A stretch of DNA of 54,758 nucleotides, taken from assembly GCA_018266795.1 (NCBI GenBank), contig JAFDZV010000047.1, positions 1-54,758 of the forward strand. The letters run 5' to 3'. Positions 1 through 54,758 of the stretch are shown one piece after another. The notes beneath the pieces are model-generated. The model was not told the origin of the DNA. It did not search any database and saw only the letters and a list, made by a program, of their open reading frames with translations. Position 1 is the first letter of the stretch. Each line of letters opens with the position of its first letter. A program made the translations under genes and the position numbers. Origin of the DNA: Bacteroidota bacterium. Lineage in GTDB: Bacteria > Bacteroidota > Ignavibacteria > OLB7.

Positions 1-520
1 ACTTCACGACGGCGATGCGAAGGATCTGGCGCTGGTTGCCAGCAACGAGCTGCGCGACATAGGAGCCGGCGGCAAGGTGCGCGGCGTCGAGCGTGACCGA
101 GATCGTCCCGGCATCGTGTACTCCGTCGGCGAGTGTTGCCACTTCGCGGCCGATGGCATCGAAGAGCCTGAGAGAGACCGGGCCGCTGTGATCGATGCGG
201 GCGCGGAGTTCGGCCTGTGCCGAGATCGGGTTGGGAGCGCACTGCATCGCAGCGGCGGTCGAGTTCTCCTCACCCGGTACGGCAGCCGGCGGTGGCGGAG
301 CGAGGGTGTACCAGAATCCCTGGAGCGCCCTGGTCGAGGATCCTGAGGGACCGATAACGGCCTGTCCGAGCGTGGCGTTGATGGTAATGGCACCACTGAA
401 GGTGCTGGTTCCGCCGGAACCGATCACCCCGCGCACCGTTGTCTGTGCCGCCGCCGTTGTGAACGTAGCGGCGAGCGCGATCGTGATCGCTGCGAGTAGC
501 TTTCCATGTTGTCGATACAT
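1..520 (-). CDS. T9SS type A sorting-domain secreted protein, 3' end cut by window edge
   Basis: The frame is open from an ATG at 518-520 to the window edge, giving 173 residues and no stop. AGGAG lies 8 bases ahead of the ATG. Residues 1-26 form a signal peptide ending AAAQ. A short N-terminal region follows with ATLGQAVIG and LQGFWY, a pattern common in small Bacteroidota secreted proteins. A proline linker (residues 75-80) leads into a C-terminal sorting domain with APNPIS, LRLFDAIGREV and AAGSYVAQL. The domain is almost complete at the edge, so only a few residues are probably missing. Likely exported by Sec and then T9SS. Function of the short N-terminal part is unknown. Confidence 0.85.
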   Translation of the reverse strand, partial: MYRQHGKLLAAITIALAATFTTAAAQTTVRGVIGSGGTSTFSGAITINATLGQAVIGPSGSSTRALQGFWYTLAPPPPAAVPGEENSTAAAMQCAPNPISAQAELRARIDHSGPVSLRLFDAIGREVATLADGVHDAGTISVTLDAAHLAAGSYVAQLVAGNQRQILRIAVVK

Positions 521-784
521 CGTCAGTCTCCTAAATCGTTCGCGCGAACTGCTGTCGCGAATTGGTCGATGCGGCTGCCTGCAGGGTAGTTGCCGGCATG
601 CGGCGTCGGCCCGGTGTTGAGGATGCGCCCGCCACCTCAACGTTCGGCCCGCGTCCCGGGCTTGTTGAATCGAGAGGCATCGGTGCTGTTCAAATAACGT
701 TGGATGATTATCTCTTCGGGACGAACCTATTATCCCGCACACGACGGCCGCAATTTTTACAGCGTGAAGTTCTCATTACCCGGA

Positions 785-818
785 GCATGGCTATCTGAAG
801 CATGGCTATCTGAAGCAT
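785..818. repeat. 15-bp tandem repeat, two copies plus a fragment
   Basis: The unit GCATGGCTATCTGAA occurs at 785-799 and 800-814, and a third partial copy begins GCAT at 815. It is non-coding. Confidence 0.8.
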
Positions 819-946
819 CGCTGGCACGGCGGAACATGTGGCAATACGATATATCGCCGTATCCCGGGATGTGAAACGAGGGAAAGGAGTAAAATGATTG
901 TCGGCGGGGTGATGTGTTGCCGAAGCGGCCATTGTGTCCCATGGAG

Positions 947-1003
947 GCAGGCCCGGTTGCGGCCTGTCAGCAGGCCCGGTTGCGGCCTGTCAGCAGGCCC
1001 GGT
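947..1003. repeat. 23-bp tandem repeat with internal dyad symmetry
   Basis: The 23-base unit lies at 947-969 and 970-992 with an 11-base third copy to 1003. Each unit contains AGGCC and GGCCT arms around a seven-base loop, so each copy could form a small hairpin. There are no spacers, so this is not a CRISPR. Confidence 0.8.
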
Positions 1004-1243
1004 GGCCGCCCGGTACGACAGGTTCCGTCTGGCAGGTGCCGTCGATGGCTGCCGGTACCTGTCCGTTTCCGTTCATCTCATCGTCATCGCAGGATGCCGC
1101 GCCTTGCGGGCCGCGGCAGTTTACGGCAGCGGAAGCAAGATCAGCAGTTCCACCTTCAGGTGCAAGCCGGTGCCTGGAGTTCCCGGCATTCGGCACCGCA
1201 GGCAGGGGCGTTGACAACGTGATCAGCCGTTTGGCAGGAGCCC

Positions 1244-1999
1244 TCAGTTTGTCAGCGCGTAGACGATGATGTTCGTGCCGATCTTGAACGCTTCCTCCCT
1301 TTTCTCGGGAGGATCGTTGTGGACGTCCGGATCGGCCCAGCCGTCTGAAGGGTTGGTCTCATAGGTGTAGAAGACGCAGAGCCGCCTGTGTTCCGCAAAC
1401 AGTCCGAAACCTCTCGGTGGTTTGTTATCGTGCTCGTGAATTTTCGGCAGTCCGTTCGGGAACTGATAGAAGGCGTGATAGATCGGATGTGAGAAGGGAA
1501 GTTCCTGGAACTCCTGTCCTGGGAACACCTTGTGCATCTCGCGTCGGATGGCCGTGTCCAGCCCGTAGTCATCATCAATATAGAGGAACCCTCCGGCGAG
1601 AAGATAGGCGCGCAGGCGGCGGACATCGGTTTCGCTGAAGTTGACGTTGCCGTGGCCGGTGAGAAACAGGAGTGGATAGTTGAAAATGTTGTCGCTGGCG
1701 ATATCCACGCTTTCAAATGTTGGACGAACGTTCATACCGGTAGCCTTGCGCAGGTATTCCAGCATGTTGACTTCGGACGACTGGTCGTTGTACCAGTCGC
1801 CACCGCCCGCATATTTCAGACGCGCAATCACGAAGGCGCTGTTCTGTGGCCGCTTCGTGACCGTAGGGGGAGCCTCACCGGGTTGCGCCGGCTGTGCGAC
1901 GGCGGAAGGTGCAACCCACAGGAGGGCTGCAATGATAATACCGCCGGCTGCCGGGCCGGCGAACATCCGCATCACCAATGTTGCTGTTCTGAATGACAT
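1244..1999 (-). CDS. DUF4159 domain-containing exported protein
   Basis: 251 residues from the ATG at 1997-1999. The N-terminus has a hydrophobic segment (GGIIIAALLWVAPSAVAQ, about residues 19-36) typical of a signal peptide, which favours this start over an upstream in-frame ATG at 2221. Residues 60-250 match the DUF4159 pattern: GGGDWYND, LLFLTGHG, LRAYLLAGGFLYIDDDYG, a late GWADPDVHND segment and a C-terminal GTNIIVYALTN. DUF4159 has a glutamine-amidotransferase-like (flavodoxin-like) fold by family knowledge and its biochemical role is not established. No strong Shine-Dalgarno is visible. Probably periplasmic. Confidence 0.8.
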   Translation of the reverse strand: MSFRTATLVMRMFAGPAAGGIIIAALLWVAPSAVAQPAQPGEAPPTVTKRPQNSAFVIARLKYAGGGDWYNDQSSEVNMLEYLRKATGMNVRPTFESVDIASDNIFNYPLLFLTGHGNVNFSETDVRRLRAYLLAGGFLYIDDDYGLDTAIRREMHKVFPGQEFQELPFSHPIYHAFYQFPNGLPKIHEHDNKPPRGFGLFAEHRRLCVFYTYETNPSDGWADPDVHNDPPEKREEAFKIGTNIIVYALTN

Positions 2000-2544
2000 G
2001 ATTGAATGACGAACAAGTACGCCGTACAATCTCGCTGACTGCCGCGTTCCAGACAATGCACCGTGTGTTGAACGACGTAAAATTTCTGCCAGTTTTCCAC
2101 GATGACTACTTGTACCCCTCAGGCGTAAAAAATATATTGCGTTTCTGCACTGGTGCCGGTGCTCCGAATACGGACCCCCTTTAGCACCACGCCAATGCTT
2201 CCGCACCATCACAGACATCACTGATGTCTGTCTTTTCTTCGGGCTTGAATCTACCCCGTGTTCAGGCCGACATCCTTATCGCGACGTTACAAAGCCCTGT
2301 GCTTCGCAGGCATCCTGTTGGGTGGGTGTCATCGAGATAACATGGCAACGTGATACCAGCATCTATCGGAAACGGACTGCGTTCGGCTGCCACCGGGAGT
2401 TGCAGTTCATCCTGTGGGTGCTTTAAGCATAACGTATGCGTGCGGTATGGTACTGTGCGCTCGTGATTCATCGTAAGGCGTTGGAGAGTGAGAGGGGACG
2501 CTCGCTCTCCGGCGTAACAACAACAACCCGGAGGATATCATTTC
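2000..2544. other. Divergent intergenic region
   Basis: This 545-base stretch lies between the divergently transcribed DUF4159 gene and the 981-residue secreted protein. It should carry both promoters. I see no gene in it. It holds a near-perfect palindrome at 2211-2231. Confidence 0.55.
2211..2239 (+). promoter_or_regulatory. Near-perfect palindrome followed by a T-rich tract
   Basis: ACAGACATCA at 2211-2220 is the reverse complement of TGATGTCTGT at 2222-2231, with one base between them, followed by TCTTTTCTT. It could be an operator for the divergent pair or a terminator of a short unannotated transcript reading rightward. Confidence 0.4.
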
Positions 2545-5490
2545 ATGGTCCAGCAGCCCATGCGAATCAGTATACTGATTCGCAACTTCCTACTGTTGCC
2601 CGCACTCATGGTAGTGCTCGGCATAAGCCTCATCACTTCCAGCGCACATGCGCAGGCCCCATTCAGTGGTACGTGTTTTCCGACGTGTGATTCCACGGAT
2701 GCCCGCATGCTGTCGATTGCCGGTGCCGGCATCAACACGCTGGCCGGCCAGGACATCGTCCTGACGGTGGCCGTACCTGCCACCGCAAGCACCGTCACCA
2801 TCGGAATCTTCGATCCCGAGACGAGCGGACGTTGGGACATCGGCACCGTGCCCCTGGAATACACGGTGTATGCCGATCCCAACGGAGACGGTACCGGCAC
2901 GTTCCAGGTGCTGCAGTTCCGCGGCGATTCACTGAATGCCTACGACAACCGGTGGTACAACGTGACGTTCAACAACGTGGCGCAGGCGCGCACGCAGAGC
3001 GGTGCGTACTACTACACGCTGAAGATCCGCACCACGGACAACTCCATCACGAGCTGGAGCAGCTTCAAGGTTCGTACGGACGCCGTGATCTATCTCCGCC
3101 CGAATCAGGCCTTTGCGATGGCCGCGCCTCTCTCGAACCTGGCCACTGCGCAGATCGTCTATCCGAACTACCCGACGCTCACTCCTACCACCTACGACGG
3201 CAACTGGACGTTCTATCTCAACGTGCAGGTTCCACAGTCCGAGTTGGTATTCTGGGACGGCGATTTCGACTATGGTGATTATCAGTGCATCAATAGCGAC
3301 GAGGACGATCCCGATACCCCGAACGGCGTGCCGAGCTGGGTTCCCGCCGGCACTCAGGTTGTGAACGAGGGCGTGGCTCATTCGGCAATCGTCTGTGCCA
3401 ACGGGGATACCGCAACGTCCAATCCGACGGACGACAGCCAGAGCCCGGCACTTCGCCGCGAGCCGAACATCTTCTACGAACTGATCGATCCGTACGGGAC
3501 CTCGTATGTGAACGGTAACCCCTCCGGCAACCTGGAGTGGGAGCAATTCCGCCTTTCCACCGCACCGTTCGATCGCAACCTGATGGACTATCAGGCCGAC
3601 AGCATTCCGCCGGGTATCTGGACGCTCAATATCATGGGCATGGATCTTCAGAATCTGGACGCGATGCGCTTCGGACCTGCGGGTACGCTTACGGCTCCCT
3701 ACCTGATGGGTGTCGATACCACGGGCAACCCGGTGCTGCCTCCTCCCTCCGTTCCGCCGGACACCGCGACCGTGAGCGGCAGGCTCTTCTTCGACGCGAA
3801 CAGCGACGGTGTGTTCAACAACGGCGAACTCGGTATCCCGGGCATTCCGCTCTTCCTGTACGTGGATTACGACAACGACAATGTTGTCGACGCGACGTTG
3901 ACCACCACCACGGATGCAAACGGTGCGTATCTCTTCAAGGATCTCCGGAACAGTCACTGCCTGATCGTGGTGGACTCCACCGTTCTTGGTGCGAACGCAA
4001 TTCCAACCGCAGATCCGGATGGTATCGCAACGCGACACAAGGCCAACGTAACGATCGATGCAACGCACCAGGATGTTGTCGGCGACTTCGGCTACCGGCA
4101 GTACCTGAGCGCCTCCATCAGTGGTCTCGATACGGTTGAGGCCTGCGTCAACTCCACGTACACGTCCACCGTGAACGACGTTGGCGTTACCTACTCCTGG
4201 AGCGTGTCCGGTGCTGCCACCATCGTGGGCGCCACCAACGGCTCCACAGTGACGGTGCACACCAACAACTTCGGAACGTTCAAGCTTACGCTTACCGTCA
4301 CGAAGAACGGATCGACGTATACCGCGAAGAAGACGGTTGTGGTAGCCGGTATCGATTTCGCGCTCTTCGGCTATCACTCGGTATACTTCAAGGGACGTTG
4401 CTGCGGTGCGGACACCACGCGCGGCGTGGTTCTTGGAAACGTGGGTGTAAACCTGCCGGTAACCGGCTGCAATCCGCGTCCGTGCCTCACGTTCGGTACG
4501 TGCAACACGCCGGCCTACAACGGTGATGGCGGCTGCGTGCGCGGCGATTACTGTGACCTCTCGAACACCACCAGTGTCTGGGATCTCTGCGCGAATCGTT
4601 CGTCCAGCACCACATGCAACGCAACCAAGCGCCACAGCGGGCCTACCTGCTTCACGGCGCCGATCATCAACCCGCTGGATCTTCCGAAGGTGCCGAGCTT
4701 CTCGGTTGGCTGCAACAACATCACGGTGTCCTGCAATGGTTCGCGCGCGCTCAACCCAGGAACATACGGCGTGATCACCATCGGCAATGGCGGCACGCTG
4801 ACGCTGGGCAACGGCATCTACAACATCCGCTCGATTCGCGGCGGCTCGAACATCACCATCGTTACGCAGGCCGGAACCAAGGTGCGTATCGGGCGTGATA
4901 TGCTTATCGGCAGCGGCTACGTCGGACCGTACAACAGCGCACTCTTCATCGTCCGTTCGGACGGCGTCTACTGCGGTGCCTCATCGGTCGACTTCGGCAC
5001 AGGCACCGAGTTCCATGGTCAGGTGTTCGCGCCGAACGGCACGATCGACCTTGGGAACAATACGACGCTGACCGGCCGTTTCTGGGGTGACAAGATCACC
5101 AGCGACTGCAACGTCCGTGTGGTGTTCTGGACGCCGGTGAACAACCTTACGCACGGCAACAACGACGGCTTCCAGAAGAAGCTGATCTCCGGTGCCGTCA
5201 CCGGAAGTGCGAACAAGATGCTCCAGAAGAGCTATCCGAATCCGTTCACCAGCAGCACCACCCTCGCCTACACGCTGAGTGAGGATGCCAACGTGACCAT
5301 CCGTGTTGTCGATGCCAGCGGCCGCCAGGTGCGTACGCTTCTGGATAACGCGGACGTGGGCAAGGGCGATCGGACGCTTACATGGGACGGCCGCGGCTCC
5401 AACGGCGAGGCGCTCCCGAACGGAACGTATTTCTTCAACCTCGAGGCCAATGGCCAGGTTGAGGCGCAGCCCGTTGTGCTTGTCCGCTAA
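2545..5490 (+). CDS. Large T9SS-exported protein with SdrD B-like, PKD-like and beta-helix-like regions
   Basis: 981 residues. GGAGG at 2530-2534 supports the ATG at 2545; a second ATG at 2560 is possible. A signal peptide ends near residue 36 (SSAHAQ). Residues 37-400 are an unassigned secreted region. Residues about 407-519 resemble an SdrD B / Cna B-like domain (SGRLFFDANSDGVFNNGE, GAYLFKDL, VGDFGYRQY). Residues about 522-602 are PKD/Ig-like. A cysteine-rich stretch follows, then about 712-865 a G/N-rich repeat (GGTLTLGNGIYNI) of the kind that forms parallel beta-helices. Residues about 891-981 are a T9SS type A / FlgD-like sorting domain (SYPNPFTSSTTLAYTL, NGTYFFNLEANG). Likely a cell-surface or released adhesin-like protein; the ligand is unknown. 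Confidence 0.88.
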   Translation: MVQQPMRISILIRNFLLLPALMVVLGISLITSSAHAQAPFSGTCFPTCDSTDARMLSIAGAGINTLAGQDIVLTVAVPATASTVTIGIFDPETSGRWDIGTVPLEYTVYADPNGDGTGTFQVLQFRGDSLNAYDNRWYNVTFNNVAQARTQSGAYYYTLKIRTTDNSITSWSSFKVRTDAVIYLRPNQAFAMAAPLSNLATAQIVYPNYPTLTPTTYDGNWTFYLNVQVPQSELVFWDGDFDYGDYQCINSDEDDPDTPNGVPSWVPAGTQVVNEGVAHSAIVCANGDTATSNPTDDSQSPALRREPNIFYELIDPYGTSYVNGNPSGNLEWEQFRLSTAPFDRNLMDYQADSIPPGIWTLNIMGMDLQNLDAMRFGPAGTLTAPYLMGVDTTGNPVLPPPSVPPDTATVSGRLFFDANSDGVFNNGELGIPGIPLFLYVDYDNDNVVDATLTTTTDANGAYLFKDLRNSHCLIVVDSTVLGANAIPTADPDGIATRHKANVTIDATHQDVVGDFGYRQYLSASISGLDTVEACVNSTYTSTVNDVGVTYSWSVSGAATIVGATNGSTVTVHTNNFGTFKLTLTVTKNGSTYTAKKTVVVAGIDFALFGYHSVYFKGRCCGADTTRGVVLGNVGVNLPVTGCNPRPCLTFGTCNTPAYNGDGGCVRGDYCDLSNTTSVWDLCANRSSSTTCNATKRHSGPTCFTAPIINPLDLPKVPSFSVGCNNITVSCNGSRALNPGTYGVITIGNGGTLTLGNGIYNIRSIRGGSNITIVTQAGTKVRIGRDMLIGSGYVGPYNSALFIVRSDGVYCGASSVDFGTGTEFHGQVFAPNGTIDLGNNTTLTGRFWGDKITSDCNVRVVFWTPVNNLTHGNNDGFQKKLISGAVTGSANKMLQKSYPNPFTSSTTLAYTLSEDANVTIRVVDASGRQVRTLLDNADVGKGDRTLTWDGRGSNGEALPNGTYFFNLEANGQVEAQPVVLVR

Positions 5491-5526
5491 CCCGGACACT
5501 GGCTTCCAACGGAAAGGTTGAACGTC

Positions 5527-5560
5527 AAATGCCCCCGGCATCACGATGCCGGGGGCATTT
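5527..5560 (+). terminator. Symmetrical hairpin terminator
   Basis: AAATGCCCCCGGCAT at 5527-5541 pairs perfectly with 5546-5560. It lies 36 bases after the stop of the 981-residue protein. The A and T ends make it usable in both directions. Confidence 0.85.
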
Positions 5561-6142
5561 CGATATCACCCGGAGAATCAGGGCGGTCGCCGTCTACCGG
5601 CCTGCAGGAATGGGGCAGTCCTCACCGGGATCGCTTCTCAACGATCGGGCTGGGCGGCACTGAAGGATTTTTTTTTCGCAATGCGTGCAACCGGTGTGAT
5701 GTTCCGTCCGCGCATCGTGTCTTCAAAGACGGCCGCTGTTATCATTCGCGCTTACGCCAATCCGGGCGGCTCGTGACCACGATGGCGCGACGTCCTGTTG
5801 ACGCGACCGTCAGGATACCGGGACTGTAATCCGGGCCTGCGCCCTGCCGGCAGGGAATCCGGGGTTCCCGGGAACTCTGCCTTCGGAGCACCAGGCTGGC
5901 AGATGGCATCGACCGGGGCCGATAGAACTGGATTATCCGGCGAAAATCCAGGGATTCCGGCGATTCGGATTTTGTCGCATCCGGGAAGCCTTTGTAACAT
6001 TCCACAATTCGCCGGGTTCACCGTAAACCGTACCTGCCGCTGTTCCTGAGGACGGCGAGCGCATGTCTTTCGCACCCTAACAGACAATGCGTTTGCTATA
6101 CACGAAACACTCTTCGTCGGTATATCCTTAGGAGTCAACGTC
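5561..6142. other. Non-coding leader of the first giant paralogue
   Basis: This is about 580 bases without a supported gene. It contains a run of nine to ten T near 5668, a 14-base perfect palindrome CCCTGCCGGCAGGG at 5842-5855 and, just after it, a TTCCCGGGAA palindrome. The promoter of the downstream gene should lie here. AGGAG at 6130-6134 is its ribosome binding site. Confidence 0.5.
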
Positions 6143-9100
6143 ATGCAAAAACGGTACACCCTACTGCTGTCACTATTGTTGATGGCGGTGACCGTCACCC
6201 CGAAGGCGTGGGGTCAATTGACCAATTACGTCTTTCAGAGTGGCAGTGGTTCGCAGTTCAGTATCACCTCCGGCAATGTTGTGTACAACGGTGCCGGACA
6301 GCGAGGCTCGGGACAGGGCGGTTACGATGATTATGCGAGCGGCCCGTACGCGATCGGATTCACCTTCCCGTTCGCTGGAACAGGCTACACAACATTCTCG
6401 CTCAGCACCAACGGTGCGATCAGCCTTGGTAACACAGTGGTTACCACCACATGGGTCAATTCGCTGACGGTAGGTAGCTATCCGATGATCGCTCCCTTCT
6501 TCGATGACCTCCGGGTTTCCGGCGGCGTTCAGGGATGCGGCAATCCGGCCATCCAATATCAGACCTCCGGCGTGGCACCGAACCGGCTGCTCACGATCGA
6601 GTTTCGGGATATGGACGGCCAGAACCGCTATCCGGCCTGGTGCACATTCCAGGCGCGCCTGTACGAGAGCGGCAAGATCGAGTTCTGGTACGGCCGCATG
6701 TCCTCCTGCGATGTCTGTAACCAGTTCCGCGGCTGCTTCAGCGGTTCCGCATCGATCGGTCTGGCAGCAAGCGCGTCGGACTACATGAGTGTCACGCTCA
6801 CCGGCGGCGGCGGCACGATGAGCCGCGCCTCGGTGAACAACAGCAACAACATCAACTCCACGGCCATCAACGCCGGCACGATGTTCACCTTCATTCCGTG
6901 CAGCCTGGTTCTTACCGGACGTACGGGAGCCGGGAACGGCGGCACAACCACGATGGCCAACGGCGATACGTTCTTCAGCGGTTTCCTGACCCAGGTTGGC
7001 AGCTCTTCGGTCTATACGCCGTTCTCGCAGCAGATGACGGACGTCACCTGCGCCGGCCTCTGTACACTTGCGATCAGCGGCCCGGCTGCGAATGATTACT
7101 ACCTCGGCACTCCGGGAACGCTCAACCGCACGGTGAATCTCGGCGGCGGCACTGTGGATATTCCGAACATCGGCTTCGCTCCCACCGCGGGTGGTGTGCG
7201 TTCCGCCGTGCTCACGGTGACCGGCCCAGGCGTTACGCGCACCTTCAATCTCGCGGCGCGCGCTCCGTTTGTCAACTACACGGGGATTATCCCGCAGGGT
7301 GGCACGCAGGGGATGAATACCGGCGACACGCTCTTCAAGGGCCTTCCCGTGCCTCGACATAGCTCGCAATGCTTCACTCCCTTCTCACTGTTGAATGTCA
7401 GTGGCTCGAGTCAGTTGATACACTACGCGCTGACCGATCCGACCAATCAGTATTCCATCAGTGCCGATACCACGCTCGGCGCCAACGGCACAACAGCTCC
7501 GCGGATCTGCTTCAGCCCGCAGGGCTTCGGCCCGCAGCCGGCAATGCTTACTGTTACGGCCGGCGGTGAGTCGCGGACGTTCGTGCTCTACGCCATCAGC
7601 GCGGCGCCGGGTGCCGATTTCCATATCGGCGCGCAGACCGTGGGCGTGGATCTGACCGAACTCTTCCGCAATCGCTACGGATGCGTTGGCGAGGAGGCCG
7701 TGACCTATGCGGTCAAGGTGGTCAATACCGGCTACGGTGACTTCATGATCAACGGTGCGGAGTTCTATCTGGTGGATACCGTGTATCGTCAGGGCGTTCC
7801 CTCCTATCCGTACGTCCGTGATTCGCAGGGACGCCTTATCCGTGTCTACGATTACTGGCTTACCAGGAACGCGCCCGTGCTGCCGCTGACGCCGGCACAG
7901 ACCCAGCTCCCGATAACCGTGCATCAGGCCGATTCCACGACGGTCTACCTGAGCTTCGTCGGCGCGCTGAACGGCAAGCGGTTCGCCCGCGCCATACTCC
8001 GCACCAACGGACAGTCGCGCTCCGGGCTGGATACCAACGGCGTATCGTCTGAAGGTCTCGTGAACTTCGATGTCTACGCGCACGGCTCCGGTTCCATGCT
8101 CTCCGATACGGTGGGCGGCGGATTGCCGCGCGCCGTCATCTTCCCGGTTACGCGTATCGGTGAGTGGGCAGTCGACACGATGACGGTTGTGAACAACGGC
8201 GTCTGCAGTCTCCGCATCAACCTGACCCTGATGGATATCACGGCCGGCGATGTGGACGAGTTCGAGATCGTCACGAAGCCCTCCAGCCAGGTGGACGCCG
8301 TAACGCACGATCTGATTCTGCCGCCGGGTGCGTCCGATCATATCGTTGTCCGCTTCAAGCCGCAGCAGATCGGGTCGCGCCGTGCGGGTCTGCGACTGAA
8401 GACCAACGACTCCAACATCTACGTTCCCGGCATCACCGAGCGCGGCGTCTACTATGTGGACCTGTTCGGCTCCGGCAAGACCGATCTGTACGGTGAAGGC
8501 GGCGATGCCGGCACTGCTCTGATCGGCGGCGGCAGCGCAGAGCACACCAAGGGTTCCGTCCGGATGAAGAACACCCGGAGCAATCCGGTGAGCATCGTTC
8601 AGGTGGACATCGTTGGTGATGACAGCACGGACTTCAGTTCAAGCAACTGGCCAACGCTTCCGGTGCTTCTGGAGCCGGGAATGGAGCAGGCCTTCCAGGT
8701 GGAGTTTGCTCCGAAGTCCGGCGAGTCGCCCGGCACGCGGAAGACGCGTCTCCGGATGATCACGTCCGATGGCGATACGGTGTACATCCCTGTAACCGGT
8801 ACCGCCGGCACGCGCGAGATCGACGTGACGCCGCAGGATCTGAAGTTCGGCCAGCTTACCATCGGTAAGAAGTCGCGCAAGAACGTCGTGATCCGCAACA
8901 CCGGCACGATGGTGCTTACCGTGCAGCAGCCTGCGGTTACCTCCACGGGCGAGTTCACGGCAACGCAGCTTGCCCGCACGCAGCTGGATCCCGGCCAGTC
9001 CGAGATCGTCGAGGTAACGTACGCTCCAACGGTAACCGGTCTGTACTCCGGTACCATGGATATCACGAGCAACGGGACGGCTACGCCGATGGTGAGCGTC

Positions 9101-9508
9101 ACGCTGAATGGTACGGCCAAGACGCGCAAGGTGGACGATCCTGATCCCACCGGCACCACGAGCGGTCCGAGCGTGAGCGGCGAGATCGCAACGAGCGGTC
9201 TTGAGGAGTTCAGTGTGGCAGGTGTCAGCGGCGTTCGCGATGCAAGCGGCATGGCGTTGATGCAGAGCGTTCCGAATCCGGGCCGCGATCTGGTGGAGAT
9301 CGGCTACTCCCTGCCGGTGCGTGCGGACGTTACTCTTGCACTGTATGATGATCAGGGACGCCTGGTTCTCATGCTGGACTCCGGCACCCGTCCGATCGGC
9401 GAAACCCGTCTCCGCGTAGACGTGAGCGGGCTTGCTGCCGGGCTGTATCACTACCGGCTCATGGCCAACGGCAATTCGTTGAGCCGTACACTGACCGTCG
9501 TTCGATGA
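6143..9508 (+). CDS. Giant T9SS cargo with choice-of-anchor D repeats, paralogue 1 of 3
   Basis: 1121 residues; AGGAG sits 8 bases before the ATG. The signal peptide is residues 1-25 (ending KAWGQ). Residues 26-253 form a jelly-roll-like module with FTFPFAGTGYTTF, YPMIAPFFDDL, LLTIEF and KIEFWYG, a pattern frequent at the start of Bacteroidota surface proteins. Ig-like choice-of-anchor D repeats follow at about 255-373, 376-486, 663-776, 782-889 and 891-994, with a distinct block at 490-652 (RNRYGCVGEEAV to VNFDVYAHG). After a linker containing GLEEFSVAGVSGVRDASG, residues about 1040-1121 are the T9SS sorting domain (SVPNPGRDLVEIGY, LALYDDQGRLV, AAGLYHYRLMANG). Predicted to be attached to or released from the cell surface; function unknown. 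The same architecture follows in the next two genes. Confidence 0.9.
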   Translation: MQKRYTLLLSLLLMAVTVTPKAWGQLTNYVFQSGSGSQFSITSGNVVYNGAGQRGSGQGGYDDYASGPYAIGFTFPFAGTGYTTFSLSTNGAISLGNTVVTTTWVNSLTVGSYPMIAPFFDDLRVSGGVQGCGNPAIQYQTSGVAPNRLLTIEFRDMDGQNRYPAWCTFQARLYESGKIEFWYGRMSSCDVCNQFRGCFSGSASIGLAASASDYMSVTLTGGGGTMSRASVNNSNNINSTAINAGTMFTFIPCSLVLTGRTGAGNGGTTTMANGDTFFSGFLTQVGSSSVYTPFSQQMTDVTCAGLCTLAISGPAANDYYLGTPGTLNRTVNLGGGTVDIPNIGFAPTAGGVRSAVLTVTGPGVTRTFNLAARAPFVNYTGIIPQGGTQGMNTGDTLFKGLPVPRHSSQCFTPFSLLNVSGSSQLIHYALTDPTNQYSISADTTLGANGTTAPRICFSPQGFGPQPAMLTVTAGGESRTFVLYAISAAPGADFHIGAQTVGVDLTELFRNRYGCVGEEAVTYAVKVVNTGYGDFMINGAEFYLVDTVYRQGVPSYPYVRDSQGRLIRVYDYWLTRNAPVLPLTPAQTQLPITVHQADSTTVYLSFVGALNGKRFARAILRTNGQSRSGLDTNGVSSEGLVNFDVYAHGSGSMLSDTVGGGLPRAVIFPVTRIGEWAVDTMTVVNNGVCSLRINLTLMDITAGDVDEFEIVTKPSSQVDAVTHDLILPPGASDHIVVRFKPQQIGSRRAGLRLKTNDSNIYVPGITERGVYYVDLFGSGKTDLYGEGGDAGTALIGGGSAEHTKGSVRMKNTRSNPVSIVQVDIVGDDSTDFSSSNWPTLPVLLEPGMEQAFQVEFAPKSGESPGTRKTRLRMITSDGDTVYIPVTGTAGTREIDVTPQDLKFGQLTIGKKSRKNVVIRNTGTMVLTVQQPAVTSTGEFTATQLARTQLDPGQSEIVEVTYAPTVTGLYSGTMDITSNGTATPMVSVTLNGTAKTRKVDDPDPTGTTSGPSVSGEIATSGLEEFSVAGVSGVRDASGMALMQSVPNPGRDLVEIGYSLPVRADVTLALYDDQGRLVLMLDSGTRPIGETRLRVDVSGLAAGLYHYRLMANGNSLSRTLTVVR

Positions 9509-9519
9509 GTTCCGCCGCT

Positions 9520-9545
9520 CCCCGGTCCATAAACATGGATCGGGG
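9520..9545 (+). terminator. First of two tandem hairpins after paralogue 1
   Basis: CCCCGGTCCAT at 9520-9530 pairs with ATGGATCGGGG at 9535-9545 across an AAAC loop, with one G-U pair. There is no T tract, but a stronger hairpin follows about 75 bases later. Confidence 0.55.
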
Positions 9546-9618
9546 CCTGCGGCGAACCTGTCTCCTTCCGTGGTCCGGCGGGTGACTGGAATCGTCAGCG
9601 AACAGGTCCGAATGGAAC

Positions 9619-9651
9619 AAAGGGGGTACCTCGCATCGAGGTACCCCCTTT
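9619..9651 (+). terminator. Strong symmetrical terminator after paralogue 1
   Basis: AAAGGGGGTACCTCG at 9619-9633 is perfectly complementary to 9637-9651, giving a 15-bp stem with a three-base loop and A/T ends. Confidence 0.85.
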
Positions 9652-10237
9652 CGTTAAGCACTCATCTACTCGACGCACCATGGTCAACGCGATCTCCCCC
9701 ACGGCCATCGCGAGCCCCGACGAAGCCGGGGGGCATGGCGATCTCTCCGCTCAACGTACCGAATCGTACCAGCCGCGTGAGGCCAGCCCGCAAAGGTCGC
9801 CACGGCTTCGGTGCGTTCGCCTCGCGAAGACCTCTGGTGGGTCGCTGCCGAGCAATACCTCTACGCAGTCGCGGTTGATGGTCTCGAAATGACCGTCAGG
9901 TTCTCCGTGTATCAGTGAGGTTCGTACCCTTTCTTTGCATTTGCGAAAACGAAACACATTCGCAGTCACCGGCTCTCACGGGCCGCTGGCGACTGCCTGG
10001 TCACACAAACATCGCCGGCGTGCGGGCAGATTGTATTGTTCAATTCAACTTTTCATCTAATTTCGCTCCACCCAGGTCCCCTCCCTCCACTGGCATGGAG
10101 GTTCGGCACGTTGCATGTGCCACTCAATCGTTGCTTGATAAAGGACCTGCGGCCCGCCATCATGCCTAATCTACCCCAGCGTGGTTGGTACGTTCCGCCT
10201 GCAAGTTCCATAACCCGAACTCTTCAAGGAGTATACA
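9652..10237. other. Non-coding leader of paralogue 2
   Basis: This is 586 bases with no supported gene. It is expected to hold the promoter of the next gene. AAGGAG at 10226-10231, six bases ahead of the ATG, is the ribosome binding site. Confidence 0.5.
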
Positions 10238-13200
10238 ATGCGAACAGTGATACGCATTCCAGAACGACTACGGCTTGGTCGTTGCCTGATTGCAATCGTG
10301 GCGCTCATGCTGTTGGGAGGGTCCTCATCCTGGGCTCTGCTCTCGACGGATTACACGTTCACGACATCGACGATTACCTATACGCCGCTGACAACGGCGA
10401 CGATGGTAATTGCCGGCACGAACGGGGCAGCCGCGGGCACCGGCACCTTCAACGACTCCGCTTCGGCGGGTCCGTTCAACATCGGCTTCACCTTCCGCTT
10501 CTCCTGCGTCGCCTACACGCAGTTCGGCGTGTCCACCAGCGGCACAGTCTACCTTGGCGGATTGAAGTCCAATTCCTTCACGAACGATCTCGCGAACGCG
10601 CCGTTCTATCCGATCATCGCGCCGTGGTGGGATCACCAGCACATGTACAACAACGGCGGTGCGGCCAACGGCTGCACGTTCAACCCGTTGGTTGGTGTAC
10701 AGTATGCGGTCTCCGGCAGCGCGCCGAACCGCATATTGACGATCGAGTTCAACACGCAGGTGGCCGATAACAACGGCTCGCTCTGGTGGGCCGGCTGCGG
10801 CCTTTCGATGAACCGCTATCAGGTTCTTCTGTACGAGACCTCGAACAAGATCGAGTTCCGCTACGGCTCCATGTGGGCAAGCTCCGGCCAGCCGACCTCC
10901 GGAACGATCGGCATCGGCGCCAGCACCACGGACTATATCAGTGTTACGCCGAATGGTGCAACGGCAACCACGAGCTCCGCGGTCTCCAACAACAGCATTG
11001 CCCTGCACCTGACGCCGATCAACGCAGGAACGTCGTATACCTTCACCCCGTGCTACTTCGCGCTGGCCGGAACGCCCCCGCTGGCAACGGCGGGCATGGC
11101 CTCGGGCGACAGTATGCTGACCACGAGTACGGTGATGGTGGGGAACGAGGGAACCTATTCGCCGTTCACGATCACCATGCCTGCGGGCGGCTGTCCATCG
11201 CATAACTATACGATGACGATCAGCGGCACCAACGCCACGGAATACCGCTTCACGGCAACGGGCAATCAGACCGTGTCCGGTTCGCTGGCCGCCGGCAGCT
11301 CCATCAGCTACGTGATGGGCTTCCGCCCGACCGCCATCGGCACTCGTTCGGCAATCCTGACGTTTACGGACAACACCGTTGGCTGCTCCTCGGTCTACTA
11401 CATCGCGGCCAAGGGAACGCCCAGAATCACACGCACGGGGAACGTGGCGCAGGGCGGCACCGCAACCATGGCATGCGGCGTGGACACACTTCTCGTTGGG
11501 AAGTACGCCATTCGCGGCACCTCATCTACGTTCCAGCCGTTTAGCGTGACGGACAACGAGACGGGGAACTATGCAGGCCCGGCAAATGTTACCTATTCGA
11601 TCAGCGGCGGCGCGGGACAGTATACGATCGCTCCTCCCAATTCCTCCCTCACCGGTGGCCAGTCCGCAACGCCGACCATTACATTCACGCCGCTGCTGAG
11701 CTCCACTGGTGCCCAGCCGGCAACGTTGACGATCACAGCGGACGGGCAGAGCTGCTCCTTCGTCCTCTACGCAATCGCGGCCTTCCCATCGCTGGAGGTG
11801 CGGTCGGGCGGGACGCTGCTCGATTCCAGCTCGGTTCTCTTCGTGAACCAGTACAGCTGCGTTGGCGAGCAGGCGCTCTCCTATCCGCTGGACCTGAAGA
11901 ACACGAACTTCATTGCCGACACCCTCTGGAGCACGGATATCTACGAACTGGATACCACGTACATGCAGGGCGCGCCGCGGTATCCGATTCGCAAGGACCG
12001 CTCCAACAACCTGATCCGTTCCACGGACTACGTGCTCAGTACCCAGCCGGCCGCCGCTCCGCTCTCGGCGAATCCGCGGCTAACCTATCCGTTCGTGATT
12101 CCTGCGGGCCAGACGGTGCGTGTCTATCTGACCTTTGTGGGCCAGCTCGAGAACAAGCGCTTCGCGCGGCTGTTCCTGCGGACGAATGCCCTGAACTTTG
12201 CCGGGCCCGATGTCAACGGCCTGGCGCAGAACGGCATGCTCCGGCTGGATCTGTTCGCACGCGGTACCGGCGGTCATCTCTCAGACAACCCGAACGGCGG
12301 CAGGCCGGGCGCGGTTGGATTCCCGGTGACCCGTATCGGCGACACCGTGGAGCAGACGATCACGCTCTACAACACCGGTACGTGCAATCTGCGGATTACG
12401 CCGTCGCGCTTCGAAATCGAAGCGGGCGATCTTGACGAGTTCAAGATCACGCAGATGCCGACCTCCGGCACCGTGGCAAGCAACGGCGACCTGATCTTCG
12501 CGCCGGGCGCTTCCACAACGGTGAAGGTCCGGTTCAAGCCGTCGCAGGTGGACTCGCGCCGCGCAAGCATCCGCGTGGTGACCAACGATTCCACGATGGT
12601 GATTCCGGGCGTCACGGAGCGCGGCGTGTATTACATCGATCTCTACGGTACGGGCAAGTCCGATCTCTATGCAACGGGAGCGGATCTTGGTACGGCGTTG
12701 ATTGGCGGCGATGCCACGGAGCATACGCACGGAGTTGTACGCCTGCAGAACACGCAGGATGGCCCGGTGATCATCACGAAGGTGGCGCTGAACGGCACCG
12801 ATGCCACGGAGTTCATGCAGGATGCAGCCAAGCCGTGGCCAACCAAGACGCGCGTGGTTCAGGGGGGTGAAGTCGTTGAGCTGGGTGTGGAGTTCGCACC
12901 GGCGGCCGGCGGAGTGCCGGGCGCACGCGAGGCGAACGTGATGATTCTTCTCCTCAACGGCGATACGCTGAATGCCAAGATCACCGGCGTTGCCGGGACG
13001 CGCACTGTGGAGGTGACACCAACGGATATCAAGTTCGGTCAGCTGACGATCGGCAAGAAGGCCCGCCGGAGCTTCACCGTGAAGAACACGGGCACGATGA
13101 CGCTGAAGGTGCAGCAGCCGGATGTACAGTCCGCAGGTGGCGAGTTCTCCGCAACCCCGCTGGTACGTACCGATTTCGCTCCGGGCCAGGTGGAGATCAT

Positions 13201-13699
13201 CGAGGTGACGTATGCTCCGCAGCAGTCCGGCCTTGCGGCCGGAACGATCGATATCAAGAGCAACGGAACCAACGGCACGCAGACCGTGACGCTGGGGGGC
13301 ACGGCAAGGACCCGCAAGAGCGGCGATCCCGATCCGTCGATTGCCCATGGTGGTGCGGTAGGGACCGGCTTCGACATCGCAAGCAATGGACTCGAGGAGT
13401 TCAGCGTGAGCGGTGTAAGCGGTGTGCGTGACGCAAGCGGCCTGACACTTCTCCAGAGCGTTCCGAACCCGGGTCGTGACGAAGTGGAGATCGGCTACAT
13501 TCTGCCGCAGCGCGGAACGGTGCAGCTGGTGCTGTTCGATGCCGACGGGCGTATGGTGCAGCAGATCGATGCCGGCGTTCGTGAGAACGGCGAGCGCCGC
13601 ATCCGTGTGAACGTGCAGGGCCTGGCGAGCGGCGTCTATCACTACGTGCTCACCGTGGACGGCAGCACGCTGACGCGGCCGCTGACCGTGGTGCATTGA
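10238..13699 (+). CDS. Giant T9SS cargo with choice-of-anchor D repeats, paralogue 2 of 3
   Basis: 1153 residues. The signal peptide is about residues 1-33 (LIAIVALMLLGGSSSWA). The N-terminal jelly-roll-like module runs to about residue 270 (FTFRFSCVAYTQFGV, YPIIAPWWDH, ILTIEFNT, KIEFRYGSM). Ig-like repeats begin with phrases such as GNVAQGGTATM and contain ITFTP. A conserved middle block (NQYSCVGEQALSYPLDLKN, YLTFVGQLENKRFARLFLRTN) aligns with the same block in its neighbours. Residues about 1051-1070 carry GLEEFSVSGVSGVRDASG, followed by the T9SS sorting domain (SVPNPGRDEVEIGYILP, LVLFDADGRMV, ASGVYHYVLTVDG). Likely a surface-exposed structural or adhesive protein. Divergence from paralogue 1 is clear in the N-terminal half and small in the last 250 residues. 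Confidence 0.9.
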   Translation: MRTVIRIPERLRLGRCLIAIVALMLLGGSSSWALLSTDYTFTTSTITYTPLTTATMVIAGTNGAAAGTGTFNDSASAGPFNIGFTFRFSCVAYTQFGVSTSGTVYLGGLKSNSFTNDLANAPFYPIIAPWWDHQHMYNNGGAANGCTFNPLVGVQYAVSGSAPNRILTIEFNTQVADNNGSLWWAGCGLSMNRYQVLLYETSNKIEFRYGSMWASSGQPTSGTIGIGASTTDYISVTPNGATATTSSAVSNNSIALHLTPINAGTSYTFTPCYFALAGTPPLATAGMASGDSMLTTSTVMVGNEGTYSPFTITMPAGGCPSHNYTMTISGTNATEYRFTATGNQTVSGSLAAGSSISYVMGFRPTAIGTRSAILTFTDNTVGCSSVYYIAAKGTPRITRTGNVAQGGTATMACGVDTLLVGKYAIRGTSSTFQPFSVTDNETGNYAGPANVTYSISGGAGQYTIAPPNSSLTGGQSATPTITFTPLLSSTGAQPATLTITADGQSCSFVLYAIAAFPSLEVRSGGTLLDSSSVLFVNQYSCVGEQALSYPLDLKNTNFIADTLWSTDIYELDTTYMQGAPRYPIRKDRSNNLIRSTDYVLSTQPAAAPLSANPRLTYPFVIPAGQTVRVYLTFVGQLENKRFARLFLRTNALNFAGPDVNGLAQNGMLRLDLFARGTGGHLSDNPNGGRPGAVGFPVTRIGDTVEQTITLYNTGTCNLRITPSRFEIEAGDLDEFKITQMPTSGTVASNGDLIFAPGASTTVKVRFKPSQVDSRRASIRVVTNDSTMVIPGVTERGVYYIDLYGTGKSDLYATGADLGTALIGGDATEHTHGVVRLQNTQDGPVIITKVALNGTDATEFMQDAAKPWPTKTRVVQGGEVVELGVEFAPAAGGVPGAREANVMILLLNGDTLNAKITGVAGTRTVEVTPTDIKFGQLTIGKKARRSFTVKNTGTMTLKVQQPDVQSAGGEFSATPLVRTDFAPGQVEIIEVTYAPQQSGLAAGTIDIKSNGTNGTQTVTLGGTARTRKSGDPDPSIAHGGAVGTGFDIASNGLEEFSVSGVSGVRDASGLTLLQSVPNPGRDEVEIGYILPQRGTVQLVLFDADGRMVQQIDAGVRENGERRIRVNVQGLASGVYHYVLTVDGSTLTRPLTVVH

Positions 13700-13752
13700 T
13701 TGCATTGATATCGGCAATATCTGCCCGATATCCAGTTGATACGCTGATAATT

Positions 13753-13784
13753 GAAGCGGCTCCGATGAATTTCGGGGCCGCTTC
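13753..13784 (+). terminator. Hairpin terminator after paralogue 2
   Basis: GAAGCGGCTCCGA at 13753-13765 pairs with the TTCGGGGCCGCTTC segment at 13771-13784 with one T-G pair. It lies about 54 bases after the stop codon. Confidence 0.7.
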
Positions 13785-14331
13785 TGCATTCTGCACCGCC
13801 CCGATTTCGCATCGACGGCTTCAGTGTGGAACAGAAAAACATATGGCAATTGCCTATTGGCTGTGATATATTGCTTGGCGATCCGTACAACACCCCAGTA
13901 CGTCCTCGGACTCAATCTCGCTCACAGACCCTGAGAGAATCGCATGCCTGCGGCATGCGGCCAACTCCAAACCTTCGGCACGTTGATGTCGTTACTAACC
14001 GGTACCGGCATCGCTCTGCCATAGCTGATGTTCCTTCCGGACCAGTCACGTTGAAGGCGGAATCGCTCCGCATTCCGCGTCCTGAGCCGGGGGCTCATGA
14101 AGCAGGCAGACGAATTTGGAACCTTCCTCGGTTTCACGAGTTCCTCGAACGTATGTGGGGGTCGCATGAACTGCCATCACCCTATTGATTGCGAATCCCT
14201 TGTGCAGCCGTTGATGCTGCGTCCGGCGCTCGACCTCGAATTCAATAAATGACCGCCCAATGACTCCCCCCAAGGAGGTTCCCGCGGCGGTGTGGTTTTT
14301 ACCATATAGCATGCTTCTAGGAGATGCTCTT
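13785..14331. other. Structured non-coding leader of paralogue 3
   Basis: About 550 bases without a supported gene. It has two small hairpins: CGCATGCC at 13941-13948 with 13952-13959, and GCGGAAT at 14057-14063 with 14072-14078. The ribosome binding site of the next gene lies at its end. Confidence 0.45.
14319..14323 (+). promoter_or_regulatory. Ribosome binding site deciding the start of paralogue 3
   Basis: AGGAG lies 8 bases before the ATG at 14332. This favours 14332 over the in-frame upstream ATG at 14260 and over the ATG at 14338. Confidence 0.75.
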
Positions 14332-17300
14332 ATGACAATGTCTCTCAACCGTGTACTGAGAGTACGCATGTCCCTCGGCCTCCTGCTGTGCGGGGTGCTC
14401 ATGATGAGCGCCTACGCGTTGAAGGCGCAGACGATGGCGACCTATGCCTTCTCTGAGACCACCGGATTACCAACGGATATGACCGGCTCCTCGCAGATTT
14501 TCGGCGCCGGCATTGACGATGCTATTTCCAGCCTTTATCCGATCGGGTTCACCTTCAAGATGAACAACACCAACTTCACGCAGTTCTGCGCGAGTTCGAA
14601 CGGCTATATCGGCCTGGGCGGCACCGCCAACAGCTACCTGACTCAGGACTTTACCACTTCCACATACGGCGTTCCGGTGATCTGCGGTCTGGGACGTGAT
14701 GCTCACACCGGTTCGGATGGATCGGTCACCTACATTACGACCGGTGTTGCCGGAAGCCGCATTCTGACGGTCAACTTCCAGATTCGCGATTATCCCGGTT
14801 CCGGCCAGCCGACCAACACACGCTATCAGATCCGCCTGTACGAGGGCTCCAATCGCATCGAGCTCTGGTATGGGCCGGTAGTAACGAGCGGAGGAGTCTT
14901 CGGGGCGAAGAACGCCCCCGGTGATTTCGCTGCCATCTTCCCGGGCCCGCCGGCCACTGTCAGCTACGTCAGCAACTACACCGGCGCACCCCCGAGCAAT
15001 GTCAACAAGGTATACGATTTCGATCTCTGCACGATCGTCAACGCCGGCAATATTGCCCAGGGCGGCACGGCAACGATGCAGAACTTCGATTCGTTGATGC
15101 GCAACGTGAGCGTGCAGCGTGGCAACAGCGGCACCTTTACGCCGTTCACGATCACGCCAACCGGCTGCGCTCCGTCGGCCAACATGACGTATTCCATCAG
15201 TGGTGCGAATGCATCGGACTACAGCATCTCGCCAACGTCGGCATCAGTCACGCCCGGAGGGAACTCCACGCCCACCATCACGTTCAACCCAACCGGTGTC
15301 GGTGTGCGCAACGCGGTGCTCACGGTGACCGGGCCGAACAGCTATCTCCGCACGTACTATCTGGCAGCCACGGCAGCGCCACGCATCATCTACACCGGGA
15401 ATGTTCCGCAGGGTGGAACAGCCTCGATGAACAACGGTGATACGCTTCTCGGCAGCGTCAGCATTCTGCGCGGCACGAGCGTGAACCTGACGCCGTTCAT
15501 GCTGACGAACATCAACACGAACGGGGCGGCAACGCCGGCTGCGATTACCTATACGATCAAGGGGACCTCCGGTGGCCAGTATGCCATCAGCCCCCCGAGC
15601 ACGTCGCTCGGCGCCACGCAGTCCAACACTCCGACGATCACGTTCAATGCAACAGGCGTTGGCTTTGTCATCGATACGCTGACCGTTGTGGCAGATGGCC
15701 AGACCCGCGTGTTCCGGCTCTCTGCCTACAGCGAGGCTCCGGGGCTCGATATGCGCATCGCCGGCGTTCAGGTGGACAGCACTTCGCAGATCTTCCGCAA
15801 TGCCTACAGCTGCATGGGCGGAAGCTATGTCACGATTCCGGTTCAGATCACGAACTCCGGCGGTGGTACGCTGGTGGTGAACAACATCCAGGTGTACAAG
15901 ACCGATACCATGTATCGCCAGGGGAATCCGCGCTATGCGCTGATCCGCGATCCGAAGACCGAGGGTGGCTACATGATGCTGCCTGATTATGTCATGACCG
16001 TCAATCCACCGGTGCTACCGACAACGGCTCCGGCAAATGCCGTGGGCTTCCCGCTCCACCTTACCCGCGGGCAGTCGCAGACGGTGTATCTCTCGTTCAA
16101 TGCATGGCGCCGCGACAAGCGGTTCGGACGGATCGTTGTGACCAGCAATGGCCAGAACGTCATCAACCCGAACCCCGCCAACGGGGCGCTGACGCAGGGT
16201 CTGCTGTGGTTTGACGTGTACGGCCGCGGCATCGGCGGCGAGCTTTCCGCTCCCGGCACCACGAATCCGCCGGGCGCGCTTCAGTTCCCGACCATCCGCA
16301 TCGATTCGAGCGTTACGGCATACTACATGCTGTACAACTCCGGCGAGTGCGACCTGCGTGTCTCCAGCAAGGATCTTCGCCTTATCTCCGGCGATGTGGA
16401 TGAGTTCGAGATCGTTGACAAGCCGCACGCATACATCGATGCCACTACGGGCGACGACATCATTCCGGTTGGGAAGATGGATTCGGTCGGTGTTCGGTTC
16501 ATGCCGAAGCAGCAGGGCTCTCGTCGTGCCACGATGCACGTGCAGACCAACGATTCCATGGAAGTCGTGGACGGCGTAACGGAGCGCGGCCTGTATCGCG
16601 TGGACGTGTATGGCGAAGGGAAGACGGGTCTGTACATGACTAGCTTCGACTTCGGCCAGGCGCTGATCAAGGGGACCGGACCCGACGTCCGCGCCGGATC
16701 GGTCCGTCTGGAGAATACCCGCATCACGCCGATCACAATCACGAAGCTGGAACTGGACGGCACGAACAAGGGTGACTTCGCAACGGGTGCCCCGACGTGG
16801 CCAACCCTGCCGGTTACGCTTACGCCGGGTCAGATTCTGGAGCTTGCTCTTACGTTCTCGCCTGCCGATACGCCGACGGGCGGCCGCAGTGCGTTCGTGC
16901 GTGCCACTACTTCGGACAACGACGTGATCATCGGCCAGCTTACCGGTGTGGCCGGTACGCGTTCGATCGAGGTGACGCCAACCGTGATCAACTTCGGCCA
17001 GGTTCCTCAGGGCAAGCATGCCCGGAAGAGCTTCATGATTCGCAACACCGGCACGATGCCGCTTACGCTGAAGCAGCCGGATCTTTCGCAGCCGGGGACG
17101 GACTTCGCCATAACTCCGCTCTCGCGTCTGCAGTTTGCTCCGACGCAGGCGGAGGTTGTTGAGCTTACGTTCACGCCTTCCGCACCAGGCCCGATCCAGG
17201 GTGTCTCCATCAACATCAACTCGGACGCCACGAACGGCCAGCAGGTTGTCACGGTGAACGGCAGCGCCTACACCAAGGGTCCGGGTAATGCCGATCCGAG

Positions 17301-17664
17301 CGTGACCGCCGGCGGCCATGGCGGCATCGACAACATCGACATCGTAAGCAACGGACTCGAGGAGTTCAGCATCAGCGGTGTTGCCGGTGTGCGCGATGCG
17401 AACGGCATGGCCCTCATGCAGAGCGTGCCGAACCCTGCTCGCGATGTGGTGCAGATATCCTACATCCTGCCGACCCGCGGCGACGTGAACCTTGCGCTGT
17501 ACGACGATCAGGGACGCCTTGTGCGCGTTCTCGATGCCGGCATGCGTGAGGCGGGCGAGTCGAACGTTCGCATCGATGTGGGCGGTCTTGCCAACGGCCT
17601 CTATCACTATCGTCTCGTGGCGAACGGCTCCTCGCTGAGCCGCACGCTGACGATCGTGCGCTAA
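14332..17664 (+). CDS. Giant T9SS cargo with choice-of-anchor D repeats, paralogue 3 of 3
   Basis: 1110 residues from the ATG with a good ribosome binding site. The signal peptide is about residues 1-33 (MSLGLLLCGVLMMSAYALKAQ). The jelly-roll-like module runs to about residue 230 and is shorter than in the other two (FTFKMNNTNFTQF, YQIRLYEGSNRIELWYG). Ig-like repeats follow (GNIAQGGTATM, GNVPQGGTASMNNGDTLL). The conserved middle block (NAYSCMGGSYVTIPVQITN, FNAWRRDKRFGRIVVTSNG) is present. Residues about 1008-1026 are GLEEFSISGVAGVRDANG, then the T9SS sorting domain (SVPNPARDVVQISYILP, LALYDDQGRLV, ANGLYHYRLVANG). It is a tandem duplicate of the two preceding genes, although each has its own leader and terminator, so they are probably separate transcripts. 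Confidence 0.9.
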   Translation: MTMSLNRVLRVRMSLGLLLCGVLMMSAYALKAQTMATYAFSETTGLPTDMTGSSQIFGAGIDDAISSLYPIGFTFKMNNTNFTQFCASSNGYIGLGGTANSYLTQDFTTSTYGVPVICGLGRDAHTGSDGSVTYITTGVAGSRILTVNFQIRDYPGSGQPTNTRYQIRLYEGSNRIELWYGPVVTSGGVFGAKNAPGDFAAIFPGPPATVSYVSNYTGAPPSNVNKVYDFDLCTIVNAGNIAQGGTATMQNFDSLMRNVSVQRGNSGTFTPFTITPTGCAPSANMTYSISGANASDYSISPTSASVTPGGNSTPTITFNPTGVGVRNAVLTVTGPNSYLRTYYLAATAAPRIIYTGNVPQGGTASMNNGDTLLGSVSILRGTSVNLTPFMLTNINTNGAATPAAITYTIKGTSGGQYAISPPSTSLGATQSNTPTITFNATGVGFVIDTLTVVADGQTRVFRLSAYSEAPGLDMRIAGVQVDSTSQIFRNAYSCMGGSYVTIPVQITNSGGGTLVVNNIQVYKTDTMYRQGNPRYALIRDPKTEGGYMMLPDYVMTVNPPVLPTTAPANAVGFPLHLTRGQSQTVYLSFNAWRRDKRFGRIVVTSNGQNVINPNPANGALTQGLLWFDVYGRGIGGELSAPGTTNPPGALQFPTIRIDSSVTAYYMLYNSGECDLRVSSKDLRLISGDVDEFEIVDKPHAYIDATTGDDIIPVGKMDSVGVRFMPKQQGSRRATMHVQTNDSMEVVDGVTERGLYRVDVYGEGKTGLYMTSFDFGQALIKGTGPDVRAGSVRLENTRITPITITKLELDGTNKGDFATGAPTWPTLPVTLTPGQILELALTFSPADTPTGGRSAFVRATTSDNDVIIGQLTGVAGTRSIEVTPTVINFGQVPQGKHARKSFMIRNTGTMPLTLKQPDLSQPGTDFAITPLSRLQFAPTQAEVVELTFTPSAPGPIQGVSININSDATNGQQVVTVNGSAYTKGPGNADPSVTAGGHGGIDNIDIVSNGLEEFSISGVAGVRDANGMALMQSVPNPARDVVQISYILPTRGDVNLALYDDQGRLVRVLDAGMREAGESNVRIDVGGLANGLYHYRLVANGSSLSRTLTIVR

Positions 17665-17697
17665 TCCAGGGCTGCCTTCCGGCGGCCATGAATCGAC

Positions 17698-17743
17698 AAC
17701 GGGGCGGTTCCTCCAGCGAGAGGAACCGCCCCGTTCTGTTTTT
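17698..17743 (+). terminator. Strong terminator with T tract after paralogue 3
   Basis: AACGGGGCGGTTCCTC at 17698-17713 is perfectly complementary to 17720-17735, followed by CTGTTTTT. It sits between convergent genes. Confidence 0.9.
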
Positions 17744-17759
17744 CATCCGGAGTGGTAGA

Positions 17760-17791
17760 GGCGCATGGTGTACTTGAAGGAACCATGCGCC
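17760..17791 (-). terminator. Candidate terminator for the minus-strand radical SAM gene
   Basis: GGCGCATGGT at 17760-17769 pairs with ACCATGCGCC at 17782-17791. It lies 80 bases beyond the end of the minus-strand gene. No U-rich tract follows on that strand. Confidence 0.5.
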
Positions 17792-17871
17792 GATTGCGGG
17801 TGTGGGATCGATGTGCAGTTCACGCACTGCAGCATTACAGCCGTGGGCTCGCACCCACGCGTGAAGTGGGG

Positions 17872-18930
17872 TTACAGGAAGTCGAAAAGATCGATCTGGC
17901 GATTGTCCGCAGCCGGGCGCCGGAAGTTCGCCGTGCTGATGGGGAGCCGTTCGGAATTCAGACCCAGCCGTCGGGCGGTGAGATTGAAGAGGTCGCGAAT
18001 CACGTTGGCCCGCGGCCCCTTTCCTCGCATGCGTGCGCCGAACTCCGAGCGATTCATCCGCTCGCCGCGCATCTCGATGAGCGCGTTGCGCACCTTCGCG
18101 GCACGTGCAGGCTCCTCGCGTTCCAGCCAGTCCAGGAAGATCGGCTTTACAGCGAGTGGCAGCCGGACGATTGTGAAGGCCGCATGCCGCGCGCCGGCCT
18201 CCGCGGCTGCCTCCAGAAGCGCAGGGATCTCATCCTCGGTCAATCCCGGGATGATGGGAGCAGTCATCACCCCAACGGGAATGCCCGCCTCCGAAAGCCG
18301 GCGAACGGCCTCCAGCCTCCGCTCCGGGGTGGAGGTGCGCGGCTCCATCCGGCGCGCGAGATCGCGGTCGAGCGTGGTCACAGAGACGAACACAGCCGCG
18401 CACTGGAAGCGTGCCAGTTCCGCGAGAAGATCGATGTCGCGTGCAACGAGCGCATTCTTGGTGACGATCCCGACCGGGTTGCGAAATTCCAGCATCACCT
18501 CGAGGATCTGCCGGGTGATCCTGAAACGCCGTTCGGCCGGCTGGTAGGGATCGGTGACGCCGGAGATGGAAACCGTGGTAGGGGTCCAGGAAGGCTTCAT
18601 CATCGCCTCCCTCGCAAGCCGCGCGGCATCGCGCTTTACCATGATCTTGGTTTCGAAATCGAGCGCCGGATTGAAGCCGAGATATTCGTGCGTGGGACGT
18701 GCGTAGCAATAGGCACACCCATGTTCGCAGCCTCGGTAGGGATTGATCGAATGGGTGAACGGAATATCCGGGCTGTCGTTGGTTGCGAATGCCTGGCGCG
18801 TCGTGTCGTTGAAAAACTCCGTGCGGGCATTCTCCTCCTCTTCCATCCCTCCCCATCCGTCGTCGAACCGTTCGCTTGTGCGATCGGTGAAGCGATTGCC
18901 GAGGTTCAGGGATGTGCCGCGCTTGCTCAT
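17872..18930 (-). CDS. PA0069-family radical SAM protein
   Basis: 352 residues. The motif GCEHGCAYCY places three cysteines at 68, 72 and 75 (CX3CX2C), the radical SAM [4Fe-4S] ligand set. It is preceded by INPYRGCEHGC and followed by ARPTHEYLGFNP, which together identify the PA0069 / SplB-like group seen across many bacteria. Other radical SAM features include SGVTDPYQPAER and VSVTTLD. The substrate of this family is not established; homology to spore photoproduct lyase is distant. The gene stands alone and converges on paralogue 3. Confidence 0.9.
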   Translation of the reverse strand: MSKRGTSLNLGNRFTDRTSERFDDGWGGMEEEENARTEFFNDTTRQAFATNDSPDIPFTHSINPYRGCEHGCAYCYARPTHEYLGFNPALDFETKIMVKRDAARLAREAMMKPSWTPTTVSISGVTDPYQPAERRFRITRQILEVMLEFRNPVGIVTKNALVARDIDLLAELARFQCAAVFVSVTTLDRDLARRMEPRTSTPERRLEAVRRLSEAGIPVGVMTAPIIPGLTEDEIPALLEAAAEAGARHAAFTIVRLPLAVKPIFLDWLEREEPARAAKVRNALIEMRGERMNRSEFGARMRGKGPRANVIRDLFNLTARRLGLNSERLPISTANFRRPAADNRQIDLFDFL

Positions 18931-19271
18931 GATCTGGGTATTTGTGATCCGCCGAAGCCATCACCAGCGAATGCAGGCCGGCCGCACCACTCATCCTTCA
19001 AATTCATGTGGTCTGCCTCCGTGTGCTGCAGGCGTTCCGGTGCGAGGCTCCGATCATGCTGCTTCCGAGCGCAGGAGTCTTCCCCCTGGAGTGAAGGTGC
19101 TCATCCGAATACCCTCGCAAGGTACGAACTGCATTCGAATAGGCAAGAGACATGCGAGGGTAACCGAACAATGCCGTATAATCGCCGCGCCCACGGCATC
19201 GATGTGCGTTGATGAAGACCGCTGCCGTAGGGAGTTCTCTGCAACGGTGGAAACCCTCAAACGTTCAGTCA
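18931..19271. other. Divergent intergenic region between the radical SAM and M61 genes
   Basis: 341 bases between divergent genes, expected to hold both promoters. No convincing gene or strong structure is visible. Confidence 0.45.
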
Positions 19272-21131
19272 ATGCTTCAGTACGTTCTTACCCTAGACCG
19301 TCGCAACGCGCACCTCTTCGATGTGGAGATTGAAGTCGACACGAAGGGAGCTGCACATATCGATCTCGAATTCCCCGCGTGGTCGCCGGGCCGGTACTTC
19401 ATCTACGACTTCGCTAGAAATGTCCAGGAGGTTCGGGCTCACGGTGCGCGCCGGCGTCTGCTTCCCATCGAGCGTCTAGCGAAGGGAACATGGCGCATCG
19501 GGTGCAGCGGCGAGGAGAACGTGCGTATCGGCTATGCAATGTTCGGCGACACGCTCAGCGGTACGTTCTCGCAGCTCGATGACCGGCATGCATCGATCAA
19601 CGGCTCCTCGCTGTTCGGCTACGTGGTCGGGCGGGCAACGGAGGAGATCACGCTCCGGATCGAGGCGCCGCAGGGCTGGAAGGCGTACACGTCGTTGAGC
19701 CGCGGGAGATATCGCGGCTCAGCGGCGTTCCGCGCAGCCAACTACGACGAGCTGATCGATTCGCCGATCGAGATCGGTACGCCGATACATGAACAGTTTG
19801 TGGAGGATGGTGTCACCTATCATCTGGTGCTGGACCTGGCGGCCAATGTCCATGTGCGTCGCGGCAGCCCGCTCCACAGCAGGATTGATCAGTATCTGGG
19901 TGATCTCCGGAAGATCGTGCTGGCATATACCGCCACGTTCGGCAGGCCGGAGTTCGAGGCGTATTACTTTCTCGTCAACGTGGATCCCTATGCAGCCAAC
20001 GGTGACGGCATGGAACATCTCGCTTCGACGCGCCTGGTGCTCAACGGCTCCATGCTCAACAACGAGAGCTATGCGGACCTGGTGGAAGTATCGTCGCACG
20101 AGTTCTTTCATATCTGGAATGTGAAGCGGCTGCGGCCGGCGGAGCTTGGTCCGTTCGATTATTCCAGGGAGAGCTACACGACGCTTCTGTGGTTTGCCGA
20201 GGGCTTTACGCAGTACTACGGGCATCTGATGGCGCACCGTGCCGGTGTGCGGAGCGAGGCCGGATTTCTGAAGGAGATTGCGAACGAGATCAATCTTGTG
20301 GATCGTTCACCCGGACGCTTTCACCGCAACCTTCGGATGTCCAGTTTCGACACGTGGCTTATCACGAGCGCCCGCAGCGGCCCGGCAGTCTCGAGCAACT
20401 TCAGGAACACCTATGTCAACTACTATCACAAGGGAGCGGTTGTTGCCCTCCTGCTCGATCTCGAGATTCGCAGACGAAGCAAGGGCATGCGATCGCTGGA
20501 CGATGTGATCCGTCTCCTCTATCGCACGAGTTACCAGGAGGCGGCGCATGCCGGATACTTCCTTCGGGGAACCGGATATACGGAGCAGGATGTGCTTGCC
20601 GCGGTGAGGGAAGTCGCCGGGCGGAGTGTGAGCAGTTGGCTGGAGCGTCTGGTGGCCGAAGCGTCGGAGCTGGATGCGACGCCGCAGCTTGCGGCGGCCG
20701 GCTTCGCGATCACTCGGGTGCCGCGCAGTGAAGGGCGGCGGCCCGAGAAGCGCCGTGAGGCGGAGGAGAATCCGCAACTCTACACGGGGCTTGTCCTTCC
20801 CGATGTGCGTGAGCGCGCGGCCGAGCCGTTCGTGCGTGTCGTGAACGTACTGGAGGGGTCGCCTGCCGCCGCTTCCGGCTTCAGCAGCGGCGATCTGATT
20901 CTCGCTCTCGATGCCGAGCGTGTTGACGGGAAGCGATGGGAAAACGTGATGGCATCGAAGGCCGCCGGAAGCCGCGTAACGGTCACCCTCTTCAGAGGCC
21001 CGCGGTTGTTGGAACTGACGCTTGCCATCCGCGAGCTCGATACCCGGCCGTATCGCATCGAGTCCGTGCCGAACCCGACTGCATCGCAGAAGCGCCTGCG
21101 CGATGGGTGGCTGCAACAACTGCAGGCGTGA
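19272..21131 (+). CDS. M61-family metallopeptidase with PDZ domain
   Basis: 619 residues from the ATG at 19272, chosen because M61 proteins typically begin with a short beta strand like MLQYVLTLDRRNAHLFDVEI; an ATG at 19212 would add 20 residues without a clear ribosome binding site. The N-terminal beta domain has EFPAWSPGRYFIYDFARNVQ. The zinc site is HEFFH at residues 276-280, followed by IWNVKRLRP, with the third ligand E310 in WFAEGFTQYY. The C-terminal part (about 510-600) is a PDZ domain (GSPAAASGFSSGDLILALD). The family includes glycyl aminopeptidases. No signal peptide is visible, so it is probably cytoplasmic. Confidence 0.88.
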   Translation: MLQYVLTLDRRNAHLFDVEIEVDTKGAAHIDLEFPAWSPGRYFIYDFARNVQEVRAHGARRRLLPIERLAKGTWRIGCSGEENVRIGYAMFGDTLSGTFSQLDDRHASINGSSLFGYVVGRATEEITLRIEAPQGWKAYTSLSRGRYRGSAAFRAANYDELIDSPIEIGTPIHEQFVEDGVTYHLVLDLAANVHVRRGSPLHSRIDQYLGDLRKIVLAYTATFGRPEFEAYYFLVNVDPYAANGDGMEHLASTRLVLNGSMLNNESYADLVEVSSHEFFHIWNVKRLRPAELGPFDYSRESYTTLLWFAEGFTQYYGHLMAHRAGVRSEAGFLKEIANEINLVDRSPGRFHRNLRMSSFDTWLITSARSGPAVSSNFRNTYVNYYHKGAVVALLLDLEIRRRSKGMRSLDDVIRLLYRTSYQEAAHAGYFLRGTGYTEQDVLAAVREVAGRSVSSWLERLVAEASELDATPQLAAAGFAITRVPRSEGRRPEKRREAEENPQLYTGLVLPDVRERAAEPFVRVVNVLEGSPAAASGFSSGDLILALDAERVDGKRWENVMASKAAGSRVTVTLFRGPRLLELTLAIRELDTRPYRIESVPNPTASQKRLRDGWLQQLQA

Positions 21132-22088
21132 GGTCATGTCCGTGTGGGCACCGGCCTGGAGGTTTCATTCGTTTCGCTACGCCCGCATGCATTCGCATGT
21201 CCGGCGAACGGCCCGTGCGGAACCGCCGCGGAGTTCGCGGCATCTACGGCTTCGGTCTTGTATGGCGATGCCCGCAGTGCGATGTTGCTACCGCGTTGTT
21301 GCATGCCGATAACGTAACCAGCCTGTACGAGAAATCATCCTGAGGGTACGAACAGCAGGTGACCTCGTACAGGCTGGCTTGGGATAAGGGGGAGGCGCCA
21401 CCAGAACCATCGCTCTCTGCAATCTCCGGTCCATTGACTGCAGAACACAATCACCAGCGAGCTCTCCGGCGTGGTATTTCCACTACTCGCTGGCACTTGT
21501 TGAACGGGGTTCGAACGGCGTGATATGCCCTACCCCAAAACTCTTTCCTCACATACTCCTTTCGTTGCGGTTCAGCGATATAGCCTTCATTCACGTCTCA
21601 TCGGTTCATACGATGGTGCGGCCTCGGAGCCTATTCGAGCCGCATCGCTCTCACCAAGAATCATTACCCTCTCCACGTGCAATGATACCGCAGGATTGCG
21701 GCCACGCACCTACTCATTTACTACGCACCGGTGTGAAGTTCCGTCACGGATATGGTGGTGTTCAATGTGAGCATCGATGAGCGCGCATCGATGCGCAGGG
21801 AGGGGAGCGTTGCTGCGGCAGCGGCGGGCCGTTCATGCCGTGCGGGAGCATGGCGCCGAAACGGACGCACGCGGCATGTCGGGCGACCTGCGCGCCTTGC
21901 TCTGCAATCACCCTACGCAGAAGAAGCATGCTGTGTGGTTCATCAGGGGACGGTATGCGGCAGTGCGCAGCTTCATGGCCGGTGCCTCGCCTGCGCCGCA
22001 AATGTGCCGCGGCGCTGCAGTGGGCATACGGCCGTTGGGCTGCATGCCAGTGCGACGCCGGACATCCTGCCTACGCACGCGCGGTGCA
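21132..22088. other. Large intergenic region between convergent genes
   Basis: This 957-base stretch holds no reading frame I can support. It contains a long-armed inverted repeat at 21318-21377, described separately. The flanking genes converge, so no promoter for them is needed here, which makes its length unexplained. Confidence 0.5.
21318..21377. repeat. Inverted repeat with 14-base perfect arms
   Basis: CCAGCCTGTACGAG at 21318-21331 is exactly complementary to 21364-21377, with 32 bases between. A further short complement (CCTG with CAGG) lies inside, so the RNA could form a branched stem. It has no T tract and lies about 190 bases past the M61 stop. Confidence 0.6.
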
Positions 22089-23759
22089 TCAGAATCCCGC
22101 GAGATACGTTGTGAGGTTCACGTCCACCGGCAGGTTCAGCTTCTGCCGAATATGGTAGCGGTGGTTTTCGGCGCTTCGGTTCGAGATACAGAGCAGGCGC
22201 CCGATCTCCTTCGTTGAAAGATTGAGCTTGATCAGCGAGCAGACTTTCAACTCCGCCGGCGTGAGCGAAGGGTATTGCGTGGAAAGGCTTCGGATGAAAT
22301 CACTGTGAATCTGATTGAACTGGTTCTCCAGCGCATCCCAGTCCTCCGGTGCGCCGATGCTCAGATCCACCTCGCGCTGCAGGTCGTCGAGCAGTGCCTC
22401 GCGCGTTCCGCTCCCTTCCGTCCGTATCTGGGCAATGCGTCGCGTAAGCTTCGAGAGGAATTCGTTCTTCTGCACGATGTGCAGTGCGGAGCTTGCAAGC
22501 TCGCGCGTCTTGTGATCGATCTCCATCTCGAGCTGCACATTCTTCAGCTGGATAATCTCCCGCTCCTTCTCGGAACGTTCCACCTGAACGCGCATCTGCA
22601 TCTCGTCGATCGTTCGCTGCTTTGCCTGCCCCTGGATCTCCTCCTTCGTGGTAGTGAACACCTTGTAGTGCTTCAGCGCATTCTCCATGTCACCGCCGGC
22701 TTCGTACGCCTGCGAGAGGATCTCGTGCAGTTCGTAGGTAATCTGCCGGTTTCCGGTCTTTGCCGCCACACCCAGCGCCTGCTCCACTACCGTGATGCAA
22801 TCCTTTGCACGATTCTTCCGCAGGTAGATGGCGCCGATTGTTCCAAGCGCCGCCGCGAATGCGCGCCTGTCGCCGATTGACTCCGCAAGCTTGGAAGCCT
22901 TGTTCAGATACTCCAGCGCGATATCAAGCTCCTCGCGCTGTTCGTGGATGTCCCCAAGGTTCACGTAGGCCCGTGTCTCTCCTTCCTTGTTCCCGATCGA
23001 GCGGCACAGCTCGAGCGACTTCTCCAGATAAGCGATTGCGGTTTCGTAGTCGCCGCGAACCCGGTAGATCAATCCGATATTCCCCAGCACAACCGCCTCC
23101 ATCGCGGCGTCGCCGGCCTCCTGGAAGGCACGCAGCCCCTTGCTGTAGAACTCGTCCGCCTTGTCGAAGTCACCCGTGTTGAAATAGAGATTGGCGATGC
23201 TGTTGAGAAGCGAGCCGGCATCCGTGGTTCTATCGCTCTCCTGCCGCAGAGCTAGGCTCTGATGCAGATATTCGAGCGCCGTGACGTAGTCGCCCATCTC
23301 GGTATACACGTCGCCGATATCGCTCAACGTCTTGGCACGACGCTCCCGTTCCCCCTCCTCCTCATCATCGTGTACTGCCAGGCTCTTGCGGAATGCGTCC
23401 AATGCTTCCAGGTATTTCCCCTGCCGCATGTAGGCATAGCCGATGCTCATCAGCAGGGCCGCCACCTCGCGGTTCGCGATCTGAAGTTCCTGGAAGATGC
23501 GATGCGACGCCAGACAGTGCGAGAGTGCCACCGGGTAGTCGGCCAGCATGAGATGGCAGGCTCCCAGAGTAGCGAGTGTCTGCGCCATGGCGCGCTTGTC
23601 CTGCGATGTGGCCAGCTCCAGTGCCTGATTGGCGTATTCGATCGCCTGTCGTGGATTGGTTCTATAGGTCTCTCGGCTCAGCGAATTGAGCAGCGTGACC
23701 CGCTCGTTCACATTTCTGGTGCGCAGAAGCTTTCGTTGCAATTCCTCGACCTGGGACAT
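22089..23759 (-). CDS. TPR-repeat regulator with LuxR-type helix-turn-helix
   Basis: 556 residues from the ATG at 23757-23759, preceded by a G-run (GGGGGG) that may act as the ribosome binding site; an ATG at 23789 adds ten residues. Residues about 30-360 are tandem tetratricopeptide repeats (for example AIEYANQALELA, ALDAFRKSLAVH, ALEYLHQSLALR). A charged heptad region about 365-435 (ERSEKEREIIQLKNVQLEME) is a likely coiled coil. The last 65 residues are a LuxR-type HTH: LTPAELKVCSLIKLNLSTKEI, then SNRSAENHRYHIRQKL. No membrane segment or receiver domain is present. This architecture is common in Bacteroidota regulators of unknown input. It is divergent from the metalloprotease gene at 24230, which it may control. 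Confidence 0.88.
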   Translation of the reverse strand: MSQVEELQRKLLRTRNVNERVTLLNSLSRETYRTNPRQAIEYANQALELATSQDKRAMAQTLATLGACHLMLADYPVALSHCLASHRIFQELQIANREVAALLMSIGYAYMRQGKYLEALDAFRKSLAVHDDEEEGERERRAKTLSDIGDVYTEMGDYVTALEYLHQSLALRQESDRTTDAGSLLNSIANLYFNTGDFDKADEFYSKGLRAFQEAGDAAMEAVVLGNIGLIYRVRGDYETAIAYLEKSLELCRSIGNKEGETRAYVNLGDIHEQREELDIALEYLNKASKLAESIGDRRAFAAALGTIGAIYLRKNRAKDCITVVEQALGVAAKTGNRQITYELHEILSQAYEAGGDMENALKHYKVFTTTKEEIQGQAKQRTIDEMQMRVQVERSEKEREIIQLKNVQLEMEIDHKTRELASSALHIVQKNEFLSKLTRRIAQIRTEGSGTREALLDDLQREVDLSIGAPEDWDALENQFNQIHSDFIRSLSTQYPSLTPAELKVCSLIKLNLSTKEIGRLLCISNRSAENHRYHIRQKLNLPVDVNLTTYLAGF

Positions 23760-24010
23760 GATTTTACCCCCCGTTCGGGCACAATACAATGCGCCGCCGG
23801 TACCGTGCGTTCATGCTACGGTATCGGCCTGCTGATGATTGGAAATGCCGGAATTCTGCGCGTACAAGCACCTGGTAATGCTCGTGGGTTCGCGAAGAGT
23901 GGTAGAGTATGCCAGGAGGTGCCGGGTTCACGACCGGATTGTAAACTCTGCACCCGGGCCGCAAAATACATTGGTTATGGAATCTGGATAAGCGATATTT
24001 ACGATCTACC

Positions 24011-24043
24011 TTGATGCGAATTACCCTGCGTCTATCGCATCAA
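24011..24043. promoter_or_regulatory. Inverted repeat, candidate operator
   Basis: TTGATGCGA at 24011-24019 is the exact reverse complement of TCGCATCAA at 24035-24043, with 15 bases between. The position between a HTH regulator and a secreted protease suggests an operator, but this is inference. Confidence 0.4.
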
Positions 24044-24215
24044 TCCCCACGAACCGGCCACCCCGGTTCGCTCCGAACAATTCGAACCCGCTCGCACCTG
24101 CCTGCCATTCCGGACGGTCTGCCCATGTGTGTGGACCCGGTCGGTTGGCCTTGACATGTATCCTTCGCAGCCCAGCATCCGCGGTGAGACATCATCGTGG
24201 ATATGTGTGTCATGT

Positions 24216-24222
24216 AGGAAGG
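24216..24222 (+). promoter_or_regulatory. Ribosome binding site favouring the ATG at 24230
   Basis: AGGAAGG lies 7 bases before the ATG at 24230. A nearby ATG at 24226 is in another frame and too close. The ATG at 24275 would give a shorter, more usual signal peptide. Confidence 0.55.
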
Positions 24223-24229
24223 ACGATGA

Positions 24230-25993
24230 ATGAATTGCAAACAACGTACGAACCGGTATCAACTACGGGGACCAATGAATACGACTCTTCGACACATACT
24301 TGCCGCGGCGGCATGTGCGGTTCTGGGCTTTGCAGCACTCAATGCGCAGACCGATGTGCATAACGACAACGCAGCCGGCTGCGGCTTCGGTGTCTTCAAC
24401 GATGGAGGCGAGGCAAGGGCGCTCGCCAACACTGCACGGCAGAATCCGGCGCTCTACCAGCGCATGATCGAACGCGCAAAGCAGGGGCCCTCCCGCCTGA
24501 TGCTTCGTGTTGCAGACGACATCGTCAACACGTTCGTGATCCGCAATCGCCAGACCGATCAGTACGATGAGGTTACGGCAACGCTGGTGTATCAGGGGTC
24601 GCGTGCCCGCATCTGGGTGGATAACAAGGACAAGGCGAACATCAGCCAGACCACGATCAACGCTCTCGCACGAGGGCTGGATTCGCTTACGCCGTCGAAG
24701 TCGCGCGATGCCCAGTTGAGCATCATTCTGAACGACGAGGCCGTGTTCGGCAAGCCGGCGCCAAACCGGTTCGATCTTTCGAATCCGGACATCGAGGACT
24801 TCCTGTTGACCGATATCAAGGATAACCTGATCGGCGCGTTCGTGGCAGGCTTCTTCTCTCCGTGGGACCAGACGGACAATCCCGGTTCCAACCGGATGAA
24901 CATCCTCTACATCGATTCGCACGAGGGACTTCAGGGAGGCGTTCCTTCCATCCTGAACACCATGGCCCACGAGTACCAGCATCTGATCCATTACAACACG
25001 AACAACCAGAGTGAGATCGTGTTCAACGAGGGATGCAGCGAGGTGGCCAGTATTCTGAATGGCTATCAGAACCGCAGCAACAACGGCTTCCTGAGCAACA
25101 CCAACTGGCCGATGTTCGGATGGAATTCGAACGACGGCACGAAGGTGCTCGTGGATTACGAACGCGCAATGACGCTCATGCACTACTTCACCGAACAGTG
25201 CGGCGAGCGCTTCCTTACGGCGTTCAACGAGACGAAGACCACGGGCATGGATCGTATCGCCGGTGCGTTGAAGGCGATCGGCGACAACCGCGACTGGCGC
25301 GATCTGTTCAGCTCATGGGTCGCCGCCAACTACATGGGCAACTTCAACCAGCCCTACGGTTACAAGGACCGGCTCTCCAACTCTGTTCCGAACGCGTTCG
25401 CCAGCTTCACGAACACGTCGTTTCCGGATACCGGCTCCGTGTCGTTGCAGCAGTACGGCTCCGCCTACGCCGTGTACAGCAAGCCGGGCCCCGTGCGCGT
25501 GACATTCCATGCAAACCAGCCCATGCGCGTCATGGCCATGCTGTACCGCGGAGGCAAGTGGGTGGAATGCTGGCAGCTGGAGAGCAACACGGAGTATGTA
25601 ATCGGCAGCTACGCCACGTACGACAAGGTGGTGTTCGGATTCGCCAACCTCTCCTTCAACGGACAGACCGTGCGCTGGGACATCAACGGAGTGGCTCTTG
25701 GTGCAGACAACGAGTCGCGGGCCGCAAACGGGCTGTCGATCGCGGAGATCGCTCCGAATCCGGCTACCGGCCCGGTTACGCTTCGCTTTACGACGCCTGT
25801 TGCCGGTGATGCTACGGTGCAGCTGTTCGATACGCGGGGTACACTGGTGCGGACCATCGCCTCCGCGGAGCACTTCGATGCCGGCGACCACGAGCTTTCG
25901 ATCAACACGTCGGACATTCCCTCCGGCGCATATCTGGTGCGCCTGATCCAGAATGGTCGCGGTGTTGGCCGCTCGCTGGTGGTTGTTCGCTGA
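24230..25993 (+). CDS. Secreted HEYQH metalloprotease with T9SS tail, copy 1
   Basis: 587 residues from the ATG with the best ribosome binding site; a start at 24275 would begin with a compact signal peptide (MNTTLRHILAAAACAVLGF ending NAQ). The catalytic motif is HEYQH at residues 247-251 followed by LIHY, and a downstream NEGCSE places a glutamate at 267 as a likely third zinc ligand. This resembles M30 (hyicolysin-like) and related gluzincins. The region SPWDQTDNPGSNRMNILYID is shared with copy 2. The C-terminal ~85 residues are a T9SS sorting domain (IAPNPATGPVTLRF, VQLFDTRGTLV, PSGAYLVRLIQNG). Likely degrades extracellular protein at or outside the cell surface. Confidence 0.88.
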   Translation: MNCKQRTNRYQLRGPMNTTLRHILAAAACAVLGFAALNAQTDVHNDNAAGCGFGVFNDGGEARALANTARQNPALYQRMIERAKQGPSRLMLRVADDIVNTFVIRNRQTDQYDEVTATLVYQGSRARIWVDNKDKANISQTTINALARGLDSLTPSKSRDAQLSIILNDEAVFGKPAPNRFDLSNPDIEDFLLTDIKDNLIGAFVAGFFSPWDQTDNPGSNRMNILYIDSHEGLQGGVPSILNTMAHEYQHLIHYNTNNQSEIVFNEGCSEVASILNGYQNRSNNGFLSNTNWPMFGWNSNDGTKVLVDYERAMTLMHYFTEQCGERFLTAFNETKTTGMDRIAGALKAIGDNRDWRDLFSSWVAANYMGNFNQPYGYKDRLSNSVPNAFASFTNTSFPDTGSVSLQQYGSAYAVYSKPGPVRVTFHANQPMRVMAMLYRGGKWVECWQLESNTEYVIGSYATYDKVVFGFANLSFNGQTVRWDINGVALGADNESRAANGLSIAEIAPNPATGPVTLRFTTPVAGDATVQLFDTRGTLVRTIASAEHFDAGDHELSINTSDIPSGAYLVRLIQNGRGVGRSLVVVR

Positions 25994-26038
25994 ACGCATC
26001 GGCGTAGCGCATCGGCGCAGCTCACCTTCCTGAATGTG

Positions 26039-26073
26039 CACCCCCTGACACCGATGGAGTCAGGGGGTGTTTT
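26039..26073 (+). terminator. Hairpin terminator after metalloprotease 1
   Basis: CACCCCCTGAC at 26039-26049 pairs perfectly with GTCAGGGGGTG at 26059-26069, followed by TTTTG. Confidence 0.85.
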
Positions 26074-26285
26074 GTCTCGGGCGTCCCCCTTGTCGCAGGA
26101 TGCGGAGCATCCCCGCCGGAGTGTGGCAACCCGCTGCGATGTCGAGCCCGTCGGTGTTGTGAACGGCCATGGTAACCGAGTCCGATGTATTGGGTATGTT
26201 GTAGTTGGGCCGTTCGTAACCGGGCGCGCGGAGCCCGCGCCATCATTACACGCGAATCAACGTTCACTCACATCGGGATACTGCT

Positions 26286-28043
26286 ATGAAATGGTTTCTT
26301 CCATGTGCAGCCATAACCGTGCTGTCGATGGCCATGCCATTGGGGGTGTTGGCACAATCCATGAACGGGGATGATGTTCAAAGTCCACGGCGTCCCGTGG
26401 TGTGCGGCACAATGGTCTTCAACGATGGCAGAGAGCAGGAGGCTCTCGCGAACACCGCGCGCAACAATCCGGAACTCTACCGTCGCATGGTGGAGCGGAG
26501 CAAGCATGATAACCGTGCGGTGCTGCTCTCCACATCGCTTGACGATGTGATCGTGCCCTTCGTGATACGCAATCGTGTTACGGATCAGTACGACGAGATC
26601 GAGGCGAAGCTTGTGTTCCAGGGGCGCCGCGCCCGGCTGTGGATCGATCTGCGCGACACGCTTCGCGTGAAGAAGACAACGCTCGCCGCGCTTGCCAAGG
26701 GGCTGGACAGCGCCACCACCACGCTCTCGCGCAATCCCAACAAGGGGATCATCGACAACGACGAAGAGGTGTTCGGGCTTCCCCCGGTGAACCGTTTCGA
26801 TCCCTCCACGCCGGACGTGGAGGACTTCCTGCTGACCGATATCCAGGACAACTTCAGCGGCGGCAGCGTGCTCGGATTCTTCTCGCCGTGGGACCAGACC
26901 GACAACAACGGTTCCAACAAGATGAACATCCTTTACATCGATTCGAAGGAAGGGCTGGCAAATCAGACTGCGAACGATATCGCAAGTGTTGTCAGCACGC
27001 TGGCACATGAGTATCAGCACCTGATTCATTACCGCTGGAATCCACAGAGCGAAACGTTCCCAAACGAGGGGTGCAGCGAGGCCGCGAGCACGATATGCGG
27101 CTATCACGACCGGCAGAATGCGGACTACCTGGGGAACACGAACCTCCCGCTCTTCCGCTGGAGCAGTGGCACTCCGTACATCGATCTGGAGATCGACTAT
27201 CAGCGCGGCATGACGTTTCTCCGCTACCTGTACGAGCAGCTGGGCGAAGGCTTCATGATGAAGCTTGTTCAGACGAAGACCACTGCGCTGGACCGTTTCA
27301 ACGACGCAATGCAGGCGAGCGGCAACAGCGGCACGATGAACGACATGCTGAAGGGATTTGCCGTTGCGAACTTCGTTCTCAGGGGGTACAGCGATCCCCG
27401 ATACGTGTACAAGCTTCAGCTCTCCAACTCGGTAGCAAAGCTGACCAACAGTTATACCGGCACGTTCCCGGCCACCGGGCAGGTTGCCGTGCAGCAATAC
27501 GCCTCTGCCTATAATCTCTACTCGTTCAGCGCTCCGCAGGGATTGAAGATCAAGTTCGAGGGAAGCCAGGCGTTCACCGTGATGGCGCTTCTGTACCGGA
27601 ACAATACCCTGGCGGAGATTCGCGAACTGAATCCCAACGAGGACAACGTGCTGGGTGAGACGGTAGGCTGCAACAAGATGGCGTTCGCGATTGTGAACCT
27701 GGCGTTCAACGGCCAGACGATCAAGTGGACGGTGGAGTCCGTGACGAGCGGCGTGGACAATCCCGCAGCGCTGGACAACGCCGTTGCCATAGCGAACGTT
27801 ACGCCAAATCCTGCCACGGGCCCGGTGGCAATAAATTATCGTACCGATGGCACCGAGCCGGTATACATGCAGGTGTACACCGTTGCCGGGCAGCTGGTGC
27901 GGACGCTTCTGGACGGCACCCGCATGGAGAGCGGCCCGCACGTCGCAACATTCGATCCGGCAGGCCTCCCGTCCAATGCGTACATCGTCCGGTTGCGCCA
28001 GGGCTCGCGCGCGAGCAGCCATGCGGTTGTGATCGACCGATGA
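26286..28043 (+). CDS. Secreted HEYQH metalloprotease with T9SS tail, copy 2
   Basis: 585 residues. The signal peptide is about residues 1-24 (MKWFLPCAAITVLSMAMPL, ending VLAQ). HEYQH is at residues 241-245, with NEGCSE about 16 residues later, the same spacing as in copy 1. The pair shares FNDG..EALANTAR, VIRNR.TDQYDE, DVEDFLLTDI and FFSPWDQTDN, so this is a tandem gene duplication. The C-terminal sorting domain has VTPNPATGPVAINY and SNAYIVRLRQG. Each copy has its own terminator and a spacer of about 240 bases lies between, so they are probably separate transcripts. Extracellular protease by inference; substrate unknown. Confidence 0.88.
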   Translation: MKWFLPCAAITVLSMAMPLGVLAQSMNGDDVQSPRRPVVCGTMVFNDGREQEALANTARNNPELYRRMVERSKHDNRAVLLSTSLDDVIVPFVIRNRVTDQYDEIEAKLVFQGRRARLWIDLRDTLRVKKTTLAALAKGLDSATTTLSRNPNKGIIDNDEEVFGLPPVNRFDPSTPDVEDFLLTDIQDNFSGGSVLGFFSPWDQTDNNGSNKMNILYIDSKEGLANQTANDIASVVSTLAHEYQHLIHYRWNPQSETFPNEGCSEAASTICGYHDRQNADYLGNTNLPLFRWSSGTPYIDLEIDYQRGMTFLRYLYEQLGEGFMMKLVQTKTTALDRFNDAMQASGNSGTMNDMLKGFAVANFVLRGYSDPRYVYKLQLSNSVAKLTNSYTGTFPATGQVAVQQYASAYNLYSFSAPQGLKIKFEGSQAFTVMALLYRNNTLAEIRELNPNEDNVLGETVGCNKMAFAIVNLAFNGQTIKWTVESVTSGVDNPAALDNAVAIANVTPNPATGPVAINYRTDGTEPVYMQVYTVAGQLVRTLLDGTRMESGPHVATFDPAGLPSNAYIVRLRQGSRASSHAVVIDR

Positions 28044-28660
28044 GATCGGCCACGCAGTGTTGACGGAATGAATCAATGTCAGGAGGCGGCCCTTCGATAC
28101 GTCATCGAAGGGCCGCCTCCGTTATCGAGCCTGTTGCTGTACGAACCCCGGGCCGCACGATGGCGAACCGCCGACGGCGGAATGCATGTGACGGCAGCCG
28201 CGTTGTACGATGCGATGAGGGAGGAAGGCTTCGGCAATGGTGATGAGTCCGTTCGCGATCTGCTGATGCGCCTGATTGCAACCAGTCGGCTGAGGGCTGG
28301 AACAATTCATGACCGGTACGAGGCGTTCCCTGCAGATGAGTTTGATACAGGGTACAAGGCGAGCCGCACCTGCTTTTCCGGCAGCCTTGCAGCTCGTTGC
28401 GACGCCGTGCGGAGAGTGACGTTTCCACATGGTTTCGTGTTATTCGGATGGACCCGGGGAGGGGGATTCTGATGAATCGAATCATGGCACTCGTTCATTC
28501 CTTGGGATTGACCCGGAGGGACGATATTTTCCGTGTCCCGGCATACCGCTGCCTTCATTGGCGGGATGTGCCATGAGCTGACGCCAGCCATTCCCACCCC
28601 GATTGTCGGCGTAATCCAGGCATTGTCATTCTTCGCGCACTTAGTTTCGGAGCGGTACGC
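28044..28660. other. Spacer between metalloprotease 2 and the vWA protein
   Basis: 617 bases. It opens with a strong terminator at 28082-28120. A 134-codon plus-strand reading frame (28068-28472) runs through that terminator; I do not support it as a gene. The promoter of the vWA gene should lie in the second half. Confidence 0.5.
28082..28120 (+). terminator. Long symmetrical terminator after metalloprotease 2
   Basis: GGAGGCGGCCCTTCGAT at 28082-28098 pairs perfectly with 28104-28120, a 17-bp stem with a five-base loop. No T tract follows. Confidence 0.8.
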
Positions 28661-31363
28661 ATGGTACGGAGACTGCTACGACGTCCACAATCCATTGCCC
28701 TTCTGCTTGCTGCAATTGCTCTGCTCACAGCGGGCGCGCTGCATGCACAGCCGGTGGTGGTTTCATTCCCAACCGTTCCGTGCGACTCCGCTGCGTGCGA
28801 TTCCGTTGTGATTACGAACGGAACCACCGAATCGTGGCAACTGATCGCGCTCGACATGCGCGACAGCACCAGCTACAGAATCGGACCCGGAGTCTCGATT
28901 CCAACGGCGATCCCCTCCAACTCACGGCTCAACGTTCCCGTCTGTTTCGTACCGGAGCGTCGCGGCGCCATCAGCGATTCGCTTCTGATCATAGTGGCCA
29001 CCGCTCACGGCAACGATTCCATTCGCGTTCGCCTCACCGGCAGAGGAAGCGGGCCGGCGCTCGATGTTACGCCGAGTGTTCTGAACTTCCCGAAGACGAA
29101 CCCCGGCGCCAACGCCGTGCTGCCGATGGTGATCCACAACAACGGCGAGGGGCCGTATACGCTGGATGCCTCGAACCTTTCGATACCGCTCCCGTTCGTT
29201 CTGCAGACCACGCTGCCGCAGGTGATTCTCCCGGGCGACAGCCTGATCATCCAGGTGATGTTCAAGCCGGACAGCAACGGTATTTATTCCGTGGCGGTGA
29301 ACCTTCCATCCGGCTGTACATCTGTTCTGCAGCTCGGCTTCAATGGCGTTACCGATCTGATCGGTACCGGAGCGGTGATACGTCTCAGCAAGACCGGCTT
29401 CAATCCGGCCAACAACGAGCAGATCCCCTGCGACTCCGTGCGCTGCAGCACGCTCACCTTCTCGAATGTCGGCAATGCGCCGTTGATCGTGGAGAGCGTC
29501 GCGTGGGCCATCGGGTCGCTTGGCTATACGATCACGAACCCCATTCCAACGCCGTTCATCGTTGCGCCGCAGGCATCACGCGATATCGAGATCTGCATCA
29601 GCAGCAGGCAGCGCGGCATGTTGCGCGACACATTGCTCGTTACCAGCAACAGCCGCAGCTCCATCGCATTCGGCATGCTGATCGATGTCAGCGGTTCGAT
29701 GAAGGAGACGATGTACTGCGGCGCCACGCCCAGTACACGCATGGTACAGGCGATCACGCAGGCGAAAAACTTCATCAATCGCGCGCTCCTCTATCTCCCG
29801 GCCGTGGGCATTCTCGATGAGCTGGCCGTGACAACCTATACAACGTCGAACTTCGGCCGCTCCTCCATCAAGGACATCTTCCCGCTGCAGATCATTACCG
29901 ATCCCGCGCGCGCCACGGCGCTGAACGCGGTCAACGCTCTCACGCCGCAGGCGGGAACGCCCACCGGCGAGGCCGTGCGCCACATGGTGGATGTCGTAGC
30001 GAAGAGCACTCTCACCAACCGCGTGATCGTACTTCTCACGGACGGCGAAGCCGATACGGACGACCAGCTTACCTATCCGATTGCCCAGGTCGCTGCATAC
30101 GCGCAGCAGCGCGGCATCAGAGTGTTCACGATCGGCATCGGGCTGGATCCGTTGAAGGGCGGCCGGCAATACCTGCAGTCGCTTGCCAACGCAACGGGCG
30201 GGCAGGCATATGACGCCAGCGATTGCAGCTCGCTGCAGGCTGCGTTCGAGGCGATTACCGATCTGCTGAGCCGCGGCGCGAAGTCCCGCGAGCCGTTCCA
30301 GATCAAGATCCTTTCGCCGTACATCGTTCAGGTGCAGGATGTGGCGTTCGACTCCGTGTATGTGAAGGGAACCGAGTGCCACACAATCACGCTCACCAAT
30401 GCCGGCGAGGGAAACGCCGTGGTGGACAGCGTCAACTTCCGCACGATGCTCGGCGATCCGACAACGGAGTTCTCGCTTGGTTCCGGCGTCACGTTCCCGA
30501 TCACGATTCCGGAGAGCGGGCAGGTTCAGCTCACGGTCTGCTTCACACCGGACTCGATCCGGATGCGCCGCGGCAAGGTCACGTTCTACTACAACAGCTG
30601 CGGCGCCATTCCCGTGAGCGCGGGGCTCAGCGGTCCGGCATGGGCCGAAGCAAATCTTCGCATCACCGACAAGCGGATCGGCCTGCCCGGGCAGACCGTT
30701 ACGCTGCCGGTCTATTACGACAGCACGGTCTCCGCCTACAGCGTGGACACGATCACCTATCAGATGCGCTGGAACAAGACCATGCTCGATCTGCGAGGTG
30801 TGCGTCCCGGGGCTCAATCCGGCGGCGCAACGTTGACAGCCGGCCCGGTGCACTATGGTGACCGGGAGGCAACGGTGGATATCGTTGCAACGGGAAATCA
30901 CATGCCGGGTGCAGGCGAGCTGGCGCAGCTCGATTTCATGGTGCTGCGCGGAGATACGCTTGGCACCTCCGTGGAGCTGACCTCCGGAACGTTCGAGGAT
31001 GATAATCCCCGAACCATTCTGAACAATGCCGGCTTCGTTGAGTTGGACAGCACATGCTTCCGTTCCGCGAAGCCGATCAACGTAGGGGCCGCGGCCAAGA
31101 TTGCCGTTGGCGACGCAAGCCCCACTCCCGCCTCCGATCTGGTTGTGACACTTCCGGTCACCGCCGATGCCGATGCCATCATTACTCTGGAGCTGTACAG
31201 CAACGACGGAACGTTGCTGCGTCAGGCGCGCCGGTACGATCTCGTCGAGGGAACGAACAGCCTCACGATCGACCTCGATGGAATGGCCAGCGGAAGCTAC
31301 TACGCGATCGTGCGGGCGCAGGACGGCACGGCGCTCTTCCGCAAGATCCTTCTGGCCCGATGA
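28661..31363 (+). CDS. T9SS cargo with von Willebrand A domain inserted among Ig-like repeats
   Basis: 900 residues. The signal peptide is about residues 1-30 (LLLAAIALLTAGALHAQ). Residues 30-330 are choice-of-anchor D-like Ig repeats (LDVTPSVLNFPKTNPG, LSKTGFNPANNEQ). Residues about 335-545 are a vWA domain with a complete metal-ion adhesion site: DVSGS near 343-347, the GTPTGEAV threonine near 433 and LLTDGE near 460. Another Ig-like repeat follows (about 555-665), then a cohesin-like region (about 670-790: LRITDKRIGLPGQTVTLPVYY, YQMRWNKTMLDLRG, LAQLDFMVLRGDT). The last 80 residues are a sorting domain (DASPTPASDLVVTLP, LELYSNDGTLLRQ, GSYYAIVRAQDG). Likely a metal-dependent surface adhesion protein. 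Confidence 0.88.
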   Translation: MVRRLLRRPQSIALLLAAIALLTAGALHAQPVVVSFPTVPCDSAACDSVVITNGTTESWQLIALDMRDSTSYRIGPGVSIPTAIPSNSRLNVPVCFVPERRGAISDSLLIIVATAHGNDSIRVRLTGRGSGPALDVTPSVLNFPKTNPGANAVLPMVIHNNGEGPYTLDASNLSIPLPFVLQTTLPQVILPGDSLIIQVMFKPDSNGIYSVAVNLPSGCTSVLQLGFNGVTDLIGTGAVIRLSKTGFNPANNEQIPCDSVRCSTLTFSNVGNAPLIVESVAWAIGSLGYTITNPIPTPFIVAPQASRDIEICISSRQRGMLRDTLLVTSNSRSSIAFGMLIDVSGSMKETMYCGATPSTRMVQAITQAKNFINRALLYLPAVGILDELAVTTYTTSNFGRSSIKDIFPLQIITDPARATALNAVNALTPQAGTPTGEAVRHMVDVVAKSTLTNRVIVLLTDGEADTDDQLTYPIAQVAAYAQQRGIRVFTIGIGLDPLKGGRQYLQSLANATGGQAYDASDCSSLQAAFEAITDLLSRGAKSREPFQIKILSPYIVQVQDVAFDSVYVKGTECHTITLTNAGEGNAVVDSVNFRTMLGDPTTEFSLGSGVTFPITIPESGQVQLTVCFTPDSIRMRRGKVTFYYNSCGAIPVSAGLSGPAWAEANLRITDKRIGLPGQTVTLPVYYDSTVSAYSVDTITYQMRWNKTMLDLRGVRPGAQSGGATLTAGPVHYGDREATVDIVATGNHMPGAGELAQLDFMVLRGDTLGTSVELTSGTFEDDNPRTILNNAGFVELDSTCFRSAKPINVGAAAKIAVGDASPTPASDLVVTLPVTADADAIITLELYSNDGTLLRQARRYDLVEGTNSLTIDLDGMASGSYYAIVRAQDGTALFRKILLAR

Positions 31364-31470
31364 CGGGCTGCGTTGGTTCTCTCGGCATTGCGGACCGGTA
31401 CGCAATGCCGGTTCGACGGTGATGGAGTCGTGGATCCTCTCGACGAACGCGCTTGCAGCGTTCCCCCAAC

Positions 31471-32325
31471 ATGAAATCTCTCCGGTTCATGATGCATTTT
31501 CTCAGAGTACGATATAGATCACGCGGAGCGGGTGGCAGGTATCGCACGTGTGCGCTGCTGGGGCTGCTGCTCCTTGCGTTCGTTCCGCAACTGCATGCGC
31601 AGGGAGGGCATGCGAAGGATAACGTGCTGTTTCCCAAGCCGATCCCCATCCCCTTCTACATCGGGCTGGAGGCGGGTTACGGGAATTGGACGGACAAGGG
31701 CTACTTCGGCGTGGGGGATGGAACGTTTGCACCATGCGCGCTCTTCGACGACGGCTCCGGGCATGGCTACACGTTCGGCGCCAAGGCGATGTACTACTTC
31801 AACACCTGGCTCTTCCTCTCGCCGCGGGTGCGCTACGAGGGGCGTCCCGGCACGTTCAAGACCACGCTGCCGGGCGATCCGGTGCGCGATGCAAACGATT
31901 CGATCGTTACGCTCCGTGAGAACGGTGAGGTGCGAGCGAACTTCGCAACATGCGCCGCCGATCTCAACCTGGGTGTGGAGTTCTTCAAGACCGGCATCTA
32001 TGTCTTTGGCGGCGGAAGCGGCGGGTTGCTGCTGGATGGTTACTACGACTACTATCAGACCATAGCCGATGGCCAGTCGTTCACGTACGGTGATTCCAAA
32101 GGCACCAGCCATAAACTGATAAGCGGCAGGTCGTTTCCGACGTACAAGAGAACAACGTTTGCGCTGCGCGGCGGAGCAGGATTCCTGTTGAAGATCGGGC
32201 GCGTGATTGTGAATCCGGAATTCTTCTACAGCTCCCCGCTCAACTCGGTACTTGGATCCCCCGAGGAGATGAAGCAGACCGGCATTGTGGGAACGATGGG
32301 GATCATGTACAACTTTGGGGATTAG
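31471..32325 (+). CDS. Outer-membrane beta-barrel protein
   Basis: 284 residues from the ATG at 31471; other in-frame Met codons follow at residues 7 and 8. A signal peptide with a long basic N-region ends near residue 44 (LLLLAFVPQLHAQ). The rest alternates polar and aromatic residues with strand-turn patterns (FYIGLEAGYGNW, GYTFGAKAMYYFNTWLFLSPRVRYEG, FALRGGAGFLLKIGRVIVNPEFFYSS) and ends GTMGIMYNFGD with a near-terminal Phe, all typical of porin-like barrels. It ends 8 bases before the next gene and is very probably cotranscribed with it. Confidence 0.8.
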   Translation: MKSLRFMMHFLRVRYRSRGAGGRYRTCALLGLLLLAFVPQLHAQGGHAKDNVLFPKPIPIPFYIGLEAGYGNWTDKGYFGVGDGTFAPCALFDDGSGHGYTFGAKAMYYFNTWLFLSPRVRYEGRPGTFKTTLPGDPVRDANDSIVTLRENGEVRANFATCAADLNLGVEFFKTGIYVFGGGSGGLLLDGYYDYYQTIADGQSFTYGDSKGTSHKLISGRSFPTYKRTTFALRGGAGFLLKIGRVIVNPEFFYSSPLNSVLGSPEEMKQTGIVGTMGIMYNFGD

Positions 32326-32333
32326 GCCGCACG

Positions 32334-34328
32334 ATGCAACGATTGACCCTTCTTCAGTTCGCATCGCTTGCTGCGATGCTGGCCCTGGCCGCTCCCCTCT
32401 GCGCACAACCCACGAGCAGGGACACAGCCTTTCACATCATCAATCTCGACGCGCTCAATTCGCAGGGGGATGATTATGCGCCGTTCGTAACGGCGAACGA
32501 TCGCTGGTTGTACTTCACCAGCAATCGCAGCCGCTCCGCGGACGTGTATCGCTGCACGGCGGATGGCGATTCATGGAGCGCTCCGCAACTGCTGCCGAAC
32601 GATGAAATCAATTCCCCGCTGGACGAAGGCTCGCTCAGCGCCCCGGTGCCGCGGCAGAAACTTCTCTTCTCGCTCTCGGACGATGACCTCGCCAGGCTCT
32701 CGTTCACCGATGTCGCGGTTCTCACCGCGAGCGATCGCACGCATGGCCTTGGTGATGCCGACATTCAGGCTGTCGTGCTTGACTCCAATGGAAGCAGTCT
32801 GCATGATCTCCGCCCGTTGCACGAACTGAATTCGGGAGACTGGGATGCGCAGGCAACGCTTTCTCCGGACGGCACCTACATCGTCTTCGCTTCGAATCGT
32901 GAAGGCGGTGAGGGTGGAATGGACCTGTACGGTGCCACACGCAATCCGGACGGCAGCTTCTCCGCTCCGGTCAACCTTGGGCCCGAGATCAACACCAGCG
33001 GCAACGAGGTGTCGCCGTTCCTCTCCCCGGATGGGCGCACGCTCTTCTTCTCCAGCACAGGGCACAGCGGCTTCGGCGGAGCGGATATCTTCTCCAGCCG
33101 CCGAGGCGTAGACGGGCGTTGGGGGCCGGCAAAGAACCTGGGCTCGCAGATCAATACGAAGTACAACGAGGTGTTCTTCTTCTTCGGTGATCGCAGCCAT
33201 TGCTACTTCTCCAGCGACCGTCCGGGCGGCAAGGGAGGGCTGGATCTGTATATGGGCGGCCCAAACATCTTCGTTGATGCCTACTCCGTCATCCGCGTGC
33301 AGCTGCTGGATACAACCACGGGGAAGAACGTGGCGGGACGTGTTGCCGTGAAGGAGACGTCGCTTTCCCGTACCATCGGAGATGTGGACGCGCTTTCCGG
33401 CGTTGCATCGTTTCAGGTGCTGGATGGCCTGGACTACAGCGTTGCGGCCGATGCGCCCGGCTATGACCGTCCGCTGCCGGTGACGGTGCGGAACGTAGCT
33501 CTGAATTCCACAGTGGACTGCCTCATCAAATTCGGCAGCCCGCCGCCGCCGCCGCCGCTCGCGGACATTCCGCCGATCGTGCCCCCTCCTCCGCCACCGC
33601 CTCCGGAACCGCCGCTTCCACCGGCGCCGGTGATCTTCACGTTCGATGTTGCCGGAAAGGTTGTTCCGTTCTTCGTGAGCGGCTACTACCGTCTCAACAC
33701 TCGTATCTCGCTTGCGGAGCTGCGCAGGCGGCAGAACAGCGACCTTCGCGATCAGACGTACATCACCGATGTGAACCGCGATCGCGAGGCGTTTGTGGAG
33801 AACGACAACTTCGCCGCGCAGGTGGAACATCTGCTGGATGATTTCGTGCAGCGGTGTCAGAAGACCTACTTCCCCGGCTTCGTGGATTATCTGAAGGCGA
33901 AGAGCCCGAACGATCCGAAGGAGTACATCCAGCTTACGGTGTACGGGTTTGCCGATCCGCGTCCGATTATCGGCGCATACACCGAACAGCCGGTGGACTT
34001 CCTGGATTCGGCGGGCAATTCGGTGACGGTGAAGAGCTGGGAGAAGCTGGACAACTTCAAGCTTGCCGGCCTGCGCGCGCATTACAGCGTGGAGTACTTC
34101 GACAACCTGTTCCGCAAGGGACGTGCCCGGAAGGTGTACACACAGCTCCTGCAGCAGAACCTTGTACGGTGGCGCGCCGTGAGCGGCAGTGTCGACGATC
34201 TGAACGCATTGACATCCGGCGAGGACCTCGGCACCAAACGCCGCATCGTTGTGGAGATGCGGTTGATAAAGGAAGGTGAGGATGCGGATGGCGGGAAGAA
34301 GATCGGGCGCGGCGTGGGGACACCGTAG
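32334..34328 (+). CDS. PD40 propeller protein with polyproline hinge and OmpA-like C-terminus
   Basis: 664 residues. The signal peptide is residues 1-24 (ending LCAQ). Residues 40-320 are PD40/WD40-like propeller repeats (YAPFVTANDRWLYFTSNR, ATLSPDGTYIVFASNREGG, VSPFLSPDGRTLFFSSTG, YFSSDRPGGKGGLDLYMG). Residues about 325-395 resemble a carboxypeptidase-regulatory-like domain. A Pro/Ala hinge runs about 402-432. The C-terminal half ends in LRAHYSVEYFDNLFRKG and GTKRRIVVEMRLI, a divergent form of the OmpA peptidoglycan-binding ending. The domain order matches PorE-like proteins and other envelope anchors of T9SS bacteria. With the upstream barrel it probably links outer membrane and cell wall; a direct T9SS role is inference. 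Confidence 0.82.
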   Translation: MQRLTLLQFASLAAMLALAAPLCAQPTSRDTAFHIINLDALNSQGDDYAPFVTANDRWLYFTSNRSRSADVYRCTADGDSWSAPQLLPNDEINSPLDEGSLSAPVPRQKLLFSLSDDDLARLSFTDVAVLTASDRTHGLGDADIQAVVLDSNGSSLHDLRPLHELNSGDWDAQATLSPDGTYIVFASNREGGEGGMDLYGATRNPDGSFSAPVNLGPEINTSGNEVSPFLSPDGRTLFFSSTGHSGFGGADIFSSRRGVDGRWGPAKNLGSQINTKYNEVFFFFGDRSHCYFSSDRPGGKGGLDLYMGGPNIFVDAYSVIRVQLLDTTTGKNVAGRVAVKETSLSRTIGDVDALSGVASFQVLDGLDYSVAADAPGYDRPLPVTVRNVALNSTVDCLIKFGSPPPPPPLADIPPIVPPPPPPPPEPPLPPAPVIFTFDVAGKVVPFFVSGYYRLNTRISLAELRRRQNSDLRDQTYITDVNRDREAFVENDNFAAQVEHLLDDFVQRCQKTYFPGFVDYLKAKSPNDPKEYIQLTVYGFADPRPIIGAYTEQPVDFLDSAGNSVTVKSWEKLDNFKLAGLRAHYSVEYFDNLFRKGRARKVYTQLLQQNLVRWRAVSGSVDDLNALTSGEDLGTKRRIVVEMRLIKEGEDADGGKKIGRGVGTP

Positions 34329-34674
34329 GAACGGCAGGCAGCGAATGTCACTCTTCGGCACGGAGCCGGCTGGTCTGTGCTCGGCGCCGATGTTATCGCC
34401 GCGGCTGCCGGAGTTCGGCGTGGCGATATCCGCTGTGGGAGATGGTTGATCGAATCGTGTTGCGACGATCCATTGATGTCCGAAGGGTGGGCGGCCGAAC
34501 TACCGTTCCGCATCCTTCGCTCCGGAATCTCGGGATGTAGTATCTGCAGGGAGCACGGCCACATCTTTTATTCAGGCTGTGCGTTCGAATCGGCAATGCA
34601 ATGTGCCGGTGTCTGGCCGTCTCGGATGTGCCGTGCCGGGCGCTTTTCTTGATTAATAGATCGTGAGTGCTGCA
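34329..34674. other. Intergenic spacer upstream of the channel gene
   Basis: 346 bases without a supported gene or strong structure. It should contain the promoter for the following gene; no clear promoter match is seen. Confidence 0.4.
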
Positions 34675-35757
34675 ATGAATGTCAAGTCCGCCTTCGGTGT
34701 GATTGTGTTCCTCCTGTTGCCTGTCACCAGCCACCTCTGCGCACAATCCGGCGACAATCATCAACGGAAGCTTCTGATTGGAACGAAGGTGGCCCCGCCC
34801 TTTGCGATGAAGGATAGCAGCGGCGTGTGGCGCGGACTGAGCATCGAGCTGTGGCAGCGGATCGCTGCCGATATGAAGATGGAGTACGAATTCAGAGAGT
34901 ATGACCTTCAGGGGCTTCTCCGTGCAGTCAGGGACAGCACCGTCGATGCCGGCGTTGCAGCATTGAGCATCACCGCCGAGCGCGAGGCGCTCATGGACTT
35001 TACGCATCCGTATTACAACAGCGGCCTCGGCATCGCCGTGGTGCCGACGCGCAAGGCCGAATGGCTGGGCGTTCTGGAACAACTCCTCTCCCTCAAGCTT
35101 CTTCTGATCATTGCGTTGCTTGCCATCGGCACCGTCGTTGTCGGAGCCCTGATGTGGCTGGTGGAGCGCGGACGCAATCCCAGCCAGTTCGGCGGCACGG
35201 GACTGCGCGGACTTGGTTCCGGTATGTGGTGGTCCGCCGTGACCATGACAACGGTCGGCTACGGCGACAAGGCGCCCGTGACGCTGATCGGCCGTCTGCT
35301 GGCCCTCTGCTGGATGATAGCAGCGATCATCATCATATCGGTGTTCACGGCTACGATCACGGCCAAGCTGACGGTAAGCCAGCTCGAGTCGTCGATACGC
35401 GGGCCGGAAGATCTGGCGAACGTGAATGTCGGGACGGTGATCGGCTCCACCAGCGAACGATACCTCCAGGCGCATCATGTTCGCTATCGCACATTCAAGA
35501 CACCTGTGGAAGGGCTGTCGTCGGTTGCGTCCGGTACGATCGACGCGATGGTCTACGATGCGCCCATGCTGCAATACCTCTGCAGCCATCAGATGAGGGA
35601 TGCCGTGCACGTGCTTCCCAACGTGTTCGAGCGCCAGTACTACGGCATCGCGCTCCCGGCACGGAGCCCCTTGCGTAAGGAGATCAACAAGGCGCTGCTG
35701 AACGAAACGCATCAGACGGTGTGGGGCGATCTTCTGTTCGAGTATCTGGGTGAGTGA
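34675..35757 (+). CDS. GluR0-like ligand-gated potassium channel (substrate-binding domain split by a pore)
   Basis: 360 residues from the ATG at 34675; a GTG at 34663 is an alternative. The signal peptide is about residues 1-24 (ending LCAQ). Lobe S1 (32-135) is a bacterial extracellular solute-binding fold with ALSITAERE, where R103 matches the ligand alpha-carboxyl-binding arginine. M1 spans about 140-163, the pore loop contains TMTTVGYGD at 191-198 (the potassium selectivity signature), and M2 spans about 204-232 and ends SVFTATITAKLTVSQLES. Lobe S2 (240-345) contains MVYDAP, with D295 matching the amino-group-binding acid. This is the order in cyanobacterial GluR0 and eukaryotic ionotropic glutamate receptors. 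Predicted inner-membrane channel with a periplasmic ligand site; the ligand is not known. Confidence 0.9.
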   Translation: MNVKSAFGVIVFLLLPVTSHLCAQSGDNHQRKLLIGTKVAPPFAMKDSSGVWRGLSIELWQRIAADMKMEYEFREYDLQGLLRAVRDSTVDAGVAALSITAEREALMDFTHPYYNSGLGIAVVPTRKAEWLGVLEQLLSLKLLLIIALLAIGTVVVGALMWLVERGRNPSQFGGTGLRGLGSGMWWSAVTMTTVGYGDKAPVTLIGRLLALCWMIAAIIIISVFTATITAKLTVSQLESSIRGPEDLANVNVGTVIGSTSERYLQAHHVRYRTFKTPVEGLSSVASGTIDAMVYDAPMLQYLCSHQMRDAVHVLPNVFERQYYGIALPARSPLRKEINKALLNETHQTVWGDLLFEYLGE

Positions 35758-35812
35758 TGGTTGCGCGGGTCGGGAGTCCGGTTTCGTGTTCGGCGGCCGG
35801 CGGAGCTGCAGG

Positions 35813-37117
35813 CTACATTCTCCGCACAACCTCCTCGAGTGCGTGCGTGCCGAACTCCAGGGCCTCCACGGGAATGCGCTCATCCGCCGCATGAATCGTG
35901 CGGGAGAAGTTGAACCCGGCGGGAAGGGTCATCGGCAGAAAGCCGTGGCACTGAATGCCGAGCCGTGAGAAGAAGCGGGCATCGGTGCTGGCGCCGAGCA
36001 GATAGGGAATTGGTTTGCCGCCGGGATCGGCCTTGCGCACGATATCCGCGAGCGTTGGGAAGAGGCCCATATCCAGCGTTGCGGGCGAGGGCTCGTCAGC
36101 AAGCATTTCCACCTCGAAGTCCACCCCGAGAAGCGCGCGGAGTTCGGCGATCATGTCCGCAGATGTCATGCCGGGAAGAAGGCGCCCGTCGATGTCGAGA
36201 GTCGCGTGCGCCGGGATCACGTTGATGCGCTCCCCGGCGCTGATACCGGTGGCGTTGGCAGTGTTGTGCAGGAGGGGATCGAACACTTCTCCGCGTTCCC
36301 CCAGCACATTCAACATGCGATCGGTTAGCGAGGGCGAGAGAAGCGCTCGCATTACCATGCGGGTAGCAGGCGGCACCGCCCTGGCGATCGCGTTCAACAT
36401 CAGCTGTGCCGCTTCGGTTACGTGCACCGGAAGGCGTTTCTCATCAAGCGTGCGCAGAATTCTTGCAACGTCCGCCGTCACGCCGCCGCGCGCAGAAAGC
36501 GCTCCATGGCCTGCATGGCCGTGCAGGTGGAGCCGCATCTGGCAGATCCCCTTCTCCGCAACCTGCACCGGATAGAATCGCCGGCCCGCAATCTCGAACG
36601 TGAAGCCGCCAAACTCGCCTACCGCATAGCGAATGCCGTTGAAGAGCGACGGATGTTCATGAACGAGATAGCGCGCACCATACGTGCTACCGGCCTCCTC
36701 GTCGCTCAGAACGGCAAGCATCAGATCGCCTCGCGGGACGCCCGCTGCGTGCGTGCGAAGAAATGCCGCCAGCATCATCGCAACGCCCCCCTTCATATCC
36801 AACGCTCCGCGGCCCCAGATGAACCCGTCCGCAATGCATGCCGCGAAGGGTGGATACGTCCACTCCTGTCCCTGAGTGGTGACAACGTCAACGTGTCCCT
36901 GCATCAGCAGGCCGGGCGCCCTGCCCTCTCCGGCGAGACGCGCAATCAGATTGGGTCTGCTCGTATCGCGCGCCACGATCCTCGTCTCGATGCCCGCATC
37001 ATGCAGCAGCGTCGCGATGAAGTGGATGCACTCCGCCTCGTTGCCCGGGGGATTGGTGGTGTCGAAACGGATAAGCCGTTGAAGAAGTTCTGCAGGGGAC
37101 ATGGCATGTCGATGCAT
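35813..37117 (-). CDS. M20-family metallohydrolase
   Basis: 434 residues. The M20 metal site is visible: GHVDVV (H75, D77), RGALDMKGG (D107), SDEEAGS (E140 catalytic and E141 ligand), E168 in GEFGG and a late histidine in RTIHAADE. The dimerisation domain lies in the middle, with HGHAGHGALS. Such enzymes act as dipeptidases, aminoacylases or N-acyl amino acid deacylases; the exact substrate is not readable. The start at 37117 has no clear ribosome binding site; 37102 (MSPAELL) is possible. It begins 15 bases after the gene at 37133 and is the last gene of a minus-strand run. No signal peptide, so probably cytoplasmic. Confidence 0.88.
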   Translation of the reverse strand: MHRHAMSPAELLQRLIRFDTTNPPGNEAECIHFIATLLHDAGIETRIVARDTSRPNLIARLAGEGRAPGLLMQGHVDVVTTQGQEWTYPPFAACIADGFIWGRGALDMKGGVAMMLAAFLRTHAAGVPRGDLMLAVLSDEEAGSTYGARYLVHEHPSLFNGIRYAVGEFGGFTFEIAGRRFYPVQVAEKGICQMRLHLHGHAGHGALSARGGVTADVARILRTLDEKRLPVHVTEAAQLMLNAIARAVPPATRMVMRALLSPSLTDRMLNVLGERGEVFDPLLHNTANATGISAGERINVIPAHATLDIDGRLLPGMTSADMIAELRALLGVDFEVEMLADEPSPATLDMGLFPTLADIVRKADPGGKPIPYLLGASTDARFFSRLGIQCHGFLPMTLPAGFNFSRTIHAADERIPVEALEFGTHALEEVVRRM

Positions 37118-37132
37118 GAGCCGGAGCCGGCA

Positions 37133-37525
37133 TTACCTGATCGCAACTGTCAACGTATAGTTCGTCCTTGCCCCCTTGCGCCGTGCGTTGGCGCGCATCA
37201 TCAGCACGCGCACCACATAATCGCCGCTTTGGCTCAATGTCTGGTTCCATTCCGTCGTTTCGGACATGTCGTTCGCTTGGCCATTGATCGACGTGACCAC
37301 GAAGACGGCGTAGTCGTTGCTGGAGGAGACCGTAATGCTCATCTGCTGCCCGGCCTTCGCACCGATGACGTAGTCCTTGTACGCGAATCCCTTGATGCTC
37401 CCTTTTACGACGCCGGCCGTTGCTCCCCTGGTGAAGCGGATGCGTTGGGGCGTCTGCGACATTGCATCAGCCGATGCAATGAGCAGAAACGCGAGTGCGG
37501 CAGAGATGACAGTACGTGAGCGCAT
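37133..37525 (-). CDS. Small secreted protein, PliG / pre-peptidase-like fold suspected
   Basis: 130 residues. The signal peptide is about residues 1-24 (MRSRTVISAALAFLLIASADA, then MSQ). The mature part has IRFTRGATAGVVKGSIKG, DYVIGAKAGQQMSITVSSS, YAVFVV and SGDYVVRVLMMR. This order of strands is seen in inhibitor-of-g-type-lysozyme and bacterial pre-peptidase C-terminal-like domains. The match is weak and function is inferred only at fold level. It sits between the NlpE-like lipoprotein and the M20 hydrolase on the same strand. Confidence 0.65.
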   Translation of the reverse strand: MRSRTVISAALAFLLIASADAMSQTPQRIRFTRGATAGVVKGSIKGFAYKDYVIGAKAGQQMSITVSSSNDYAVFVVTSINGQANDMSETTEWNQTLSQSGDYVVRVLMMRANARRKGARTNYTLTVAIR

Positions 37526-37595
37526 GGGGCTGTCCGGAATGGGTTTTCAATTGATGAATCGTGCCGGGCCGGGGAACATGCCGTTGTACGCGGCG

Positions 37596-38081
37596 TTACT
37601 TGCGAAGCAGGTGCCACAACGGTTGCGGTGCATTGGGGCCGGGGAGCGCCACCATCTCGATGTCCCGCCACATGAATGCAAGCGAATCGTTCACCGGCGT
37701 CTTGTCCTGCATGGTGATGTGAAGCGTCACCAGGGAATCACTGCGCGACCATGTGCCGAAGCGGCGAATGAGCAGTTTGCCGCCGGTGTTGTCGTTCAGG
37801 ACAAATTGCCTGTCCAGCCGGAGCAGGAGCGCAATCACGTGATGCACGTTGCTGTTCTCCGGCAACACCTCCGTATACGTCCCTGCAACGCTGGAATCGC
37901 TCAACGGCTTGTTGTGCCAGCGTGTGCCTGTAGGCTTTGCAAGCGCCGAGTCTGTTGCGGCGGACGTGGAGTCATGGGGCTGGCGTTGCTGGCCGGGTGT
38001 GCTGCATGCAGCAACCAGAAGCACAACGGCAAGCACGAGGCTCGCGAGAAGCGAGGATGGTACGGCAGGTACTGTTCGCAT
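37596..38081 (-). CDS. NlpE-like lipoprotein lacking the cysteine motif
   Basis: 161 residues from the Met at 38081, which gives a compact lipoprotein signal with lipobox LVAAC and the lipidated cysteine at residue 26; a longer start at 38150 is possible. The mature part shows the NlpE pattern of GTYTEVLPE, LLLRLDRQFVLND and RFGTWSRSDSLVTL. NlpE proteins normally carry a CxxC motif after LP; it is absent here. Family knowledge links NlpE to envelope stress sensing and copper resistance, but without the cysteines a metal role is doubtful. Probably anchored in the outer membrane facing the periplasm. Confidence 0.7.
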   Translation of the reverse strand: MRTVPAVPSSLLASLVLAVVLLVAACSTPGQQRQPHDSTSAATDSALAKPTGTRWHNKPLSDSSVAGTYTEVLPENSNVHHVIALLLRLDRQFVLNDNTGGKLLIRRFGTWSRSDSLVTLHITMQDKTPVNDSLAFMWRDIEMVALPGPNAPQPLWHLLRK

Positions 38082-38186
38082 TGGGGCGATGGATTGGTTC
38101 GTCGGCAGGATTGGAAGTTGTATGCGGGTCTCCGTTCGCCACGCACGCATGCGCCGATGGTGCGTGGCGACTGGAGAAGCACTGGG

Positions 38187-39284
38187 TCAGAAATTTTCCG
38201 GGTTGAGCGGGAGCAGCCGTTCGTGCACGAACTGTCGTCCTTTCCGGATCAACGTTCCGTCCAGGTAGACGTCGGCACCGATACAGACCAGGTCCCAGTG
38301 CACCGCGCTCTGGTTGCCGTTCGGTGCGATGTCGTAGCACTTCCCCAGCGTGAGATGATTGGATCCCCAGATCTTTTCATCGAACAGGATATCGTACATC
38401 GGCTGATCGATATACGGATTGGTTCCGAAGGAGAACTCACCGAAGCGCCGAGCTCCGTCATCGGTGGAGAGGATCTCCTCCAGGCCATTGTTGTTGCTGG
38501 AGTCGAAGCCAACCACCACACCGTCTTTCACCTCGAGCTTGATGTATTCGAACGGCTTCCCTTCGTACACCGTTGGGGCGTAGGTGATCACGCCGTTCAC
38601 CGATTCGAGAAGCGGCGACGAGAAGATTTCGCCATCGGGAATGTTCACATCGCCGGCGCACGGAATCCATGTCTGACCCTCGATCGAAAACGAGATGTCC
38701 GTTCCCTCGCCAACCATCTTCAGTTCCTTGCCCGCGGCAAGCAGCTCGTGCAGCGGCTTCATCCGCTCATTCAGCTCCGCGTAGTCCAGCAGGCAGGCCT
38801 TGTAGTAGAAGTCCGCGAACGCGGCGGTGGGCATCTTCGCATTCATTGCGAATGCGGCGGAGGGATAGCGCATCACGCACCATCGCGTGTTGTTCACACG
38901 CTCCTCCATATGAACCGGCAACAGATATCCCTCGGAGTACGCCTTGTTCTGCTCCTTTCCAACACCCGCAAGCTCGTAGATGTTCTCGCCGGCACGCAGG
39001 CCGATGTACACATCCATCTCCTTCATCAACGGCAGCCCCTGCACGTCGCGATAGCGATCCCACAGCGCTCGCGTCCCGCGCTCGCGGATCACGCGTTCGG
39101 TTTCCGTATCGCGAATCACCACGAACGGCACGGCGCCAACCTCCAGCGCGGCACGCGCCATCTCCTGCGCCAGATGAACGCCGTTGATGCCGAAGAGTTC
39201 TATCATCACATTCTCTCCCGGCTTCGAGGCCGTGGAGTAGGTGATGATCTTGTCTGCAAGTTCCTTGTTGCGTGCGTCGTACAT
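38187..39284 (-). CDS. M29-family aminopeptidase
   Basis: 365 residues, the usual length of M29 enzymes. Matching features include SKPGENVMIEL near the N-terminus, TDISFSIEGQTW in the middle, GEFSFGTNPYI (metal-binding glutamate), SNHLTLGKCYD (histidine and tyrosine) and SAVHWDLVC (histidine and aspartate) in the second half. These match the two-metal ligand set of thermophilic aminopeptidase T and AmpS. It is cytoplasmic with no signal peptide. It belongs to the same-strand run with the M20 hydrolase, suggesting shared peptide turnover. Confidence 0.88.
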   Translation of the reverse strand: MYDARNKELADKIITYSTASKPGENVMIELFGINGVHLAQEMARAALEVGAVPFVVIRDTETERVIRERGTRALWDRYRDVQGLPLMKEMDVYIGLRAGENIYELAGVGKEQNKAYSEGYLLPVHMEERVNNTRWCVMRYPSAAFAMNAKMPTAAFADFYYKACLLDYAELNERMKPLHELLAAGKELKMVGEGTDISFSIEGQTWIPCAGDVNIPDGEIFSSPLLESVNGVITYAPTVYEGKPFEYIKLEVKDGVVVGFDSSNNNGLEEILSTDDGARRFGEFSFGTNPYIDQPMYDILFDEKIWGSNHLTLGKCYDIAPNGNQSAVHWDLVCIGADVYLDGTLIRKGRQFVHERLLPLNPENF

Positions 39285-39484
39285 GGAAGCGTCGGTTGTC
39301 GGTTATGGATAGTCGGGTCACATCCCTGTGACATGAAAAATGCGTTGCCCGGCGGCTGGCCACCGCGAACGCCGCCGGCGAAGCCCGGTGGAACCGTGCC
39401 GATCGTACGGCCGGCGACACTCTCTGTGCCGTGCGATACGCGAGGGCTTTACAGAATCCGGGAACGCGAAACCCGGGAACGCGC

Positions 39485-40021
39485 TCAGGCCTCTCCCTCC
39501 GCTCCCTGACGGCGAAGCAGCGTATCGATGCTCAGGAACGATTTCGGGAAGTAGATCAGAAAGATCGCGGCGGCAAGCAGGCCCAGATCTTCCAATACCT
39601 TTCTGATCCCGACAGGCTCCGGCGCGCCGGGAAAGCATCCGCAGTCGATGTTCAGTCCGCGCGCGATCGCGGTGATGACTGCTATCAGGAATACCACCAG
39701 CAGGGCGGAGGAGAGGAGTGCGCTTCCGCGGATGGCGGCGCCGGCGAACAGCAGAATGCCGATCGCGAGCTCCGTCCAGACGAATGCGAGCGCGGCGATG
39801 TTGGCCAGCGATTCCGGCAGCATCTGATACGCTGCGATCGAGTGAGCGAACGTGGAGAGCGAGCCGATCTTGCCCGCGCCCGATACGATGAAGACGATGG
39901 CGAGCAGCATGCGTGCGGCGAAGGAGAGGAGCCGGATTGCAGGATGCATTGCCTGATTGTCGCTGCCTGTTCCCGGGGCTGCCTGGCTCCCCTGGTCCAT
40001 CGGGATTGCTGATGTATCCAT
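39485..40021 (-). CDS. MauE/DoxX-family integral membrane protein
   Basis: 178 residues from the ATG at 40021; starts further upstream would overlap the rhodanese gene. Four hydrophobic segments are visible (about 28-48, 71-95, 98-121, 143-158). The motif NIDCGCFPG has cysteines at 127 and 129, typical of MauE and DoxX relatives that pass electrons to disulfide or thiol partners. The gene lies 88 bases after the rhodanese gene on the same strand, so a sulfur or thiol-redox role is likely. The direct partner is unknown. Confidence 0.8.
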   Translation of the reverse strand: MDTSAIPMDQGSQAAPGTGSDNQAMHPAIRLLSFAARMLLAIVFIVSGAGKIGSLSTFAHSIAAYQMLPESLANIAALAFVWTELAIGILLFAGAAIRGSALLSSALLVVFLIAVITAIARGLNIDCGCFPGAPEPVGIRKVLEDLGLLAAAIFLIYFPKSFLSIDTLLRRQGAEGEA

Positions 40022-40109
40022 AACTACTGCCGGGATATCAACGTGAAGAATTCGTGTCGTGCGAACAACGGCCCTGCGGCTGCGCCTCATCGCGGCTCGA
40101 GGCGCGGGC

Positions 40110-40880
40110 TTACTGCGCTCCGGTGGCAACGGGATACTTGCGTGCCGTCCACTCCTTGATACCTCCCATGTACACCACAACCACCTTGAAGTTCAGCTCG
40201 CGCAGATGGTCCGCGAGTTCGTGGCTCAACTCGCACGCATCGCCGCCGCCGCAGTAGGTGACGATCGGCCTGTCGTGCGAGAGGTTCACGATCTGGTTCA
40301 GTTTCGTCTGCCACTGCTCCGCGTAGACATTCATGGCGCCCGGGATATGCCCCTCGGCGAAATGATCCTCCGGCCGGGCATCGATGAATGTGGCGGCCTT
40401 CAGGTCGTACAGTTTCTTGGCCACATCGCCATCGATCTCCTTCGCCGTGGCAAGCTTCGCAAGCAGCGTGGCGCGCTCGGCCTTTGCAAGGCTGTCGTTC
40501 GTTGCCTGAGCAAGCGCCTTCGCCTTGTGCAGCGAATCCTTGCGAGCCATGTTGATGCTGTCCGCGATATGCTTCGCCAGCGCGGTCGTATCCGTTGGCG
40601 TTACTGCATGTGCGGTGTCGGGAGGCGGCATTCGATGAGCGGTGTCGGCGGCGGCGGTAGCTGCGGGCGTGCCGGCCGTTGAAGCGTTGCTGTCCAGATG
40701 CAGGATGCTGGCGCTGTCCGCCGTGCGAACTTCACGCAGCCATGGAATGGCATTGGCTCCGAAGATGTTGTATGCGCATGCCATGGTGATGGTGGCCAGA
40801 AGGATTGGCCGTGCCTCCCGAAACGCCCTGCGCAATGGCCCGCGGGGGCTGCGTCGCGCGCTGCTGTCTCTATCGGACAT
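40110..40880 (-). CDS. Membrane-anchored rhodanese-like protein
   Basis: 256 residues. A basic N-terminus is followed by one membrane segment at about residues 24-45 (ARPILLATITMACAYNIF). Residues 60-155 are Ala/Thr-rich with a charged helical stretch. Residues about 158-250 are a single rhodanese domain: TFIDARPEDHFAEGHIPGAMNV, then the active loop YCGGGDACELS with the catalytic-position cysteine at 210, and YMGGIKEW. It could carry persulfide sulfur or act as a thiol transferase on the outer face of the inner membrane. It is the first gene of a six-gene minus-strand run and immediately precedes a MauE-like gene. Confidence 0.85.
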   Translation of the reverse strand: MSDRDSSARRSPRGPLRRAFREARPILLATITMACAYNIFGANAIPWLREVRTADSASILHLDSNASTAGTPAATAAADTAHRMPPPDTAHAVTPTDTTALAKHIADSINMARKDSLHKAKALAQATNDSLAKAERATLLAKLATAKEIDGDVAKKLYDLKAATFIDARPEDHFAEGHIPGAMNVYAEQWQTKLNQIVNLSHDRPIVTYCGGGDACELSHELADHLRELNFKVVVVYMGGIKEWTARKYPVATGAQ

Positions 40881-41206
40881 CGATCTACCTCACGATATGG
40901 AAGCGGTGCCCGCCGCTGATATCCGGAACGCGCCAAGTATCGGCGGCACCGGGAGGCCGGGACTATCCTGTCAAACGGCCATGGTTCCGGCGATAACCAT
41001 ATGGTTGCGGGCACACAGTACGACTGCGGCGCGGCAATCTACGTCGCACAATTCGTAAAAGAAACGATAACTCGCTGCGACACTTCATCCATTATCGGGT
41101 CTTCTCACAAGTCTACCTCCAGCCGGAAAGGAGCTTGCGGATCGCGTAAGAAAGCGTATCTTACTTCCTCAATTCTCAGGTGCTTCACATCCGCAGTAAC
41201 AGAGAG
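40881..41206. other. Divergent intergenic region upstream of the sigma factor
   Basis: 326 bases between the divergent rhodanese and sigma-factor genes. It holds the candidate promoter at 41135-41164 and no supported gene. Confidence 0.5.
41135..41164 (+). promoter_or_regulatory. Candidate Bacteroidota-type promoter
   Basis: TTG at 41135-41137 and TATCTTAC at 41157-41164 are 19 bases apart, fitting the Bacteroidota -33 TTTG / -7 TAnnTTTG pattern. It lies about 45 bases ahead of the sigma-factor start. GTAAGA/TCTTAC arms flank part of it. Confidence 0.35.
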
Positions 41207-41815
41207 ATGGCATCCCAAGCATCAGAGTACCTATTACCCCTCTCGGACGAAGAGCTGATCAAGCGCTTCCAACGTGGTGAAGAAGAGGCGTTTACGGTAC
41301 TGGTCAGACGCTTCAAGGATCCGTTGACGAACTATGTCTATCGGTTCCTGGGCGAGTTGGATCGCGCGAATGACGTGGTTCAGGAGACGTTTCTGCGTCT
41401 CTACCACTATCGTCATTCGTACATCCGTGACGCAAAGTTCGCAACGTGGTTGTTCAAGGTCGCCTCGAACCTTACGAAGACCGAGCTGCGGCGTGAGTAC
41501 ATACTCCGCCGCTACATGGTGCAGGGTATATCCAGCGACAACGATGACGAGTGGCAGGGTTGGACTGTGCTGGATCCCGATGCAACACCGGACACGCAGG
41601 TTGATCGTTCGATGAAGCAACGGTTGGTGCAGCAGGCGCTCATGCAGATATCGCCGGCGTATCGCGAAGTGGTGATCCTCCGCGATATCCAGCAGATGAG
41701 CTACGAGGAGATCTCGGAGATTACCGGCCTTGGGCTGGGTACCGTCAAGTCCCGCATCAACCGCGGGCGTGTGCAGCTTCAGAAGTTACTGCGCAACATC
41801 TACCAGGAACGATAG
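41207..41815 (+). CDS. ECF RNA polymerase sigma factor
   Basis: 202 residues from the ATG at 41207; a GTG at 41180 is an alternative. Region 2 has EAFTVLVRRFKDPLTNYVYR, DVVQETFLRLY and FATWLFKVASNLTKTELRR. Region 4 has REVVILRDIQQMSYEEISEI then GTVKSRINRGRVQLQKLL. These identify a sigma-70 family, RpoE-like ECF factor. The next gene starts 16 bases later and probably encodes its membrane-bound partner. A stress or envelope response is the family norm; the signal is unknown. Confidence 0.92.
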   Translation: MASQASEYLLPLSDEELIKRFQRGEEEAFTVLVRRFKDPLTNYVYRFLGELDRANDVVQETFLRLYHYRHSYIRDAKFATWLFKVASNLTKTELRREYILRRYMVQGISSDNDDEWQGWTVLDPDATPDTQVDRSMKQRLVQQALMQISPAYREVVILRDIQQMSYEEISEITGLGLGTVKSRINRGRVQLQKLLRNIYQER

Positions 41816-41831
41816 AGACAATTCGGCATTC

Positions 41832-42770
41832 ATGAGCATCTTTCGTAGGAAACGTCTCTCCGATAGCGAGCTTCGGGAGGTCATGCAGTCCCTCCCGTCT
41901 GTGAAGGCACCTGCAGACTTCGAATCGCAGCTCGACCGGATGATCGCCATGCACAGTGAGCATGTACCCCACATGTTGGGTTCCATGCCGATGGTGCCGG
42001 CTCCGGACGATTTCGATTCGCGTCTGATGGAGGCCATCCGTGATCGCCGTCGGCCGGTTGCTCCGATCCCGGCTGCAATTGCCGGCAGCGGCGCATCCAT
42101 AAGCTGGCTGAACAACATGATGGGGTGGATCGGCGGATCGCTCGCAGTGGTTGTTCTTGCGTTCGTTGTAAACGTGACCGGCGACGCGCCCAAGTCCGCT
42201 GCAGTTGTTCCCGCTCCTGCGGCTGCTACAGGTACCGGCGGCGCGGCGAACATGCTGCGAAGCACCGGAACGGAGATCGCGACCCGGAAGCCCGAAACCG
42301 CAGGCACCGGATCTGTCGGGGCCCCTTCCGGCGTGACGTTCACGGAGCGCATGACGATCGCATCGGCGCAGAACCCGGCCGCGCAGGCTGAGCCGGGGAG
42401 CGCACGGCATGCCGCCGAGAGCGCTCAGACTCCTGCTCCGCAGAACCTGACAGCTCCCGCGCAGCTGCATCCGCATGTGAATGCAACGGGCGGAGTCACT
42501 CATGCTCACAGCGCAATCATAGCGCAGCCGCCCAGTGTCGTGCCCCCTCTTCCCGTGGGTAGTGGCGGCATGATGCGTGCGGACTCCGATCTTCAACCGT
42601 CCGCAACGGACGTGAAGTCGGCAGAGACGCACACCGTGGCTTCACCGAATGCTCCGGCCGACAGCACGCAGCATGTCAATGTTGTAAGCGGCGGCGGCGC
42701 TCCGCAGAATGGTGGCAACGTGGATACCGGTGGCCATCGCAATTCGGATGAGCCGAAGGAGGACGAGTAG
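41832..42770 (+). CDS. Putative membrane anti-sigma factor
   Basis: 312 residues from the ATG at 41832. Residues 1-90 are cytoplasmic and helical, with two similar blocks (LREVMQSLPSVKAPADFESQL, then HMLGSMPMVPAPDDFDSRLME). A single membrane segment spans about 95-115 (WIGGSLAVVVLAFVVNVTG). The remaining 195 residues are a low-complexity Ala/Pro/Gly/Thr-rich periplasmic tail. No zinc-binding HxxxCxxC motif is present. The role is inferred from the 16-base spacing after the ECF sigma gene and the topology typical of anti-sigma factors. Confidence 0.75.
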   Translation: MSIFRRKRLSDSELREVMQSLPSVKAPADFESQLDRMIAMHSEHVPHMLGSMPMVPAPDDFDSRLMEAIRDRRRPVAPIPAAIAGSGASISWLNNMMGWIGGSLAVVVLAFVVNVTGDAPKSAAVVPAPAAATGTGGAANMLRSTGTEIATRKPETAGTGSVGAPSGVTFTERMTIASAQNPAAQAEPGSARHAAESAQTPAPQNLTAPAQLHPHVNATGGVTHAHSAIIAQPPSVVPPLPVGSGGMMRADSDLQPSATDVKSAETHTVASPNAPADSTQHVNVVSGGGAPQNGGNVDTGGHRNSDEPKEDE

Positions 42771-42846
42771 GTACTCCGTCCAAACGGTTGCGGCAGCGAT
42801 GCCGTCCGTGGTGGTACATTCGGGAGCACCGCTCCTCTCTGCAGGA

Positions 42847-42889
42847 AATAGAAAAGCGCACCATGGATTCCATGGTGCGCTTTTCTATT
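42847..42889 (+). terminator. Bidirectional terminator with 21-bp symmetry
   Basis: AATAGAAAAGCGCACCATGGA at 42847-42867 is the reverse complement of 42869-42889, with A-rich and T-rich ends. It lies between the convergent anti-sigma and barrel genes. Confidence 0.9.
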
Positions 42890-43050
42890 GGGGAAGGTTC
42901 GCACCTTCCTGCTCGATTGCGGCCGTCAGCCAGGTGCGGTGACATCGAAACCGTGTTCAGCATCCGGCCTGTTGGGCATCGGCCTGCAAGCGGCGCCTGC
43001 GTTCGATCTCGACTGCTTCACCATCCTCTGCGAGCAGTTTCCTGCCGCGA

Positions 43051-43572
43051 TCAGGGGTAGAAGCGGACGCCGAACGCAACATCGTAGCCGACGCCGGAGG
43101 CAGGAACAAATCCAACAATCGGCGCCAGCTCCACGAAGAATTCAACGGGAGCATTGAACGGCATCGCATCGATTCCGCCTACGGCGCGGACACCGAACGC
43201 TACTGCGTTCTCGTTCTCGTAGTAATACCAGTCGTGCCCGTTTCCCCGTACAAGAACGCCGGTGCCTCGGCCCAGGCCAAGCGCGCCGCCAATGCCGAAG
43301 TATAGACCGGCCTTCCTGGAATTGAACGCGTTCACTTCCCAGAGATAGTCCGCATGGATCCGGGTGCGGCCAAACCACGATGCACCGATTGCGGCATCCC
43401 AGGCGTTGTTACCCCCCAGCGACCCCTTCAACGTGAGGCCCGTTGGCTCCCCCAGGATCAATCCGAATCCAAAACTCTTGGTATGAACCTGCGAGTATGT
43501 GCCGGAGGGGAATACGAGGAGAAGCAGGATGGCAGCTGCCATTGCACTTATAATCCGGTTGCGCATCATCAT
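43051..43572 (-). CDS. Small outer-membrane beta-barrel protein
   Basis: 173 residues beginning with three consecutive Met codons. The signal peptide is about residues 1-28 (MAAAILLLLVFPSGTYSQ). The mature part has FGFGLILGEPTGLTLKGSLG, DAAIGASWF, AGLYFGIGGALGLG, AVAFGVRAVGGI and FFVELAPIVGFV, ending VAFGVRFYP. These short amphipathic strands with aromatic ends suggest an eight-stranded barrel. No specific family is certain. It lies 124 bases after the phosphate acetyltransferase gene on the same strand. Confidence 0.78.
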   Translation of the reverse strand: MMMRNRIISAMAAAILLLLVFPSGTYSQVHTKSFGFGLILGEPTGLTLKGSLGGNNAWDAAIGASWFGRTRIHADYLWEVNAFNSRKAGLYFGIGGALGLGRGTGVLVRGNGHDWYYYENENAVAFGVRAVGGIDAMPFNAPVEFFVELAPIVGFVPASGVGYDVAFGVRFYP

Positions 43573-43696
43573 TCTGCCTGAACGTGAAAAATGTAAAGTG
43601 GAGGCCGCGCTCCGGAAGTCAGCCGGGAGCGCGGCGTGCCGTGTTCGTCAGAGAAACGTTTTCGGGGGGTGAAAAGATAGCGGGATTGCCGCGATA

Positions 43697-44698
43697 CTAT
43701 CGCGATGCGATAAGTGAGCAGATGGATGCCACATCCACGATATCATCCGCGGAGCACCCGCGGGAAAGATCGAACATCGGCCTGGCAAGGCCTTGAACGA
43801 TCGGGCCGATTGCCAGGGCCCCACCCATTCGCTGGGCCATCTTATAGGCGATGTTGCCGGCGTCCAGGTTCGGGAAGATCAGCACGTTTGCATTTCCCTG
43901 AATGGGCGACCATGGAACCTTCTGTGCCGCGACTTCCGGAACGATAGCCGCATCCAGCTGAAGTTCGCCATCCATGATCAAGCCTTCCGGCGCGTGCCGG
44001 CGTGCTATCTCGTACGCCGCGCGAACCTTCTCCACATCCGGATGTTCCGCGCTTCCCTTCGTGCTGAACGAAAGGAATGCAACACGCGGTTCCTCCCCCA
44101 CCAGCCGCTGGAAGTTGCGGGCGGTTACCAGCGCAACCTGCGCAAGCTGATCGCTGGTTGGATTCGGGAGCACGGCACCATCGGCAAAGGCGTAGACCGT
44201 GGTTGGGAATACCATGAGGAAGAAGGAGGAGACGGTGGTGACTCCGTGCTCCAGCCCGATGGTTTGAATCGCCGCGCGTATCACGTCGCCGGTAGTGGAG
44301 AGTGCTCCGGCCACGCATCCGTCGCATTCAGCAAGATGAACCATCATCCCGGCCGTGTAGAGCGGGTTGCTCATGGCGATGCGGGCGCCCTTGATGTCCA
44401 GGCCCTTCTCCGCCCGGATCTTCTGGAACGCCTCGGAGTACCGTTCGTGTTGAGCGTCGTCCGGATCGACGATTTCGATGCCGGCGAGCGAAATGCTGGC
44501 CTCGGCAGCGCTCGCCTCTACCGAGCGTCGTGGCCCTACAAGTACCGGCCATGCGATCTTTTCATCAACGAGGAGCCGTGCGGCGTGCATCACGCGCTTA
44601 TCGGTTGCGTCGGCAAGCGCGATACGTTTCATGGACGCTGCGGCAGCGTCACGAAATCCGGTGAGGATTGGCGGATAGGTTTCTGTTATACTGATCAT
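43697..44698 (-). CDS. pta: Phosphate acetyltransferase
   Basis: 333 residues. Typical motifs include [116 protein letters not shown] and [19 protein letters not shown]. The enzyme interconverts acetyl-CoA and acetyl phosphate in acetate metabolism. It has the short single-domain form without the N-terminal regulatory domain of the long enterobacterial Pta. No acetate kinase gene is next to it. It is divergent from the GH18 gene. Confidence 0.9.
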
Positions 44699-44810
44699 GG
44701 GCGTCTGGCGCGCTGCAACGCCTCAGGGCTGGCGCCGCCGACAACGCATAAAGGGTGATCTGTGGTAGATTGGCACATGCCAAGGCAGCAGACCCACTGG
44801 ATAAGTTACA

Positions 44811-46619
44811 ATGCACAGGGTAATCGGAACTCTCCTCGCGGCGTTTTTCATTGCGGCCTTCTCGCTCAGCGCACAACAGTCCTTCGAAGGATTGCCAGCC
44901 GGTGCCATGAGTTCGGCGCACCACGAGCAAATGCAACAGTTCGGCCGTCGCGATATCGGGAATGAGGCAGGCTGGGACAGCCTGAACGGCTCACTCTATC
45001 ATTCCGATGCCATGCAGCGGGGTAGACGTTGCTCGCTCGGAACCAGTGTTGTCTTTGGCTGGAATCCTTACTGGACCGGAACGGCCTATACAGGCTACGA
45101 CTACTCCCTCCTCTCCGACGTCTGCTATTTCTCCTACGAGGTGGATCCCTCGACAGGCGGGTATTCGAACATCCATAGCTGGAAGACTACGGATCTCGTG
45201 CCGTTTGCGAAAGCGGCCGGCACGCGCGTTCATCTTTGCGCCACGCTTTTCGCGAACCACCAGCAGCTTCTCGGAAACACTGCGAACCGGGAGCGGCTGA
45301 TCGACAGCCTGATTGCGCTTGTACGACTCCGCGCTGCAGATGGTGTGAACATCGACTTCGAAGGTGTGCCCGCCTCCCAGCGCGATCCCCTTGCGGGCTT
45401 CATGGTGGACCTCGGCAACCGCTTTCACCAGGAACTGCCCGGCTCCCGCATCTCCATTGCCCTGCCGGCCGTGGACTGGAGCAACGCGTTCGACGTCGCA
45501 ACCATGGCCGCTGCGGTGGACCTGTTCATCATCATGGGATACGACTATCACTGGGCCGGCTCGTCGGACGCGGGACCTGTTGCGCCGAAGAACAGTGGCG
45601 CGCGCTGGACACAGTACGACGCAACACGTTCGGTGAACTACTATCTCGCGAAAGGACTCACTCCCGCGAAGCTCTGTCTCGGAGTACCCTACTACGGCTA
45701 CGAATGGCCAACGGCAGCGGATACGGCCGGCTCCGCAGCGCAGGGAACGGGAACGGCAGTGCTCTATTCAACTGCACGCGCTCAGGCCGCGCTTCTCGGC
45801 CGCGTGTGGGAGCCGCAATCCTCCGCGCCGTATTACGCTCATCGTGCGGATTCCTCCTGGCGCGTGTGTTTCTACGACGATGGCGAGAGCCTTCGAATGA
45901 AGTACGACATGGTGAAGATGAAGCGGCTTGCCGGCATCGGCATCTGGGCGCTCGGCTACGACGGTCAGAATCCGGAGCTGTGGGATGCGATCCGCGATGT
46001 CTTTACCGATTGCGCAAGCTCTCCCTGTGCCGGCACGTTCAGCGACATGGGCGGCCCTGCGGGGAACTACTATGCCGACGAGTCGTACGCGTTCACGATT
46101 GCTCCCGAAGGTGCAACGTCCGTCACGCTCGCGTTCAACAGCTTCAACGTTGCGGACGATCGGCTCTCGATTTTCGACGGCCGCGACACCGGCGCCGCGT
46201 TGATAGGCCGCTACAGCGGCACTTCCTCGCCCGGCATTGTCACCGGGCACAGCGGCGCATTGACGCTTGCGTTCGTTTCCAACGGCGCCGTGCAATCGTG
46301 GGGATGGACGTCCGCGTGGGCCTGCAGCAGCGGTCCTTCGGCCGTAACCGCCGCCGCCGCCGCGCCGGCGAGGCTCGAGACGTACCCGAACCCTGCAACC
46401 GGGAATATCGTGGTACGATATGTTTTGCCTGCTCCCTCCGCCGTGCGCATTGCCGTGTACGATCTGCTGGGAACGGAGGTCATGGCCGTGGACGAGGGAA
46501 TGCGCGAACGCGGAAGCCACGAGACAACCATCGTGGGGGAATCTCTTTCTGCAGGTACGTACCTCGTCCAACTGCAGGCACCGGGCTTCCGTTCGAGTGC
46601 CGTTGTGATGCGGCGATAG
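44811..46619 (+). CDS. Secreted GH18 glycosidase with CUB-like region and T9SS tail
   Basis: 602 residues. The signal peptide is about residues 1-21 (MHRVIGTLLAAFFIAAFSLSA). The GH18 barrel spans about 75-400 with the catalytic signature DGVNIDFEGV (D177, D182, E184), plus FIIMGYDYHWAG, LGVPYYGYEW and GIGIWALGYDGQNPELWDAI. Residues about 405-505 resemble a CUB domain (CAGTFSDMGGPAGNYYADESY, LSIFDGRDTGAALIGRYSG). The C-terminal ~85 residues are a T9SS sorting domain (TYPNPATGNIVVRYVLP, IAVYDLLGTEV, SAGTYLVQLQA). GH18 enzymes are chitinases or endo-N-acetylglucosaminidases; the substrate here is not known. Confidence 0.9.
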   Translation: MHRVIGTLLAAFFIAAFSLSAQQSFEGLPAGAMSSAHHEQMQQFGRRDIGNEAGWDSLNGSLYHSDAMQRGRRCSLGTSVVFGWNPYWTGTAYTGYDYSLLSDVCYFSYEVDPSTGGYSNIHSWKTTDLVPFAKAAGTRVHLCATLFANHQQLLGNTANRERLIDSLIALVRLRAADGVNIDFEGVPASQRDPLAGFMVDLGNRFHQELPGSRISIALPAVDWSNAFDVATMAAAVDLFIIMGYDYHWAGSSDAGPVAPKNSGARWTQYDATRSVNYYLAKGLTPAKLCLGVPYYGYEWPTAADTAGSAAQGTGTAVLYSTARAQAALLGRVWEPQSSAPYYAHRADSSWRVCFYDDGESLRMKYDMVKMKRLAGIGIWALGYDGQNPELWDAIRDVFTDCASSPCAGTFSDMGGPAGNYYADESYAFTIAPEGATSVTLAFNSFNVADDRLSIFDGRDTGAALIGRYSGTSSPGIVTGHSGALTLAFVSNGAVQSWGWTSAWACSSGPSAVTAAAAAPARLETYPNPATGNIVVRYVLPAPSAVRIAVYDLLGTEVMAVDEGMRERGSHETTIVGESLSAGTYLVQLQAPGFRSSAVVMRR

Positions 46620-46833
46620 AACGGGCAGGGGGCATGCAGGAACAACGGAACCCCTTCCGGGACAACCTTGGCGGCCGGAAGGAACAACTGCCGCAACCGG
46701 GGCGGCACTCTCGAAGTCCGCAGCCGCCGCGTGCGGCCTGCATGACAACCCGGTTCCGCCTGATCGTGATCGGTGGATTCGTCCGGCAGTTCGCGGAACG
46801 GCGGCGATGTAATTCCAGCGGGGCAGCATCGAG

Positions 46834-47289
46834 ATGCCCGCAGATGTATCCGATATTGCGTCCATGAAGAAGAAACGCTCCACAGATCCGGCAACATCCG
46901 ACACTCCGGCGACAGGCGATGACTTCTACCATCGCGTTTATCAGGTGGTGGCGCTGATCCCGACGGGACGTGTTACCTCGTATGGAGCAATCGCCGCGTA
47001 TCTGGGATTGAAGAGCTCCGCGCGCATGGTTGGCTATGCCTTGAATGGTGTTGCCGGCGACATGGAACTTCCATGCCATCGGGTGGTGAATCGTGCCGGC
47101 GAGTTGAGCGGGAAACATCACTTTGCCACGCCGACACTGATGCGCGATCTGTTGGAGTCCGAGGGGGTGGAGTTCAAGGGGGAAGCCGTTCTGATGGCGA
47201 AACACTTCTGGGATCCTGCAATTGAACTCGCCGCGAAGCGGAAGCCGCGCAGCCTTGCGCGGACGTCCCATACGAAGAAGCGTGCCTGA
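46834..47289 (+). CDS. MGMT-family DNA-binding protein
   Basis: 151 residues; an in-frame ATG at 46864 would shorten it by ten. It contains the C-terminal domain of O6-alkylguanine-DNA alkyltransferases: YQVVALIPTGRVTSYGAIA, SARMVGYALNG, and the active-site motif PCHRVV with cysteine 81. The N-terminal ribonuclease-like domain of full Ogt/Ada enzymes is missing. Alkyltransferase-like proteins usually have tryptophan at the cysteine position, so this one may still transfer alkyl groups. A lysine/arginine-rich tail (KRKPRSLARTSHTKKRA) may help bind DNA. Confidence 0.88.
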   Translation: MPADVSDIASMKKKRSTDPATSDTPATGDDFYHRVYQVVALIPTGRVTSYGAIAAYLGLKSSARMVGYALNGVAGDMELPCHRVVNRAGELSGKHHFATPTLMRDLLESEGVEFKGEAVLMAKHFWDPAIELAAKRKPRSLARTSHTKKRA

Positions 47290-47362
47290 CGCCCGGTGCG
47301 AGATACGGGGAACAGGCATGCAGATGATACCATGCACTCAACAGCCGCGAGGCATACAGACC

Positions 47363-47890
47363 ATGACACCAGCAGACATCGGCGCGAGCATCCTCTCGCA
47401 ATACCGGTCCGCGCTTGCGATGATCGGTACCGCGATCGAGTCCTGTCCTGAAGACCTTTGGAATCATGAGGGGGATGTAAACCGGTTCTGGCACATCGCC
47501 TATCATGCTCTCTTCTACACGAATCTCTATCTGGCGCCATCGGAGATCCAGATGCAGCCGTGGGAGAAGATGCGAATGGGGTACAACTTTCTCGGACCGT
47601 ATCCATGGCCGCCGCATGCCAGACCGGAAATCGGCACTCCGTACACGAGGGAGGAGATTGTGGAGTATCACCGGTTCGTCTCCGGCCTGGTTGCCCCATT
47701 GGTTGCCGCTGTTCCGATGAACGCACCATCGGGATTCCCGTGGATCCCGATGAACCGCTTCGAACTGCACCTCTACACCATCCGGCATCTTGCGCACCAC
47801 GCGGGGCAGTTGATCGACCGGCTGCGCGAGCGTGCCCAGCTGAGCATCAACTGGGTGGGAATGCAGAGCGAGGCCTCCGTGTCCGACTGA
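47363..47890 (+). CDS. DinB-family protein
   Basis: 175 residues from the ATG at 47363; an ATG at 47318 would add 15. It is a four-helix protein with FWHIAYHALFYTNLYL, YTREEIVEYHRFVSGL and HLYTIRHLAHHAGQLIDRLRE. The histidines in the first and last helices correspond to the three-histidine metal site of the DinB/YfiT fold. Family members act as thiol-dependent transferases or DNA-damage-related hydrolases; a specific reaction cannot be read. It follows the MGMT-family gene by 73 bases on the same strand, so cotranscription is possible. Confidence 0.82.
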   Translation: MTPADIGASILSQYRSALAMIGTAIESCPEDLWNHEGDVNRFWHIAYHALFYTNLYLAPSEIQMQPWEKMRMGYNFLGPYPWPPHARPEIGTPYTREEIVEYHRFVSGLVAPLVAAVPMNAPSGFPWIPMNRFELHLYTIRHLAHHAGQLIDRLRERAQLSINWVGMQSEASVSD

Positions 47891-48043
47891 GAGCGTCCAC
47901 CGGCGTGATGGCCGGCGCCTCACGAGCGCTGCAGGGAGCTCTTCTCCGGACGCCATTCGGCGCAGCACGTTCGGCGCTGCGTTGTATCTTTCTCCCCTTC
48001 CCGTCTTCGCCTGCGGCAGTGCTCGCTGTGTGCCGGCTGAAGA

Positions 48044-49018
48044 ATGAATGCATTCAACCCCGATCCCGACTTCATGCCACGTACTCTGATAACCGGCGGC
48101 GCCGGATTCCTCGGCTCGCATCTCTGCGATCGCATGATTGCAGAGGGCCACGAGGTGATCTGCATGGACAATCTTGTCACCGGCTCCGCGGACAACATCG
48201 CCCATCTCTTCGGCAATCCCTCCTTCCACTTCGTGCATCACGACATCACGAACTACATCTACGTGGAGGGTGATCTCGATTACATCCTTCACTTCGCAAG
48301 CCCTGCCTCGCCGATAGACTATCTGAAGCTTCCCATCCAGACGCTGAAGGTCGGCTCGCTCGGCACACACAAGGCGCTGGGGCTTGCCAAGGCGAAGGGC
48401 GCGCGAATATTGCTCGCCTCCACCTCCGAGGTCTACGGCGACCCGCTGGTGCATCCGCAGCCGGAGGAGTACTGGGGAAACGTAAACCCGATTGGGCTTC
48501 GGGGCGTGTACGACGAGGCCAAGCGCTTCGCCGAGGCGCTCACCATGGCGTATCACCGCTATCACAATGTGGACACGCGAATCGTCCGCATCTTCAACAC
48601 CTACGGCCCTCGCATGCGCATCGACGACGGGCGTGCAATTCCCACCTTCTTCTCCCAGGCGCTCAGCGGCGAACCGCTCACGGTGTTCGGCGCCGGACGG
48701 CAGACCCGTTCGGTCTGCTACGTCTCCGATCTTGTGGACGGCATCTTCCGGCTGTTGATGTCCGACATGAACGAGCCGGTGAACATCGGCAATCCGGATG
48801 AGCTGACGATGCTGGAGCTTGCCGAGGAGATTCAGCAGCTTACCGGTTCCGGCAGCGAGATCGTCTTCGCTCCTCTGCCGAAGGACGACCCGCAGGTCCG
48901 CCAGCCGGACATCACACGGGCGCGCCAGATTCTGCATTGGGAGCCGAAGATCGGCAGGGCCGAAGGATTGCGGATGACATACGATTACTTCAAACAGCGA
49001 ATGGAGCGCAGGGTATAG
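48044..49018 (+). CDS. UDP-glucuronate decarboxylase (UXS), extended SDR family
   Basis: 324 residues. The NAD-binding motif [12 protein letters not shown] is at about 17-28. [23 protein letters not shown] (threonine about 127) and the catalytic YDEAK (Y156, K160) match UDP-xylose synthases, as do [21 protein letters not shown] and [14 protein letters not shown]. The enzyme makes UDP-xylose from UDP-glucuronate for surface polysaccharides or glycosylation. A second start at residue 11 (MPRTLI) is possible. The gene is not inside a sugar-nucleotide cluster here. Confidence 0.9.
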
Positions 49019-49109
49019 GCCGGGCGCGATGCGGGGCATGGACGAACGAGGTGCCGGCATGCGGCGGAACGCAGCCCCACTTCAACGACGGATAATATCT
49101 GGAGGCGCA

Positions 49110-49661
49110 ATGGTAATGGATCCCGAAACACCGGTGACGGATGATCCCGGTTCATTGAAGCGTAGCAAGCGGCCGCTGCTGTTCGGGCTGTTGATACCGG
49201 CGATCGTGTTGCTGCCGCTATGGTTCTTCTTCCTCGGGCCGAAGCTTCGGCAGGATCGGCTGGAGGAGCATGGCGTGCATGTGCCCGGGCGGCTGATCGA
49301 TGTGGAGGAAACCGGCACCATCGTGAACGATTCGCCGCAGCTCAAGCTGGTGATCGAGTTCAGGCGTCTGGACGGGCATCTGGACACCGCGACAACAACC
49401 TTCGTTCCGTCGCTCCGGTCCGTGCACTTCTTCCAGCCGGGCGTTGCGGTTACGGCTGCGTACGACTCCACCGATCCGCACGAGATTACCATAACCGATA
49501 TCAGCACCGGCCCCGCCGCGGCACCCGCCGCGGCACCCGCCGTCCAGACCCCGCCGGTTCCAAATGCGGCGGCCATTCAGGACTCGCTTCGCCGCACGCT
49601 GGACTCGGTGCGCGAGCTGATGCAGAAGATGCAGGAGCAATTGAAGAGCAAGACGAAGTAG
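49110..49661 (+). CDS. DUF3592-like membrane protein
   Basis: 183 residues. GGAGG at 49101-49105 fits the ATG at 49110 or the ATG at 49116 six bases later. One membrane segment lies at about 23-42 (LLFGLLIPAIVLLPLWFFFLG). The following domain (HVPGRLIDVEETGTIVNDSPQLKLVIEF, VAVTAAYDSTDPHEITI) matches the DUF3592 pattern of an SH3-like beta fold. A low-complexity AAAP repeat and a C-terminal charged helix (DSLRRTLDSVRELMQKMQEQLKS), likely coiled coil, complete it. Function unknown. Confidence 0.75.
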   Translation: MVMDPETPVTDDPGSLKRSKRPLLFGLLIPAIVLLPLWFFFLGPKLRQDRLEEHGVHVPGRLIDVEETGTIVNDSPQLKLVIEFRRLDGHLDTATTTFVPSLRSVHFFQPGVAVTAAYDSTDPHEITITDISTGPAAAPAAAPAVQTPPVPNAAAIQDSLRRTLDSVRELMQKMQEQLKSKTK

Positions 49662-50419
49662 CACGCAGTACAGTCGGCTCGTCGCTACCGAGGGCGGCGA
49701 GCATGTGGGGGGCGGGCGTGGCGAATCCTGATCGGCAATGCTCCGCAGTCGATCGCCGGGGCTGAAGGCTCCGAACAGAATGGTCTCGAACGGCACCGAT
49801 GGCCGTTCGTAGCCAAGGGCCTGGCTCATTGTACGCGCGCCTGCGGCTCGCTGAGAGTTCCCGGTCGGTTGCAGAAGTGAGCAAGGCCCGGGACACCAAC
49901 ACTCTGTGGCGTCAGGAACTCACATCCGATGTCGGCGGAGTCACGATATCGGGCGGCACGCACGTACTTGCCATCGCCCATCGGTAAGGTCCCGGATCCT
50001 CGTGTTCTCGCAAGTTCGTATTTGGCAGGCCACCACTACGCGCTCCCACCAATCATGCATTTCAAGGTTCGCACGCCGGTACCCAAAATGGGGGGGACCC
50101 ATTAATGTACTTATGCCGGCGACGGCATCGTTGTACGTTACAATGGTTGGGTTGCGTGATTGACGGCAATCACGCAACCGGTATCGATCACCCTGCACGT
50201 TGAAATAACACTCTCTCCAGCTAACCGCCTCACGTGCAACGAACGATGTGCATGAGGACGGTCTACGCAGTCAACGATTACGAGGCGGTGTCTCCGAACG
50301 TGTCTGCCGATACGCTGTGGCATTGCTCCTCAGAGCCTGCAATTGCCATGTGTGTCCGCAGGCGGCTCTGGCGCGCGGAGTCCCTTCAACTCACATTCAC
50401 CAGACTGGAGGAATCAATC
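49662..50419. other. Long intergenic region upstream of the Cys/Trp-rich gene
   Basis: 758 bases without a supported gene. It contains a perfect hairpin at 50150-50179 and the ribosome binding site GGAGG at 50407-50411 for the next gene. Confidence 0.5.
50150..50179. repeat. Perfect 13-bp stem-loop
   Basis: GGTTGCGTGATTG at 50150-50162 pairs exactly with CAATCACGCAACC at 50167-50179 across an ACGG loop. No T tract follows. It lies about 240 bases before the next gene and could be a terminator of an upstream transcript or a structured leader. Confidence 0.65.
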
Positions 50420-50839
50420 ATGACTCGTTCAACATATCGTATGCTGCAGGGGCTGGTTGCCGTTGCGGCGATGATCATGTTCTCACTTGCGATGCGCGGC
50501 ATTGCCGCGGCGCAGGAAGCAGATGCATACAACATCTACGTAGCGTCTCCAGCCAACGGAGCCGCCGGCGAATTTCCGCTGCCGTATGTCGTCAATCTTT
50601 CCGACGGTACATCACGGCCGGGCACGATCACACAGGCTGGCCTGACAAGCGTCACCGTGCCTTCAGGTGTTGATGTGGTGTCGGTCAACGTCAACGGGCG
50701 GGTTGTCAACGCAGGCGGGCCTCAGGTCTTCTTCCCATGGGCCGGCGGTTGCTGGCGCTGGTGCATCAAGTGCCATTTCTGGCTCTGGCCGCCGCGCGTT
50801 CGCTGCTGGCTCATCGTCTACTGGGATCCCTGCTGCTGA
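50420..50839 (+). CDS. Small secreted protein with Cys/Trp-rich C-terminus
   Basis: 139 residues from an ATG with GGAGG 8 bases upstream. The signal peptide is about residues 1-32 (GLVAVAAMIMFSLAMRGIAAAQ). Residues 33-105 are a small hydrophilic beta-rich stretch (YNIYVASPANG, LPYVVNLSDGTSRPGTITQA, VDVVSVNVNGR). Residues about 105-139 contain six cysteines (GGC, WC, KC, RC and a final CC) and seven tryptophans. It matches no family I recognise. The tail could form disulfides or bind a metal or cofactor. It has its own leader and a hairpin after it, so it is probably monocistronic. Confidence 0.75.
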   Translation: MTRSTYRMLQGLVAVAAMIMFSLAMRGIAAAQEADAYNIYVASPANGAAGEFPLPYVVNLSDGTSRPGTITQAGLTSVTVPSGVDVVSVNVNGRVVNAGGPQVFFPWAGGCWRWCIKCHFWLWPPRVRCWLIVYWDPCC

Positions 50840-50887
50840 TGCGGCAGATCCGTGCCGTGTGAACATGCGGCATGAAACGTTTACGAA

Positions 50888-50915
50888 AGCGGCCCGTCGC
50901 CACCGGCGGGCCGTT
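50888..50915 (+). terminator. GC-rich hairpin between convergent genes
   Basis: CGGCCCG at 50890-50896 pairs with CGGGCCG at 50907-50913, extended by A-T and G-T pairs outside. It lies about 50 bases past the Cys/Trp-rich gene. Confidence 0.5.
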
Positions 50916-50960
50916 CGCGTCTCCGTACATCCCATGCGGAGCTCGTTTCGATATCATGCG

Positions 50961-51497
50961 TCACCGCGGCCGGTATCCACCGGCGGCACGCTCCGCGGCG
51001 GATGCGGCATAGACTGCGGGATCGCTCGGCGCATCGGTGCCAAGGCCGTCCACATAGCGATTGAACATGCAGAACGCCGCGGCAACCAGAACGGTATCGT
51101 GAATGGCAACGTCATCGGCACCCGCGGAGCGCGCCGCATCCGCATCCTCCCGGGTTACGTCTCGAGCGTCGCGCTGTACCGTTGCGGCAATGCCCAGCAG
51201 CGCCCGCATCCGTTCATCCACCGGTGCGCTCCCAAGGTCGGCAATCACCGCATCCACCACACCGGCATCGGCTCCGAAGAGATATCGTGCCGTCGATGCA
51301 TGGCTCTGGTAGCAGAAGAAGCATCCGTTCAGGCGGGACACGTAGGCGGCGATCAGCTCCCGCTCCGCAACCGAGAGCGACGAGGTGCCGCGCATCAACG
51401 CGTGCGTGAATCCCCGCATCCCCTCGGCGATCTCGGGGCGAAACGCCAGCGGGCCGTAGATCCCCGGCAGGTTCTCTGGAAGGTCGATATAGGCCAT
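50961..51497 (-). CDS. AhpD-like carboxymuconolactone decarboxylase-family protein
   Basis: 178 residues. The central motif RLNGCFFCYQSH has cysteines 59 and 62 and histidine 66, the CxxCxxxH redox centre of AhpD-like peroxidase-related proteins. Helices before and after (LSVAERELIAAYVSRL, DTVLVAAAFCMFNRYVDGLG) fit the all-helical fold. Predicted thiol-dependent peroxidase or its reductant partner in the cytoplasm. It is alone on its strand, about 140 bases after the PD40 lipoprotein gene. Confidence 0.88.
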   Translation of the reverse strand: MAYIDLPENLPGIYGPLAFRPEIAEGMRGFTHALMRGTSSLSVAERELIAAYVSRLNGCFFCYQSHASTARYLFGADAGVVDAVIADLGSAPVDERMRALLGIAATVQRDARDVTREDADAARSAGADDVAIHDTVLVAAAFCMFNRYVDGLGTDAPSDPAVYAASAAERAAGGYRPR

Positions 51498-51635
51498 CGG
51501 AAGATCGGCTGACGGTTGAGAGTGATTGAACGGTTGCCGGGCATTCCCCTGCAGGGCCTAGTGTTGAAGAGGCGTGAGGCAGCGGGCTCCGCAACACATC
51601 GGGCTTCGTGCGATGCGATCGCCCGCAATCGTTTC

Positions 51636-52700
51636 CTACTTCACCATGCTCACGTCGAAGTCACAGTAGAAGAGATTCGTCTCTCCGGGCTTTGCGTCGT
51701 TGCGATTGGAAGCGAAGATCAGATGCCTGCCGTCGTGCGTGAACATCGGGAAGCCGTCGAACGTCTCGTTGTACGTGATGCGGGTAAGCCCCGTGCCGTC
51801 CTCGCGGATCATGTAGAGATCGAAGTTGCGTCCCTTGGGATCGCCCATGTTGCTGGCGAAGATGATGTGCACGCCATCCGGATGCCAGAACGGAGCGAAG
51901 TTGGCCGCTCCGTTGTTGGTTACCGCATGCAGTCCGCTGCCGTCGGCGTTCATCACCTGAATCTCCATGCGCGACGGGCGCACCAGATTTTCCTTCAGCA
52001 GTGCGCGATAGGTCTCCAACTCCTTCCCTTCCGGACGGCTGGCCCGGAAGACGATCTTCTTTCCATCCCAGGAATAGAATGCGCCACCATCGTAGCCGGG
52101 AAGGTTCGTCAACTGGCGCACATTGCTTCCATCCAGGTTCATCGAATAGAGTTCGATGTCGCCCGAACGTGTGGAGGTGAAAACGATGCGATCGCCCGTT
52201 GGCGAAACGGTGGCCTCTGCATCGTAGCCGGGTGAGTTGGTAAGCCGCTTCCGGATGTGCCCGGCGGTGTCCGCTACGAAGATGTCGTAGCCGGAGTAGA
52301 GCGCCCACGTATAGCCCTGCGAGAAGTCCGGTGGCGGCGGGCAGGCGGAGTCCGCGAGATGTGTCGACGCATACAGGATCAACGTATCGCCCGGCAGATA
52401 GTAGCTGCACGTGCATCGCCCGTAACCGGTGGAGATCCGGCGTTGCCGGCCGGTTGCCAGATCGTAACTGTAGATCTGATCGCACTTCTCCCCCTCATTC
52501 GGATGTGTACGCTGGAACGAGAACTTCTTCTCGTCGAAACTGAAGTATCCCTCCGCATTCTCGCCGCCGAACGTGAGCTGCCGGATGTTGGAGAGAAACG
52601 GCCGCTCCTCGGGAAGCACCAGCGTCGAGGATGCGCATCCCGCAACCAGCATGGCGGCAGGAATGGTTGCAAGAAGGAGTGCGGCCGTGCCCCAGCGCAT
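51636..52700 (-). CDS. TolB-like PD40 lipoprotein
   Basis: 354 residues from the Met at 52700, chosen because it gives a compact lipoprotein signal (MRWGTAALLLATIPAAMLVAGC) with the lipidated cysteine at residue 22; longer starts at 52796 and 53003 exist. The rest is a beta-propeller of PD40 repeats (GYDAEATVSPTGDRIVFTSTRSG, LYSMNLDGSNVRQLTN, FWHPDGVHIIFASNMGD, MFTHDGRHLIFASNRND). The repeats resemble TolB and similar envelope proteins. The insert CTCSYYLPGDTL and the PPPPDFSQGYTW loop are unusual. Likely anchored to the outer membrane; partner unknown. Confidence 0.85.
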   Translation of the reverse strand: MRWGTAALLLATIPAAMLVAGCASSTLVLPEERPFLSNIRQLTFGGENAEGYFSFDEKKFSFQRTHPNEGEKCDQIYSYDLATGRQRRISTGYGRCTCSYYLPGDTLILYASTHLADSACPPPPDFSQGYTWALYSGYDIFVADTAGHIRKRLTNSPGYDAEATVSPTGDRIVFTSTRSGDIELYSMNLDGSNVRQLTNLPGYDGGAFYSWDGKKIVFRASRPEGKELETYRALLKENLVRPSRMEIQVMNADGSGLHAVTNNGAANFAPFWHPDGVHIIFASNMGDPKGRNFDLYMIREDGTGLTRITYNETFDGFPMFTHDGRHLIFASNRNDAKPGETNLFYCDFDVSMVK

Positions 52701-52916
52701 GGCGCGGAGACGACGGCCCGCCCGCCGGATGGCGTCTGCAGGGGCTTGCAATGAAATGCCGGAAGTGTTGCGATGCGGATTCTGTGTGAGAAACATGACG
52801 GACGTTCGTGCTTGAAGGGAAAAGTCGGTCTTGAAAGATAGGAAAGATGCAGATGGCGGGGGACCTTCTCCTTCACCGTTCGTCTGCTCCGTGTCATCGG
52901 TCCGCCGCCAACAGGA

Positions 52917-52949
52917 GCGGCCCCTCCCCATGCGTCGGAGAAGGGCCGC
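52917..52949 (-). terminator. Imperfect hairpin after the TonB-dependent receptor gene
   Basis: GCGGCCC at 52917-52923 pairs with GGGCCGC at 52943-52949, with a mismatched inner stem. It lies 40 bases past the stop of the minus-strand receptor gene and has no U tract. Confidence 0.35.
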
Positions 52950-52989
52950 GATGCTCTGTTCGGAATGGAACACGGACGTCGCATTGCGC

Positions 52990-54758
52990 TCAGACGTGCA
53001 CATTCAATCGCAGCACCACATTGCGCCGCTCCTCGAAGCTCGCGCCGCTGAAGAAGGCTCCCTTCACCAGATGTGCATAGTCCAGAAGGTTCGTTACGTA
53101 GAGTGAGGGCTCCAGCGTATGCCCGCCGCCCAGATCGAACGTGTAGCCGGCGGAGGCGTTCACAATCCACGACGGCGTTGTATGCGCGGCCTGGTTGAAA
53201 TCGAAGAGCCCGGTTGCGTAGGTCACGGCCTCGTTTCCGTTGGTGAGCCCGGAGCCGTAGGTGGCGTTCAACGATGCGAACCAGTTCTCCGGCTGATAGT
53301 TGATGCCCACCACTGCGGAGAGACGTTGATCGTGATCGAGATCGAACGCCGTTGTGCCGGAGTCCGCGGCGAGGAAGCCGCCGGAGACCGGACCGATTCC
53401 GTATGCATGAATGACCGCTGCGTTGAGGAATGCGGAGAGGGGTGTCGAGGAGACGCTGTACGTGAGCGCAAGCTCCAGGCCGGTGACACGCACGTGGTTG
53501 ATGTTCACATTCACGCGTACCGTGCTGGAGCCCAGCGTCTGGTCATCCAGTCCCGGACTCTGATCCCGGTAGAATGCCGCCAGCCTGCTCGTCATGCCGA
53601 ACTCCCACGTGCGAACGAACGAGGCCTCGTACAGATTCTCCCGCTGGGCAACCGTCGGTGCGGCGGAATCGCCAACGATCGTGGCAAGGTTGTGAAGCGA
53701 TTCGATGTTCGTTGGAATGAACAGCCGTCCGTAGTAGAGATAAAGCGTGGTTGATTCATCCGGAAAGATGCTCCACTTGATGCGCGGGCTTACCTGGCGT
53801 TCCATCGGGAGGCCGGGTGCGATGTGCTGATCGTATCGAGCGCCCAGATCCACACGTGTCCACTCCGCAGGATGCCACTGCGTTTGAACGAACGCGCCGA
53901 AGTCCGAGCCGGCGAACGTGGAAGTCGTCTGTGGTCCGGGCGTGCCCGGGTTTATGAAGTCGAACGCCTCGGTTCCCGTTGTGCTGGCCAGATGCAGGCC
54001 CGCCGCATAGCCGAACTCGTGCGAGAGACGGGCATCGTACTTCGTTCGCAGGCCGATCGTGGTGAAGTTCCGATCCTGTGCCACCACATATCCTGTTGCC
54101 GTGTCGCTGCCGATATACTGCTTCGGCTCATCATCCGGGCTCACGTCGTAGCGCAGTCCTCCTTCGCGCGCGTAGACGCCGGCGAAGAAGTTGTTCTCGT
54201 GATCCGCGTCGGTTGCGTCGGTATGGAAATAGGAGAGCGTCTGAAATCCGTTCGACGTGTGCTGAAGATCGTGGTTGATCCCCTCCGCGGAGTCGTACGG
54301 CACCTCCGTGTGGGTAACGCTGTAGTTGAGATTCGCGGTCAGGTAGTCGTTGTTGCCGATCACGTAGTTCGCCTTGCCGTAGAGGAAGTAGTCGAATCCG
54401 TGATCGTGGAACAGCACCTGCACCGGCTGGTCGATGCGGCGGTCCGATTCCTGGCGCGAGCCGGAGAGAAAGAATCCCAGATTGCCGATGTGGTCGCTCA
54501 GCGAAAGGCTCTGGCCGTTGGAGTTGAGCGCCTTGAACGCCCCCACACGCGACCCGAGCGAGTCGCTCGATGACGTGAGATAACTGCCGGCGTATGCCGA
54601 GAAGTCCGCGTGCAGTTTTCCGGTGGGGACCTTGGTCTGCACATCGACGATGGATGACATCTGGCCGCCATACTCGGCCGGGAATCCGCCGGTATAGAAC
54701 GTCGCATTGTCGATCACCTTCGGGTCCACCACCTCATTCAATCCCCCGAACACTCCAA
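52990..54758 (-). CDS. TonB-dependent receptor, C-terminal part (cut by window edge)
   Basis: At least 587 residues, open at the right edge of the window, so the signal peptide, any carboxypeptidase-like domain and most of the plug are missing. The visible start (NEVVDPKVIDNATFYTGGFPAEYGGQMSSIVDVQTK) is the end of the plug domain. The rest is a 22-strand-type barrel with alternating aromatic strands (NLNYSVTHTEVPYDS, WTRVDLGARYDQHIAPGLP, VTGLELALTYSVSSTPLSAFL). It ends with FEERRNVVLRLNVHV. An outer-membrane transporter energised by TonB; the substrate is not readable. Confidence 0.9.
   Translation of the reverse strand, partial: GVFGGLNEVVDPKVIDNATFYTGGFPAEYGGQMSSIVDVQTKVPTGKLHADFSAYAGSYLTSSSDSLGSRVGAFKALNSNGQSLSLSDHIGNLGFFLSGSRQESDRRIDQPVQVLFHDHGFDYFLYGKANYVIGNNDYLTANLNYSVTHTEVPYDSAEGINHDLQHTSNGFQTLSYFHTDATDADHENNFFAGVYAREGGLRYDVSPDDEPKQYIGSDTATGYVVAQDRNFTTIGLRTKYDARLSHEFGYAAGLHLASTTGTEAFDFINPGTPGPQTTSTFAGSDFGAFVQTQWHPAEWTRVDLGARYDQHIAPGLPMERQVSPRIKWSIFPDESTTLYLYYGRLFIPTNIESLHNLATIVGDSAAPTVAQRENLYEASFVRTWEFGMTSRLAAFYRDQSPGLDDQTLGSSTVRVNVNINHVRVTGLELALTYSVSSTPLSAFLNAAVIHAYGIGPVSGGFLAADSGTTAFDLDHDQRLSAVVGINYQPENWFASLNATYGSGLTNGNEAVTYATGLFDFNQAAHTTPSWIVNASAGYTFDLGGGHTLEPSLYVTNLLDYAHLVKGAFFSGASFEERRNVVLRLNVHV

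Follow-up and report, generated by a model that had tools for sequence, protein, structure and literature searches.

A gene for a probable GluR0-like ligand-gated potassium channel in a member of the Bacteroidota

The window analysed here, the whole 54,758 nucleotides of contig JAFDZV010000047.1, contains a gene for a GluR0-like channel on the forward strand (34675..35757; assigned on frame, Pfam, homologues, structural model and fold match). The frame is intact from the ATG at 34675 to the TGA at 35757, giving the protein of 360 amino acids that had been predicted, while an alternative in-frame GTG start at 34663 would lengthen this by 4 amino acids. The gene is alone on its strand, 346 bp from the upstream gene (334 bp from the GTG start), and no consensus promoter was found in region 34300-35900. 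Its base composition is native (GC 0.600, GC3 0.765), matching that of neighbouring genes (0.58-0.63 and 0.71-0.78, respectively). Convergent with it, and ending 55 bp downstream of it, is a gene for an M20 peptidase of the PRK07906 subfamily (35813..37117, reverse strand; Pfam and subfamily match) with no evident signal peptide. Elsewhere in the window (28661-31363), a protein of 900 aa is encoded in which Ig-like, HYDIN/Cep192-like repeats surround a VWA domain; this gene and the OMP and PD40 genes downstream of it are conserved in two genomes of the same family. At least 150 matches to T9SS sorting tails were identified in the 5.97 Mb genome, which confirms a Bacteroidota host and with it the FCB-group origin first proposed.

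Four Pfam matches were obtained for the channel protein, all exceeding the curated cut-offs and with the domains in the order of ionotropic glutamate receptors (iGluRs): SBP_bac_3 (1.8e-21), Lig_chan (1.5e-15), Lig_chan-Glu_bd (4.3e-12) and Ion_trans_2 (PF07885; 6.6e-12, 45.6 bits against a cut-off of 22.5). The SBP_bac_3 match covers residues 35-345, with the other three lying in between or overlapping it. These E-values, together with full-length homologues of 29-51% identity in several phyla, place the assignment above chance. An AlphaFold2 model built from 55 aligned homologues (mean pLDDT 90.7) has the order S1, M1, pore helix, filter, M2, S2. The N-terminus (residues 1-26, 34675..34752; model confidence low, 56-59) is a hydrophobic stretch that is signal-peptide-like in its hydropathy and is read as a putative signal peptide. 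It is followed by the S1 half of the ligand-binding domain (residues 31-122, 34765..35040; Pfam, alignment and model), which includes Lys38, Ser98, Thr100 and Arg103, then by the M1 helix (residues 140-164, 35092..35166; model and hydropathy), the pore helix (residues 176-191, 35200..35247; model), the K+ selectivity filter TTVGYGD (residues 192-198, 35248..35268; translation and homologue alignment), the M2 inner helix with gate motif SVFTATITAKLT (residues 204-235, 35284..35379; alignment and model) and the S2 half (residues 244-360, 35404..35754; alignment, model and fold match), which includes Gly257-Ser258-Thr259 and Asp295, all on the forward strand.

The original prediction described a substrate-binding fold interrupted by M1, a TTVGYGD pore and M2, and the Pfam order and the AlphaFold2 model agree on this, with pore helix and filter sitting between M1 and M2. 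The ligand-site residues Arg103 and Asp295, as well as the filter, are present at the predicted positions in the translation and the homologue alignment. The further description of a complete set of iGluR features is right as far as the prokaryotic core of these receptors goes; it does not extend to the amino-terminal domain and M4, which are absent. Superposition of the binding domain gave close matches to NpGluR0 with bound L-glutamate (PDB accession no. 2PYY; Z 29.8, 1.5 A over 211 residues, 36% identity) and to GluR0 (PDB accession no. 1II5; Z 28.9, 1.8 A over 218 residues), while Foldseek analysis of the whole-chain model ranked structures of the ligand-binding and transmembrane domains of AMPA receptors at the top (E about 2e-22). 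By sequence, the NpGluR0 binding core ranks first among solved structures (E 2.5e-34), ahead of periplasmic amino-acid-binding proteins and of GluD2. The GluR0-like reading is consistent with the architecture, the K+ filter, the residues of the ligand site and the fold predicted for the chain. A pore-free family-3 solute-binding protein of an ABC transporter was ruled out by the insertion of M1, pore and M2 in the binding domain.

The channel belongs to the known prokaryotic iGluRs with a K+ signature (GluR0; Group 1) and is a clear, ordinary member of the GluR0 family. The order S1-M1-P-M2-S2, the K+ filter, the S1 Arg and the S2 Asp are common to it and to the Group 1 proteins, which have been described as 'putative glutamate-sensitive potassium channels' (Ger et al. 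2010, PMC2950845); no defining difference separates the two, making it a further member from another Bacteroidota lineage. The cyanobacterial GluR0 (slr1257 of Synechocystis), which has been studied by experiment, is alike in architecture and in binding-core fold, with Arg and Asp motifs VTPERAA and MFDRPA against ITAEREA and VYDAPM here, but the binding cores share 26% identity, Lys38 lies in the pocket here, the host lineage differs and the function of the present protein is predicted. NpGluR0 of Nostoc punctiforme provides the closest solved core and has a basic residue at the position of Lys38; it was compared by binding core only, the pore being absent from the PDB match, and in the tree it pairs with a Kovacikia homologue whose pore is without GYGD. 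Eukaryotic iGluRs (AMPA, delta and NMDA) show a similar arrangement of binding domain and pore, and the M2 gate FTATITAKLTVSQLESSI resembles M3 of GluD2 (YTANLAAFLTITRIESSI); unlike them, the protein has a K+ filter. Assignment as a eukaryotic-type iGluR was rejected, as the protein stops after S2 and only about 30 residues precede S1.

Homologues were found in Alphaproteobacteria, Desulfovibrionaceae, Planctomycetota, Verrucomicrobiota and Gemmatimonadota, and carriers amount to 31 of the 395 genomes sampled from the phylum and 21 of 391 from the class (the genome of the window being counted in both). For the GluR0 family, hosts from the FCB group are no novelty. Some of the Group 1 accessions reportedly also come from relatives of Chlorobium, and several carriers of close homologues, from families f31 and f29, have genes for chlorosome proteins (PF02043), which identifies them as green sulfur bacteria or their kin. 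The main text of Ger et al. 2010 (PMC2950845) makes no mention of Chlorobi by name. Phylogenetic analysis placed the protein within a broad bacterial family with no firm neighbours; deep branches are weak, and GluR0 was represented by two binding-core segments only. A single clade of the protein and its class-mates was not rejected (p-AU 0.126), so that the phylogeny gave no clear signal of lateral transfer.

Variation among the homologues affects both filter and pocket. The GYGD filter is kept in 46 of 55 homologues. In a well-supported Rhizobiales clade (L009-L011, L020, L023, L026-L028 and L095) it is replaced, for example by TQASTGH or TQRADAS, while the Arg and Asp ligand residues are kept; it is also replaced in L067 and in homologues of Kovacikia, Vibrio and Photobacterium (L092-L094). 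These replacements are probably several independent shifts of ion selectivity. A Desulfovibrionaceae homologue (L029:4920-5990) has TTVGYGD, but both ligand residues are gone, PITPDLERR standing where the Arg motif would be and VESRP where the Asp motif would be, and it may bind a different ligand or none. The frames of the homologues L060 (G415) and L034 (Cephaloticoccus MAG) are interrupted early or by an in-frame TGA, which could mark either decayed genes or assembly errors.

In the pocket, Arg103 is conserved in 54 of 55 homologues, Asp295 in 53 and Thr100 in 51, and in the alignment Arg103 and Asp295 fall on the positions where NpGluR0 has its ligand-binding Arg and Asp. The S1 Arg is described as binding the alpha-carboxylate and the S2 Asp the alpha-amino group of the ligand (Ger et al. 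2010, PMC2950845). In the glutamine-binding protein GlnBP of E. coli, Asp10 contacts the side chain of the ligand, Gly68, Thr70 and Arg75 interact with its alpha groups, and on closure the small domain contributes further contacts through Asp157 and Gly119 (PMC7400645). Residues 31-122 of the channel match residues 3-94 of GlnBP at equal length; with the offset deduced from these lengths, Arg103 would correspond to Arg75, Ser98 to Thr70 and Lys38 to Asp10. A basic residue, either Lys or Arg, occupies position 38 in 44 of the 55 homologues, NpGluR0 having Arg there, and for this reason Lys38 suggests a pocket preferring an acidic ligand. By analogy, the ligand is most likely glutamate or another acidic alpha-amino acid.

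Considering sequence, architecture, conservation and predicted fold, the gene product is very probably a prokaryotic iGluR of the GluR0 type, an amino-acid-gated K+ channel. Its orientation, tetrameric assembly, gating and K+ selectivity are inferred from GluR0, for which PhoA fusions indicate periplasmic binding halves (PMC13099474). The binding domain would thus face the periplasm, where an alpha-amino acid would bridge Arg103 (through its alpha-carboxylate) and Asp295 (through its alpha-amino group). Closure of the clamshell would put both the M1-S1 linker and the M2-S2 linker under tension and so open the M2 bundle, and K+ would pass the TTVGYGD filter, entered from the cytoplasmic side, of a tetrameric pore. 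GluR0 rescues K+ uptake in E. coli LB2003, with removal of the binding domains abolishing rescue, and shows a volume phenotype (PMC13099474); rapid adjustment of K+ flux and membrane potential after KCl upshock has been proposed as its role. A similar response to extracellular amino acids is tentatively suggested for the channel described here.

Annotation of relatives as 'transporter substrate-binding domain-containing protein', and best NCBIfam matches to ABC-transporter binding proteins (all far under cut-off), could point to a binding protein or transporter component anchored in the membrane without channel function, or to a decayed channel. Such readings are highly improbable given that the K+ filter and pore-helix motif are intact, the M2 gate motif is conserved and Ion_trans_2 and Lig_chan are over their curated cut-offs; moreover, no ABC permease or ATPase domain was identified among the adjacent genes scanned with Pfam, and an intact frame and normal composition speak against decay. 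A greater share of doubt concerns the ligand, as the same channel could respond to a ligand that is no amino acid, or to one of the small neutral amino acids, for instance serine, alanine or glutamine. GluR0 has been crystallised with both glutamate and serine, going by the title of reference 17 in PMC13099474, AvGluR1 appears among the fold-match structures with serine and phenylalanine, and close matches of the binding domain include glutamine- and arginine-binding proteins. This is nevertheless judged rather unlikely, since Arg103 and Asp295 favour an alpha-amino acid and the position of the side-chain contact Asp10 in GlnBP is occupied by Lys38 here and by Arg in L-glutamate-bound NpGluR0.

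The history of the locus was examined by comparison with a congener (G001), in which a block of 3858 bp (34329..38186, no strand assigned) is missing from the syntenic site and the genes orthologous to those on either side of it (PD40/OmpA-like, 48% identity; M29 aminopeptidase, 83% identity) lie about 88 bp apart. This 3.86 kb block contains the channel gene, the M20 peptidase gene and two small ORFs of unknown function. No channel homologue was found in any of the four family genomes examined; the M20 peptidase was likewise absent from all four, and a 184-aa ORF (37596-38150) was not found in them, in searches run without a positive control, so that these latter absences weigh less than the empty site in the congener. 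As channel and peptidase are both missing from these genomes, gain of the block in this lineage is suggested as a simpler reading than loss. It is unlikely, if somewhat in keeping with the native composition, the homologues in class-mates of another family and the joint clade that was not rejected, that the family had the gene ancestrally and the four relatives sampled have since lost it: the channel and the co-located peptidase are absent from each, the congener lacks the whole block at a conserved site, and the search of these genomes gave no family-3 binding domain at all.

The channel gene probably entered the lineage whole. A profile search of this genome gave no SBP_bac_3 match apart from the binding domain of the channel, and the same was seen in three other carriers (G256, G030 and G054), and the four family relatives gave no match; 12 of the 14 control genomes were positive in this search. 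With no other family-3 binding domain present, an origin by local fusion of a resident binding protein and a resident K+ pore is unlikely. Three other Ion_trans_2 genes are present in the genome and resemble, by inspection, RCK-type, Kir-type and voltage-gated-type channels. No conserved gene neighbourhood was found among 51 homologue loci, save synteny inside close clades, and the channel therefore has no pathway link. A functional tie between channel and M20 peptidase was rejected on the PRK07906 match, the lack of an evident signal peptide and the lack of recurrence beside homologues, and their co-location is taken as incidental.

What is new here is the empty syntenic site for the 3.86 kb block and the occurrence of the channel's binding domain as the sole family-3 binding domain in the four carriers checked. 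A wider reading, which is distinctly doubtful, would make a recently gained amino-acid-gated K+ channel the bacterium's only family-3 amino-acid sensor, coupling external glutamate or aspartate to membrane potential, not uptake, with position 38 setting the acidic preference throughout the large K/R38 branch. The present case shows that a genome can carry such a channel as a stand-alone gene and have no other family-3 amino-acid-binding domain, which favours spread of the channel in intact form over local fusion of a binding protein with a K+ pore. Position 38 in the alignment offers a simple handle on ligand choice across the family, and the GluR0 family, with its bearing on the origin of neuronal glutamate receptors, gains another Bacteroidota lineage.
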